This document shows positions 1 to 64,000 of a stretch of DNA of 64,000 nucleotides, in pieces. This stretch comes from Halichondria panicea (taxonomy: Eukaryota; Porifera; Demospongiae; Suberitida; Halichondriidae): assembly GCF_963675165.1 (NCBI RefSeq), contig NC_087390.1:62001-126000 (forward strand), written 5' to 3'. Both the position numbers and the translations under genes were made by a program. The stretch's first letter is position 1; every line of letters starts with the position of its first letter. Below the pieces are notes generated by a model, which was given only the letters and a program-made list of their open reading frames with translations, was not told the DNA's origin and ran no database searches.

Positions 1-835
1 CACCCCCTCCACTGTTGCTAGGATACAGTGGCCGCCAGAGATGAGGAGAACCAAATAAGGGAATGGAATACTGCAGAGTCAGCATAGTGTAGATAGTGTG
101 AGGTGTGAGGGACGTGACTCACTCGTGGTTCATCCTCACAGTTAGTGCGTGTGCCTCCATGTGATGCACACTCAGCAATGGCTTACTAGTGTATAGAAGA
201 GATATAATCATTATGGCAACACTCTAAATATGCAACATTAATTTGGATATTAATTAATTAGCACAATATAAATTCTGTAAAACGTAACGATTTTCTGTAA
301 ACAGATAATGATGGCTGACCTTATTCTAGTGGCCACAGATAATGATGGCTGACCTTATTCTAGTGGCCAGTTGTTTAGCGTATTCAACTCCTGCTCTTAG
401 AGAGAATGCTAATCCAGGACCAGTTGTCACGGCAACCAGTGAAAGGTCATCTAGGTCACATCCACTTCTTTCAATAGCGGAGTTGACCACACCCTCAATA
501 TTCCTCTCGTGTAGTTCACTGGCCACTGTCGGTATAATACCCCCTGCCCTGTGTGTGTGTGGGCGTGTGTGAGATGTGAGGTTGTGTGTGTGTGGGCGTA
601 CTTGAGGTGGACGTGCGTCTGTGATTGCAGAGACTCCCCCAGCAGAGTACCGTTGCCCCTGACAACAGCGGCCCCAGTATCATCACAACTGCTCTCTATC
701 CCCAACACAAGCAGATCACTCTATAAAGAAGACGGAGGATAATGGCAGCTAGTGCTGCTGGTCCTAGCTCACCTTGGTGTGGCTGATGGCTCTGAGTAGT
801 CTCCTCCTCCTCCAGCAGTAGCGTGCAGCCAGCAT
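1..835 (-). CDS. OSGEPL1: Mitochondrial tRNA N6-threonylcarbamoyladenosine transferase, OSGEPL1/Qri7 (partial, 3' end outside window)
   Basis: Kae1/TsaD-family enzyme that transfers the threonylcarbamoyl group to A37 of ANN-decoding tRNAs in mitochondria. Five exons are visible: 773-835, 602-720, 354-548, 123-170 and 1-70 (continuing outside). Exon 1 encodes an arginine-rich leader, MLAARYCWRRRRLLRAISHT, a convincing mitochondrial targeting peptide. It is followed by LGIESSCDDTGAAVV (ATP-grasp-like ASKHA start), TTGPGLAFSLRAG, the metal-binding HHMEAHAL motif and LISGGHCIL. All junctions keep frame with GT-AG introns. A 34-bp tandem duplication copies the exon 3 donor (301-368). Family assignment comes from several ordered motifs and is firm; the C-terminal part is not in the window. 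Confidence 0.95.
301..368. repeat. 34-bp perfect tandem duplication spanning the OSGEPL1 exon 3 donor
   Basis: Two identical 34-bp copies, 301-334 and 335-368. Each contains the last 15 coding bases of exon 3 and the AAG/GTCAGC donor, so the gene carries two equivalent 5' splice sites. The first one met in transcription (donor at 353/352) restores the reading frame into exon 4. Use of the second would add 34 nt and shift frame. Confidence 0.9.
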
Positions 836-970
836 GTCTCATCCAGTGCAGTACCAGAGCATGCAGTAATGAATGGTTGGGATAAGATCATCACTTTTAA
901 TACATTAATTAATACAACTAGACTATTAAAAAAAGTATGTGTTAATATGATATCTAGTCCTCCTTAGGGG

Positions 971-1625
971 CTAGGTGGTCTGCATGGTGAGGTGTAGGGA
1001 GATGGCTGGGATGTGACGGGTGACCTTTAACCTGCAGCAACAAAATACAGCAATAATTGCTCATTATTTTTTGATAAAAATGAACACACATACAGTACCC
1101 TGATAGTATTAGAATAGTACATACGAGTCCAGTTCCTGTTGGTCTGGTTCCCATACGTCCTCCACCCTAGCCCATCGTATCTCAGTGGCTTGCATCACAC
1201 CCTGTGAGGTGTGTGTGTGTGTGTGGAGGGGGCGGTGAGAACTAACCACTCACTGATAGCTTCTTCTTGATCAGTTCCACTACAGTCACTGCTTTAGTCA
1301 CATGAGCTCCACTGGCAGATATGACCACACCCTCTAGCGGAGACTCCTGCATAGCAACAAGCTATAATATATAAGGACACTATATAAGGACAGTGTGTGT
1401 ATGCAACTATCACTTCCTTCATTATTCACATTTCTTATTACATTACATGATTACCAGGATCTGGTGTTGTATTCCCAGAGGAGGTGTTGATTACATTATT
1501 ACCTTGAGCTTATGCATTGCTCGGGTGCAAAGGTCGTATGCTTTGCCAGTACCAGTGATACGTAACTCATTGGGTCCGCACTTATCGTCATAGTAACGGC
1601 TCTGTTTCTTCTTGTAATGTTCCAT
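971..1625 (-). CDS. Alba-domain protein, RNase P/MRP subunit p25-like
   Basis: Four coding exons (1503-1625, 1254-1346, 1125-1201, 971-1031) join in frame to a 117-residue protein. The Alba fold core is recognisable: LRITGTGKAYDLCTRAMHKL, then VVISASGAHVTKAVTVVELI, then a divergent tail ending VTRHIPAISLHLTMQTT. Order and spacing match RPP25/RPP25L, which bind the P3 arm of RNase P/MRP RNA with Rpp20; that role is by homology. A further non-coding first exon probably ends at 1688 (CATGATTAG/GTAAGTG), placing the promoter close to 1760, between this gene and the divergent BTB gene. A different Alba protein (for example Rpp20/POP7-like) is less likely, since the ESPLEGVV block and the C-terminal strand resemble RPP25L. 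Confidence 0.75.
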
Positions 1626-1977
1626 TGCCTACACAGACACAGTTAGTGTGTGTGTGTGTGTGTGGGTGGGTGGGTGTGACCACTTACCTAATCATGTATC
1701 GATGCTGCTCCCCATAGGATCAGGACTTGTGATGTTAGCTCTCCTCTCCTTCACATAGTAAACCACGTGGACTGGGCAACGCCCCCTTTACATTTTGACC
1801 CTCCGGAACAGCATAATGTTCCGGGGATCCAAATTTGTGTTACTGTTCTATTAAAAAAAAACCGTCCTGGGAAAGTTTCAACGCCCACACAACAATTCAA
1901 GGGAGTTAGGGGGCGTGTGCTTGTAGCAGCTCCACTGCAGTGCAGTACCGTAATAAAGAAGCAGCAGGCTAGCCGGC

Positions 1978-2679
1978 ATGTCTTTAGAGAGGATACCGAG
2001 TAGTGAGAGCCTAGAGCTGGACAACATTCCCCTGGAGATGACCTCACGGAGCTCGAGTGAATCATGTGAGCTTGTGTGTGTGTTTAGAGTCCCTGGTGTG
2101 TGTACACTGACCTAGCCTTGTGTACATTCAATATGGACTGTGCACTGGGCTTCCTTAACTAGCTGAGGGGCTTCTGTTAGCTCATCCTCACTATATAACC
2201 AATGCCATTTAGAGCAGTCGGTAAAGTATAGTAAGAATAGCATTTCAAGCAAAGCTAAATAAATATCTATCTATCTATTAAAGTATGCAGTCCCAGTTAT
2301 CAGTTAGCTCCCAGCTTAGCTACAGTGACTCAGAGCTGGACAATATTGACTTGTATGATGAGTCAGATCTATCACAGCATTCTCATTTCTTCCGTCACTC
2401 TACTCCTCTGTTGCTCATCACCCACCACACAGGTGGTAGCCCTCCCCCCTCTGCCAGGAGCGTGGGGGGTCATGTGGCCTTCACGGGGGGTCCTGATCGA
2501 CTGGGTCTCCACTGTCTCTCCTCTGAGGGGAATGGATCACAGTATGTGAATAAGGACAGCCTTGCACATGACCTGGGGTTCCTGGCCACCATGCCTGAGC
2601 TGTGTGATGTGACCTTCCTAGTGGGTACTGACCAGGCACCAGTGTGTGCAGTCAAGGCAATTCTGGCTGCTAGATCTTG

Positions 2680-2741
<62 letters not shown>

Positions 2742-5600
2742 GCGTGTGTGTGTGACCACTCAACCGTGTAGGCCATGTGTGGGGGTGGGATGTGTGTGTG
2801 GGTGGCATGAGTGGTCAGCTCAGTACGCTTCATTAAACAGATATGGTTTCATGCTGAGATCGTATCTATTGCAGTTGTACAGCCTTGTTACCACATAAGC
2901 TCTGATCAAATGTACATACATACTGAAAATGGTATGTTGTTTTAGTAGATGGCCTTTGATGGCCTTTGATGAGGGGTAGGTTGCTTTTCCCTGTAGCTAA
3001 TGGCCTTGTTAGTTAAAGTTCTTCTTGTCACTGATGATGGACACAGTCTGTTCATTAGTGTCTGTGTCTCATTACACACCAGTAGGTGCTAATGATTGAG
3101 CAATGGAAACTATGGCCTTTATTAATAAGTGTGAAAATGCTTCCTTAATATATGTTAGTGCTTCATTGCAAGCTCTAGGCCTAGGGTGTCTGTCAGCTTG
3201 TCCTTATACAGTGTGTGTGTGCATGTCAACACCCACAGTGTAGAACAACAATGTGAGATTAACTAGTACTTCAATATATACTGTAGTCTAATAGTTGTGT
3301 TGTTTGGTAGCATTGTGTCCTGTGTTTGTGTGTCCCCTGCAGCAAGTTTATTCATATCCTCAGGGCATGTGGTGTCACTGAATCCACTCTCCTCCAGACA
3401 CTGCATAGTCTAATAGGCTGCCTGCTATAGACCCCATGGCAATAGGCTGCCTGCTGTAGACCCCATGGCAGTAGGCTGCCTGCTGTAGACCCCATGGCAG
3501 TAGGCTGCCTGCTGTAGACCCCATGGCAATAGGCTGCCTGCTGTAGACCCCATGGCAGTAGGCTGCCTGCTGTAGACCCCATGGCAGTAGGCTGCCTGCT
3601 GTAGACCCCATGGAAATAGGCTGCCTGCTGTAGACCCCATGGCAATAGGCTGCCTGCTGTAGACCCCATGGCAATAGGCTGCCTGCTGTAGACCCCATGG
3701 CAATAGGCTGCCTGCTGTAGACCCCATGGCAATAGGCTGCCTGCTGTAGACCCCATGGCAATAGGCTGCCTGCTGTAGACCCCATGGCAATAGGCTGCCT
3801 GCTGTAGACCCCATGGCAATAGGCTGCCTGCTGTAGACCCCATGGCAATAGGCTGCCTGCTGTAGACCCCATGGCAATAGGCTGCCTGCTGTAGACCCCA
3901 TGGCAATAGGCTGCCTGCTATAGACCCCATGGCAATAGGCTGCCTGCTGTAGACCCCATGGCAATATAATTATGATCTACTGTATTTAACCATACTGTCA
4001 ACTTTGGGACAATTCTCTCTGTATTATTCTGTCCATTAATCGGTGCTCCTAAAATTCAATTCCCCAGCCTCTGTTTGTATTGAGTGTTGATACTACCATC
4101 AGTTTGTTGAGGCTTCCCTCATGTGGTGTGGTGGTTAGGGCTAGTTCTAACAACATGGCTCTCATTCTGATAGACAGTGTGTATGTTTCTACACTGCACT
4201 GGCTGTTACAGCAGCACCTGTACATGTGTTACTGGCTGTTACAGCAGCACCTGTGTTACATGTGTTACATTCTGCAATAGCCCTCCACAGGAAATTACTA
4301 CATTCCAGGAGCTGTGTGTGTCAGCCTCCTGTGTTGATTATTACTGACCCTGGAGCACCACTTCCTGAGTGGATGGTTGCCTTTGATATTGAGTTCATTT
4401 CCTGGGGATCTTTTTACTAACATACACACACCCACACACATCCACATACCTACCCACACACACTGTAGGGTTTTCCGGAAGATGCTGTACTCTGAACCCA
4501 ATGGAGGCCAAAAGAAGAAGAAGAAAACGGTCAAATCATCGGATGGTTATATAGAAAAGTACGATTTCAAAGGTCATCCTACAGTGATTGTCAAGGACTT
4601 TGAACCCGAGGTATTTAAGCAGTTGGTGACGTACACGCACACTGGGGGTGTGGTCTTACAAGCCCGTACACTACTAGGATTGATGAATGCAGCGGATCAT
4701 TATGGTCTCGAGGATCTGAAGCAAGCCTGCATACGCTTTATGGAGCAATGCATCACCGTGGATACCGTCTGCTCCCTATTGACATCCGCAGAGAAATATA
4801 TTCAGTATAAGTCCACCAAGATACTTGTCCAGAAGATGCTCGAGTTTGTCGATGTGAATGCTGAGAGTATATTAGCCTTGGGGGCGTTCTCAACCCTGCC
4901 ACAGCATGTTGTAAGGATAGTCCTGAGCAGAGAAGAACTTCAAGCTGTTGAAACTAAGAAGTTTGAAGCTGCTTATCGGTGGTGTCTGCATCACACTGAT
5001 GCCAACTCTGACGTGGAAATGAAGACGGCCTTTGAACCTTTTGTCGATGTTATAAACTTTAGAATGATCCCAGCCACTAGCCTTATGAAGAACGTGAAGC
5101 CAGCCGGTATAGTGGACGATGCTATCATCCTCACAGCACTGGCCTTTCAAGCAGATCCTAAATCAGTGGATCACATCCGCCCACACTCTTCAGCCTCAGG
5201 GGGGCGTAACTTCAGACGTGTTCAATCATCAGGAAACCCCCTCAACAACATGGACTCTAGCGAGCTAGTTCGTACCAAGAGAGGTGGATCTGTACCCCCC
5301 ACAGGGGGCGCTCTACAGTTACGTGGTGACAGCCATCCAATGAGATTACTGACAACACGCGATCGTATTGGATCTCAGAGCTCTTCCCAACTATCCACCC
5401 CGCCAATTAGTCCATGTATCGGTAGTTTCCATGGCAGCAGTACGCTCTCATCAGAGTCAAGCTTTGATGATTATTCCACTGGAGTTAGTCTATCCCAGCC
5501 AGTGTCCTTTGAACCCACCAGAACTACACAGCTTGGCTACAATCAACGTGTGCTAGACACTGTAGTCACCATGAGCAGCACAAACGCTGTAGAAGTATGA
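1978..5600 (+). CDS. BTB/POZ-BACK serine-enriched protein (gprs-like)
   Basis: The main coding exons are about 2285-2679 and 4469-5600; a first exon at 1978-2056 starts MSLERIPSSESLELDNIP. The BTB domain begins at MPELCDVTFLVG and is split by a 1.8-kb intron inside AARS/WVFRKMLYSEP. It carries a lysine-rich insert (GGQKKKKKTVK), then FEPEVFKQLVTYTHTGGVVL, then a BACK domain (CITVDTVCSLLTSAEKYIQY, LPQHVVRIVLSREEL) and a Ser-rich tail of about 120 residues. The arrangement matches the insect serine-enriched protein (gprs), a BTB protein that may be a Cullin-3 adaptor by family. How exon 1 joins exon 2 is unclear: the obvious donor at 2057 leaves the wrong phase for the best acceptor, so exon 2 may have its own start ATG at 2285. 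The stop is at 5598-5600, followed by a TG tract. Confidence 0.8.
3413..3966. repeat. 29-bp minisatellite, about 19 copies, in the BTB gene intron
   Basis: Head-to-tail copies of a 29-bp unit (ggctgcctgctgtagacccc plus atggcaata) with very little divergence; the variants are mostly a/g in the caRta part. The array lies in the intron between the two halves of the BTB domain. Because 29 is not a multiple of 3 and the minus-strand unit has no stop, all three minus frames stay open across it, giving long but meaningless ORFs. Confidence 0.97.
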
Positions 5601-5858
5601 TCATGTGTGTGTGTGTGTGTGTGTGTATCTGTTCAGTATATTCTTCCTAACCCACCACCTTGTGTTCACTACCATGCTGTCCATGCTGTATTTTATTATT
5701 ATATGTTTTGTGGCAATTTCCTATACAACACTTACTTGTTCAACAGATATTATTTGTTCAAAGAATTATAAGTTTTCAAAACAATTTACAAACGAGAACT
5801 GTCAACATAAGGGAAAGATAAAAACAAAGAAAATAACATGAGTATAATAGTTGATAAA

Positions 5859-8728
5859 TTATCGTGATTGTGTTCTTTCAGTTGAGCAGACGGTTGCTAG
5901 TAGTGATAGCGCTCTTGACCACGCCCCCTTCTTGCTCTGAGGGTCGTCCCACACTCCCACACAGTCACACCGCCCACACACCATCCGTTCAGCCTCACAT
6001 CTTCCACTATACACATCCAAACTAGAGTCCACATTTCTCAGCACACACACAATGTATTGCATGAGCCCTTCAGCCAGAGCAGTGTACACAGCAGGCCTCC
6101 AATGACGGAGTAGACAAGTGTCAAACATCCAACCATTATCATCACACGGAGGAGGGTTGCCGTTGGTAACACTCTCTCGTAGTCTACGTACACAGGCAGC
6201 TTCAAACACACCGCCCCCGGGTAGCACACACCCGTCACTAAAGGCACACTTCACACGATGTAGACAATTGGAGAATTGCTGACTCAGCAGATCCACTGTA
6301 GACTCTGTGCTGCCGCATAGCATCACCGTGACAACAGCTGAGTGTGTGCACGTTATTCGACAAGAGTAGGTTTTGATTGGAAGTCTTCTACTGGTCCCCG
6401 TGTAGCGAGGCCACACCCATCCACCCTCCACCAACTCCGCCCACACACCTCGGCCAAAGTGAACCTGTGGAGTGGGCGGGGGAAGAGCAATTATTAAAAC
6501 ATCTTTGAACGGCCATAACTTTAGTTCTGTTGGTCCATTAATTTATGATTTTACCTTCTCTATTTTGTGTAAATACCATGGGCTATAGCTCACGGTATTT
6601 TTCCGAAAATAAGAAACTGAGCATACCATCTGAAAGAGCTCCTTCTAAGCTTTCAAAAATCATAAAATCGTCGAATTTGAACCATCAGAACTTTAATTAG
6701 AAAATGCTTGTAGTAATACTGCAATCTGATTGGTCACTGAGAGGTCCATTATTTCACTTATGGACCTGAGGTCTTCTAAGTAGGTCTATTATACTGATTA
6801 TGCCTACAGGCAAGATGATGTCAAGATTAACTTGTATGGAACATGGCAACATCACACAGTTTATGTTGAAGTCATAGTAACGATGATACAGTGCATCATT
6901 AAAAATTAAATTTTTTTTAAGTTTTGCGTTCTGCAGTGCCGCTTTGCAGCTTTTATCTCTCTCTTGCAGCTACAATAGCTAGTGCTCTAGTGCAGAGCTA
7001 ACTACTATGACAATAGCAACTTTTTATTTGCAATGCGTGATTCTCAAGAAACAGAAACTGCCTTCATCAATGTGAGTTTTTTTATGTAGACTAGCCAGAG
7101 CAAAGCTTTAACGTTGCTTGAGGCTTGTAGAAACTCTTGGTTTCAGAGTCTTCTTTGTGTTAATATAGCCTAGCTTGCTTAGTACTATTCTAAACCAGTT
7201 ATAGGCCTCGTCAACGGTCACTATGGAGTTTTGAGACCCTCAGGCCCTTAGTAGCACCCTCGCTACGCTCGAGATGCTACAGCCTCGGGCCTTCAGGTCT
7301 CAAAACCCCATAGAGACCTTGGACTCAGTCTATAACTATTATTTATACTGGCAGTAATCACCTCCTTAGTGTATTGCAGATAACAAGTGGACACTGCCCC
7401 GGACATGTGAGATATGGCTTCCCTCTGTTCCTGCCGTACCCCCGTCAACACCACCACCCTCGTTGCTAGGCAGTGTTCCCATAGCAACGGTGACATCATA
7501 CCTCCAACCACAACCAGTCCAACATTGTACTGTGATAAAATAATGATATGACATTTAATTACATCACAGTACCTTCTCCAATAGAGTAGCACATTGCATC
7601 AGCCAATCAGATGGAGTCTGATGCTTGTACAGTAGGTCATGTGATGTCTGTGTCCTGGATAGTCCAGGGTGCGTAGAGGTCGGAGTGCAATCACCATCAA
7701 TGACCTTTAGTGAAGTAATTAATTACACACACTGTACACATATCACACACACTCACAGCCACACAAAGTTGTTGTGATGTTATTGTAGAGGTCATATCTG
7801 ATTGGACGTCTACTAGCACACCCCGCACCACTCTGGATGAACTTTGACCCTTACCAACCACACAATGTGTAAGGACAGAGCTGCAATGACATCACATGAC
7901 ATCACCAGAGTACACAGAGTGCGTGTACCTTGAACCCAGACCACCCCCTGGTAATAACTCTATAGCATCAGCTACTAGCCTCATAGCCTCGTCCCTACCG
8001 TGAGCCAGACCAGCCCTGGAGGTTAATCATCCAATTAATATAGAATTATTATACAATAAATACCTTAATTGATTTTGACTTGTACTGGTGGGACGAGTGG
8101 AGGATAAATGACGACTAAATGTTTTTACCTTCCCTAGCCTCGGAAATGGATCATGTGATCTCCCAGTTTCCATAGCAACAGCACACGAGGTAAAGAGTGG
8201 ATCACATGATCTGAGTCCCTCGTTATACAGTGCCAGCACCACAGGCAAAGGGACCCCCTGCTGTGTGTGTGTGGGGGGGTACAAGGTTATTGAGGGACCC
8301 CCTTTTGTTGGAGGTACTTGCCTCTTGTGTTAGTTTGACCACACCCCCTGCCCAGAGTCCACTTAGACACACCAACGTTGTCACTCCACACCCACACTCT
8401 TTCTGTTGTCCCTGGCAACTCTCGTACAGTATCTGATTGGTCGAATGGCCTCCCTCAGCTGACGTGAGTGCCTCCACCATATGCAGTGTATTCAGGAGCA
8501 GTCCATCATTACCTGAGCTCTCATCTATGTAGGCCTTGATGCTATAAGAGCAATAATGTATTGACCATGGCAGTACGCCCACACCACACCACACACGTAC
8601 CTAGTGGAGGGTCCCAGTGAGCTCCTCACAGACTCACCTACACACACACACAGTCAGCAAACACCCACACCACACACCCACGTACCTAGTGCCTGGAGAG
8701 ACAGACAGTTGTTGACCAACTCAGCCAT
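5859..8728 (-). CDS. BBS12: Bardet-Biedl syndrome 12 chaperonin-like protein
   Basis: Group II chaperonin-like protein of the BBS6/10/12 complex that assembles the BBSome for ciliary traffic (role by family). Start MAELVNNCLSLQALG at 8728. The next exons encode ESVRSSLGPSTR, a block with LYESCQGQQKECGCGVTTLV, then GVPLPVVLALYNEGLRSC, AGLAHGRDEAMRLVADAIEL, YNVGLVVVGGMMSPLLWEHC, and a last exon 5859-6464 with CVLPGGGVFEAACVRRL, WRPAVYTALAEGLMQY and AWSRALSLLA. These follow human BBS12 in order. The junction at 8322/8257 is a GC-AG intron (GAG/GCAAGT to CAGCAG/GGGG), and the fold needs it. The exon near 7760-7850 is only roughly placed. One long intron (6465 to about 7365) holds a hairpin and an old copy of the palindromic repeat. 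Confidence 0.88.
6496..6705. repeat. Diverged single copy of the palindromic intronic repeat
   Basis: Starts AACATCTTTGAACGGCCATA and holds both inverted arms: ACTTTAGTTCTGTTGGTCCA at the left, and CTAAGCTTTCAGAAAATCAT followed by a decayed CATCAGAACTTTAA at the right. The inner ATACCATGGGCTATAG palindrome is also present. It has no homopolymer spacer and belongs to the older subfamily also seen at 43120 and 63755. It lies in a BBS12 intron. Confidence 0.75.
7221..7313. repeat. 93-bp imperfect hairpin (MITE-like) in a BBS12 intron
   Basis: The left arm 7221-7256 (ctatggagttttgagaccct ...) is the imperfect reverse complement of 7274-7313 (... aggtctcaaaaccccatag), with an 18-base loop. Arms of about 36 bp with few mismatches suggest a miniature inverted-repeat element or a structured RNA. 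No clear target-site duplication is visible, and no other copy was seen in this window. Confidence 0.6.
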
Positions 8729-8887
8729 TACTGATAATGCTCCTGGTAAAGATCATAATTTATTCTGTGTAAAATTAATTCCAAAACACACACATTATAA
8801 ATTTTTTTCGCAAAACATATTTTGTACAACTACAAATAATACACAAAGGAGCAGTTTTATATATGAAACACAGTTTTATACAAAAAG

Positions 8888-11800
8888 TCATTCTTTCTTG
8901 TTCTTTGCTGCCTCCCTCTTGACGACCCTACTGAGTGAGGTAAGATCCCCAGTGAGGTTCCTCTTGAGGATAGTGGAGGCAGCCAACACGCCCCCGAATA
9001 TTGCACCAATGAAGCCACACATAAACACATCCTGTCCTGTCAGATAGAGTCCTGGTACGCTCGTCTGGGGTCGAAGGTCACTCATGGCCTGGAGGGAGAA
9101 ACGAGTTGTGTTGTGGTCCACACCGTACACTTCTCCGCGGGGGGTCCCCAGATAGTGTATATTGGAGAGGGGGGTCCCCACATCCATGTACACTTTACGC
9201 CCCTCCAGCTTAGGAAACAACTCCACCGCCTGTGTGTGTGTGTGGGTGTGAGTGTGAGTGTGTGTGGGTGGTGTGAGTGTGTGTGGTGTGAGTGTGTGGA
9301 GTGTATGGATGTAGGCACGAACCTGTTCCCACATCTGATTGGCCAGCGCTGTCTTGATGCCGATATATTCATCGCCACGACGCAGCACTCGCTCGTTCTC
9401 CCATTCCTGGAACCACTCGTACGGGGCAATGGTTACTATGGCAACTGTAGACTTTCCGGGGAAACGCTGACTATACGTTGGGTCTTTAGTTGATGGAAAT
9501 GACAGGAACATGAGGGGGACCTACGCATGGTGGGGGGTATAATAACACAGGAACATGAGGCACCTACACATGGTGGGGGGTATAATAACACAGGAACATG
9601 AGGGGGACCTACGCATGGTGGGGGGTATAATAACACAGGAACATGAGGCACCTACGCATGGTGGGGGGTATAATAACACAGGAACATGAGGCACCTACGC
9701 ATGGTGGGGGGTATAAATTTATTTGTTTTGCGCGTAAAAAACCTTAATTGTAAAAGAGCCAAATCAGCAGAAAATGTATTGCGTGTGTCCTACATGTATA
9801 TACTGCAGAGATTTTTTGCTATTATTTATGTGATAAAATTCGCTATGTTTGATGCTCACAAAACATTATAGTAATCTCTATGGTAACTCACCTTGGCCGT
9901 GGCAATGTCCTCCAGTGGTGTGCTGACATACTCGGCAGTGATAGCGTTGAGGTCAGAGTCCCTGAACGCCCACACATGCCCTGCCCTCAACTCTAGTTCT
10001 TCAGGGCTACCATCCAGTCCTATGAATACTGACATGAGTCCCACACCGTGACGCACATGAGTCAGTGCGGACTCTAGTCCACTAGCAGGAGGGAGCAACT
10101 CCACAGTGTTGTAGAGGCCAGCATCAGAGATGATCAGAGGGGCCATGATATCATACACTGTGTGACCTACAGTCAAGTATTGGCAATCACATGATATAAT
10201 TATATGCTCCACCAAAACAGTGGAGGCTCTGCACTCTTGATGCTACCTCTAGCAATATTACGCTCCGTCCAATCAGATCTCACCTTGTTTGACAGACACA
10301 CCCACTGCTTTGCCTTCATCCATCAGTATCTGGTTGACCTTTGCCCTCACTAGGACCCGCCCACCAGCCGCCTCTATGGTGGGTATGATATTGAAGGCAA
10401 TCTCGCTAGCTCCTCCTATCGGATAATAGCCTCCATAAGTGAAGTGGTTGGTCAGAGCTGCCTGCATTCCAAATGATGCATCCTTGGGGACAGTCCCTAC
10501 AAGGAATGTGTTGTGATTAGGACAAACAGTTCAACTATCCCCCCCCTCCGTTTAATCAATAATTTGGGGAATCTTTCAGCTGCTATAACTTGAATTCTGT
10601 AGATTGAAAGTCAAAAATGTTATGTTTTTCTGAAAGCTTAGAAAAAGATCTTTAAAATATGATATCCTCAAAGTTGATATTTGAGAGATAAAAGTATTTG
10701 CCAATTTGCCAATACCTGGATGGATTGAAACACATCATTTGAATGGAATTTTTCTAAGCTTCATAAAATTTTAACATTGGATCAACTGTACTGAAGTTTA
10801 TGGCTGTTGAAAGACACCCCCCCCCCCCCCCCCCCTCCATTTAATTAATGATTTTGGGAATCTTTCAGCTGCCATAACTTGAATTCTGTGGATCTGAAGT
10901 CAAAAATTTTAGGATTTTCTGAAAGCTTAGAAAAATACCTTTCAAATGATGTAATCAAAGCTCATATTTAAGAGATAAAAATATTTGCCAATTAAGCCGT
11001 ACCATGGATTATAGCCCATGGTCCGAGGCCAAAAATGACAAATTAGGGCCCGGACGAAATTTTGGATTGAAACACACCATTTTAAAGGAATTTTTCTAAG
11101 CTTTCAGAAAATCCAAACATTTTTGACATTGGATCAACTGTACTCAAGTTATGGCTGTTGAAAGATGTTCAACTACACCCCCACCCCCTCCGTTTCATCA
11201 ATCTCTTTCAGCTTCCATAACTTGAATTCTGTAGATCCAAAGTCAAAAATTTTAGGATTTTCTGAAAGCTTAGAAAAATACCTTTCAAATGGTGTCATTA
11301 AAGCTCATATTTGAGAGATAAAAATATTTGCCAATTAAGCCGTACCATGGATTATAGCCCATGGTCCGAGGCCAAAAATGACAAATTAGGGCCCGGACGA
11401 AATTTTGGATTGAAACACACCATTTTAAAGGAATTTTTCTAAGCTTTCAGAAAATCCAAACATTTTTGACATTGGATCAACTGTACTCAAGTTATGGCTG
11501 TTGAAAGATGTTCAACTACACCCCCACCCTCTCCGTTTCATCAATCTCTTTCAGCTGCCATAACTTGAATTCTGTGGATCCAAAGTCAAATATTTTAGGA
11601 TTTTCTGAAAGCTTAGAAAAATACCTTTCAAATGGTGTAATCAAAGCTCATATTTGAGAGATAAAAATATTTGCCAATTAAGCCGTACCATGGATTATAG
11701 CCCATGGTCCGAGGCAGAAAAATAACAAAATAGGGCCCAGACGAAATTTTGAATTGAAACACACCATTTTAAAGGAATGTTTCTAAGCTTTCAGAAAATC

Positions 11801-12459
11801 CAAAAATAGTTGACATGGGATTAACGGTACTAAAGTTACAATCGTTCAAAGATGCTCATGTGACGCTAAGGTTAGCAGTATAAATATGTACTAGCCAACA
11901 ATACATGACATTACTAGCTCGGTTGATTACCCTACCATAGTCTCCAAAGGAATATGCGAGCACTGCCTTCAGCTCAGTATCAGTGAATATATCGTCCAGT
12001 ACTTGCGTGAGTGATGTTTGGTAGTAAGCCATGTCAGGATTGGTCCATGCCAACAAACCACTGGAGATCACAAGATTAGAACACCATCTTGGCAGCATCT
12101 TAAGCAACGCCATCGTGAGGGTGGAGCGGCGAAGACGCTTTAAAATGTCAAAGAATTTGCGAATAGCTTTGTCCTCTTGTGGAAATCTGTTGACCAGTGA
12201 TTCTACTAACTTGCCACGCCCAGCTGGAATGGGGAATTCCCTTTGATTGGCTCCACCCATTCCAAAGACGACAGTGTCGTACACAGAATCACATTCCTGC
12301 CATTCTACTCCAGAATCACAGAGCTGATCAACTAGTACTCTGCACAGTGTTCCCTCGGCCATCTCACCAACATAGTGGATGCCAACATCAAACTCGAAGC
12401 CTTTATCAATAAAAGTATGACAGCAACCACCGGCCTGATCATGCTGCTCCAACACTAGT

Positions 12460-12505
<46 letters not shown>

Positions 12506-13195
12506 GTGTGTGCGTGCGTGTGTGTGTGTGCGTGTGTGTGTGTGTGTGGTTGAAAATGAATAAATGAAATCACTTCAAGAGAACCTACTGCAACCTGCTA
12601 CAAGTAGAGATGTTGGTTGGGTACCTTCTTGCCAGCCTTGGCTAGTATGGCGGCCACTGAGAGTCCTCCAATGCCAGAGCCTATCACGATGGCATCCAGG
12701 GAAGCAGGTACACTGTCCAGGGAGAAACTCATTTTGATGACCTTATCTCTCTTCTTTTGGTCCAGCTCAATGGGGAGACCCTTCCTGCCCCTGTTATTAG
12801 TGCGGGGGACAGTCAGACAAGTCAATTATGCCGGTCATGAATAATTAAGAAGCATTTATACAAGCGTTCCAATCACATCGTCATAATTTATTATATTAAA
12901 CTAGTGCAACGAGATATATATTTTGCGTCGTATTTAAATACACGGACTACAGAGTATGTGCCCGGTATACAGCTAGTAGGTTGTACATAGGATTGACAGT
13001 GTGTTTTCAATATATCTATGCATGGTGACACAGTCACAGTGAGTCCCTCCCTTACCTTGCATAGCTCTTGAATGGGTTTGCTGGAGAGGTGGTGTCGGTG
13101 GAGGCGAGGACCCAGAACTGGGCACGCAGGTAACGGTAGATAAGGTACAAGAGAAGTGGAGCAGCCAACAAAACAACCCAAACCAATGGAGACAT
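8888..13195 (-). CDS. RETSAT: All-trans-retinol 13,14-reductase (retinol saturase)
   Basis: FAD-dependent ER-membrane oxidoreductase that saturates the 13,14 double bond of all-trans-retinol. Seven exons (13056-13195, 12625-12790, 11936-12461, 10284-10496, 9892-10166, 9323-9520, 8888-9229) join in frame to 619 residues; human RETSAT has about 610. An N-terminal hydrophobic segment ([19 protein letters not shown]) anchors it. The dinucleotide-binding motif is [20 protein letters not shown], followed by [27 protein letters not shown] and the C-terminal [18 protein letters not shown]. Intron 3 (10497-11935) is almost filled by tandem palindromic repeats. Intron 5 contains five copies of a 43-45 bp unit that includes the exon 6 acceptor. 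Exon 3 and exon 7 acceptors directly follow CA repeats. Confidence 0.96.
9503..9717. repeat. 43/45-bp minisatellite containing the RETSAT exon 6 3' splice site
   Basis: Five tandem copies of aggaacatgagg(ggga/ca)cctacgcatggtgggg..., in alternating 45- and 43-bp forms. On the gene strand each unit carries TGCGTAG/GT(C/G) followed by CTCATGTTCCTG, that is, the acceptor and the first codons of exon 6. Only the copy nearest the exon body (acceptor 9522/9521) continues into the conserved protein. Confidence 0.9.
10530..11865. repeat. Tandem array (about 4 units) of the palindromic repeat in RETSAT intron 3
   Basis: Units of about 345-355 bp (the first is shorter, about 280). Each runs from a C-rich spacer (ccccctccgtttaatcaat) through CTTTCAGCTGCCATAACTTG, GATTTTCTGAAAGCTTAGAA, an inner ACCATGGATTATAGCCCATG palindrome, TTCTAAGCTTTCAGAAAATC and ACTGTACTCAAGTTATGGCT. 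The last arm is the reverse complement of the first. The array ends with TTCAAAGATGCT, the same end motif seen in the single copy at 43.4 kb. Confidence 0.9.
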
Positions 13196-13566
13196 CTTGG
13201 AAGCTTTGGCTTGCAGCTAGAGGGGGCGTGGCTGGAACTCCACAAACAGTGACGTCACCACAAATTGAACTGGTGCTGCTTCGAGGTGTGCCCTATGTTA
13301 AAAATATTCAAGTTTCTTGTAAATAGATAGCCTCGATTCCAGGCCGCTCTTAGGCCTTGTGAAGGAGGCTAGTTAATAGACTGCTCTATAATAATAAATT
13401 ATTATTATATTGATCACATTAGAACACAACAAACCAACAGAAAAGAGAATTTTTCAGTTCAGTAAATTAATATTTGCAAAACAAATGGAACACTCGATTC
13501 ATCAATCAACTGCAGAGAAGAGTCATTATTAACACAAACATGATTATTCCCCACACACCATCAGGG
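13196..13566. other. Intergenic, RETSAT 5' side to p23 3' end
   Basis: 371 bp with no ORF, RNA gene or repeat that I can support. The part next to 13195 should hold the RETSAT promoter, and the part near 13567 the p23 3'UTR (on the minus strand). Confidence 0.5.
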
Positions 13567-14557
13567 TCAGGACTCCAGGTCAGGGATGTCCTGGTCATCA
13601 CTGTCACTGTCACTCTCAAGCTCCTGTAGGCAGTATTACAGCAGTGTTATCATGACAATCATGGTAACTTACATCCACATTTCCCAGGTCTGGTCCTCCT
13701 GGTCCTCCCATTCCACCTAGTCCACTGAGTCCACCCATACCTCCCATGCCGCCCATTCCAGGCATGCCTCCCATACCTCCCATACCTCCCATGCCGCCCA
13801 TTCCTCCCATCTGTTGCATCAACTGCAAGGGAGAGCCATCACACGGTACCATAACCTCAATGTGTGTGTGTTGTGTGTACTTTGCTCAGGTCGTTATTTT
13901 CACCAGCAGGTTCTTCTGGTTCAGAGCCACTCTCGTCCTCATCCTTCCATCTACCAAAGTCTGTTTGAATGTACAAAGGCTGGAGGAGGGAGGGGGTCAA
14001 AATATTAAGTATAAGTTACAATAGCTACCTTGGTTTTGGCAGCAATTAGTCGCGGCCAGTACGGCCCACTCTCTTTCTTCTTAATGACCAGGAATAGTCC
14101 CCTACCACTCTTCTTCTGTTTGGACTCCTACAGTGTGTGGGAGGGGGGTAGGGGTGTACATTTCAACACTTTTATGTGGGTGGTTGGGTGAACTCACTTC
14201 AGGATCAACTTCTCCAAACAGCTCCAACTCCACACAGTACTGTTTGCCCTCAGAGCCACCATCACCTGAGAATTTCAGCACTTTTTCATCCAGGGTGTAT
14301 TTTTCATTTCTGATGTCCGTCAGTTCGATTGTTAGGAGGACGGTATCAGCTCTTTGTGCCCATTTGATGGTGGGATGAAGAGTACTGCAGAGGGAAGACA
14401 CATACGTGCAGTCAACCAGACCACATGGTCGCTTCTAATAGGAGCGCACCTTCAACATGCAAACTGAACACACGCTACACATATTGGCCAGTGTTGACTG
14501 ACAATGAGAAACATATACTCGTCTTGTAGCATGCAAAGCTCACCTATTTTGACTCAT
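13567..14557 (-). CDS. PTGES3: Hsp90 co-chaperone p23 / prostaglandin E synthase 3
   Basis: CS-domain co-chaperone that binds ATP-bound Hsp90 and stabilises the closed state. Six exons (14544-14557, 14198-14384, 14029-14127, 13881-13979, 13673-13822, 13567-13623) join in frame to 201 residues. The CS domain reads STLHPTIKWAQRADTVLLTI, then LDEKVLKFSG, then GRGLFLVIKKKESGPYWPRL. It is followed by the p23 signature DFGRWKDEDE and an acidic end (DELESDSDSDDQDIPDLES). Unusual: between them, after LSKLMQQ, lies a tail of about 45 residues of MGG/GGM/GGL repeats absent from human p23, recalling the GGM tail of Hsp60. The exon 4 acceptor CTCCAG at 13981/13980 was chosen because it alone keeps frame into TDFGRW. 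Confidence 0.93.
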
Positions 14558-14821
14558 GTTAGCAGCTCCTTTGTCCAAAATATAATACAGAAACACTTTC
14601 TAAAATACAAGCTCAGCAACTTTGTATTTCCCAAATTTTTCCTAACTTAATAAGAATTAAAGTTCAGTTTCAATGCAAACTAATGATTTTTAAATCTGGA
14701 CAAAATGCACAATAATGATGACAAATGATGACTTTCTAGTGATTGACACGTTAATACTATAGCATGATAATTTGATAATTTGACTGATTGAGGATCTGAT
14801 AAATTGTTTAGTTCTATAGCT

Positions 14822-15271
14822 TTATAGGTCGTCGTGAAGTGATTCGTACGGTCTGTGCCCCTTAATGCGACTGAATCTCCTGTAAAGGTAGAAGCCAAGA
14901 GGCAGTGCTGCCAGTATAGTGATGGCTAACAGGAACATGGTGAGCCCCACACCTAAGGCCACTCGAGCGTGAATACTGGCCGAAGGGTCAGTGGAGGGTG
15001 TGGGTGTGGAGGGTGTGACTGGTGTGGAGCTGGGGGTGGAGGATGGGACCAGTGTGAACGGTGAAAGCGTGGGTATGGTAGACGAGAAACTTGTGGGCGT
15101 TAGAGAGAGACTGGGAATTGATGAAGCAGTCATATTGGGTCCAAAAACAGTTATGTTCATAGCTGGCGTAGACATGACCATTGTGGTAGTGTCTACAGTC
15201 TTGACAGGTGTCAGAGAGGCAGAGAGGACCAAAGCTAGAGACAAACTTTTGAGAAACATTGCTCCTTTCAT
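14822..15271 (-). CDS. Mucin-like single-pass membrane protein, intronless, function unknown
   Basis: Single-exon ORF. I favour the ATG at 15271 (MKGAMFLKSLSLALVLSASL, a good signal peptide); an in-frame ATG lies at 15295. After the signal come about 80 residues rich in Ser/Thr/Pro with N-glycosylation sites (NIT, NMT), then a transmembrane segment (VALGVGLTMFLLAITILAAL) and a basic cytoplasmic tail ending RRFSRIKGHRPYESLHDDL. The layout is a type I mucin-like surface protein of about 149 residues. No enzymatic or adhesion domain is visible. It faces a second protein of the same build, starting 187 bp away on the other strand. The low-complexity ectodomain will not support homology claims; the tail is the most useful search query. 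Confidence 0.7.
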   Translation of the reverse strand: MKGAMFLKSLSLALVLSASLTPVKTVDTTTMVMSTPAMNITVFGPNMTASSIPSLSLTPTSFSSTIPTLSPFTLVPSSTPSSTPVTPSTPTPSTDPSASIHARVALGVGLTMFLLAITILAALPLGFYLYRRFSRIKGHRPYESLHDDL

Positions 15272-15457
15272 TCTCTGTCTTGTTTTAGTTAACATTGAAT
15301 GTGATATCTGTTCAGCAAGGGAATTCCCCAGAGAGGTACCAAGAGATCACTATAGGGATTTCCCAGTGACGTCATTAGACCAACAAGAGGGGTGTGACCC
15401 ACTCCTCCATATTGTTGATGCCACGCCCCTTTCTATAAAGAAAGCTAAGAGACTGAC
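15272..15457. promoter_or_regulatory. Shared promoter of the divergent mucin-like pair
   Basis: About 186 bp separate the two start codons, so both single-exon genes must be driven from here. It contains TGACGTCA at about 15367-15374, a perfect CRE/ATF palindrome, and a TATAAA-like tctataaag at about 15432-15440, 18 bp upstream of the plus-strand ATG. Confidence 0.55.
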
Positions 15458-16201
15458 ATGATGATGATGAAGTTGTTGTTGACTAGCGCAGTGATCCTAG
15501 TGCTGACAGTGGCCAGTATCCATGGAGACCCACCAGCAGAGGTTGCTACCCTAACAGTCAGTTCTTCTGTTACATTTAATTCCACTGAGACCAGCACCAG
15601 CACCAGCTCCAGCACCAGTGCTAGTCCTAGTGCTAGTGGTACACCCACCCATGTCCCTATATCCACCACTAGTGTTACAGCCACCCCTCTACCGTTAGTA
15701 TCAAGCAGTAGTGTGAATGCAACTACAGCCACGAAACAACTCAATGCTACCTCTTCTATCCTGGCTAATGCTACTACCTCCATCCTGGCTAATGCTACTA
15801 CCTCCATCCTGGCTAATGCTACTACCTCACTGCTGATGAGTACTACTCCCTCACCTGTCAACACTACGAATATGTCCAGGACCTTCATCCCTCATACGAA
15901 TACTCCTACAATCTCTCTCAATGTCTCATCCCCACCCACGCACACCTCCTCACAGTATCACGCCCCCACAACATCCACCCACTCATCTGGACCCATCACT
16001 CCCACTCCATGTGCCAACGTTGGTAAAGAGTGCACCACATCCCTGGCCATTGCAGTGGGTGTGTCTATACCTGGTACTGCTATAGTCACATTCTTCATCA
16101 CCAGTCTTGCATGCCTCTGTTGTCAGAAAGTCAAGAAGAAGAGATCATATATCAGACTAGCTCCTACCGTGTACTTTGATGATGACGAAGACCAAGATTA
16201 A
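15458..16201 (+). CDS. Mucin-like single-pass membrane protein, intronless, function unknown
   Basis: Single-exon ORF of 247 residues. Signal peptide MMMMKLLLTSAVILVLTVAS ending near IHGDPP, then about 160 residues of Ser/Thr/Pro-rich sequence with many N-x-S/T sites. This includes a 24-bp tandem repeat encoding LANATTSI (about 15750-15830) and one CANVGKEC pair just outside the membrane. A transmembrane helix (IAVGVSIPGTAIVTFFITSL) leads to a cysteine-rich and basic stop (CLCCQKVKKKRSY) and an acidic tail, APTVYFDDDEDQD. It is built like its divergent neighbour but has no evident sequence identity with it. A polyadenylation-like AATAAA occurs near 16288. Confidence 0.75.
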   Translation: MMMMKLLLTSAVILVLTVASIHGDPPAEVATLTVSSSVTFNSTETSTSTSSSTSASPSASGTPTHVPISTTSVTATPLPLVSSSSVNATTATKQLNATSSILANATTSILANATTSILANATTSLLMSTTPSPVNTTNMSRTFIPHTNTPTISLNVSSPPTHTSSQYHAPTTSTHSSGPITPTPCANVGKECTTSLAIAVGVSIPGTAIVTFFITSLACLCCQKVKKKRSYIRLAPTVYFDDDEDQD

Positions 16202-16405
16202 CTATAATAATAATTGAACTAGCTGGAACACATTACTTGTACTTTAAGCTGCAAATTGATAATAGTTATTTTTTATTGAAGATTGCAATAATAAAGTGAG
16301 TGCAACGGGATACAGGTGGTGATGTAAACACAGCAGCTATATAAATAATTATACAGTTCATAATTAAATACACACAGTTTGGCAGTAGCTGATAATAATT
16401 ATGAG

Positions 16406-17188
16406 TCAGTACTTGTTAATGCCAAACAATCTGAACTTGTGCAGTAGAGGCAGCTTGGGAATAACCCCGATCATGAGTACAGTCATGTTGACGATGGTAT
16501 GAGGGGTGTTCCCAGCAGTGAACACACTAGCCAGAGTAAACCTGTGTATACAGATAATCAGTGAAGGGTACACTGATGACTCAGCTATAAATCACTAATC
16601 TAAACACACATAATTGTTGTTGCAACACCAAAGAGCTACTGTACTGAACATATTTGCTTTGAAATAGGACATTTCTAACACAAGTTATGGCCTCTTAAAC
16701 TTAGCTACGAGATGAATTGTGTCTTACAGGACAACAGGTACAGAGGTCAGGAAGATCCTAGTGGAAGTGAGTTGGTCTCCATCATCAATCTGCTCCCAGT
16801 TGGTGAGACGTCGTGAGTCACTCTGGTCCCCCGTGGCATAGGGAGTGCCCTTCAGATAATGGAACATGATGTACATAACCTGAGTCGAGGGAAGGGGGTC
16901 AATTAGGGGGCGTGGCATACTAACAAGTGTCTACCACACACTCCATGTATATACGGGGGAGTGGCATATAATACCTCTATAACCCCCCCACACACACATC
17001 ACACACACTCACACACTCACCACATTGTGTATGACATGTGTTAGGGTCCAGGCCATGGCAGTAGTGAGAAATGGCATACTCAGAATGGAGTAGTGAAGTA
17101 TAGCCACTCCTGTGATGTAGCCCGCCCACATGCCCTTACTGTTGAGCCAGTACTGGTTAGGGTTGATTGACCCAGTCACTAAATGCAT
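16406..17188 (-). CDS. ORMDL: ORMDL sphingolipid biosynthesis regulator
   Basis: ER membrane protein that inhibits serine palmitoyltransferase in response to ceramide. Three exons (17021-17188, 16728-16879, 16406-16541) join in frame to 151 residues; vertebrate ORMDL1-3 have 153. Hallmarks are INPNQYWLNSKGMWAGYI, WTLTHVIHNV, MFHYLKGTPYATGDQ, LTNWEQIDDG, RIFLTSVPVVL and the invariant C-terminal IPKLPLLHKFRLFGINKY. The ATG at 17188 gives MHLVTGSINPNQ, matching the family N-terminus. A possible decayed fragment of the palindromic repeat (ACACAAGTTATGGCC near 16680) lies in intron 2. Which vertebrate paralogue it corresponds to cannot be told. Confidence 0.96.
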
Positions 17189-17341
17189 CACTTCTTTTCT
17201 TCTTGGAAGAGATACGTATTACTTTGAAACAATGTTTATTTTAGTTGCTAACTTAACTTACCATAAAAATGTTTTCTCCAATAACCCTTTCCTTGCCATT
17301 CGTGAAATCTGGAACAGGAGCGTCTTTAGGTCGATCAATTA

Positions 17342-18449
17342 GTGTGGATCCGGCCTCACCACGCCTCCATGTCATTCTATTAGTCTAGATCCGGCTAGCA
17401 ATTCTAGCTGGGACTCCCAGTTCTAGCTCCTTTTGTTTAGCGTGTCAGAGACTGGGAGAAGATGATTGGCACTCCCTGGCTCCTTTGGATGTACAGCTGT
17501 CCAGATCCCTAGAACATACCCTCCATTCTGACGAGTTATCAGTGCATAGGGTGCTTACTAGATTCTTGCCAGCCAGTACAGTTCAAGCTACACACAGCAC
17601 CGCTCAACTATTCTCTACCCCATTATCTAGCTAAATCTGGTCCAACTAGACAGCAGACACAGCTAGTTAATTCAGTAAAGCCAGGGGTAGCCCTACTTCT
17701 ACGGTTGTTCAGTACCCACGGTAACAATTCCTCTGGGCTGGGCTAACTAGTTGAGCCACGCCTCCCAATTCTCAAGGCTAGGTACATGTCTCTGTCTAGC
17801 TGCTTCTTCAGCTTCTTGCTCAGTTTTGTGGCTTAGAGAAAGGCCAGCTACTCAGGGGGAAGAGTCCAGATGAAAGTCTGGCAGCCAGGTGACGTCCAAA
17901 CGGTCAGTTATTCTTTCCACCAACTTTTTAATCTAGTCTAGTCCTGCTTGCACTGCTACTACTACTGCTGCCTACTGCTGCTACTCTTCCTAGCTAGTCA
18001 AAGGTTTCTTTTTTTTTTTTTTTTTTTTTTATAACTACATATGCACAAAGAGACATCAAAGCTTACATCAAAGGACACAGATTTTTAGCCTACTTGACTG
18101 ATAAGGCGGTTACCTAGACTACAGTTTGTTTGTCAGGGAGGAGCTCACATACAACTTCATCTAATTCATCATAACGATTCCTTACCCATTGTTGTAATTT
18201 CTACAACAGATTGCCAAGGAAAGAGATAAACCGAGTTTGATTGAAATAATTATGTGCTCGAACAAAGGCCGCACAAAGCTAGCTTGTTTCTATTACAAGC
18301 CGAGGGCTATCTGTTACCAATTATTAATTTCATTTTTATCAGGAAGCGTATAAATCAAATAAATACGGGACACATCTTTGGAACACACAAAAAGAACAAA
18401 AATAAATTCACTAATAGCAGGATTGAATTGGACTAGTTTAGTTTCATTA
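17342..18449. other. Gene-empty kilobase with a T20 tract
   Basis: No supportable gene or long ORF. It contains a run of about 20 T at 18009-18030; the part near 17940-17990 has a degenerate CTGCTACTACTGCTG repeat. The T tract could be the poly-A tail of a minus-strand retroposed sequence lying at about 18031-18250, but no SINE or tRNA-like promoter could be recognised. Confidence 0.4.
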
Positions 18450-21172
18450 TCACATTCCCATTCCGCCCATTCCACCCATTCCGCCCATGCCGCCTCCCAT
18501 TCCACCTCCAGGAGCAGCTGCTTCCTCTTTAGGCATGTCAGTGACAACCACTTCAGCTGTAGTGAGGAGAGAGGCTACTCCAGCAGCGTCTTGGAGGGCA
18601 GAGCGGACCACCTTAGTGGGGTCAATGATACCTGCACACACAGAGGGGCAACCATTGTGATCATAATTATACCACCACATAAATCATACCTAATAAAAAA
18701 CTAAAATGCAACTTATCACAGAATTTGCATCTAGAAAGGCCACCCACAACACACACACACCCACACACACAACACACTACACACACTCACACCCACACAC
18801 ACAACACATGCACACACACACTCACACCCACAACACACTCACCCACACACACACACTCACACCCACAACACACCACACACACACACTCACACCCACAACA
18901 CACTCACACACGACACACCACAGCTCACCCTGTTCCATCATGTCCACATAGATTCCCTTGAGAGCATCGTAACCAAAGCTAACACTGGGAGAGCTCATGA
19001 TCTTCTCTATGACGGGGGCGGGGTCAGCGCCAGTATTCTTGACAATGGTACTGCATGGCGTGCGGAGGGTCTTGCGTATGATCTCCACACCAACCTGCTG
19101 ATCAGATGTTTCCATCTTCAGCTCCTCTATCGCCTTCAGACATCTAAACAGTATTACTTGTATTTCCTGATATCATATGTCATGTGATAGTCACCTGAGC
19201 AATGCCACGCCTCCTCCTGGTACAATACCCTCCTCCACGGCAGCTCTGGTGGCGTTGAGAGCATCAGTGACACGATCCTTCTTCTCACTCACTTCCACAT
19301 CACTAGAGCCACCAATCTACAGCCAGCAAGACAGCGATGTGGACACACATGCTACACAGCTAGTATTCCTTTTAGGCCTACAAAATTTGCTAGCATAGGA
19401 ACTAGCAAATTACTAGCAAAATGGGCTCTCAAATGTAGCAAAATGCACTGGACCTGTCACCTTAAGCACCGCCACTCCATCTGATAACTTGGCCAATCGT
19501 TCCTCCAACTTCTCTCTCTCATAATCTGATGTAGTGTTGGTTATCTCATCTTTGATCTGCTCAATACGCTCTGAGATGGACTTCTCGTCCCCTTTTCCCT
19601 TGAGGATCAACGTGTCGTCCTTTGTTATCAAGACCTCTGCGGCCTCTCCCATATTACTCAATACAGCATCCTCCAGTTTGACCTCAATAGCATCGTCCCC
19701 AAACACTATACCTCCCGTAGCAGCTGCCATATCGTGAAGCTGGTTCTTGCGATTGTCCCCAAACCCTGGAGCCTTCACTGCAGCAACTTGGAGGCCAACC
19801 TTAAGCCTGTAATAGAATAGCAGTACAGTGATGCAATAGATGGGTAGGTAACGGCTAATAATTCGCAACACATACGACGAAGGTAGGCACATTCATAGCT
19901 GCTGCTATATACCTGTTAATAACGAGAGTGGTGAGAGCTTCACCGTCCACATCCTCGGCAATAATGAGGAGAGGTCTCCTCTGAGCATTAGCCATCTCCA
20001 GCACTGGCAGTATGGACTGCATGCTAGACACCTTCTTCTCACAGAACAAAATCAGGGCATTCTCAAACTCAACCTTGCTACCTGAAAAAAATTTGTAATT
20101 ATTTAAAATTGATGAATTAAATGTATTTTTTATTGCAATCATTTATACCTTTGGGAGAGTTGATGAAGTATGGAGATATAAACCCTCTGTCAAACTTCAT
20201 TCCCTCAATGAGTTCCAGCTCATCAACGAGTGTCTTGCCATCCTTGACAGTGATGACTCCATTTTTGCCAACCTTCTTCATGGCCGTGGAGATGAGGTTG
20301 CCGATATCACGATCACCATTGGCTGATATGGTAGCCACCTGAACAAAGGCCACTCAGTAACAAGGGTACATAGTTATTACCATCTACCTGTGCAATCTCC
20401 TCTGGTGTGGTGACAGGCTTGGACATATTCCTGAGAGCTTCTATTACAGCAGTTGTGGCCGCCATTACTCCAGTCCTAACCTCGTGTGGGTTGCAACCTT
20501 TAGACGTCATCTCAAAACCTTCACGAGCAATTGACCTGGGGACATGAATTCAACACTTGTGTATGTGATGCCACCACATCTAGTAACACAACAATAGACT
20601 ATCTGTAAGAACAAAGGTTTTCAATAGTTCCCTCTGTAACCACAGTGTCTTCCTGTGTCCACACAGCTCATGATAAGCCCCATCACTCACTCACCTGGCT
20701 AGGACAGTAGCCGTGGTGGTGCCATCTCCAGCTTCATCGTTTGTATTGCTGGCCACATCTTGAACCAGCTTAGCTCCAATATTCTGATATTTATCCTCTA
20801 GTTCAATCCCCTTGGCAACCGTGACACCATCTTTAGTGATCTTAGGACTGCCCCATGATTTCTCAAGGATCACATTGCGACCCTATAAAAGCATTATTGT
20901 TAATTACTCTGGCCAATTAGGTATTTAATAAGATGCTTGGATATAATGAAATTAATCGCCAGTATATATATATATATATATATATACTGAACCCCTACCT
21001 TGGGTCCCATGGTGACGGCTACAGCATCGGCGAGGATATCCACACCCTTGAGCATGGCAATGCGTGCCTCCGCTCCAAACCTGATATCCTTGGCATAATG
21101 CCTGGCTCCAGTGACTGGTCTCAGGGAGATGAGTCTCCTCATATGGCTACCAGCTCTCACTGCTCTCAACAT
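18450..21172 (-). CDS. HSPD1: Mitochondrial chaperonin Hsp60
   Basis: Group I chaperonin of the mitochondrial matrix, working with the Hsp10 encoded head-to-head. Nine exons (20999-21172, 20695-20882, 20388-20535, 20149-20338, 19913-20081, 19461-19806, 19195-19316, 18929-19143, 18450-18631) give 577 residues; human has 573. An Arg-rich targeting leader runs to about [10 protein letters not shown]. Next come AVTMGPKGRNV, the ATPase loop [14 protein letters not shown], the apical-domain sequence [28 protein letters not shown] and the GGM-repeat tail ([19 protein letters not shown]). Intron 8 (about 18632-18928) is mostly CA microsatellite, and intron 1 has a (TA)n tract. Confidence 0.98.
18735..18915. 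repeat. Degenerate CA/CACACTCACACC microsatellite in HSPD1 intron 8
   Basis: About 180 bp of interrupted CA repeats with a higher-order pattern of cacactcacacccacaa blocks. It directly precedes (on the plus strand) the exon 8 donor at 18928. Confidence 0.85.
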
Positions 21173-21590
21173 GATGACTAGTACTGAGGGAGGGAGGTGC
21201 TACATAATACCATAGATCTATGAGTATACTGCACATGCAGACTAGTCAGGACACACCATAAGCAGGGCAGAGTATCGTGTGTGGTGTGTAGGAGACATTG
21301 CCATGCAAACTGACCTGATAATTGCAGAGAAAGGTTGCTTCAAGATCAAGACTTCTTTAATGCACTCCACGTGGATCTGATGCAAGAGGACATGCGCAAA
21401 AACACGTGGAGTGGGGCTTCTAGAAGTCTTCCTTCTTTCCTTTTGTTCCTCCAATTCATTTTACAACACCCAAGTCTATCCACTGCGCATGCGCTAAGTC
21501 CTCCACCACGTGTACCTGGGAAGCCATTCAAGTCAATAAAGACATCTCTGACAAGTATTTTCATCTCTCATCACACTCAGTTCATTGATT
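21173..21590. promoter_or_regulatory. Bidirectional HSPD1/HSPE1 promoter with NRF-1-like and heat-shock-element-like motifs
   Basis: 418 bp between the two start codons. It contains a perfect NRF-1-type palindrome TGCGCATGCGC at 21484-21494, an HSE-like core TTCTAGAA at 21418-21425 followed by GTCTTCC (one base off ideal spacing), and two ACGTG-core E-box-like sites (near 21402 and 21509). The linked, divergent Hsp60/Hsp10 arrangement with heat inducibility is known from other animals; here it is inferred from motifs only. Confidence 0.65.
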
Positions 21591-22201
21591 ATGGTGAGTA
21601 TTGCTCTGTGTAGTGCACGCTGTACTCCCCCCCTCACATGCAGGCCGCGTTCAGAGCATTCAGACCACTGATGGACCGTGTTCTAGTGCAGAGAGTGGCT
21701 GCAGAGACAGTGAGTCACACTAGTGTGTTAGTAAGCACAACCTTGTAGTAGGCTGTAATATTATGTCCTGAGTATATGCACTACAACACTTGTTCTGTGA
21801 TGGCTATATACAGAAAACCAAGAGCGGGTTGTTCATACCTGAGAAGGCACAGGACAAGGTCAACGTGGCCACCGTGATAGCAATAGGTCCGGGGAGGATT
21901 GCAGAGGTACTCACTGTTGCAATGTCTCAATGGCCACTCTTATCCCCCTCCCTCTAGGATGGTGGCGAGCGCCCTGTGGTAGTCAAGGTGGGGGAGAAGG
22001 TCCTAGTACCAGAGTATGGGGGGACAAAGGTCAACTTTGAAGATACGGTACGAGTTTATATAGTAATCATTTGATTGCTTAGAGTATACGTTAATTGGTA
22101 GCATGTGTGTGTTCAACCATATCATCACTGTTATCATCTCCTCTCTGTAGGATTATATGCTGTTCAGAGATGGAGATATTCTGGGTGTCATGGACAGTTA
22201 G
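21591..22201 (+). CDS. HSPE1: Mitochondrial co-chaperonin Hsp10
   Basis: Lid of the Hsp60 chaperonin. Five exons: 21591-21593 (only the ATG), 21644-21709, 21814-21906, 21958-22047 and 22151-22201, together 100 residues. The sequence runs M-AAFRAFRPLMDRVLVQRVA, the mobile loop ETKTKSGLFIPE, VATVIAIGPGR, VKVGEKVLVPEYGGTKV and the end DYMLFRDGDILGVMDS, typical of animal Hsp10. An initiator codon alone in exon 1 is unusual but fits a GTGAGT donor straight after it. It shares a promoter with HSPD1. The stop is TAG at 22199-22201, converging on citrate synthase. Confidence 0.97.
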
Positions 22202-22365
22202 CTCATCAACACTAACTGTTTATCTGACTCCAATTTTCATTGATTTGATTGATTTTAATTGATATTTTCTCACTAAAAATCATTTGTCAATATTAATAAT
22301 TATACGTTGAAGTACTTCTACACTGTTAGCCTACTATCTAAGTACTAGCTAATATATCCAAGTGT

Positions 22366-24451
22366 TCATTTGCTGGCCATCTTGATGAGAGCCTCGGTGG
22401 TGAAGCTCTTAGGCCTCTCTATTGGTAGTCCCAGTGCACGGTCCCACACCAGGGAGCTGAGTACACCCAGAGCACGAGACACACCAAACAACACAGTGTA
22501 GTAGCTCATCTCAGTCATACCGTAATACTGTAGAGAGGGAGGACAAATACTCACAACAAGTAATTAAAGCTAAGAAAAACAAATTTTGTAGTGTATTAAT
22601 AAAGTACCTGTAGCAGTACTCCGCTGTGAGCGTCTACATTCGGCCATGGGTTCTTAGTCTTGCCATGCTCTGTAAGGACATCAGGGGCTACCTCAAATAG
22701 TTGACTGACTAGATGGAACATTGGGTCGTCGGGAAGATGCTTCTGAGCAAACTCTCTCTGACACATGTAGCGTGGGTCTGTCTTACGCAGTACAGCATGG
22801 CCAAACCCAGGCACAACCTGTACACATCACACACACACAATACAATACAATCAAAGCAGCCACACACACACACACACACACTGTACAGAACACGTAATCA
22901 CATTCACACATGAGAAAGCATACACTGTAAGAAAACAATAGCTACACTAGTCCATTGACCAGTGGTCTACTCACTCACCTGACCACTATTGAGAGTGCTC
23001 CACAGGAACTCTCTCAGCTGATCCTTAGTGACATTCGATCCTACTTGCTCAAATACATTAGTCAACCAGACCAGCACTTCCTGATTAGCCAGCCCATGCA
23101 GGGGTCCAGCCAGGCCATTCATACCAGCAGAGAATGACAGATAAGGGTCAGAGAGTGCAGAGCCCACGAGATGACACGTGTGAGCGCTCACGTTCCCACC
23201 CTCATGGTCAGCATGGATGGTCAGGTAGAGACGCATCAATTCAGTGAACATGTTATTATCATAGCCAAGCATAGAGGTGAAGTTGGCAGACCAATCCTTG
23301 TTAGGGTCGATGGCTCCAACCTTGCCATCACGATATACATTGCAATAGATGGCAGATGCCAGTGTGGGCAGCTTGGCTATGAGGTCCATAGCATCTTCAT
23401 ATGTAGACTGTGTGTGGGGGGGGGGGGTATGACATCACAGTTTAGTGTACAGGGAAGCAAAATAAGCAATTCTAAGAGAGAGTAGGGTGGTCCATGTGTG
23501 TACTGAGTTTCTGCATGCTCTAACTGACCTCCCAGTACTTTGTCTTGTGTGTACCGTCAGCGTAGGCCTTGGCAAACTTGCTCTCAGAGTGCATCGCTGT
23601 AACGGCAGCACTGAACTGGGCCATGGGGTGGAGGGAAGTTGGGAAGTTGTTGACCATCTGAACCACATGTTGAGGGAGGTCAGCGCGACTGGCCCAATCC
23701 CTGGAGATGGCCCTCACCTAAACACAGGGGAGGACAATAAGAGCAGAGATATTATACTATAGTAACGCAGTGCCCGTATAATATAGACATCAACACATGT
23801 GTATTATTGGCTTGGTATGCAATTACTGTTCTTATAGGTATTTGACAATAATTAAGCTATTCACATGTACATACCTCATCCTTGGTTGGTATATTTCCTG
23901 TGAGGAGGAGATAGAAGAGACCCTCTGGTAGAGGCTCTGCTCCACCATCAGCCTTGGGCAAGAGCTCCTGACACTCAGGGATACTGTAGCCACGGAACCT
24001 GATCCCCTCCTCTGGGTCCAATAGAGACGTCTCTGTGACTAGGCCGCGAATACCACGCATGCCTCCGTACATCTGGAGGTAGGAAAGAGAGACAAGAGGA
24101 TCAGTATTGCTATACACAGTGTTGTACTACTCACCATATCAACAGTGACATCTCCTACAACAAAGTCGCCGTGTTTAGCTCGAAACTCTTTTACTTGTTT
24201 TTGTTTCTCAGGAACAAGGTCGGCCATGATGTCCTTTAGTCCGCAGTCTGTTGTCTCGTACCTAGCCTGGGGGCGGGGTGGTATACACTACATGTGTATA
24301 ATCACAAGGTGTTACTTACAGAGGTTAGATTGGGGGTCCATCTTGTGTTGCCCTGTGTTAGGCAGGGGATGAGTTGGGACACACACACACACAGAGGAGG
24401 GCATACCTTAGAGAGTGGTCGGAGCAGTCGGAGAGCTGAGCGGACGGCCAT
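22366..24451 (-). CDS. CS: Citrate synthase, mitochondrial
   Basis: Condenses oxaloacetate and acetyl-CoA in the TCA cycle. Seven exons (24407-24451, 24135-24266, 23875-24072, 23529-23717, 22979-23407, 22608-22817, 22366-22527) join in frame to 454 residues, the usual eukaryotic length before leader cleavage. The N-terminus [15 protein letters not shown] is a short amphipathic mitochondrial leader. Active-site regions are intact: [16 protein letters not shown] (catalytic His), [17 protein letters not shown] (second His) and [15 protein letters not shown] (the family position of the catalytic Asp/Gly region). The end [19 protein letters not shown] follows the animal enzyme. It is divergent with GTF2A2 across a 279-bp gap. 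Confidence 0.97.
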
Positions 24452-24730
24452 TGCTAAAGAGAGAGCTAGAGATCGAGAGAGTCGGCCCTAGTCTTTATAT
24501 AATGAAGGTGACCTTTGACACAGGTTGGTGCTCTCTAATTGGAAATTCAGTAAAAAAAATATTAATAGGATCAACACAATTACAAGTACAAGTATCTTCA
24601 CTATCCCCTCGTCCTTGTTAGGAGGTTAGTCTGTACTAGTCATGAGTGTATTAAAGTGTCCTCCTAATGTGTGTGTAAGCAGCTGTATATATATCAATAG
24701 TGTTTTATATCAGCCTTCCTTCCCTCCAGG
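24452..24730. promoter_or_regulatory. Intergenic promoter region between CS and GTF2A2
   Basis: 279 bp between divergent start codons. A tctttatataatg TATA-like stretch lies at about 24492-24503. The sequence ccttccctccagg just before the GTF2A2 ATG resembles a 3' splice site, so GTF2A2 may have a short non-coding first exon here. Confidence 0.45.
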
Positions 24731-25051
24731 ATGTCCTACCAGCACTATCGCAACACCACTCTGGGTATCTCCCTACAAGATGCACTAGATCAGCAGATCA
24801 GTACTCAACAGATTACTCCAGAGCTGGCCCTTAAAGTAATCAAACAGTTTGATCGCAGTATTAGCGCTACCCTGAGTCACAAGGCCAAGACCAAGTACTC
24901 ATTCAAGGGAAAGCTGCGTGTGTACCGCTACTGTGACAACGTCTGGACTTGTGTCATCGAAGATGTAGAGTTCAAAGAGACGCACGGCAATGACATCATC
25001 CAGTCCACCAAAGTCAAGATCGTAGCCTGTGACGGAACTAAGAAAGACTAG
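24731..25051 (+). CDS. GTF2A2: Transcription initiation factor IIA gamma subunit
   Basis: Small subunit of TFIIA, which stabilises TBP on the TATA box. Intact single coding exon of 106 residues (family 106-110). It begins MSYQHYRNTTLGISLQDALD and continues with the N-terminal helical region LALKVIKQFDRSISATL, then FKGKLRVYRYCDNVWTCVIE (the beta-barrel that contacts TBP/DNA) and KVKIVACDGTKKD. Clear one-to-one orthologue. The ATG is preceded by a pyrimidine tract and AG, suggesting that a 5'UTR intron ends directly before it. Confidence 0.96.
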   Translation: MSYQHYRNTTLGISLQDALDQQISTQQITPELALKVIKQFDRSISATLSHKAKTKYSFKGKLRVYRYCDNVWTCVIEDVEFKETHGNDIIQSTKVKIVACDGTKKD

Positions 25052-25340
25052 TCTCATTACCACACCACACATAACTTATGATTATTGTTCAATCAATCCC
25101 AAACAAATTTCTATAATTTTGAAAAAAAAGTAAATTGCTTGTAGATGGGCGTGGCTGCTCTTTCAGAAAACGTCCACCCACAATAATATTATTGTTGCCT
25201 TGGGGTATGGCCGCGGATTGCTACAGGAACAATGTGTGTGTGCATATCCGCATGCAGAGGATGCTTGAAGATCAGAAGAGACCATCAGTCAAGCTAGCTG
25301 TACATGCTCAGCTGTGGAAAAGACTACATCTACAGTAGAC

Positions 25341-25892
25341 ATGGCTGAGATGGCTAGCACTGCTCCCATCATTCACAAAGAGATTACCTGGAAGACATCC
25401 AATCTGTTACAGAGAACCATATTCAACTGGGAGATCATGGATTTTGGCTACATTTTCTTCGATCCCTCAAAGCACGATCGCAAGCTTGAAAGTCCGTCTT
25501 TTGTTAGTCATTGTGGCAATATATTGAAAATTAACTTTCGTATAGACAATTCTGATGTGGATTTTACCGAGGAACACGATGGGAACACATTGAAATTTGT
25601 CATTGAGACAGAATCGCAAGCAAATACATGGTCGCAGTTTCAATTAGATTTCCCTGACCTTATTTTACCGGAACATGAGCTCCCTAAGTGTTTGGAAGGT
25701 GATCATTCATGGTTAATCCGACATTGGACAAAAAATCACACCTATGTATACGAACCAGGCCAAGAAAATGTGATTTTTCTTGACTTATTCACTACTTTTT
25801 CGGGGGGGAAATCAGAGGAGTCTCCTACACCAACGTGTATCATCACTCTCCTGGTAGAAGAAGAATCTACCCCAGTCCACGTTGAACTCTGA
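25341..25892 (+). CDS. Uncharacterised 183-residue protein
   Basis: Single open frame; an in-frame ATG at 25314 would add nine residues, but 25341 (MAEMASTAPIIHKEITWKTS) gives a better start. I do not recognise a family. Composition is that of a folded soluble protein: mixed beta-type sequence with WKTSNLLQRTIFNWEIMDFG, SFVSHCGNILKINFRID, NTLKFVIETESQANTWSQFQ and a C-terminal strand-like TCIITLLVEEESTPVHVEL. There is no signal peptide or membrane segment. The start W-K-x-SN-L and later SPSF...H-x-G-N are faintly like a MATH/TRAF domain, but the identity is too weak to assign. It lies in the same direction as GTF2A2, 290 bp downstream, and converges with the DUF1349 gene. Confidence 0.6.
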   Translation: MAEMASTAPIIHKEITWKTSNLLQRTIFNWEIMDFGYIFFDPSKHDRKLESPSFVSHCGNILKINFRIDNSDVDFTEEHDGNTLKFVIETESQANTWSQFQLDFPDLILPEHELPKCLEGDHSWLIRHWTKNHTYVYEPGQENVIFLDLFTTFSGGKSEESPTPTCIITLLVEEESTPVHVEL

Positions 25893-25969
25893 AACTTTTA
25901 ATGTATATATAAAATCACCTGTGTACAAATATTATAAAATTCCAATATTCCAATTTACTCTCTATTGTA

Positions 25970-26816
25970 CTACAGTGTAGTAATGTTCAGGTTCTTGAAG
26001 ACCACCTCCATAGCAGGAGTCCCCTTTTCGTTCTTTGGTGCCGCTGCCATAATCCCAACGCTGACCTCTGACCCCTGTTCAGTGTAAATGGGAGCCTCTC
26101 GCAGTACCCTCCACACACCAGCCTGATAGTACTCCACCTAACAGGGAGGGACCACGTCACAGTACTGCACATACTAATGGTATAAGATTAATGATCATTC
26201 CACATAATTATTATGATAGAGCCAATGGATGATACAGCCAATGGTACAGAAATGGAAGGGTACAATATACTACACTGTATCAATAGCACAGGTTGACATG
26301 ATACTAATGGAGGTAGCTGCATGAATGTACCTTGCATGCCAGGACAGACCCACACCTCTCCAGCTCTGCACGCAAGACCACCTCCTCTACAGATGACCAG
26401 GGGAAGTAGTTCCAATCACTCTCTCCATTAGTGACCACACTACTCATGTTGGGAGAGCCACACTCGTACTCTATACCAGCCTTCAACCAATGGAGGTCAT
26501 CAACGTACACCATAAGCCCTGCCTGGTCGTACTGGTCCACCAGAGACATGGACAACACTGTAGAAACACTCCATCTCTTGACATGAGGAGGGATCTTGGT
26601 CACTAGTCCATTGCCAGTAGCCCGGCTAGCAGGGGGATCTTCGTAGGTCTTCCTCCAATAGTCACTGCCTGATGTTGGAGTTACCTTAAGCCCTTTGCCC
26701 ACCTCCATACTGCACAGGCGAGGTGGGTTAAGCCAGTATAGTCCTGTAGACGATCCAGTTACATCAGAGTCAGCTCTCATGGACGAGAAATCAATATCCT
26801 TGTTGAAAGACGCCAT
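25970..26816 (-). CDS. DUF1349 (REE1-like, concanavalin-like fold) protein
   Basis: Two exons (26331-26816 and 25970-26137) give 217 residues, the usual length of this family. The pattern fits DUF1349: LYWLNPPRL near the N-terminus, GLKVTPTSGSDYWRKTYEDP, VSTVLSMSLVDQYDQAGLMV, WLKAGIEYECGSPNMSSVVT and SDWNYFPW. Members include yeast Ree1, linked to enolase regulation; the molecular activity is unknown. No signal peptide, so probably cytosolic. Its ATG is only 57 bp from the start I assign to the divergent GTF3C4-like gene, one of the tightest head-to-head gaps in the window. Confidence 0.78.
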
Positions 26817-26872
26817 CTTTAATGATTCACGTAATGCGCATGCGCCAACCCACATGGAAACACTTTATAAAG
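26817..26872. promoter_or_regulatory. 56-bp bidirectional promoter with an NRF-1-like palindrome
   Basis: The gap between the DUF1349 and GTF3C4-like start codons carries TGCGCATGCGC at 26835-26845. The identical 11-mer occurs in the HSPD1/HSPE1 promoter. NRF-1 type sites are typical of divergent animal promoters; binding here is inferred. The core promoter must overlap both 5' coding ends or very short UTRs. Confidence 0.55.
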
Positions 26873-29800
26873 ATGGCCTCCACTAGCATTGACCGTTTTC
26901 ACCACCTCTCAAGACACGGACAAGATGTGGACAACTTGAGCTGGTCAGCAGATCACAGAATGGCAGTTACTACTCCAGAGATGATTATAGTCTGTGTAAG
27001 CAACTCTCCTCGGCTACTATCCTCACAACATACCATGTATATAATACAGACGTTGCTGAGGTCACCGCCCACACCCTCCACACCCTCACACAAGCCACTC
27101 ATGATGGTTTCCACTGCACACGCCCTCACACCTCACACAAAGGAGCTACCGAGACCAGTCACAGTCACACAACATCTGGACCCAGCATTTGCAACGCCCA
27201 CTCTATCATATGATCCCTTCAAACGATCTGATTGGTCGCCATTGGGTTGCAATCAACACAGGGGGTAACTATAGCTTATAATTATAATCATCAATAGTAT
27301 CACTATGACATTGGTATTGTTACTAGCGATTTCAACTGTATATAGCTCATTCTTCTGGTATTAAATTCTGCTAAATTCTGCTGAACTTTGTGAAATCATC
27401 CTAATTACTCGTGATATTCATTGCATTTCCTTATCTGCAATTACAAATGTTTGCTCTTATTTGCTCAAATAGCAGAAAATAATTATGTGACTTAAGGTTA
27501 TACAATTCACAAATGGTGTGTGCGTTACACAGGTGTGTGTTGTGTGGACTGACTGCTAGTGGTCGCCTGGCTCTGTACACTCCGCCAACCTCACAATGGA
27601 AGCTCTGGAAACATGTTCTAACAATCTCTGACATTCTATTGGACGCTGAAATAGCCGTGACCATGACTCCTCACGACAAAGCTATGTTCTCATTCTGTAC
27701 TGCATTCTCATGGCTTCCCTGTATGCTGAGTGGGTGTGTTATCATTGCTATGGCAACCCGATCAGGTCATTTGGTACTTGTGGAGATGTCTTTACCTGTC
27801 ACTGGGTCAATAAGGTGTGTGGATGTGTGGTGTGTGTGTGTGTGGTGTGGGTGGTCGTTACTGAGGATGCATTCTTACATGCAGTGATGGTGTGAAGGTG
27901 GTATGGGCGGAGCTACTAACCGACTGTGGAGAGGGGAGGGAGTGGGCGTGTAGTCTAAAGTGGTGCCACACTCAAGGTATGATATAATGGTAGGACTCTC
28001 TCAGCATGACTTGAGTTCAGTGGATCCGAATTCAAAGTAAAAATGTTATGGTTTTCTGAAAGCTTAGAAAGAGATCTTTCAAACGGTACGATCAAAATTG
28101 ATATTCGAGAGATATAAAAGTATTTGCCAATTTGGAATTGAACCCACTCACGGGAACGCAAAACACTGAAGTTATGGCTGTTGAAAGACACCCCCCCCCC
28201 CCTCCATTTAATCAATGATTTTGGGAATCTTTCAGCTGCCATAACTTGAGTTCTGTGGATCAAAAATCAAAAATTTTAGGTTTTTCTGAAAGCTTAGAAA
28301 GAGACCTTTCAAATGGTACCATCAAAGTTGATATTCGAGAGATAAAAGTATTTTCTAATTTAGCCGTACCATGGATTATAGCCCATGGTCCGAGGCCGGA
28401 AAATGACAAATTAGGCCGCGACAAAATTTTGGGTTGAAACACATCATTTGAAACGAATTTTTCTAAGCTTTCAGAAAATCCTAAAGTTTTTGACATTGGA
28501 TCAACTATACTCAAGTTATGGCTGTTGAAAGACACCCCCCCCCCCCCCCCCCCCCCTCCGTTTAATCAATGATTTTGGGAATCTTTCAGCTGTCATAACT
28601 TGAGTTCTGTGGATCGAAAATCAAAAATTTTAGGTTTTTCTGAAAGCTTAGAAAGAGACCTTTCAAATGGTACCATCAAAGTTGATATTCGAGAGATAAA
28701 AGTATTTTCTAATTAAGCCGTACCATGTATTATAGCCCATGGTCCGAGGCCGGAAAATAACAAATTAGGCCGCGACGAAATTTTGGATTGAAACACATCA
28801 TTTAAAACGAATCTTTCTAAGCTTTCAGAAAATCCTAACGTTTTTGACATTGGATCAACTGTACTCAAGTTATGGCTGTTGAAAGACACCCCCCCTCCCT
28901 CCGTTTAATCAATGATTTTGGAAATCTTTCAGCTGCTATAACTTGAATTCTGTGGATCGAAAGTCAACATTTTTATGGTTTTCTGAAAGCTTAGAAAGAG
29001 ATCTTTCAAATTATACGATCAAAATTTGAGAGATAAAAGTATGGATAATAAATAGCCCATGGTCCGAGGCCGAAAAATGACAAATTAGGGCCCAACAAAA
29101 GTTTGGATTGAAACACACTATTTGAAAGGTATTTTTCTAAGCTTTCAGAAAATCATAATTTTGAGTAAACGGTACTCAAGTTATGGCCAAATCAGCGGGT
29201 GTAGCAAGATGTACTACAAGATGATCGTGGATAGTACAATCTTTGGTATAACTGTTTCTCTTGTAGACCCTTGTGTGAGCGTGGGCTGTACTGATGGTCG
29301 GGTGATGTGTCTGCAATGGATGGATGCTGACTTCACCTCAGCCAATGTCAAGAGCATATGGACCAATGACACTGTGCCTGTGTATCACATGACCTACCTA
29401 CCTCAACACATTGTGTTTGCCAAGGGCAGTATGCTAATAGTGTGTCCACTGGAGGAGGGGAATCCCCTCACAGTGTGTGGCGTGCACTCGTTACCAATAT
29501 CGGGTTAGTGGCTAGTTTGTCTTTGTGTCAATCTTTACAACCTCTCCATTATACAGGGCTGGTAGCGACCAATCAGAATGCAGTATTGTCATCATCACTA
29601 GACGGGAGTGTCCAGATGTGGAGGGTAGGTGATACTAGGCCACACCCACTTAGGACGGGGATCACTGGCCACACCCTTTTAGCCGCACATGGTCTTGCAT
29701 TATCACACAACGCACTACTCCTTGCTGTCACTATCAAGTATGTACACTGTTACCCCTAGTAACCAACTCGTACATACACTGTTGCCCTAGTAACCAACTC

Positions 29801-31189
29801 GTACGTACGCTGTTGTCCCTAGTAACCATTCCTTGCAGTGAGCGATTCAATCAAGAGAAGAAACAAGGTTGCTCTTTATACTTCTTAAATATTGCCAATG
29901 ACACCGTGGTAACCAGGCCGTTGCCAACGGTAATATCACCATGGGATATCGTTGAGATCCTCCGCCAGATGCCCACTCATAGTGGCTATCTAGAGCTGCT
30001 TCTAGATCACGCCCACAAGAAGTACGTTGCTATGGAGACACAACACGCAGTGTTCTCACCTTTCCTATACAGTGACTCGAGATTGTCTGCTTTGCTGACA
30101 CTGCAAGAAGCCATCATCAACCAACAGGTAGTAGAGTAGGCCACCTCGTGTACATGTCTCCTATATAGCTGGTAATTCTCGTTGGTAAACATTTTCATAT
30201 GAACTACCCACAAGTGTAATCTAACTATTCGTACAGCTCAGAATGGTGACGTAGAACCTGTTGCACATCGCAGTTTCCAATTTTCAGCTCTAAATGCAAA
30301 ATTGTACAACTTGCTACTGTACTGTTAGTGTGTGTAAGGGATTCCCCCTCCCACGCAGTCAGGTGATGAGCTGGTAGTAGCCAGACAGAGGGTGGTGTGT
30401 GCGCATGCCCAGTGGTGTCTAGGAGAGGTAGAGGAGGGAGCTATAGATGCTGTCAGTACACTCAGTGCTGGTCTTATGATATCATGGCTCAAGGCATACG
30501 GAGTCAACACACAACTATATTCTGTTAGTGTCTATAATTATAATTATTATAGGTATTTGTTTTATTGTTTATTGATTGACCTTTGACCCCCAGCGAGTGT
30601 ACGAGGGCCCCACTACTAATCAGGAGTGTCCAGTGTGTGATGATCATGTGACCCTCCATGGCAACCTCCTCACCTATCACTGTCCCAGTGGACACTCGTG
30701 GGGTGAGTGTGACCAGCTAGTATGTGCACTACTGTACTCCCGACCCCTTGTGTCTCTTATTATGGTGTTTTGTGTGGTGTTGTCTACACTGTACTGTCCC
30801 CTTGTGGGTCAGTGTACCTTAAATGCATGACCATACAAGGATGTGATTTAGAGCCTTTATTCGTTACTCAGTAAAAGTAAGTGACCATTGCAAGCTGTAT
30901 ACACCATCTATATAACTATTGACAGGCCTATTATTGTATTCTATTGCAGATGTATGTCCGCTGACTATGGTGTTGGTGAGTGGGTGTAGTGAGTGTAGTG
31001 TGTGTGTGCAGTGTGGGGGTGTGGTCAACTCCCCCTCATCTCTACACACCCAACCAGGTGAGGATATCAAACTAACCATTCACTCATTAATATCACCGTG
31101 GTCTCTGTGCAGGCAGCTGGCTACACAAAGTGCTGACTCAACAGAACCAGTGTACATACTGCGGTGGTTACTTCGAGGCCATGTGCTGA
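26873..31189 (+). CDS. GTF3C4: TFIIIC 90-kDa subunit-like (GTF3C4) WD40 and zinc-finger protein
   Basis: Subunit of the RNA polymerase III factor TFIIIC. Eleven exons (26873-26995, 27050-27264, 27533-27814, 27885-27976, 29267-29503, 29557-29737, 29839-30127, 30359-30523, 30594-30702, 30950-31057, 31113-31189) keep frame throughout and give 625 residues. The N-terminus has beta-propeller blades (DNLSWSADHRMAVTT, FKRSDWSPLGCNQHRGCVLC, VGCTDGRVMCLQWMD, SSSLDGSVQMWRVG). The C-terminus has the TFIIIC zinc-finger pattern: CPVCDDHVTL, CPSGHSWDVCPLTMVLV, SECSVCVQCG and NQCTYCGGYFEAMC. Intron 4 (27977-29266) is filled with palindromic repeats; intron 6 is a small minisatellite. The start at 26873 is preferred over 26822 because conserved sequence begins just after it. 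Confidence 0.82.
27331..27415. repeat. Dispersed short repeat, inverted copy (partner at 61665-61740)
   Basis: The reverse complement reads CGAGTAATTAGGATG..., then AGCAGAATTTAATACCAGAA, GAATGAGCTATATACAG and TTGAAA. The same series occurs on the plus strand at 61665-61740 in a POLR1B intron. This copy lies in GTF3C4 intron 2. Confidence 0.6.
28005..29190. repeat. Tandem array (partial plus about 3 units) of the palindromic repeat in GTF3C4 intron 4
   Basis: Same unit and orientation as the RETSAT array, with C homopolymer spacers at 28191-28202, 28537-28556 and 28889-28900. The arms TTTCTGAAAGCTTAGAAAGA and TCTAAGCTTTCAGAAAATCC and the inner CCATGGATTATAGCCCATGG palindrome are well kept. 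The first partial unit and the last unit are more decayed. Confidence 0.9.
29738..29838. repeat. Intron built of three about 37-bp repeats (GTF3C4 intron 6)
   Basis: The 101-bp intron is three near copies of gtacRctgttRccctagtaa plus ccaactc, starting at the donor itself (AA/GTATGTACACTG). It ends with ccattccttgcag. Confidence 0.8.
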
Positions 31190-31368
31190 ACACTTCATAA
31201 TTATATGTACAACTAAAGACACGTTTCTTACAATACATGTACAATACTATTGTAGCCGCGTACTTGTTTTCATTTTGTTGTTTAATTTGATTCAGAATCA
31301 TCATTATTGCATAATAATAAATTATCACAAATCAGCAAATTGTTGTAAGACAAACTAAATTCAGAGTT

Positions 31369-32154
31369 CTAGCAATTCAGAGTCACTGTTGCTAGGCAAC
31401 CAGGGGGTGTGGTCTTGGGGGCAGCCGAAACATTAGCCACAATGACATCACCACTTTGTGTTACCTAGTGTGCGAGGGAATAATGATAATTATATTAATA
31501 GTGAGAGAATAGTGAACACTTACTGAGTTGATTTGGGACAGTTTCGGAATGAGGTCAACCAGGGTCGTTGCCTTGGTAATCACCAGCGTCCCCGATAGTG
31601 AGACGAGGTTGAAGGTGACATCATTGAGTCCTGTTAGAACAGGAGCACCCCCCAACACGGTCCCACATACACTCACACCACCCACACAGGATAAGGACAC
31701 CCCCTCCGCCCCCTCACACAGGCACACGGTCACCTCCACACCAGCAGCACGGCCCAAGCTACGAGCGTTTACCAGATTAGCATTGTCAAGGCAACCAACT
31801 AGGGCAGCAGAGGTCAAGAATCGACTCCTTCCTTTCATGTTGGGACCTGTCAGACAAAGTTTGATGCTCTTGATATTATTAGTAGATATGGCTTGGAGGA
31901 GTTGGGCCAGACGCGAGGTGAGGGCTACCCAGGGGGAGGAGTCTGGGTTCAAGGCATTGGATAACTCTGGAACATTGACCTGTGCAGAGGAGAGACATTA
32001 ACTGATTAATAAAAGATGCTAGTCTTAAATTAATTAATCATAATTATATTATACTCTTATTGTGTACACAGTCTAGCACACACACACGCCCACACACACA
32101 CACACGCACATCCACACACACACACACACACGCACATCCACACACACACGCACA

Positions 32155-32192
<38 letters not shown>

Positions 32193-33607
32193 CACACACT
32201 TACTATTCCAAACAGAGGTTTTCCAGCGCGAGCATCCACAAACGATTGTGCAATTTCCTGGGCCACTTTGAGTTGAGCCTCGACAGTGCTAGCTCCAAGA
32301 TGAGGAGTGGCCACAACGTTGGGATGATCAACCAACGCCCACTCTTTAGGGGGCTCCTCTGTGAACACATCCAATCCTGCCCCCCCACATTGCCCACTCT
32401 CCAGGGCTCGTAGCAGCGCCCCCTCGTCGATAATACCCCCCCTGGCTACGTTGATGACACGGATGCCTTTCTTACACTCAGAGAACACTTTGTCGTTCAT
32501 CAAACCTGTAGATAGCAAAATGATGAGGTTACAATATACAAATTGTTGTTGCTTCCATATAAGGAATGTTTTCCTAGGCCCCGTCACTACGTCATTATGC
32601 TGGAGATATGTGTACAGAGCTGCGTACCTCTAGTGGCTGGGATGAGTGGAGTATGGACAGTCACAAAGTCAGCTATAGGCCAAATGTCCTTAAGCTCCAG
32701 ATATTCAACTTTAAACTGTGCAGCCTCTTCAGCAGACACTATAGGATCGTACCCAATCGTCTGTACGTGTGTGTGTGTGTGTGTGTGTGTGTGGGCGTGT
32801 GTGTGGGCAGGTAATATATTCTATAGACTAATGGCTAAATACACTGAAGTTCAAATTACTCAACTAATGACTACATAATTCACTAGATATTAAAAAGCTG
32901 TACCCTCATTCCAAATGCCTGCATTCTCCCGGCCACTTCCCGGCCAATCCTCCCTAACCCCACTATAGCCAGAGTCTTGCCACACAGCTCCACTCCCATG
33001 AACTTCTTGCGGTCCCATCGTCCAGCCTTCATGGTGGCATAGCCTTGAGGCACATTCCTATAGTGGAGGATAATGAATGAGTGGGCATGTGTGTGGGTGG
33101 GTGGTGGGCGTACCTGGCAAGGGAACACATGAGGGTACATGTGTACTCAGCTGCACTGATCGTGTTGCCCCCTGGAGTGCTGGAGGGGGTTAAGAAGCAA
33201 TCACACTATTGTGTATCCATAGACGTACGAGAGAAAAAAGAATTGGTTATGGAAATGCATACATTATTACAGAGAATAAGTAGCTACTGGAGGAAGAACG
33301 GGTATATCGGCTGGGATAATGGTACTCACTTCATGACAATGATTCCATGTTTTGTGGCTGCCTCGAGGTCAATGTTGTCCACTCCCGTACCAGCTCGTCC
33401 AATCATCTTAAGGCGTGATCCAGCCGCAATGACCTCTGCGGTGACCTTTGTGGCTGAGCGGACTATCAGACCATCATACTCCTGGACCAATCACACAATG
33501 GATAAAAGACGTGTAGACGTGTATACACAAAGACAATAGATAATTGACCTATTATTACAATAATTATTTAATATTGATTGATACTTTAGAGCAATGCAAT
33601 AGTGGAG

Positions 33608-33642
<35 letters not shown>

Positions 33643-33820
33643 ACCAGCCGGCCAGTGTGTATACTGCATGCAGGGATAGACTGACCTTGATGCACTGCAG
33701 TAGGTCTTCCTTGCTGAGGCCAGGCTTGTAGTCTACAGCCACTCCCGCGCCCTCCAATATCTCCCGACACGATGCATCCACAGCATCGCTGATCAACACT
33801 TTGTTTATCTGAAGAGCCAT
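31369..33820 (-). CDS. PHGDH: D-3-phosphoglycerate dehydrogenase
   Basis: First enzyme of serine synthesis: NAD-dependent oxidation of 3-phosphoglycerate. Eight exons (33686-33820, 33330-33481, 33114-33179, 32904-33057, 32628-32760, 32204-32505, 31524-31979, 31369-31464) join in frame to 497 residues (human 533). The Rossmann motif is [17 protein letters not shown]. Substrate and catalytic segments include [57 protein letters not shown] and [12 protein letters not shown] (catalytic His). The C-terminal third corresponds to the regulatory half but is divergent and slightly short. CA/TG microsatellites occupy introns at 32076-32200, 32767-32811 and 33609-33641. Confidence 0.97.
32076..32200. 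repeat. CA microsatellite in a PHGDH intron
   Basis: Interrupted (CA)n, about 125 bp on the plus strand. On the gene strand it reads GTAAGTGTGTGTG, beginning a few bases after the exon 6 donor. Confidence 0.9.
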
Positions 33821-34108
33821 TGCAAGATTCAACTTTGTAAAGGAGAGCCGTAGTCCAGAGAGCAAGTTGAGAAAAGGAGGCGTGTCTACTGTGTTGCAGC
33901 TACACGTGGTGAACCTCTCTGAGCATGCGCAACCTACTGATATTAATTTTATTAGGAAAACATCGGGAACAGATGTCTACCCTCTATTTTAGGCCGCCTA
34001 TAAATCGAGGTTATACTAAAGTGAGAAGAAACAGGTCAAATTTCATCAAGGGAGTGTAAGTACAATCATCAACAAGATGCATGCATGATAATAGAGAGAG
34101 TACATAGT

Positions 34109-36666
34109 TCATAGAAGTCCTTGTCTCCTCAAATCTTCATAAGTCTTCTTAGTGACCACATTTCCCCATGTGTCCTCGAACTCTTCCTCCACCTCGGCCG
34201 CCCAGCGCTCAACATTCTTAGCATCTTTCAGCTTCTCCCACACTACACACAAGGAGATGGAATTGAAACAATTTTGTTCGATACGGGTATATAGTACTGC
34301 AATAGATATAACATCACTATCCTGAGCTGTACAAATATTAAAAATACGAAATGTATAATTATCGAAAACTTTTATATACCCGTATCAAAAAAATTATTTT
34401 AATTCCGAATTTTCGTATGATACTCTACAATACGAAATATACGAACATTCCCACCATACGCACATAACCGGTTATACAGTATAATACAGCCTAGCAATAA
34501 GAGACTTACAAGCCATGGCATCTGCAATAGCTGTTACGTTGGCAAAGTGGGCTGTGTTGGGGATACCAAGACAACGCATACCATGAGCATGACGCCACTC
34601 CTATATATAAGGGGGTTAGACACATGCACACATTACTAGCTAACTCACAGAGAAATGTCTTTGGAAGTTTTTGGGTCCTTTGTAAATAGCATTGCCACAT
34701 ATTTCACAAGTATAGGAGAGATTGAGACCGTGTAGCTTGTACAGCCAGTAAGGTATTGGCTGTGAGGAGGTTCACAAAGTACTCACTATACTAGCTAGCC
34801 TATACCTTTCCATCCCATCCCAGTGGCAGGTTCTTGGGATTATAGGGAACAGTCTCCTCATCATCGCTAGCGTCCCCCACATCACTAAGGTCACTATCAT
34901 CACTCCCCTCTTCCTCTGCTAACTCATCTGCAGTGCGTGCTAGTCGACGCTCAACATTCTCACGAGATGCTGCTCGTTGCTCCTGCCAAATCATGTGCCA
35001 TAAGCAAATAAAGTTTACACCTATACTCAGATGGTAAAAAAAAAATACATAAGGTCATGTGATCCACTTACTCCTAGTAGCTCTGCATACTTGTACACTT
35101 GGGCTTCAATAAATGCAATATCACGTTGCTTCTTGTCGTCATGGTGACCAAGACCTTTGCTCTTGGCGAACAGAGAGGGGTCTAATTGCCTCAGGGGAAT
35201 CCCCTTTGTACGAAACAGCCTCTGAGCACGCTCCTCCAGTGTGCTACACGGGATATAAAAGCGTGGGCTATAATTATGTTTTCACAGAGCTCTATCTTTG
35301 ATGATACATCACTTGTGTCAATTTTGAAACAAAAAGATGCATTTAGTAGCTGTTTGGTAGTGCTACAATATGGTGTGCTTAGTGTCCTACCCTCCACACT
35401 TGAGACCTAGGGCAGTCAGAGCTGACTTGAGTCTATCCAGGCCCAAGCTCATCAGTTCCTCAGGAGAGGAGAAGGCAGAGAGGTCCAGAGCTGCTCCAGA
35501 CACTTTAGCCATTGCACTGCCACCAATGTCACGCTGTATATAATAATATAATATATACACTAATATAATACCACGCCCACTCACCCTCCATCCAGGGAAG
35601 TTTCCTGCAGCCCATCTTTCCTCAAACTCTCTGGCCACTTCCTCCAGTAGTGACTCTTGATCTGTGAGAGGATGGACACGCTCCAGGTAGCCCCTCAAGT
35701 ACTCCCCCAGCTCTACTAGGTACCTAGGGGGGTAGTAATTACAGGGGTAGCCTCAGCAATGGGGGGGGCAGTAATTACAGGGGTAGCCTCAGTAATGGGG
35801 GGGGGGGCAGTAATTACAGGGGTAGCCTCAGTAATGGGGGGGGGGCAGTAATTACAGGGGTAGCCTCAGCAATGGGGGGGGCAGTAATTACAGGGGTAGC
35901 CTCAGTAATGGGGGGGGCAGTAATTACAGGGGTAGCCACGGTAATGACTCACTTCTTATATTCACTGCTCTTCTTATCTCTAGGTATCTCAAACAGACGA
36001 TCAAAGGTCCCTAGATAAGAGAGATAGTCCGTCTTCTCCACACCCTTCAAGTTGATATAACGATCATAGAGCTGATGAAGATCTAGGAACTTGCCATACG
36101 ACTCCTCATCAGTAAACTCAACAAGATCTGGGGTGGGGGTCAGGGGTCAATATATACAGCTATTAGGATTCTTACTCACGTTGTAATTCTTCTGGTGGGT
36201 TGTTTCTTTGCTGGTCTAGTTTATTGAACTCTGTTGCCATGGGTTCTTCTATCTCGTTAGGGTGGCGATTATGGTAATCACGAATGCCCTTGAGTCGTCT
36301 ATAGAACTCTGTGAACTCGTCAGGACCCCCCACAGCTGATAGCTCCTCAGAACGAAGCCTATGTGGGGGGTAGTATTAGTGGGTGTGGTCACTAGTGTGT
36401 ACACGCTACTCACCCGTCTCTGTCCTGGTAGATATCACCCAATCTCTCTGCAGCATTCAGCGATCGATCGCACAAATCTCTAATACGATGCTCACTATTG
36501 ATCTGATCACGAACCTGCACATATCATATAATATGCAACGCTATATTTTAATATACATGCTTACATTGGACTTTCTGAGGAACATTTCTTTGGCAATGGC
36601 GCCCTCTATTCTCTCTCTTTCCTCATGAAGCTTCCTCTGTACCTCGATCACACTCTCGTTAGCCAT
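34109..36666 (-). CDS. SF3A3: Splicing factor 3A subunit 3 (SF3a60)
   Basis: Component of the U2 snRNP SF3a complex required for A-complex formation. About ten exons, from [20 protein letters not shown] (36666) to [11 protein letters not shown] (stop 34109-34111). Recognisable blocks in order: [75 protein letters not shown], a SAP-like block [20 protein letters not shown], an acidic linker ([20 protein letters not shown]), [20 protein letters not shown] and the matrin-type zinc finger [19 protein letters not shown]...[13 protein letters not shown]. Two introns carry repeats: 35720-35940 (next to a splice acceptor) and 34271-34490. Divergent with the CFAP210-like gene across 180 bp. Confidence 0.96.
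34271..34395. repeat. 125-bp element with 23-24-bp terminal inverted repeats in an SF3A3 intron
   Basis: The left end aattttgttcgatacgggta (34271-34290 and on to 34294) is almost the exact reverse complement of 34373-34395. The interior is A/T rich. This MITE-like shape suggests a small non-autonomous DNA transposon. No transposase gene is present. Confidence 0.6.
35720..35945. repeat. About 37-bp minisatellite abutting an SF3A3 splice acceptor
   Basis: About six copies of gggggggcagtaattacagg plus ggtagcctcagYaatg, with G-run length variation. On the gene strand the copies form a chain of C-rich tracts leading to CCCCCCTAG/GTACCTAGTAGAG, the acceptor of the exon encoding [11 protein letters not shown]. 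Confidence 0.85.
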
Positions 36667-36846
36667 TTCTCAGCATGCGATAAAGATTTGGAATTGGATG
36701 TACGTTTAATAGCAGTATATACTCTTATTAGTGCGCACCACACGTTACAAATTGCTGACTCTGCATTTTGTCTGCAGCAGAAAGGTGGGAGGGGCTCGTA
36801 GTTGTCCTTGACAACCAACAGCAACAAGCCACAGTTTGATACACAA
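36667..36846. promoter_or_regulatory. Bidirectional promoter between SF3A3 and the CFAP210-like gene
   Basis: 180 bp between divergent start codons. No TATA box or NRF-1-like site was recognised; the region is inferred to be a promoter from geometry alone. Confidence 0.4.
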
Positions 36847-37261
36847 TGTCTTCCAGTGCTACTGTGGTCAGCCATGGTCGTAGGAAGGGCTCGCTCAGAT
36901 CCACTCCTGAAGCCAAGCAGAGGGAACCTCCAGTCAAACCAGGGCAGGTGAGGAGGTCGGTGTACACAGTATAGTGGCTAGTACAACACTCATAGGTGGC
37001 AGTACTCACGCATGCAGAGTGGGGTCGTATCTGTGCCGGTGTGATGAAGGACAGGGGCGCTAAAAAACCACTCAATGATAGAGAAGAGCTCCATCAGAGG
37101 TCAAAGTCTATTGTTAAACACTGGGAGAACACCATCGAGGTACCGTATTCCTGTGTGTGTGTGTGTGTGTGTGGGTGTGTCACTGTGTGTGTGTGTGGGT
37201 GTGTACGTGTGTGTGTGTGTGTGTGTGTGTGGTGTGTCACTGTGTGTGTGTGTGGGTGTGT

Positions 37262-37304
<43 letters not shown>

Positions 37305-39420
37305 TGTACGTGTGTGTGTGTGTGTGTGTGTGTACCTTACAAATGTTTTGTGTGTAGGGCCAACGTCTGAAGAAGCTACAGGCAGGCAAGATACGTGAGG
37401 AAGCTGAAGAGGTGAGTGAGTTACATTCACACGTTGCCTAATAGTGATAGCCCCCCCTCTAGGCTGAGCGTGTCAAGCTAGATATTGAGGAGGCAAAGTT
37501 TCAAGCAGATAAGAGAAGAGAATCCATTGAAAAGGCCAAAACAAATCTGTACTATCAGACCGATCGTGTCAAACATTTCCACGTAAGCAGCTACAACATT
37601 GGGCATACCAGATAGCAGCTTAACCCTCCCTCCTTCTATTATAGGGAGCTCTGCTTTTATCTGAGGTACTGCATGAACGAGATTGTCAAGTGGAGTATAA
37701 GAAACGCCGTGCTGAGGCAAGCAAGGGACAGGATGACAAGTTCATACAAATTGAGACCAGTATACGAGAGGCTGGGTTGAAGGCTGATATAGAAGCAGCA
37801 CAACGCAGAGCTAAGGAAAGAGATGCTGTTGTTCAGTTCCAGCTTAAGCAGTGAGTGGCTAATACAGTAGAGTAGCTGTATTCTAACCCTCCATTGTAGA
37901 GCGTCTAATAAGAGTCAAGCAAGAGTAAATGAACGAGAAGCTGCTCTCCAGGAGCAGGCACAACTAGACAAGGAAGTGAGGGAATTCGATGCACAGCAAA
38001 AGGCCATAGAGGCAAAGCATCATCAGAAGCAACTGGACTATCGCAAAGCCCTGGATCAAGTGCTGGATGAGAAAAAAGAGAGAGAAAAAATTCAGAAAAA
38101 GAATGCAAAGGACAAGGAAGAAGAGATAAAAATCTTTGCTAAAGCCAAAAGAGTGAGAACACAATCAAACTTTTTAATGTCAATTGATACATTTCTCCCT
38201 CAGAAAATGACTGAGATGCGTAAAGCCAAGGAAGAGGAGTTGTTTAAAGCGTTCCAGACCCACCAGGCACGGATATGTGACAAGCTACAAGCTGAGAGTG
38301 CTCAAGCTACTGGTGAGGAGGACAGGAGGATTGCACAGGCTGTGGTCGAACAGGAGGCAAAAAAAATGGTACACAATAGATTGTGTGTCTAATAGGTCCC
38401 AATATACAGTTAAACAGTTATTCTAATTATAGTGGTATTCCTTGTACAGGCAGAGGAACGATTGAAGACAGAGCGATTTGTTGCAATGAGTCGAGATATC
38501 GACTCTCACACAAGACAGCAGCTAGCAGAGCAGGAGGAAGCACGGAGGCTACAGCAGGCCATTGATCAGGACCTACTAAAGCAACGCATCATCCAGGACC
38601 AAAAGGTACTAACGAATTTTGCAAGTGTACTAATCACCGTGTATATTCCCCACTAGTTCCACAGCCAGGAAATGGACAAGGCCTCTAAGAATGCTCGGAA
38701 GGCAATGGAAAGACGAGACTTTCACAAACTACAAATGAAAGAAATGGCTGCTCGTAAACAGAGTTTCTACGATGATAACACAGAAACAGTCGCCAAGAAC
38801 ATGGAGCTACTCAAGGTGTGTGTGTGTGTGTGTGTGTGCATGTGTGTCGACCCTGTACCAGATGGTTTTAGGTATCTATTTTCAGTTTGTCTAGTTAACA
38901 CTCTTTACCCATTCTCTACTCTAGGTTGAAGAGGACCAATTTCAACAGTACGCACAGGAAGTGATTGACAAGGCAGCCACCAGAGGAGGTCATGTTTATC
39001 CACTGCTCAAGGCTGCCCGCTCAGGAGCCGGTATGTGCGTACCTAAGAGTATATGATAGAGAAGAGAGGGCATACTGTGTATCAGATGCATGCCGAGAGT
39101 AACGTTTCAAGTTTGAAATTTCTGACCAATCTAAGCGTAGGTGATGTAATCTACTTTCTCTGATATACAGTCTGCCTACGTTGGATACTCTTAGTGTACC
39201 TAACTCAACAGTTCAGTGCTTATAATAGCTGTATCCATGCTGCAATTCAATTATCCCCCTTTGTCCTCCAGGTGCTGGCCATGGTCGTGTGATGAGTGGG
39301 AAAGGTGGTATTAGACCTAGCTATCAAGCTTCTGACTCCATTGCAGTAGAACTGCCCTCATATCCCGACCAGTCAGAGGAACACAAAGACACTCAGAAGA
39401 GATTAGGATTTACTTGGTAG
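36847..39420 (+). CDS. CFAP210: Coiled-coil ciliary protein, CFAP210/CCDC173-like (TPH domain)
   Basis: About ten exons. Start [20 protein letters not shown]; then [39 protein letters not shown], a [20 protein letters not shown] block, [20 protein letters not shown] and long charged helices ([40 protein letters not shown]). It ends QKRLGFTW, stop 39418-39420. The [25 protein letters not shown] order matches vertebrate CFAP210 (CCDC173), a microtubule inner protein of ciliary doublets. CFAP45 and other trichohyalin-plectin proteins share the coiled-coil style and are the alternative. The intron at 37141-37358 is almost entirely TG microsatellite. Confidence 0.75.
37151..37335. repeat. TG microsatellite with higher-order units in the CFAP210-like gene
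   Basis: (TG)n with repeated gtgggtgtgtacgtgtgtg and gtgtcactgtgtg interruptions at about 60-90 bp spacing, which suggests expansion in blocks. It fills the intron between the exons encoding WENTIE and GQRLKK. Confidence 0.9.
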
Positions 39421-42003
39421 CTAGATCCATTATTGAAAGACTCACTTTTGAACGTTAAAAACTGTTTTACATGTCATCTTAACAAGTCAATTAGATCTAC
39501 AACATTAGACCATTGAATAATTATAATTATTGAAAGCATTGTTTTACAAAATATAATAACGAAAATTAAACCAAGGGAGCTGTTGTGTGGGTGTTGGTGC
39601 AGCACATCCAACACCTGTGGAACAGAAACAATCACGAGTGCACCAACCCACTAGCACTAACGTACCAACATCACTGATCCTTAGATCACACATCTCATGA
39701 AACCTGAGTGAGCACCAATGATATTAAAGATATTTCATACAAACCACTTTCAAATCTCTGAACTCTGTCTGCGTGTGTGTGTGGATGAGATCAATATTAA
39801 TGGTAACGTAAGTGCTACAAGTAATGAAACTTATAAAGAGCTCTTGTTCAGCACAGCACCTGTAAAATGTAATAAATTAAAACTTCACACCATCTACACT
39901 TTATCAAACTGTTGATGTCTCTGTAGATAGTAGGACACCTTTCCCATGGATCACATGACACCTGAGAGGACCAATGCTAATTATTCATAAATTATTATTT
40001 CATGCAAAACCACTCGGAAATCTTGGAGCAGTCCACACCTCCATCCTGCCTCTACGTGTGCGTGCTGTGGAGAGAGAAATAATTAGGTGAAACATTGAAA
40101 ATAATACCACATTCCTATAAAGAGAAAGACAAAGATGAATGAATTATAAGAGAGGTCAGTGTGTGTGTGTGTGTGGAGAGAAGTCACTGTGTGGGTGGGT
40201 GTTCAAATGACACATTGCTGAAGACAAAACAAAACCCAATGTTAAACCAGCCAATCATATCAACAACCATTGCAGCACCAAACACAACTGACAATAATCG
40301 AATTATAATAATGAGAAAGACAATGCCGAGACAAAAACGAACCAAACCAAACCATTCAAACCAGCTAATCACTTTGACAACCATTGCAACACCACCACCA
40401 GTAGTTTCCTTGCCCAAGGGACTAATACAATAAGGGCATAATAAACTAAAGGGACCCTGTGACTGTGAGTACCATTAACTGAGCACAGAAGTAATCAACC
40501 AGAATGTGTGGGATGGTTCAACAACAGTAGACTCACAGAGACAACACCTCTTTGCTCTTGAAGCCCTCGCCGACTCCAGTTGCAACAAGCCTGGCACGCA
40601 AGGCTTGCACAAGTGCTCAAGACTACTCTTCACTAATCCAGTCAAAGGCTACAGTTCCCTTGGCACACCTAGGGTTTAGTTAAAGCCTGAACTTACCAAT
40701 TCTATGTGCAGTAGGCACAGAGTTAAGATCCTAAAAAAGCCATCACAATAAATTAGCATAAGCCAAGAAGCAGCAGTTGTCTAGCTAATGATCCTAGCTA
40801 ACTAACTATTGGAACTGATAACGAGATCTCAACACTCCCTACTATGGCAGGATATGCTCCCGGGGGAACATACCCTGTGCTGCTTTCCCATTAGGCAGGT
40901 ACTAACAGCAAAGTGCTCCCTCCGGTAGACTGGAATGCCATGAGTAATCCATCATTGCACCCCGAAGGCTGGTTCGACAACGGTTCCAAGAACAAAAAGA
41001 TGCTGTCCTGTGACCCAACTGTTGAAGAACCTTCCACACACATTCTGATTGATTACTCCAGTGCTACGGACACCATCCCCCCTCCCTCAAAGGGTTCAAG
41101 GTCATGCAGAATAATAGACTCTTAGCCATGCGTATACACGATCTTTACAGGCATGCGTATATCTAGCTAGCTAACTGTACATGCGTTGTGCTGGCAAGTA
41201 TGTATCTATTCAACTGCATCAACTACTTCTCTCACAGTCACTAAAGTGGCCACCCTATAAAACCAAACTTATATTATTCGCCCTCCAACGCTCCACCGAC
41301 TGAATGATCTATGACAAAAGCTGCAACAACTCTGTGTAGTTAGCTACATACACACAAGCGTAAACATACAGAGCAAGGTTGCAACTCACAATGCAATGAT
41401 TCTGCAACCTGCGCGCACTGCACTGCACTGCTGAATAAGGAAAGTTTGCGCTGCTCCTGCAAAAGAAAGAATAAATTTTGTCATACACAAAATCCTTCCC
41501 AAATAGACAGCAAACAATGCTACAATGCTCCACAAGGCTTCCTAGCCTAACATTCCTGCAAGCATGCGAGCTACAAGCAAAGAAACTCACCTCTTCCAGC
41601 AAGACACTTTGCTTCTCCTTCAAATTTCAAAGGAACTGAGTTTCTGAAACTGGATCTGAGAATATTCCAGGCCATTGACGTCAGAGTCTCCTCGGAGCTC
41701 CTCACTCACCACAAGAGAGTATAGTACAGCCAATGGGATCTCTGTAATTCTTGCGCATGTGCAGACAGACGTTGCGCAATCGGTCTGCGGTCAGCTCCCA
41801 TAGAGAGTTGTGAGGAGATAATTATCAACCAAGCCACTCCTGATTTACACACCGCGTACCGCTAGACACAAGGGAGATAACATGTTCACCTCAAAGAACA
41901 AATATTAATTTTAAACTTCACCATCATACACAAAAACAATTGTAGTAATTAACAGCCAGCTTGCACACTAAAGTTCAACAGTTGAAATGTGTTTGAGAGT
42001 TAA
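39421..42003. other. Gene-poor 2.6 kb between the CFAP210-like gene and DDX23
   Basis: No conserved protein is recognisable. There are two diverged copies of a roughly 107-bp unit at about 40232-40288 and 40336-40392 (aaaccagcYaatcaYWtYRa followed by caaccattgcaRcacca). Well-formed minus-strand splice signals occur near 40696, 40735, 41394, 41458 and 41588, listed separately as a possible transcript. Confidence 0.5.
40697..41670 (-). ncRNA. Possible spliced minus-strand transcript, coding status unknown
   Basis: Three consecutive exon-like segments have consensus signals on the minus strand: an ATG-containing segment at about 41670-41588 ending GGAAGAG/GTGAGT, then TTTTGCAG/GAGCAGC (41457) to GCATT/GTGAGT (about 41395), then TTTTTTAG/GATCTTAAC (40732) to AGAATTG/GTAAGTT (about 40697). 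Read through, they would encode a short basic N-terminus (MAWNILRSSFRNSVPLKFEG) without known homology. It could be a small lineage-specific gene or a long non-coding RNA upstream of the CFAP210 3' end. Confidence 0.25.
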
Positions 42004-45000
42004 TTATTTAGTAAAGACTACTTCATCCTTTCTCTTCCTAGGTGGTACTGCTCCTGGTTTGTTCTGTGCCTCAGGGTGGTTGGACAGCTCATGAGGACAG
42101 CTGCTCACTGGGCTGTCTATTAGAAGCTGTACACACACACACACACACACACACAGAGAAGCAGCCATGAATGAAATAGCAACAGCACCAACATAACCAT
42201 CTCTAACTGGCATAGTAGCTAGAGTAACAGTATCTAATTATAGATAAGGTACACTCACTTGTTTCAGATCATAGAACACATGGGAATCCTCTTGTGTAAC
42301 GAATGATACAGCAATGCCATTTTTACCAGCTCTCCCAGTTCGCCCAATCCTATGAGTGTAGTCCTCTATGTTTTTGGCCATGTCATAGTTGATGACATAA
42401 GACACATCCCTACACAGTGTGAATGGTGAAGTACACACACCCACACACACACACACACACACACACTGACTTACCTGATGTCTATACCTCTGCCAGCCAC
42501 GTCAGTAGCCACTAGAATATCCTTCTCACCATTCTTGAGGCTCTCTAAAGCATACACTCTGAGAGGGGGTGGGGGGTACAAGTGTGGGGGGTAGCATGTG
42601 GGGGGTACAAGTGTGGGGGTAGCATGTGGGGGGTACAAGTGTGGGGGTAGCATGTGTACAGGTGTGGGGGTAGCATGTGCACAAGTGTGGGGGGTACAGG
42701 TGTGGGGGATAGCATGTGTTGGTACCTTTGCTCCTGATTCCTGCCACCATGCAGTACTGCAGCACTATACTGTGAGAACAAGACAGCTCAGTAACCTACA
42801 CAACTTGTACTGCACCACAACATGCACTAATCACTACATGTTGGCAACTCATTAGACTAGCCAACTAATTCAATAAGTAATTTAGACATCATGAAAGTAC
42901 TCACTCCCATTTTCTCCAGACTCTTGGAGAGGACATCAGCACCTTTCTTCTGGTTGACAAAGATGATGATGGGAGGGTCTAGTCCACTACCCAGCAGGGA
43001 CAACAACTTCTTACGCTTCTCTCCCTCAGACAACATGTGAACTATTTGCTCAACACGCTCCGTCGGTTTCCCTGCAGCAACACACATTCATAACTTATAC
43101 CAACAGCTACCATACATAGGGAGCTCTGTAACTAGAGTTCTGATAGTCCAACTTCAATGATTTCATGATTTTCTGAAAGCTTAGAAAGGAGCTCTTTCAG
43201 ATGGTATGCTCAAATCTCAAATTTAAAATGGGCGATAATTTATTTTCTCAAAAACAGGCCCAAATAGACTTTGGATTTTTAACACACCATCTGAAAGGCC
43301 TCTCTCTAAGCTTTCAGAAAATCATAAAATTAGCATTATTGGACAATCGGAACTAAAGTTATGGCCATTCAAAGATGCTGTGACTAGTCATGTATTGATC
43401 TGTACATACCTGCTGCTCCTATGTAGACTACAGCTGGCCTACGCAGGTAGTTCCTAGCCATCCTCTCTACTGCTGAGGGCATGGTGGCAGTGAACATGAC
43501 AGTCTGTCTGTACTTATGCTGAGAGGAGTCTATATTAGCCAACAGGATTTCAGGGTTCTCAGCGTCGTCCGTGTCTGGCTTCATGTTTGACACTGGAAGA
43601 TGGTCAAGTATCTTCTTGACGTCAGGCTCAAACCCCATATCTATCATACGATCAGCCTACAGCAGGGAGGGGAGACATACACGCTAGAGTATGAACTAAT
43701 TATATTTAAGACTTGTAATTTTTAATCTACACACCTCATCCAGTACAACATAGGTACACTGGGCCAGCACAAGGTAACGGTTCTCTGTGAGATAATCAAT
43801 AATTAATGAAATAACAGAAGTGCTGATCATAGGGGCTTACCCAGCACATCCAGTAGTCGTCCTGGCGTTGCTATGACGATCTCACAGCCGAGACGCAGTA
43901 AGAAACCTTGCTCCTCACGAGAGGCTCCTCCTATGACACTGACAGTGCGAATACCCAGTGGCTTGGCAAACTTCTGTGTCTCCTCTTCTATCTGTGTAGA
44001 GAGTATAAATTATGGGATATAGTTATGGAGTTCCGTTTGCATCAAAATCATTTTGAGAAACAAACGCTTTATTCCTCAAGCCACGGATATTTACTAAACA
44101 TCAGTGTTACTTAATTTATTACTAAAAAGCAGTAAAAGCAGTGATATTTACTAGAACATAGGCTCTGTTGTAATGGACTTGACCTGTTGTGCCAGCTCCC
44201 TAGTGGGGGCCATGATGACTGCATAAGGTCCTTGATCCACTTCAGACTCTCTCACTATCTTGGGTAGACTAGTGATCCATACTAGTAGAGGGAGCACGAA
44301 CGCAGCAGTCTTACCACTACCTGTAGAGAGTGGAGGATAGTGGGGAGGAAGCTCACACATACTTACCAGTTTCAGCAATGCCAATGATGTCTCTATTCTG
44401 TAGTCCAATAGGGATGGCCTGCCTCTGAATGGGAGTAGGGGACACATAGCCCAGGCCATCTATCACTTTCATGATATCTTCAGATAATTGACTCTCTTTC
44501 CAGTTCCGCATTGGATGAGGAATACGACCGCCTTTAGTGGAGATGCTGTAGTCTTCGCGGAATATACGCCAATCTCGTTCAATCATTTCTGTGAGTGGTT
44601 TATCGCTCCAGTGGCGATCATCGAAGCGTTGTCTGCTCTCCTTCTTACGCTCCTTCCCTTCCAGTACTCTGTATGTGTGTGTGTGTGGGCATACATGAAA
44701 TTTGAAGTTAAAGCGTGGGCTATAGCCTTTGTTTTGTCCGAAATTATACTGTTTTAGGAGAAAACTTTGACTGTCCATAACTTGAGTAGGATTGTCCAAT
44801 TTCATAACTAAAATATGCAATCAGTAGCTCTTTGAAGAGCTTGTACAAGATGGAGTCTTAACTACAACCCAGTATCACTCACTCTGCCTGTTTCTTCTGA
44901 TCATCAGTACGTCTCTCATCCAGCAGCTCTTGATAGAATTGAGATTTGTTTTTCTTCTGTACACGAATATCGATACCTGCCAGATTACCTCTACCAAAGA

Positions 45001-46190
45001 ACTCGGCTTGATGACGCGACTTGTAACTATGGTAACACAGTTAATACACAATCAATGGGCACCACAATATCAGCTCACATGGGGTTAAAGTCCAGCGATG
45101 TGTCCTCTGTAGTGTCCCACTCAAACACAAACTTACGGTCGGCAAGGCGACGCATTTTCCTGCGTTTCTTCTCAGCCCCGAGGTAGCGAGCCTGCAGTCA
45201 AGCCATATTAGTGACACACCCCCTCTAAACACGCCCACTCACTTTAATAGCGTCCATTTCCTTGCTCTTGTCCTTGTCTGCCACACTCTCCCTCGCGCTA
45301 CTACTAGGCTCTTCCCATCGCCCACGATCCCCTCGCGACCTTCGACCCTCGTTCACAAACTTCTTCTGAGCTGAGCGCTCCTCGTCTGCGTGTTTCCGCT
45401 GCTCTTGTATGGCTGCCTGTCTCCTAGCAATGGCCTGGGCAGCTCGCTCCTCCTTACTCAAGAACACAGGCTGCAATAGCAGGCAATTTTCGCATAATGA
45501 TATGAACTACCAAATTTAATATGCTCAGGATAGTGACGTAGATTTTGTATTTTGTATTTTGGGACGAAAATTTCCACCATACGAAAATAACCTGCTATAC
45601 CAGTACTTATAATAAGTGTGAGTTGTGTACCTTCGATTTAACAGCAGCTTCTTCATTTCTTTTAGAAATCATCTCCTCTAACGAGAGAGGCTGCTTTGGA
45701 ATACGATCTTTTCCCTCTTCTGTTTTCATCTCATCATCATCGTGGGATTTGCTTCGTTGTCGTTTGTGATCTTGTGAATCAGATCTCCTCTCTCTGGATC
45801 TCCTCCGTCCCCTAGAGTGGGAGCGCCTGTCCCTACGATCCCTAGAGCGTGACCTTCGACCTCTCTCCCTTGAGCGTGACCTCCGACCTCTCTCCCTTGA
45901 GCGTGATTTTCGGCTTCTATCTCTAGAGCGGGATCGTCTGTCCTGTCTGTCCTTTGACCTCGAGCGGGAGCGTCGGCTGGAGTGCTTGTCCTTGGAGGAG
46001 GAACGATATTTCTTCCTAGCAGGACTACGAGACCTAGTATAGTGTATAGTAGTGAGTGAGGGTCATTAAAGCATGGTGTATGTGTGTGTGTGCAATTCAG
46101 TACTTTGCTGGGTAATGGAGCTACGGTATACAACCTTCTTATGATCACGTGTACAACTTACCTGGACCTTCTTGTCGATTCAGACGGCAT
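42004..46190 (-). CDS. DDX23: DEAD-box RNA helicase DDX23 (Prp28)
   Basis: U5 snRNP helicase that exchanges U1 for U6 at the 5' splice site. It starts at 46190 ([17 protein letters not shown]) with an RS/RD-rich arm ([20 protein letters not shown]), a lysine/glutamate-rich linker, [13 protein letters not shown] and [20 protein letters not shown]. The helicase motifs follow: Q motif [24 protein letters not shown], Ia PTRELAQQ, Ib [64 protein letters not shown] and [17 protein letters not shown]. It ends [13 protein letters not shown], stop 42004-42006. One intron holds an old palindromic repeat, one a minisatellite next to the acceptor of the VYALESLK exon. Head-to-head with PGAP3 across 120 bp. 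Confidence 0.97.
42560..42722. repeat. About 25-30-bp minisatellite next to a DDX23 splice acceptor
   Basis: Variable copies of gggggtacaagtgtgggggt plus agcatgtg, about six in number. On the gene strand they form C-rich tracts that lead directly into CACCCCCTCTCAG/AGTGTATGC, the acceptor of the exon encoding [13 protein letters not shown]. Confidence 0.85.
43120..43384. repeat. Single old-subfamily copy of the palindromic repeat in a DDX23 intron
   Basis: The left arm AACTAGAGTTCTGATAGTCC ... GATTTTCTGAAAGCTTAGAA is the reverse complement of the right arm TCTAAGCTTTCAGAAAATCA ... GGACAATCGGAACTAAAGTT. It ends ATGGCCATTCAAAGATGCT and has no G/C homopolymer spacer. A decayed half-copy (CATAACTTGAGTAGGATTGT) lies at about 44778 in another DDX23 intron. 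Confidence 0.8.
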
Positions 46191-46310
46191 TTCAGAGAGA
46201 GTAGCTAGGTAGAACAACGTGGTAGAAACGACATTGATGGGGTCAAAGGTTAATATCGGTGCTGTCTAATTGGAATAAATGGGCATTATTTAGAAAACAA
46301 GGCTACTACA
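46191..46310. promoter_or_regulatory. Bidirectional promoter between DDX23 and PGAP3
   Basis: 120 bp between divergent ATGs; no TATA box or other motif recognised with confidence. Its function is inferred from the head-to-head layout. Confidence 0.4.
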
Positions 46311-47219
46311 ATGGTCTACCTTTCAGCTGTGTATTTACTAGTATTTGTTTCTCTGACTTACTGCAGCTCTGGAGATCGTAGCGGCGAGTTCTCGTCATGT
46401 GTATACTCGTGTAGGCGGTCCGTGTGTGCGGGAGAGGGTGGGGGTGACCTGTCCTTAGTGTTGAGAGCTCTTGGTTGGACATGTGGGGAGGAATGCCAGT
46501 ATCAATGCATGCATAACATCACTACTGAGGACCTGAGGAATCACAGGCCAGTCAGACAGTTCTATGGCAAGGTGAACAGCACTTTCCAATGATATCCCCT
46601 AGCCGGCCATATAGGCTATAGAATGTACGTTGTGTCGCTGTATATACCTTAGTTGATGTAATTACTGTTACAATGTATAGTAGTGAATATATCAAATTTG
46701 TAGGCAAAACGTAACAATGGTCGCTTATAGTGTGCCACTGGAATTTGAATATTTCTATAGCTTCATTTGTTTTATGTACATAGTCTCGTAAAAACAATTG
46801 TTTTTTTCTGACACTATTGATATCAACTATGGCATGTATATGAGATATTCAACTTGTAATAATGGGATGGTTATCATCTCCCTGCAGTGGCCATTTGTGC
46901 GTGTGCTGGGTGTTCAGGAGCCAGCATCTGCTCTCTTCTCTGTACTCAATGCTCTGGGTTTGGTGGTGGGCTACACACGGTTTAGACGCCTGTCTCCCTC
47001 CACTTATCCCTACCATTCTATACTAGGACTACAGTTGATCGTGAGTCTATTAGTATAACGTGAGTACATACTCCTCTTCCTCATTAGGTGTGCTTGCATA
47101 CTTGGTTCTGGTCGACTGTATTCCACTCGAGGGACACGTACTGGACAGAGAGGCTGGATTACTTCAGTGCAGCCTCTATGATTGTGGCTGGCATACTGGC
47201 ACAGTTTGTGAGGTGAGTG

Positions 47220-47264
<45 letters not shown>

Positions 47265-48293
47265 ACACAGGCTGACTGGTCTCAAGCACTGGAGATGGTG
47301 AGAGCTAGTCCTCCAAACACTGGTACACAATCCTCATACTCGCTACAGGCACTTGTGTTATGCTGGGCTGTGGTTAGTCCTGTTCTCCTGTCATGTTGGC
47401 TACCTCACAATGTTCAAGTTTGATTATGGCTACAACATGGCAGCAAGTGTATTGGCAGGTATGTACTGTTATAGTCAGTGTTTTATAGTCAGTCTGTGTG
47501 TTAGGTACTCTTCTCTGTATACAGGAGTACTGTATGCAGTGGTGTGGCTGATATGGTGTATCAAGGTAAGCCCCCTCCCCCTCAGTCTGTGTCTACCTCA
47601 TCCTCTGTATACTAGGTGTACCAGCAAAGACCGTACGTGTGGAAGTGTCTTGCTTGCGTACTGGCTGCTAGCTGCTTCCTTGCTCTGGAGGTGAGGACAG
47701 TGTATATAAGCTTCAAAGCAAAGCATAATAACATACCAAACAGTAACTAAATGCCAGATAGCCAGTGATATTCAATTCCATGTGTAGCTATGTATACTTA
47801 AACAGTTATTGTAATGACTGTTTCCCATGCACTGATCAGTTGTTGGACTTTCCCCCCCTCCTCTGGATAATAGATGCTCACTCACTGTGGCATCTCTCCA
47901 CAGCTCCACTGCCACTGCTCTGGTACAGGTCAGTGGGGCACTACACTGCAATGGCCTTTTCCCTGAAATTCAGCCGTTTTAGTAGCTATCTTTGAGAGCC
48001 CATAATTTGTGTTAAGGTTGTCCAAATACAAGTGCAATTAATGTCTTAGGATGCAACTGTGTGTTTATATGCAAACATTCTGTGATTAGTTGAAATCTAA
48101 CAATTTTATGGCCTTCGGCTAATAAGGTTGTAGACTAAATAAAGGTAATTGGTACTCAACCATCTCTCCTATATACAGTGACTGTACTTGTTAACAGTGT
48201 TCACACAACCTATAGTGTTCACTTCTTATATACAGCTTCCTAACTGATGATGCTCACTATGAGGTGGCGGTGCAACTAGCCAAGCAAGTCTAA
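46311..48293 (+). CDS. PGAP3: Post-GPI-attachment to proteins factor 3 (PER1 family)
   Basis: Golgi/ER multi-pass membrane phospholipase-like protein that removes the sn-2 acyl chain during GPI-anchor remodelling. Nine exons (46311-46571, 46888-47040, 47088-47212, 47271-47297, 47349-47458, 47525-47565, 47616-47690, 47840-47928, 48236-48293) join in frame to 312 residues (human 320). It has an N-terminal signal peptide and the family's cysteine-rich lumenal part (SCVYSCRRSVC, WTCGEECQYQCM). Then come YGKWPFVRVLGVQEPASALF, HTWFWSTVFHSRDTYWTERL (the conserved H/D signature of the CREST-type fold), FDYGYNMAASVLAG and LLDFPPLLWIIDAHSLWHLS (conserved DAH-xx-WH). It ends YEVAVQLAKQV. The intron before exon 4 is a CA repeat ending in CACAG. 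Confidence 0.95.
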
Positions 48294-48604
48294 ACATCAC
48301 CAGCTCTTATTTCATTCACTTGACACTAGCTACCTCATTTCTGAATTTGCAAACTTGACATTTTTGTAACTATGTTTCGTAACAATCATTTGATAGCCTA
48401 TTAACAACAAAGTGATATCAAACTGACCACAAAGAGCAATGAAATAACACTTGATAGTGTCTATTGGTAGAAACAAGATACAACAATGGCGGTGGTATTA
48501 AGCACAATTAAACTGGCTATACCAGCAACAGAACATATAGAATAACGCTTATAGTGTCTAGTGGCATAGAATACAAGCACACACACACACTGGGATTGTG
48601 GGAG
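48294..48604. other. Convergent 3' intergenic gap, PGAP3 and GLIPR2-like
   Basis: 311 bp between two stop codons on opposite strands. Nothing beyond presumed 3'UTRs is seen. Confidence 0.5.
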
Positions 48605-49370
48605 TTATTTGGGTCTCAAAACGTTTGCTTCAAACTGTCCAGTATTGGTGATGTTGCCGGCTGGTGTATAGTTAGCCACTACATAGGTCTTAGTGCCATT
48701 GATAGATCTGCCCACTCCGATGTGTGTTGTACTCTTCCATACTAGTTGGGTGAAGTGGCCGCTGTTCCCGTGGAAACCAGGAGTACTGTAGTTGTAGGTA
48801 TTCTCCTCTGAGTACCAACTATCGACGACCTCTTGACCTTTGTATTCTGCGCCACTCTTGTACGCAATGTTCTGCCCCATGTTGTCGTGGTTACCATGTT
48901 GCAATGTCCCACTTGACGCTAGTCGTTCGGCCCACGACTGTGCCTTCTTTGCTGCCTCCACTGACCATTTAAGAGGAGGACTTCCGTGTTTAGCTCTGTA
49001 TACATTGTGAGCTTGCACCACATCTCCATTGAAACCACCTCCACCTGTATATATATATATATAGAAGAGGACTGCTAACAACACTGTCTTCATTACCCAT
49101 TCTACTTTTATTCTACAGTATTTTACTGGCCATTCTACCAGTACAGTACTATACCACTGTACAGTATGTGTGTGTGTGTGTATGTGGTGGAGCTAGTCAA
49201 AACAAACTTTCACAGTACTACAGAGTGATTCAGAAAGGCAGGTTGTCTATAAAAATGATTATAAACACATCATAGGCTAGGGATACATACACAGTCAGGC
49301 AGGCACATTTAATCATACCAGAGCTACTGTAAATGGTCTCACCGCTGTTCTTGCTGTTAGCGCCGCCCAT
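48605..49370 (-). CDS. GLIPR2: GLIPR2/GAPR-1-like CAP-domain protein, probably N-myristoylated
   Basis: CAP-superfamily protein of the Golgi-associated (non-secreted) branch. Two exons, 49343-49370 and 48605-49044, give 155 residues (human GAPR-1 has 154). Exon 1 encodes MGGANSKNS, a myristoylation-type N-terminus (Gly2, Ser6, Lys7). The CAP domain has AHNVYRAKHGSPPLKWS (His of the active-site-like cavity), HGNHDNMGQNIAY, VVDSWYSEENTYNYSTPGFH, GHFTQLVWKSTTHIGVGRS and VVANYTPAGN. An apparent signal peptide in the uninterrupted frame (MKTVLLAVLFYIYIYTGG) comes from translating the TA-rich end of the intron and should be ignored. Divergent with SARNP. Confidence 0.9.
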
Positions 49371-49645
49371 ACTGTCCAATAACTTATTAAACTGAGTCTA
49401 GGATCTCACTTTGCTCGCCTTTTGTTTTATAGAGTCTAGTCAATCGTCCATGCAGCAGACACACCTCCACTTTTTGCAGACTATGCAAATTGATGTTGTT
49501 CAGTTGACGATCATTACCATAAATATTATTTACAACCGCGGCGTCTAATTAGAAATGATTATGCATCACAGCAAAGAACATAACATTAATAGTTAACTAT
49601 AGTGACGATCTTTACCACACTATTTAAAAAGCGCACACGTTGAAA
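49371..49645. promoter_or_regulatory. Bidirectional promoter between the GLIPR2-like gene and SARNP
   Basis: 275 bp between divergent start codons. No strong core motif was identified; a tatttaaaa TATA-like sequence lies about 20 bp upstream of the SARNP ATG. Confidence 0.45.
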
Positions 49646-49974
49646 ATGGCTGAAGAAGAAGTGATTGAGATAGACATGGCCCAGCTCAAGAAAATGAAGG
49701 TACCCCAAGATGAATAGATACACAATCATTGAGAACCCTCCCTCGCCCTGCTAGGTTCCTGAGCTGAGAGCCAAGCTGGGAGAATGGGGGCTGGAGACTA
49801 AAGGCACTAAGACTGAGCTACTGGCCAGAGTGGATGCCTACCTCAAAGAAGATGGTGGGGTACCTATTCGCTCTAATTATAGTTGCCAGATTTACACAAA
49901 CGAATGGATTTATATTTGCAAAACATTCAAGTTTTGTAATTAGATCGAACACTGTAGGTATAGAGTTCATAAGG

Positions 49975-50012
<38 letters not shown>

Positions 50013-50861
50013 ATGAGGAGTTGCTTGACGAGGTGGAGGAGGTGCTGACTGATCCCGAGGAGCCAGCAGAGGAACCACCGCCACCTGTAGTACAAGAGGA
50101 GGTAGCAAAGGAAGAGGAGAAGATGTGAGTGGTCGTATATTAACATACACTAACAATCCCTTGTATCACACAGACCAGACAAACCAGTTATTGAGGATCC
50201 TCCGACAAAATCCCAGTCTCCAATTCCAGTCAAACCACCAGTTGCCACTACTACTGAGGCACTAACAGAGGCAGAGGTGGGTACAATAGGATCATAGTTT
50301 AAAGGTCATCTCCTCCCTACAGAAACATCGTCGTAGAGGGGAGAGATTTGGAGTTGTGAGTGAAGAGGCTAAGAAGCAGTCCAGGGCAGACAGGTGAGTG
50401 GCTAGTAGCAATGGCAAGTACTGTGTGTGTTGTGTGTTTATATACTTACTGTGTGTGTGTGTGTGCTCAGGTTTGGGCTGACTGTGGAGAAGAAAAACTA
50501 TGACTCCCTCAGCAAGAGACCCCCCACAGTGAGTGCCCCCCCCATAGTGACCCCCTATATTGTGTTACCTTGTAGGAGGAGGAGTTGGAGCGTATGAAGA
50601 AACGAGCAGAGAGGTTTGGCATCACCCCGCCCTGTATGGCCAAGGTGAGTGCGTGTGGGGGGTAGTCATGTGACCCACCTATTGTACACCTCCCAGGTGG
50701 AGGAGGAAGACAAAAAGAAGAAGAGGATGGAGCGCTTTGGACTAGGCGTCACAGAGGTGTCAACTGACGTGAGTTATTTAAATATAATTTATTTAGTAAT
50801 TTATTTATTGTTCTCATTGCAGGTACGCAAGAAGATGCGTGCTGAGAGGTTTGGACTTTGA
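49646..50861 (+). CDS. SARNP: SAP domain-containing ribonucleoprotein (CIP29/Tho1)
   Basis: mRNP export factor that works with UAP56/DDX39B and TREX. About nine small exons. N-terminal SAP domain (MAQLKKMKVPELRAKLGEWG, then TKGTKTELLARVDAYLKED), an acidic and proline-rich middle (DEVEEVLTDPEEPAEEPPPP), then the characteristic repeated (E/D)RFG motifs: GERFGVV, DRFGLT, AERFGIT, MERFGLG and the final AERFGL. These alternate with KKRAE-type basic helices, as in human SARNP. The stop is TGA at 50859-50861. The intron before the DEELLDEVEE exon ends in a long TG tract just before GCAG. Confidence 0.93.
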
Positions 50862-51236
50862 ACTCTTGACCTGAGAGAATGACCCCATGCACCCTCCGAA
50901 CCCTTACTAACACTATGTAATCTGTATTATATATATACAATGCCTACACATGCTTACTCGTTACTCGTTACTTTTGTTACAACTATTATCTTTCTGGCAA
51001 AACTTCTGAGCTTCCTGAATGTTAAAACCCGACTGATGTTGATCACAGATAACATGTGATTGAAATCGAGAAACAAGGATTAATCATGCAATGTTTAACA
51101 TTAATTTTAGCAGCACAATCATCATTACATTGCTTGTAGTTTTGGTGAATCATTGACATAGCAAATAATTGAGAGTATACGCAACACAACACATAGCATA
51201 AGCATAAGCATAAGCACAAGCACAAGCATGCACAAG
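50862..51236. other. Convergent gap between SARNP and ZNF277
   Basis: 375 bp of presumed 3'UTRs. A short hexamer repeat (cataag/cacaag) occupies about 51186-51232, directly before the ZNF277 stop. No gene is seen. Confidence 0.5.
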
Positions 51237-54200
51237 TCACACTAGTTCATCGCTGAGTCCATAGAGTAGTGAATCATTCTCGTACGTGGGGAACAAGTAT
51301 CTGCAGAGGGAGAGGGAGGTAGTCAGATAATGACTGCAGGGGTAGTGTGTAGGACACAGGGGGACGGGTAGTATGCATGTAGGCCACAGGGGGTAGTGTG
51401 TAGGCCACAGGGGGTAGTATGAATGTAGGCCACAAGAGCTTAAAGAGCTTACTGTGGCTGATCCCATACTGTTCTGTTGCTAGGCAATCTGTAGTGGGAG
51501 CTGGCTGTCATGTGATCCAACAAGAGCGGCAGAGATGAGAAGTGCTGACCACAGCAAACACAAGCACTGGAGTGAACCTGTATCAATAGTTGAACATAAT
51601 TATTTCAACAGCCATAACTTGAGTACAGTTGATCCAATGTCAACAATTTTATGATTTTCTGAAAGCTTAGATTCTTTCAAATGATGTGTTTCAATCCAAA
51701 ACTTTGTCGGGGCCCTAATTTGTCATTTTTCGGCCTCTGCTATATAATCCATGGTACGGCTAAATTAGAAAATACTTTTATCTCTCGAATATCAATTTTG
51801 ACGTACTGTACCATTTGAAAGATCTCTTTCTAAGCTTTCAGAAAACCATAAAAATGTTGACTTTCAATACACAGAATTCAAGTTATAGCAGCTAAAAGAT
51901 TCACAAAATCATTGATTAAACGGAGGGGGGTGTCTTTCAACAGCCATAACTTGAGTACAGTTGATCCAATGTCAAAAACTTTAGGATTTTCTGAAAGCTT
52001 AGAAAAATTCCTTTCAAATGATGTGTTTCAATCCAAAATTTCGTCGCGGCCTAATTTGTCATTTTCCGGCCTCGGGCCATGGGCTATATCCATGGTACGG
52101 CTAAATTAGAAAATACTTTTATCTCTCGAATATCAACTTTGATGGTACCATTTGAAAGGTCTCTTTCTAAGCTTTCAGAAAAACCTAAAATTTTTGATTT
52201 TCGATCCACAGAACTCAAGTTATGACAGCTGAAAGATTCCCAAAATCATTGATTAAACGGAGGGGGGGGGGGGGTGTCTTTCAACAGCCATAACTTGAGT
52301 ACAGTTGATCCAATGTCAAAAACTTTAGGATTTTCTGAAAGCTTAGAAAAATTCGTTTCAAATGATGTGTTTCAATCCAAAATTTCGTCGCGGCCTAATT
52401 TGTCATTTTCTGGCCTCGGACCATGGGCTATAATCCATGGTACGGCTTAATTAGAAAATACTTTTATTTCTCGAATATCAACTTTGATGGTACCATTTAA
52501 AAGGTCTCTTTCTAAGCTTTCAGAAAAACCTAAAATTTTTGATTTTCGATCCACAGAACTCAACTTATGACAGCTGAAAGATTCCCAAAATCATTGATTA
52601 AACGGAGGGGGGGGGTGTCTTTCAACAGCCATAACTTGAGTACAGTTGATCCAATGTCAAAAACTTTAGGATTTTCTGAAAGCTTAGAAAAATTCGTTTC
52701 AAATGATGTGTTTCAATCCAAAATTTTGTCGCGGCCTATTTTGTCATTTTCTGGCCTCGGACCATGGGCTATAATCCATGGTACAGCTTTGTTGGTACCA
52801 TTTGAAAGGTCTCTTTCTAAGCTTTCAGAAAAACCTAAAATTTTTGATTTTCGATCCACAGAACTCAACTTATGACAGCTGAAAGATTCCCAAAATCCTT
52901 GATTAAACGGAGGGGGGGGGGGGGGGAGGGTGTCTTTCAACAGCCATAACTTGAGTACAGTTGATCCAATGTCAAAAATTTTAGGATTTTCTGAAAGCTT
53001 AGAAAAATTCGTTTCAAATGATGTGTTTCAATCCAAAATTTCGTCGCGGCCTATTTTGTCATTTTTTGGTCTCGGACCATGGGCTATAATCCATGGTACG
53101 GCTTAATTAGAAAATACTTTTATCTCTCGAATATCAACTTTATTGGTACCATTTGAAAGGTCTCTTTCTGAAAAACCTAAAATTTTTGATTTTCGATCCA
53201 CAGAACTCAACTTATGACAGCTGAAAGATTCCCAAAATCATTGATTAAACGGAGGGGGGGGGGGGGGGGGGGTGTCTTTCAACAGCCATAACTTGAGTAC
53301 AGTTGATCCAATGTCAAAAACTTTAGGATTTTCTGAAAGCTTAGAAAAATTCGTTTCAAATGATGTGTTTAAATCTAAAATTTCGTCGCGGCCAAATTTG
53401 TCATTTTCCGGCCTCAGACCATGGGCTATATATAATCCATGGTACGGCTTAATTGGCAAATACTCAAATATCAACTTTGATGACGCCATTTGAAAGGTAT
53501 TTTTCTAAGCTTTCAATTGACTTCGGATCCACGGAATTTAAGTTATGGCAGCTGAAAGAGTTCCCAAACCATTGGAAAATTAAAATTAAAAATTTACAGA
53601 AATCACCCACTAGTGACTATCATTAAAGTAATCAGGATAAACCATTCCAACCTGTCTCCTGATGTAGTTGACAATTCTGATCTGTCCATAATAATCCAGC
53701 CCCATCCCAGAGGCTAGAGAAGTGAGGTCAAAGCTGTGACTGTCTTGCATATGTCTGAGTGTCTCCTCAATGGTAGAGTGTGGACTGAGACAGAACAGGC
53801 AGTGGACTGAGGCCTCCAGTGGGGAGGGCTCCTCCAACCACTCACTGTGGGGGGTAGGGTGTGGGGGGTATCAATCACTCTACAATTTGCAAGTGAAAAA
53901 CACGTACTTTGCAAATGAGCCAAATCAGCAGAAAAATCTTAAAATTCCGATCGCGTTCTTAAAATACGATAATAATTATAATTATTAATATTAGCTACAC
54001 GAACATAGATTCTTATTAGGGACAATACTCTATCGTTATTGAATAAGTCAGTACACTAGTAGACACAGAGGCTATGCAGTAAGCTAAGCAAATGAACACA
54101 ATGAGATAATCCACCTCTCCTCTGAGACCCCGACACTATCCCAGTGTCCCTGTCTCTGCAGGACCTGCTCCCACGTCAGCCCAAGCTCTAAATAGTTGAT

Positions 54201-55746
54201 CATGTAGAATCTATCGTAGTTCTTGTTCTGTGCGTTGATCTTTTTGTGGCCTTTCTTCCTCATGTGATCCTTGAGAGTGACTCTATCACGGAAGGTACGC
54301 TCGCAGTACAAACACTGTAGGCTATGGTGTAGGGGAGAGACTAATAGAGCAAACAAACACTGTAGGCTATGGTGTGGGGGGAGACTAATAGAGCAAACAA
54401 ACACTGTAGGCTATGGTGTGGGGGGAGACTAATAGAGCACACAAACACTATAGGCTATGGTGTGGGGGGAGACTAATAGAGCACACAAGCACTGTAGGTT
54501 ATGGTGTGGGGGGAGACTAATAGAGCAAACAAACACTGTAGGCTATGGTGTGGGGGGAGACTAATAGAGCACACAAGCACTGTAGGCTATGGTGTGGGGA
54601 GGAGACTAATAGACACACGTATATGCAGTTAATTACCTGTCAAGCTTTTGCTGAAGCAAATCCAGAAAATTTTCCACAAAAACTGCAAATACACTGATAA
54701 GTGCACGGGTGCAGGGGTCTCTAGCCCTCACCTAGATTGTCTGGCTGCCCCACATTGAAGCCATGACTGTCCAACATGTGCTGAAAGATGCTCTTCCTAT
54801 TGCCAGTGAGAACTTGACTACAGAACAAGCATCGTCTGGAGAAGGAGGTATCCTCCCTCTCTCTTGACTGGACCTCCAGGACCGCCTCCTACCCAGTGTG
54901 TGTGTGGTGTGTTGTGTGGGCGTTTGTGTGTGTGTGGAGATTGTTAGTGGATGCCTCACCAGTTTCTTCTTGTGCAGATATTGCCTGAGGGTCTTCTCCT
55001 CAGGGAGGGCACTGCTGAATAAGTAGTAGTCTTCAGAGCTCACTGTACGAGGCATGTCCGTACGTTGTGTTGTTGTCACGGAGACGAGCTCACTTTGATT
55101 AGCGGGGGCATTGGTCCTAATGACAGGGACTACCTCAGTGATGGGGGTTTCCCCTAATCTCCTCCGCCAGTAGTCAGAGTAACTGAAAAATAAAAAAATT
55201 AATTCAGTAAAATTATCGTTGTAATGAAACTCACCATTTTAAGCTGGATATTTCCTGTACATTGTGTATGACAATCTTGTGTTCCAGTAACAGATGCTGT
55301 AGCCACTCGTCTCTGGGGGTCAGCTTGGCTCTGGGGGGCTTTTGAAAAGATTTCAGAGCAGTGCCCCCCTCACACGTACTACCAGGTAATATAGACACAG
55401 AGGGAGGTGTAGTGGAGTGTTCTACAGACACTAATAGTGTCGATGGCTTGAGGGGGTGAGGAGATATGAGCTCAGGAGATGGTCGTGAGGTGGTACATTG
55501 CTCAGGCCTGAATACAAGAGAACACAGGAAACAACGGATAGGGAAGTCTGCGTCTGGGTCAATGAAACATGACGAAGTGTCCACTGTTGTTTCTGGGAAT
55601 GATAACGGCTTCAGGTGGACATTGAGATCACCATTAGTAGAGTCAGGAAAGAAATGACTAGTCCACTGTACAGAGGTGTGCTGTTGGTCTTGAACAGTAT
55701 CATCAGCTTCAGCCACTTTACATTCTGAATCTATACATTCAGCCAT
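51237..55746 (-). CDS. ZNF277: Zinc finger protein ZNF277
   Basis: C2H2 protein; the human orthologue binds RPS2 and was linked to Polycomb. Start MAECIDSECKVAEADD at 55746. Exon 1 (55235-55746) ends EHKIVIHNVQEISSLKW; later exons encode YSDYWRRRLGETPITEVVPV, RCLFCSQVLTGNRKSIFQHM...FNVGQPDNL, NFLDLLQQKLDSLQCLYC, RDRVTLKDHMRKKGHKKINA, NYDRFYMINYLELGLTWEQV, CLFCLSPHSTIEETLRHMQD, YYGQIRIVNYIRRQV, CVCCGQHFSSLPLLLDHMTA and LFPTYENDSLLYGLSDELV. This follows human ZNF277 throughout. The intron at about 51580-53625 holds six palindromic repeat units. The acceptor of the LQCLYC exon is embedded in a 43-bp minisatellite, and the intron 51302-51450 holds another small tandem repeat. Confidence 0.92.
51328..51435. 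repeat. Short tandem repeat in the last ZNF277 intron
   Basis: About three to four copies of a unit like ggccacagggggtagtRtg, with t/atgaatgta spacers, filling most of the intron before the exon encoding YLFPTYENDSLLYG. Confidence 0.7.
51590..53575. repeat. Largest tandem array (about 6 units) of the palindromic repeat, ZNF277 intron
   Basis: Six units of about 320-345 bp in the orientation showing G homopolymers (51924, 52260, 52606, 52911 and 53255 regions; tracts of roughly 6 to 18 G). Each unit reads TCTTTCAACAGCCATAACTT, GAGTACAGTTGATCCAATGT, TTTTCTGAAAGCTTAGAAAA, inner CCATGGGCTATAATCCATGG, TCTTTCTAAGCTTTCAGAAA, then CACAGAACTCAA(G/C)TTATG and ACAGCTGAAAGATTCCCAAA. Units are very similar to one another, so this array looks young. 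Small internal losses exist, for example around 52790. Confidence 0.93.
53880..53960. repeat. Short dispersed repeat sharing a 19-mer with 9756-9774
   Basis: gagccaaatcagcagaaaa (53917-53935) is identical to 9756-9774 in a RETSAT intron, and the 40 bp before it are loosely similar. Both lie in introns. Confidence 0.5.
54300..54625. repeat. About 43-bp minisatellite containing the ZNF277 exon 5 acceptor
   Basis: About seven to eight copies of acactgtaggctatggtgtg plus gggggagactaatagagca(a/c)ac. On the gene strand each copy carries CCATAG/CCTACAGTGT, the same acceptor and first exon bases as the functional exon encoding LQCLYC. Only the copy next to 54318 continues into the exon. Confidence 0.9.
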
Positions 55747-55989
55747 TCTAGGACACGCCAGTAGAGTACCATCAGTCAACACTTGCAGTAGTTTCCATCA
55801 GCTCCACTCGACCTTTACCTAATTTCAATAGCTGAAACAGCTTGTTCTGCTGACGACCTTTCCCCTGCATTTCAGTACAGCAAGCCCCTGTACTGTCTAC
55901 CACTAACACTAACAGAGGTGAGGATAGTGAGGATAGTGTTTGTGTTTGCAACCTTGTTACATGCACCCACACACACACACACACACACG

Positions 55990-56021
<32 letters not shown>

Positions 56022-56187
56022 CACCCACACCCACACACATACACACATAATCAACTCTTCAAAGTATGTACAATGCCACTTGTGATTGCGATAGCTGATA
56101 TAATACACTGGTGTGTGATACCATACTGTGCGTGGAAAAATGTTATTATCACTCGTACGCAGACAATATCACACCACCCCCCCTCAG
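55747..56187. promoter_or_regulatory. Divergent promoter region between ZNF277 and COASY, with CA tract
   Basis: 441 bp between the two ATGs. A (CA)n tract with CG interruptions lies at about 55967-56047. The COASY ATG directly follows a pyrimidine-rich CCCCCCTCAG, so an upstream non-coding COASY exon is likely. Confidence 0.5.
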
Positions 56188-59101
56188 ATGTATTCCACCG
56201 GTGCTCTGATTGTTGAGAGCAGTAAGCTGCTCCTCCCAGCACTGGTAGCCGCCTCACGTGTCGTATCCAACGTCCTCTACATTCCTCTAAACTATGAAAC
56301 CACACCTCCCGGCCAAACACTGAGCACAGCCTCACAACAGATTCGTCGGATATATTTGGAAGTGTCACAAACTAGCCCTCTACTAGACGTGCGCATTCTC
56401 CTCCCATCACCACTTGAGCGATCACTAGGGCCAACCACACTACTGCAATATGGAGACCTGGACGTAGTTCTCAGCTCTCTACCTAACTTTGAGCAGGTGT
56501 GTCCATGCAGATCAGTCTTTGTATAAGTACTACTAGTCTGTTTCGTAGGTGAGGAGCTCAGCCAGATATCAGCTGCTGGCTGAGCGGGTGAAGGGAGTGG
56601 GCCTGGAGGCACGCTACAAGCATATCAAGGTGAGCATCTCCAGCCAACAATGTACTGACTTATTTCAACTAAAATGCCAAATTATTCAAAATGAGGCTGT
56701 TTTGCCCCAACAGGTTGATGAGTCCCCTACCATATCTAATGAGGGAGCCCCTGCTATTAAGGACTATAACGATGTAGTGCTTGGCGGTACATTTGACAAT
56801 ATACACAACGGGCATCGTCTACTCCTCACACAGAGTGCTCTAATTACGCGACGAAGACTCCTAATCGGAATATCGAGTGGAGCGTTACTATCCTCAAAAA
56901 TCCTCCCAGAGCTCATAAAACCAGCGCCCAATCGGATTGCAGACGTGCAGATGTTTTTATCGGATATACAGCCGGGGATAGTCCACGAGGTAGTGAGTAT
57001 AACGGATGTGTATGGTCCGACTATCACTGATGAAGGGTTGGAATGCGTAGTGGTCAGTCCTGAGACTGTGAGGGGGGCACAGATGATCAATACTGAGCGG
57101 ACACTGAAGGTGAGCATGGTCACACACACACAGTCCCCACCCCCTCTATATGGTACCATTTGAAAGGTCTCTTTCTAAGCTTTCAGAAAAACATAAAATT
57201 TTTGATTTTCGATACACAGAACTCAAGTTATGGCAGCTGAAAGATTCCCAAAATCATTAATTAAACGGAGGGGGGGGAGGTGTCTTTCAACAGCCATAAC
57301 TTGAGTACAGTGGATCCAATGTCAAAAATGTTAGGATTTTCTGAAAGCTTAGAAAATTACCTTTCAAATGATGTGTTTCAATCCGAAATTTCATTGGGGC
57401 TCTAATTTGTCATTTTTCGGCCTCGGACCATGGGCTATAATCCATGGTACGGCTAAATTAGAAAATACTTTTATCTCAACTTTGATGGTACCATTTGAAA
57501 GGTCTCTTTCTAAGCTTTCAGAAAAACATAAAATTTTTGATTTTCGATCCACAGAATTCAAATTATGGCAGCTGAAAGATTCCCAAAAAATCATTAATTA
57601 AACGGAGGTGGGGGGTGTCTTTCAACAGCCATAACTTCAGTACAGTTGATCCGATGTCAACATTTTTATGATTTTCTGAAAGCTTAGAAAATTACCTTTC
57701 AAATGATGTGTTTCAATCCGAAATTTCATTGGGGCCCTAATTTGTCATTTTTCGGCCTCGGACCATGGGCTATATATATATAATCCATGGTATTTGGCCA
57801 CCACCACACACACACACAGGGTCTGAGGCCGCTAGCTGTCCACACTATAGAGATAGTGGACCGGCTCCCTTCAGGTGCCCCCACTCTAGCGCAGGAAGCT
57901 AAACTGAGTTCCTCTGATATACGGCGTGGGATGATGGGCAGTTATAGACACACACACACACGCACAAAACCCTTCACCAGTGAAGAAACATATCTGATTG
58001 GTCTGACTGGTGGTATTGCCTCAGGCAAGTCAGCCATTTTGAAACGGCTGAGCAAGAAAGGTGCCTACACTATTGACTGTGACAAGCTTGGACACGAGGC
58101 ATACTGTGTCGGCAGCATGGCTCATACTAAGATAGTCGAGACCTTTGGTGAAGGTAGGTTGTCTACAGCTGTGTATAGCTATCGTCTAGTTACCATACCT
58201 AGGGGTTCTTGATGACAATGGAGGGATCAACAGAAGAGTGCTCGGACCAATAGTGTTTGCTGACAAGGTTTGGGACATTCTATATAATATCTAGCTCTGC
58301 TAATCATTGCCCCCCCCCCTCCACACACACCCCACACACACCCCCACACACACACACAGGCTAAATTGGAGCAGCTTAATCTGATAGTTTGGCCAGAGAT
58401 ATGGTCCCAAGTGGAGCGGAGGATAGAACAAGCCGTTGCCGAGGGTTACGCTGTGTGTGTCATCGATGCTGCAGTCATGTTGAGTGCAGGCTGGGAGAAG
58501 AATATGCACGAAATATGGGTTGCCATAGCACCCAAAAAAGACGTGCGTTAACATCATAAATTTTTTAAAAATTGTGTAATAATTATTTGTATTATTTTGC
58601 CCCAGGTGGTTGCTAGGATAATGGATCGAGATGGGTTGAGTGAGGGGGCAGCACTCAGTCGTATGGCTTCACAGCCGACCAATGACGAGTACGTGCAACA
58701 AGCCAACGTTGTGTTCAGCACACAGTGGGAGCAAGACTACACTCAGAAACAGGTAACCATGGAGACTCTCTCTAGTAGGCTTTTCTAGGATTAGCACTGT
58801 GCACATTTGTAGCCTTGTTAGAGCTTGTGCTGTTATAGCCACGATCCCAGCCCCTCTCACGGCCTATAGCCACGATCCCAGCCCCTCTCACGGCCTATAG
58901 CCACGATCCCAGCCCCTCTCACGGCCTGCCAGGAATCGAGGCTAGTACTGTTAGCATAAGATCTGCAACCTTTAGTTTATGGCTGCTTTTATGTACATCG
59001 AGTAATTTGTATGATCTCATGCACAGGTTGACAAAGCGTGGGAGGAGCTACTGACAAGAATCCAGTCAGTGAACACAAAACCTGCAAACAGTCAACTCTA
59101 G
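56188..59101 (+). CDS. COASY: Bifunctional coenzyme A synthase (PPAT and DPCK)
   Basis: Catalyses the last two steps of CoA synthesis: 4'-phosphopantetheine adenylyltransferase and dephospho-CoA kinase. Eight exons (56188-56496, 56549-56629, 56714-57109, 57820-58153, 58203-58267, 58360-58542, 58606-58752, 59027-59101) join in frame to 529 residues. After an N-terminal family region (LDVRILLPSPLE) comes the PPAT domain with VVLGGTFDNIHNGHRLLL (nucleotidyltransferase T/HxGH-type site) and VVVSPETVRGAQMIN. Then comes the DPCK domain with the P-loop LIGLTGGIASGKSAILKRL, CDKLGHEAY, INRRVLGPIVF and VCVIDAAVMLSAGW. Fusion of the two enzymes is the animal arrangement. Intron 3 (57110-57819) is filled by palindromic repeat units; intron 7 has a 31-bp triplicate. 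A 27-bp direct repeat lies in the 3'UTR (about 59123-59173). Confidence 0.97.
57135..57795. repeat. Tandem array (about 2 units) of the palindromic repeat in COASY intron 3
   Basis: One partial and about two further units with G spacers at about 57268 and 57607. Unit sequence and orientation are as in the ZNF277 array. The last unit is cut off in the inner palindrome, which has gained a TATATATA expansion (57771-57782), 25 bp before the CA tract and the exon 4 acceptor. Confidence 0.88.
58838..58928. repeat. 31-bp tandem triplicate in COASY intron 7
   Basis: Three perfect copies of tagccacgatcccagcccct plus ctcacggccta. Each contains a CCCAG acceptor-like step, but the true acceptor (GCACAG/GTTGAC) lies 100 bp further on. 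Confidence 0.9.
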
Positions 59102-59341
59102 TTATAACCAAGGACAGACAGTGTGTGTTCTCCTGCTATATCTTACTGTGTGTTCTCCTGCTATATCTTACTGTGTGTTTAATTAATTACTAAAATTATG
59201 TTTCAACAGCAATTATTTGGCAATGATAATTATGATAATAACATGTCTGAGAGCAGCAGCTCGAAAAATAGAATTTGAATATAATTATACATGTATATAT
59301 TGAAAGTGAAACTGATTAGAAACTGTTCAATTAATAAATGT

Positions 59342-61030
<1,689 letters not shown>

Positions 61031-61236
61031 CTCTTCTTCCAATAAAAAATTATAATCTTTCTCCTGTGAAGCTTCTTCCTGTGATCCCAGAGTACGGTAC
61101 AGATCGACAAAGAAAATAAATATGGAGGAGGGGCTAAACGCATGGTGGCTGAACACCCACGTGTTTTCCGTTTATGCTCCAAATATTCCGTGTTTGTCCG
61201 TATACTTTTCACCCACGTGGCAGCCAAGAAGCTAAG
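61031..61236. promoter_or_regulatory. Bidirectional promoter between CDK5 and POLR1B
   Basis: 206 bp between divergent start codons, containing two CCACGTG sequences near 61158 and 61212 (E-box core CACGTG), a common element of growth-related promoters. Binding by Myc/Max-type factors is inferred only. Confidence 0.45.
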
Positions 61237-63725
61237 ATGTCCCAGCAGACCAAGCTTGATCCTCCTAACCTGAAGCATCTGAGGCTGCCAGAGTACAGCA
61301 AACTGAATGAGAGACAGAGAAAGGTTCATAGTTCACTCTCCATAAATCCTTTTCAAAATATGATATGTAGAGCTTGCAAGACCTGGTACGCCATCATGTG
61401 GAGTCATTCAACTTCATGTTGGAGGAGGGGCTGGGCTATGCAGTACAAGTGAGTTATTGTCCTCCATTTAATATAATTTATTTCACGAGTTACTATTGTG
61501 CAGAACCTACCGACTGTGGAGCTACTAGACCCAAGCAACAGGCGTCTCTCTCTCTTCATTGAGGTATTTATATTATTATTATTGCATTTTTGCAGTGCTA
61601 TTTCTACGAATGAAAAATGTGTACTCACAGATAATTTTGGAAAATGTCATTAAAACCACTTGCGAGTAATTAGAAACGCTGTGAAAATCACACAACTTTA
61701 GCAGAATTTAATACCACAAAATGAGCTAAACAGTGAAAAAATATGTCACCTTACTCATATCTTAAAGCTTTCACTATTCCCCATACATCTCTATCACAGG
61801 AGGCCAGTATTGGGTACCCGACTGTGCCTGTCTCCAACCACTATGCCAAGTCTGTCCAGATCTTCCCCTCCGAGTGTCGACAGCGTGCTGCCACTTATCG
61901 AGGTAAGCTCTCACTCACTGTCAAGTGGATGGTGGATGGCAGTCCAGCGGGGAGCAGTGTGCGCTTCCCTGGGCAAGTCCCTATCATGGTCAAGGTGTGC
62001 GATTATGCATTAAGATAATTATGGTCGTTATAGTTATTGCTTGTAGTCTAATCGCTGTCGTCTTGCTAATCTCGGCCCCAAAGATCTGATTAAACATCAC
62101 GAGGAGGCGGAGGTGGGTTAGAACTACCACTAACTATATCATTATATTGCCCATAACTACACTCTATAGGAACTTGGTGGCTACTTTATTGTGAACGGCA
62201 ACGAGAGGCTAATACGCATGCTCATCATGCCAAGGAGGAACTATGTAAGTAAGAATTGAATTGGTTTTAAGTATTAATTATCTCCGCAGCCGCTGGCCAT
62301 AGTGAGACCTAGCTGGAAGACTAGAGGGCCCATGTACACTCAGTATGGTATCATCATCCGCTGTGTCAGGAAGGACCAAACAGCCGCTGTAAGTAACCCC
62401 CAGAACCTCTGTATTATACCCCCCCTATCACCAACCCCCAGAACCTCTGTATTATACCCCCCGTATCACCAACCCCCAGAACCTCACGCTCCACTACCTG
62501 ACTGACGGCAGTTGCATGCTCCAGTTCTCACGCAACAGAGAGATGTACTATGTACCTGTAGTGTTCGTCCTCAAGGTGGGGGATTCCCCTAGTTGTCAAT
62601 ATGATGTCATCACTATATATACAGGCGCTGTTGAATACAACAGATGTGCATATTTACAACGAGCTCATGAAAGGCAACAAAGACAACACGTTTCTGAAAG
62701 GGTGAGAAAAAACAGTTTCTATAGCTACCATATCTCATTGTAATACTTATTCTCCCACACACACAGATGTGTTGCCGCCATGCTGCGCTCTGCTCTGGAT
62801 GATGGACTCACCACACAGCAGTCTGTCCTCAAGTTCATAGGGGAGAGGTTCAGAGTCAAGATGGCCGACACTCCGGCATGGGTCAGCGACGAGGATATCA
62901 CCAGAAACGTACTAAAGTAAGAATTGATTAATATTAAAGTACAATAAATTTTTATTTCTTCTCTGTAGGGAATTGGTGTTGGTACATTTGGACAAAGATG
63001 TCGACAAGTTCAACATGCTTGTGTAAGTGTACAGGGTGGTGGGGTAGGGGGCGGAGTCAATAGCGTACAGGGGTGTGGCTAGTGATGATACACTGAGACG
63101 GGCGGCCTTAGCTCCACACACTGTGTGGAGCTGTGCTGAGTGTCTCACAATCCTGAAGCCCTACAATTGATAATAATAAAACTTAAATGTTCTCGATTAT
63201 TCCATTGCATGCTATCCATCCTCGTGCAGACTGATGACTCATAAACTGTTTGCTCTAGCTTCTGGCAAGTGTTGTCCTGAGTCATCAGATTCCCCTGCCA
63301 ACCAAGAGGTCCTCCTTGGAGGCCACCTATATCTCATGGCCATCAAGGTGGAGGATGATAGTGTAGACTCTTCCAAGTTTACATACCAGCTTATCCTTGT
63401 AACAACCATGTCCATGCAGCAACAAAGCTAGACAATACACTCAGTGGTACACACACTGACACATTCTCTTCTCTCCAGGAGAAGCTGGGAGGGTACCTGA
63501 ACTATGCCAAGTCTGAGCTGGAGAAACAAGTTAAAATGCATCCAGAAAAGTTTGATAATCTCAGTATGTGCTATAGTGTCACATGACGTGTGTCCACACA
63601 CCCGCCCCCTCATAGCTATTGCAATCAAGCGTGTACTAGACCACGCCCCCGACGTGGGTCAGTTCATGGAGTACGTCATGGCAACAGGGAACCTGAAGTC
63701 ACGCTCTGGACTGGGCCTACAGCAG
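61237..63725 (+). CDS. POLR1B: RNA polymerase I second-largest subunit (partial, 3' part outside window)
   Basis: Beta-like subunit of Pol I. Start MSQQTKLDPPNLKHLRLPEY. Small exons follow: LVRHHVESFNFMLEEGLGYA, then EASIGYPTVPVSNHYAKSVQ, IFPSECRQRAATYRGKLSLT, ELGGYFIVNGNERLIRMLIM (conserved Rpb2-type GGYFIVNGxER), RRNYPLAIVRPSWKTRG, NLTLHYLTDGSCMLQFSRNR, VAAMLRSALDDGLTTQQSVL, HKLFALASGK and EKLGGYLNYAKSELEKQV. The last complete exon ends LKSRSGLGLQQ at 63725. The order and the Pol I-type ASIGYPTVPV/YPLAIVRPSWK sequences separate it from Rpb2 and Rpc2. One intron (62391-62476) repeats its own acceptor. The final intron in the window carries an old palindromic repeat. Confidence 0.95.
61665..61740. 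repeat. Dispersed short repeat (partner of 27331-27415)
   Basis: GCGAGTAATTAGAAACGCTG, then TTTAGCAGAATTTAATACCA, then AAAATGAGCTAAACAGTG. The reverse complement of a clearly related sequence lies in GTF3C4 intron 2. This copy lies in a POLR1B intron. Confidence 0.6.
62391..62482. repeat. Triplicated splice acceptor in a POLR1B intron
   Basis: Three copies of aacccccagaacctc, spaced by tgtattataccccccNtatc plus acc. Each provides CCCCCAG/AACCTC. The last (62478/62479) continues into the conserved exon NLTLHYLTDG; the first two are decoy acceptors inside an intron of under 90 bp. Confidence 0.9.
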
Positions 63726-63754
63726 GTAAATCAGTGTACTGTAGGATGGAAATA

Positions 63755-64000
63755 AAAGACGTAGAATGGTCCAAATTCAACAATTTTCTGAAGGAGCTCT
63801 TTCAGATGACATGCTCAAATCCTAAATTTGGAACTGGCCGAAATTTCCTATTTTCGGGAAAAGACTATGGGCTATATATAGCCCATGGTATTTTGTCAAA
63901 AACAGCCCCAAAATAGACCGTTGATTTTAACACATCATCTGAAAGGCCTCTCTCTAAGCTTTCAGAAAATCACAAAATTAACGTTATTGGACCAACAGAA
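63755..64000. repeat. Old-subfamily palindromic repeat, cut by the window end
   Basis: Begins TAGAATGGTCCAAATTCAAC, with CTGAAGGAGCTCTTTCAGAT, the inner TGGGCTATATATAGCCCATG palindrome, and the right arm TCTAAGCTTTCAGAAAATCA ending TTGGACCAACAGAA at the last base. The GGTCC(A/C)A core, the CATCTGAAAGG(CC) step and the absence of a homopolymer spacer match the copies at 6.5 and 43.1 kb. Confidence 0.75.

Follow-up and report, generated by a model that had tools for sequence, protein, structure and literature searches.

What kind of repeat fills introns of four genes near one chromosome end of the sponge Halichondria panicea, and is it there because of the RNA it can form? The window, as we call the whole 64-kb stretch of DNA analysed here (C14:62001-126000), lies 62-126 kb from a TTAGGG telomere. 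From its letters alone, an earlier sequence-only reading had described an almost fully palindromic, non-coding unit, arranged in tandem at four places, whose transcripts should fold into double-stranded RNA (dsRNA).

Using the unit at 51936-52276 as a blastn query, we found tandem units of about 340 bp at four sites in the window, with TRF periods of 315-354, and these are the four places first claimed. The arrays lie at 10539-11854 (minus strand) in a RETSAT-like gene, 27993-29187 (minus) in a GTF3C4-like gene, 51603-53574 (plus) in a ZNF277-like gene and 57150-57775 (plus) in a COASY-like gene. With two further queries, a copy of the older type and a 40-bp minisatellite, the merged total for the family was 5,508 bp, or 8.6% of the window; the sequence-only reading had put it at about 5 kb or 8%. 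Four array ORFs of 101-110 aa had no Pfam match, which likewise supports the non-coding nature claimed for the repeat.

The arrays differ in composition. That in ZNF277 has six units (51604-51930, 51936-52276, 52280-52615, 52621-52924, 52936-53266 and 53278-53574); its last arm is old-type, and all others but one score as young-type. The RETSAT array belongs to an intermediate subfamily, and two of its unit junctions retain the GTTGAACATC segment of older copies. The GTF3C4 array has inner units of young type and, near 28134-28164, a trace of the 40-bp minisatellite, and the COASY array starts and stops mid-unit (unit positions 207 to 154). Besides the four arrays, blastn detected three relics that the sequence-only reading had missed: a single arm of the family at 6623-6692, an old hairpin with two inverted arms about 45-55 nt apart at 43129-43377, and an arm at 63921-64000 whose likeness to loci L022 and L024 continues left to 63766-63790. 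A 29-bp minisatellite (19 copies, 98% alike by TRF) is also present in the window at 3412-3966.

The intronic position proposed for the arrays was borne out at all four sites, where the flanking exons join in an open frame. The introns span 10497-11935 (RETSAT-like, minus strand), 27960-29204 (GTF3C4-like, plus), 51578-53651 (ZNF277-like, minus; in-frame join NYIRRQ/VHSSACVCCG) and 57110-57819 (COASY-like, plus), the array making up 626 of the 710 bp of the last. For GTF3C4, a donor at 27977 (CAAG/GTATGA) produced a frameshift on joining and was replaced by one 17 bp upstream (AAA/GTGGTG) that gives an open frame; because of this first failure the GTF3C4 donor is less certain. The RETSAT donor was chosen to fit what we take to be its homologues, and the names RETSAT and GTF3C4 are themselves mostly our presumption. 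In a Pfam search of the joined exons, the ZNF277 junction was spanned by a C2H2 pair and the COASY junction by a CTP_transf_like match below cut-off, and the joined RETSAT and GTF3C4 pieces had no Pfam match. Single exons matched CTP_transf_like and CoaE for COASY, TFIIIC_delta (below cut-off) for GTF3C4 and, for the upstream RETSAT-like exon, general flavoprotein domains.

Without their arrays the introns would measure 84 bp (COASY), 123 bp (RETSAT), 102 bp (ZNF277) and 50 bp (GTF3C4). The array ends are 17-81 nt from the splice sites, which lie outside the repeat in all four cases. Beyond the window, exon joins were tried for three repeats, only at loci with recognisable exons. An in-frame dishevelled PDZ piece of 21 residues surrounds the repeat at L034 (E = 2e-8 to DVL-2) and an in-frame PX domain surrounds that at L044 (E = 2e-7); at L003, an array on C6, the join was out of frame with the splice sites chosen.

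In three of the six ZNF277-array units, arms of 93 nt are 80-83% complementary and separated by 128, 129 and 93 nt, the shortest separation being that of a unit carrying a deletion. The hairpin at 51928-52241 (plus strand), for example, pairs 51928-52020 with 52149-52241 at 83% complementarity. Paired arms in the remaining units are shorter (43-70 nt). Arms pair also across the unit junctions of this array (76-82% over 88-93 nt, separation 26-36 nt), and the array is therefore a series of alternating inverted arms. The unit centre holds a CCATGG..CCATGG palindrome, yet it lies outside any single long palindrome. Among 63 full units, 79.6% of 85 arm positions are paired. With this degree of pairing and with the centre not part of the palindrome, “almost fully palindromic” is an overstatement: what stands is a pair of hairpin arms of about 93 nt and about 80% complementarity.

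The main feature of the family, its concentration at chromosome ends, was invisible to a reader of the window alone. The genome comprises 131,455,214 bp in 39 contigs, with C2-C17 of 5.7-8.6 Mb each, C18-C21 below 28 kb, and C1 estimated from telomere positions at about 18.14 Mb. TTAGGG arrays occur at 7 of the 20 assembly ends read, including the C14 end beside the window, and are absent at 13; each of the seven has a family member at most 0.15 Mb away. The core 19-mer TTTCTAAGCTTTCAGAAAA has 1,338 exact matches in the genome (690+648) compared to 0 for its reversed control, so the family is not a product of chance; an exact consensus of 47 bases, too strict a pattern, had no genome match. 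The set of 19-mer positions is complete for just two contigs, C1 and C2. The 43 matches on C2 form 24 loci, none farther than 1.2 Mb from an end (P = 4e-14). Of the 37 loci on C1, 19 are no more than 1.5 Mb from an end, and there are interior clusters, chiefly at 15.5-16.2 Mb.

DNA searches gave a similar picture for the best-scoring regions (the best 40 of 1,244 with the window-type query and the best 40 of 1,423 with an older one). For the first query, 31 of the 39 best-scoring loci, four of which are the window's own arrays, were no farther than 0.3 Mb from an assembly end and 36 no farther than 0.6 Mb. For the older copy, whose 40 loci include the query itself, the corresponding counts were 21 and 28 of 40, and 38 lay at most 1.5 Mb from an end. 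The 0.3-Mb end zones make up 7.8% of the genome. As a location control, the 40-bp minisatellite turned out to be itself subtelomeric, and a reverse-transcriptase domain was used instead: among its 150 best matches, 7 fell into the 0.3-Mb end zones and 36 were no farther than 1.5 Mb from an end. The control establishes that coding retroelements of this genome lack a subtelomeric bias, not that the hairpin family is alone in having one.

The family is strongly subtelomeric, with exceptions on C1 and C6. Three rarer exact patterns occurred at 15 places (all within about 0.82 Mb of an end), 12 places (three at 1.7-1.95 Mb from an end) and 5 places (two on C6 at 2.70 Mb). Five best-scoring loci were more than 1.5 Mb from an end, all on C6 at 2.70-3.05 Mb, within an exceptional cluster that spans 1.92-3.05 Mb. 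Both assembly ends of C6 lack TTAGGG, and an N run of at least 4.8 kb adjoins one of its arrays. The interior clusters on C6 and C1 could be former chromosome ends or scaffolding errors.

The family occurs as solo copies as well as arrays. Twenty older-type copies were fetched, of which three are near duplicates and four (L029, L031, L036 and L038) adjoin a partial second unit. Alignment of 19 sequences, 17 of the twenty and one each from L009 and L021, yielded a common hairpin of about 320 bp with ragged ends. No target-site duplication above chance was found among 18 old-type copies, a sample restricted to that type with L038 and the three duplicates omitted: the longest word shared by the two flanks averaged 6.06 compared to 5.70 after shuffling, and 83 of 500 shuffled pairings were as high as the observed mean. 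Several of these loci have been copied together with their surroundings. L032, L034 and L035 (C3, 7.869, 7.893 and 8.077 Mb) have near-identical repeats and flanks, and the flanks of L034, the one translated, are dishevelled-like PDZ exons; L031 and L036 (C7, 110.3 and 84.8 kb) represent the same repeat and flanks twice near one end, a local duplication. At L039 the last 41 nt on the right repeat the left end exactly as its inverted complement, so that one arm looks like a copy of the other.

In its size (about 320 bp), its inverted arms (about 80% complementary) and its non-coding sequence, the element has features of a MITE; fixed termini and a target-site duplication were not found in the 18 old-type copies. 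Since the ends are ragged and no duplication rises above chance, transposase-driven insertion is not shown by these copies. One possibility is that the family is a true TIR transposon (MITE), still mobilised by a transposase, for which the TTAA beside ACGGAGGG is the target site and from which arrays arise by self-insertion. TTAA does stand directly before ACGG at the left end of the young-type L012, L016, L017 and L024, and L016 and L024 end in ..GATTAA, as would be expected of a target site, and junctions in the ZNF277 array, which read GATTAAACGG, speak for the same explanation. On the other hand, the motif may just belong to the unit. The termini are harder to reconcile with such a transposon, as the outermost 20 bp or so of the two ends are not mutual inverted repeats, and the old-type copies lack a duplication above chance and have variable ends. 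We consider this explanation unlikely.

Young-type units are without the AGTTGAACAT stretch, which is present in older copies and at the RETSAT-array junctions. In some arrays unit positions from about 24 to 168 are replaced by copies of the 40-bp minisatellite; the arrays at L011, L014, L015, L019 and L020 have this minisatellite fused into palindromic units. An exact 29-mer of the minisatellite has 728 forward and 220 reverse matches in the genome, and the first 100 listed are all at C1:38570-240593 on the plus strand. Comparison of 60 array flanks revealed no sequence common to the arrays. Seven flank matches were obtained, three of them within pieces of one locus, three of 18-26 bp and one informative. 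At L011:3759-3847, on C2 about 0.27 Mb from the end, a 93-bp fragment of the GTF3C4 gene directly adjoins the array. This fragment is 86% identical to window positions 27840-27932, and the array of the C14 copy starts 61 bp further.

Relatedness among the 63 full units is greater within arrays (mean identity 0.923) than between loci (0.887). Forty-four units come from arrays that contain two or more full units; their nearest relative was in the same array in 26 cases (shuffled mean 2.0), elsewhere on the same chromosome in 5 and on another chromosome in 13, with identities of up to 98.8% across chromosomes. Across the 21 arrays in which four or more arms were scored, 10 of 42 terminal arms are clearly old, compared to 11 of 109 internal arms (permutation P = 0.002). 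Older terminal arms of this kind are compatible with expansion within an old copy and also with homogenisation that is slower towards the edges of an array. L010, L013 and L016 are young-type throughout and one end of L021 is younger than its inner arms, a pattern that expansion inside an old copy does not predict. Head-to-tail tandem arrays and within-array homogenisation are properties of a satellite; the main array spans only about 0.6-2.3 kb at 20 fetched sites and in the window, and does not form the long arrays of heterochromatic blocks.

Another explanation is that the arrays are kept for a function of intronic hairpin RNA, as dsRNA for Dicer or ADAR, in circular RNA formation or in splicing control. 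Predicted folding is very stable, with −117 kcal/mol and z = −11.1 for the unit at 51928-52241, z = −10.9 for a second single unit and z = −17.7 for 1,000 nt of array. The sequence-only reading was thus right that transcribed units can fold into hairpins (z about −11), and its further step to a Dicer or ADAR substrate stays at the level of possibility; judged from these folding models, array introns may give rise to dsRNA. The closeness of the array ends to the splice sites (17-81 nt) would also suit such a function, as would the little variation of the stem core and centre between subfamilies and the scarcity of private changes in the centre.

Selection for pairing would be expected to leave a mark on the arms, and here the data argue against an RNA function. 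Within-unit co-variation of the arms is almost nil: pairing within units is 0.796 compared to 0.791 when arms are shuffled among units, a level that 3 of 1,000 shuffles reach, and 3 of 89 consensus pairs have changes on both sides. The signal for arm co-evolution is poor and not convincing. Private mutations in the stem number 24 compared to 28.8 expected, a depletion that is not significant (P = 0.16). In the centre (columns 123-175, 46 columns) there are 7 where 19.5 would be expected (for randomly drawn columns, P is about 0.0003); the region, picked after the data had been seen, ranks with the lowest of 269 contiguous windows. This depletion hints at some constraint or conversion in the centre and not at the stem, and because the centre is not stem it leaves the odds of the dsRNA explanation unchanged. 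In a permissive Rfam search (51500-53650, E up to 10) the array resembled miRNA precursors, the best match having E = 3.4e-8 and 43.7 bits against a cut-off of 100; we rejected this identity since the matches are far below cut-offs and weak matches of this kind reflect the long hairpin. At gathering scores Rfam reported only a tRNA in the window, elsewhere than the arrays. Overall, retention for an RNA function seems doubtful.

Two further explanations are very improbable. Short dispersed arrays like those of oyster elements, as presented in parts of one paper (PMC7492417), would suit non-autonomous Helentrons (HINE) or retrozyme-type elements with central tandem repeats, but the 60 flanks hold no common left or right sequence and Rfam detected no ribozyme, hammerhead included, in the window (gathering scores) or in 51500-53650 (E up to 10). 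Introner-like elements, whose insertion would have created the introns, would account for array-free introns of about 50-123 bp and for the short distance (17-81 nt) between array ends and splice sites, but the splice sites lie outside the repeat and solo copies show no duplication pattern.

The origin that we think probable is a MITE- or foldback-like, non-autonomous and non-coding hairpin repeat that was amplified to short satellite arrays and exchanged among chromosome ends. An inverted-repeat element of about 320 bp would have spread long ago as single copies, and a unit of about 340 bp, which includes a poly-G spacer, would then have multiplied in tandem, perhaps when existing copies underwent internal unequal exchange or conversion. 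Units may have been carried between chromosome ends by ectopic recombination, possibly via circular or copied array DNA, and the arrays would persist in introns because splicing removes them. The capacity to form dsRNA is most likely incidental. This origin does not predict the few private changes in the centre, which speak against simple neutral decay.

It could be speculated that the family is an end-specific hairpin satellite which reaches introns on different chromosomes when older copies there serve as targets for homology-directed, flank-free copying, and that introns of many subtelomeric genes would then produce long hairpin RNA, possibly feeding end-specific RNA-based silencing or editing. 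We regard this as improbable. Whichever applies, one genome offers single hairpins, subfamilies, young arrays and hybrid minisatellite-fused arrays for mutual comparison, so that the passage from mobile element to satellite, and the sharing of sequence among chromosome ends, could be traced in detail. If the array introns are transcribed and edited or diced, they would be natural long hairpins within ordinary animal genes.

Among open-licence papers searched by title and the start of the abstract, none describes this hairpin family. A blastn search of phages and plasmids gave no match to it, and neither did two exact patterns each in prokaryote genomes and viral contigs, for which exact patterns are insensitive. 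Subtelomeric repeats of other eukaryotes are common to the ends of different chromosomes and form long heterochromatic blocks. The sponge family is likewise common to the ends of different chromosomes; unlike those repeats, it forms short arrays within the introns of ordinary genes.

Compared to Cg_HINE, the Helentron arrays of the Pacific oyster, the family is similarly short, dispersed and satellite-like, going by portions of the paper on them (PMC7492417), and differs in having no conserved left or right flanks (60 flanks). Closer parallels are the MITE-derived satellites Xstir and miDNA4 of Xenopus and Angel of zebrafish, which in excerpts from a review (PMC12628747) are small inverted-repeat elements found, like ours, as single copies and as tandem arrays, and for which stem-and-loop based amplification has been proposed. 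In contrast to these, the repeat unit here is the whole hairpin with its poly-G spacer, no target duplications were detected, and the copies cluster towards chromosome ends. As the same excerpts describe similar routes from MITE to satellite (PMC12628747), the kind of repeat is already known; within this general kind, the preference of the sponge family for chromosome ends looks unusually strong.
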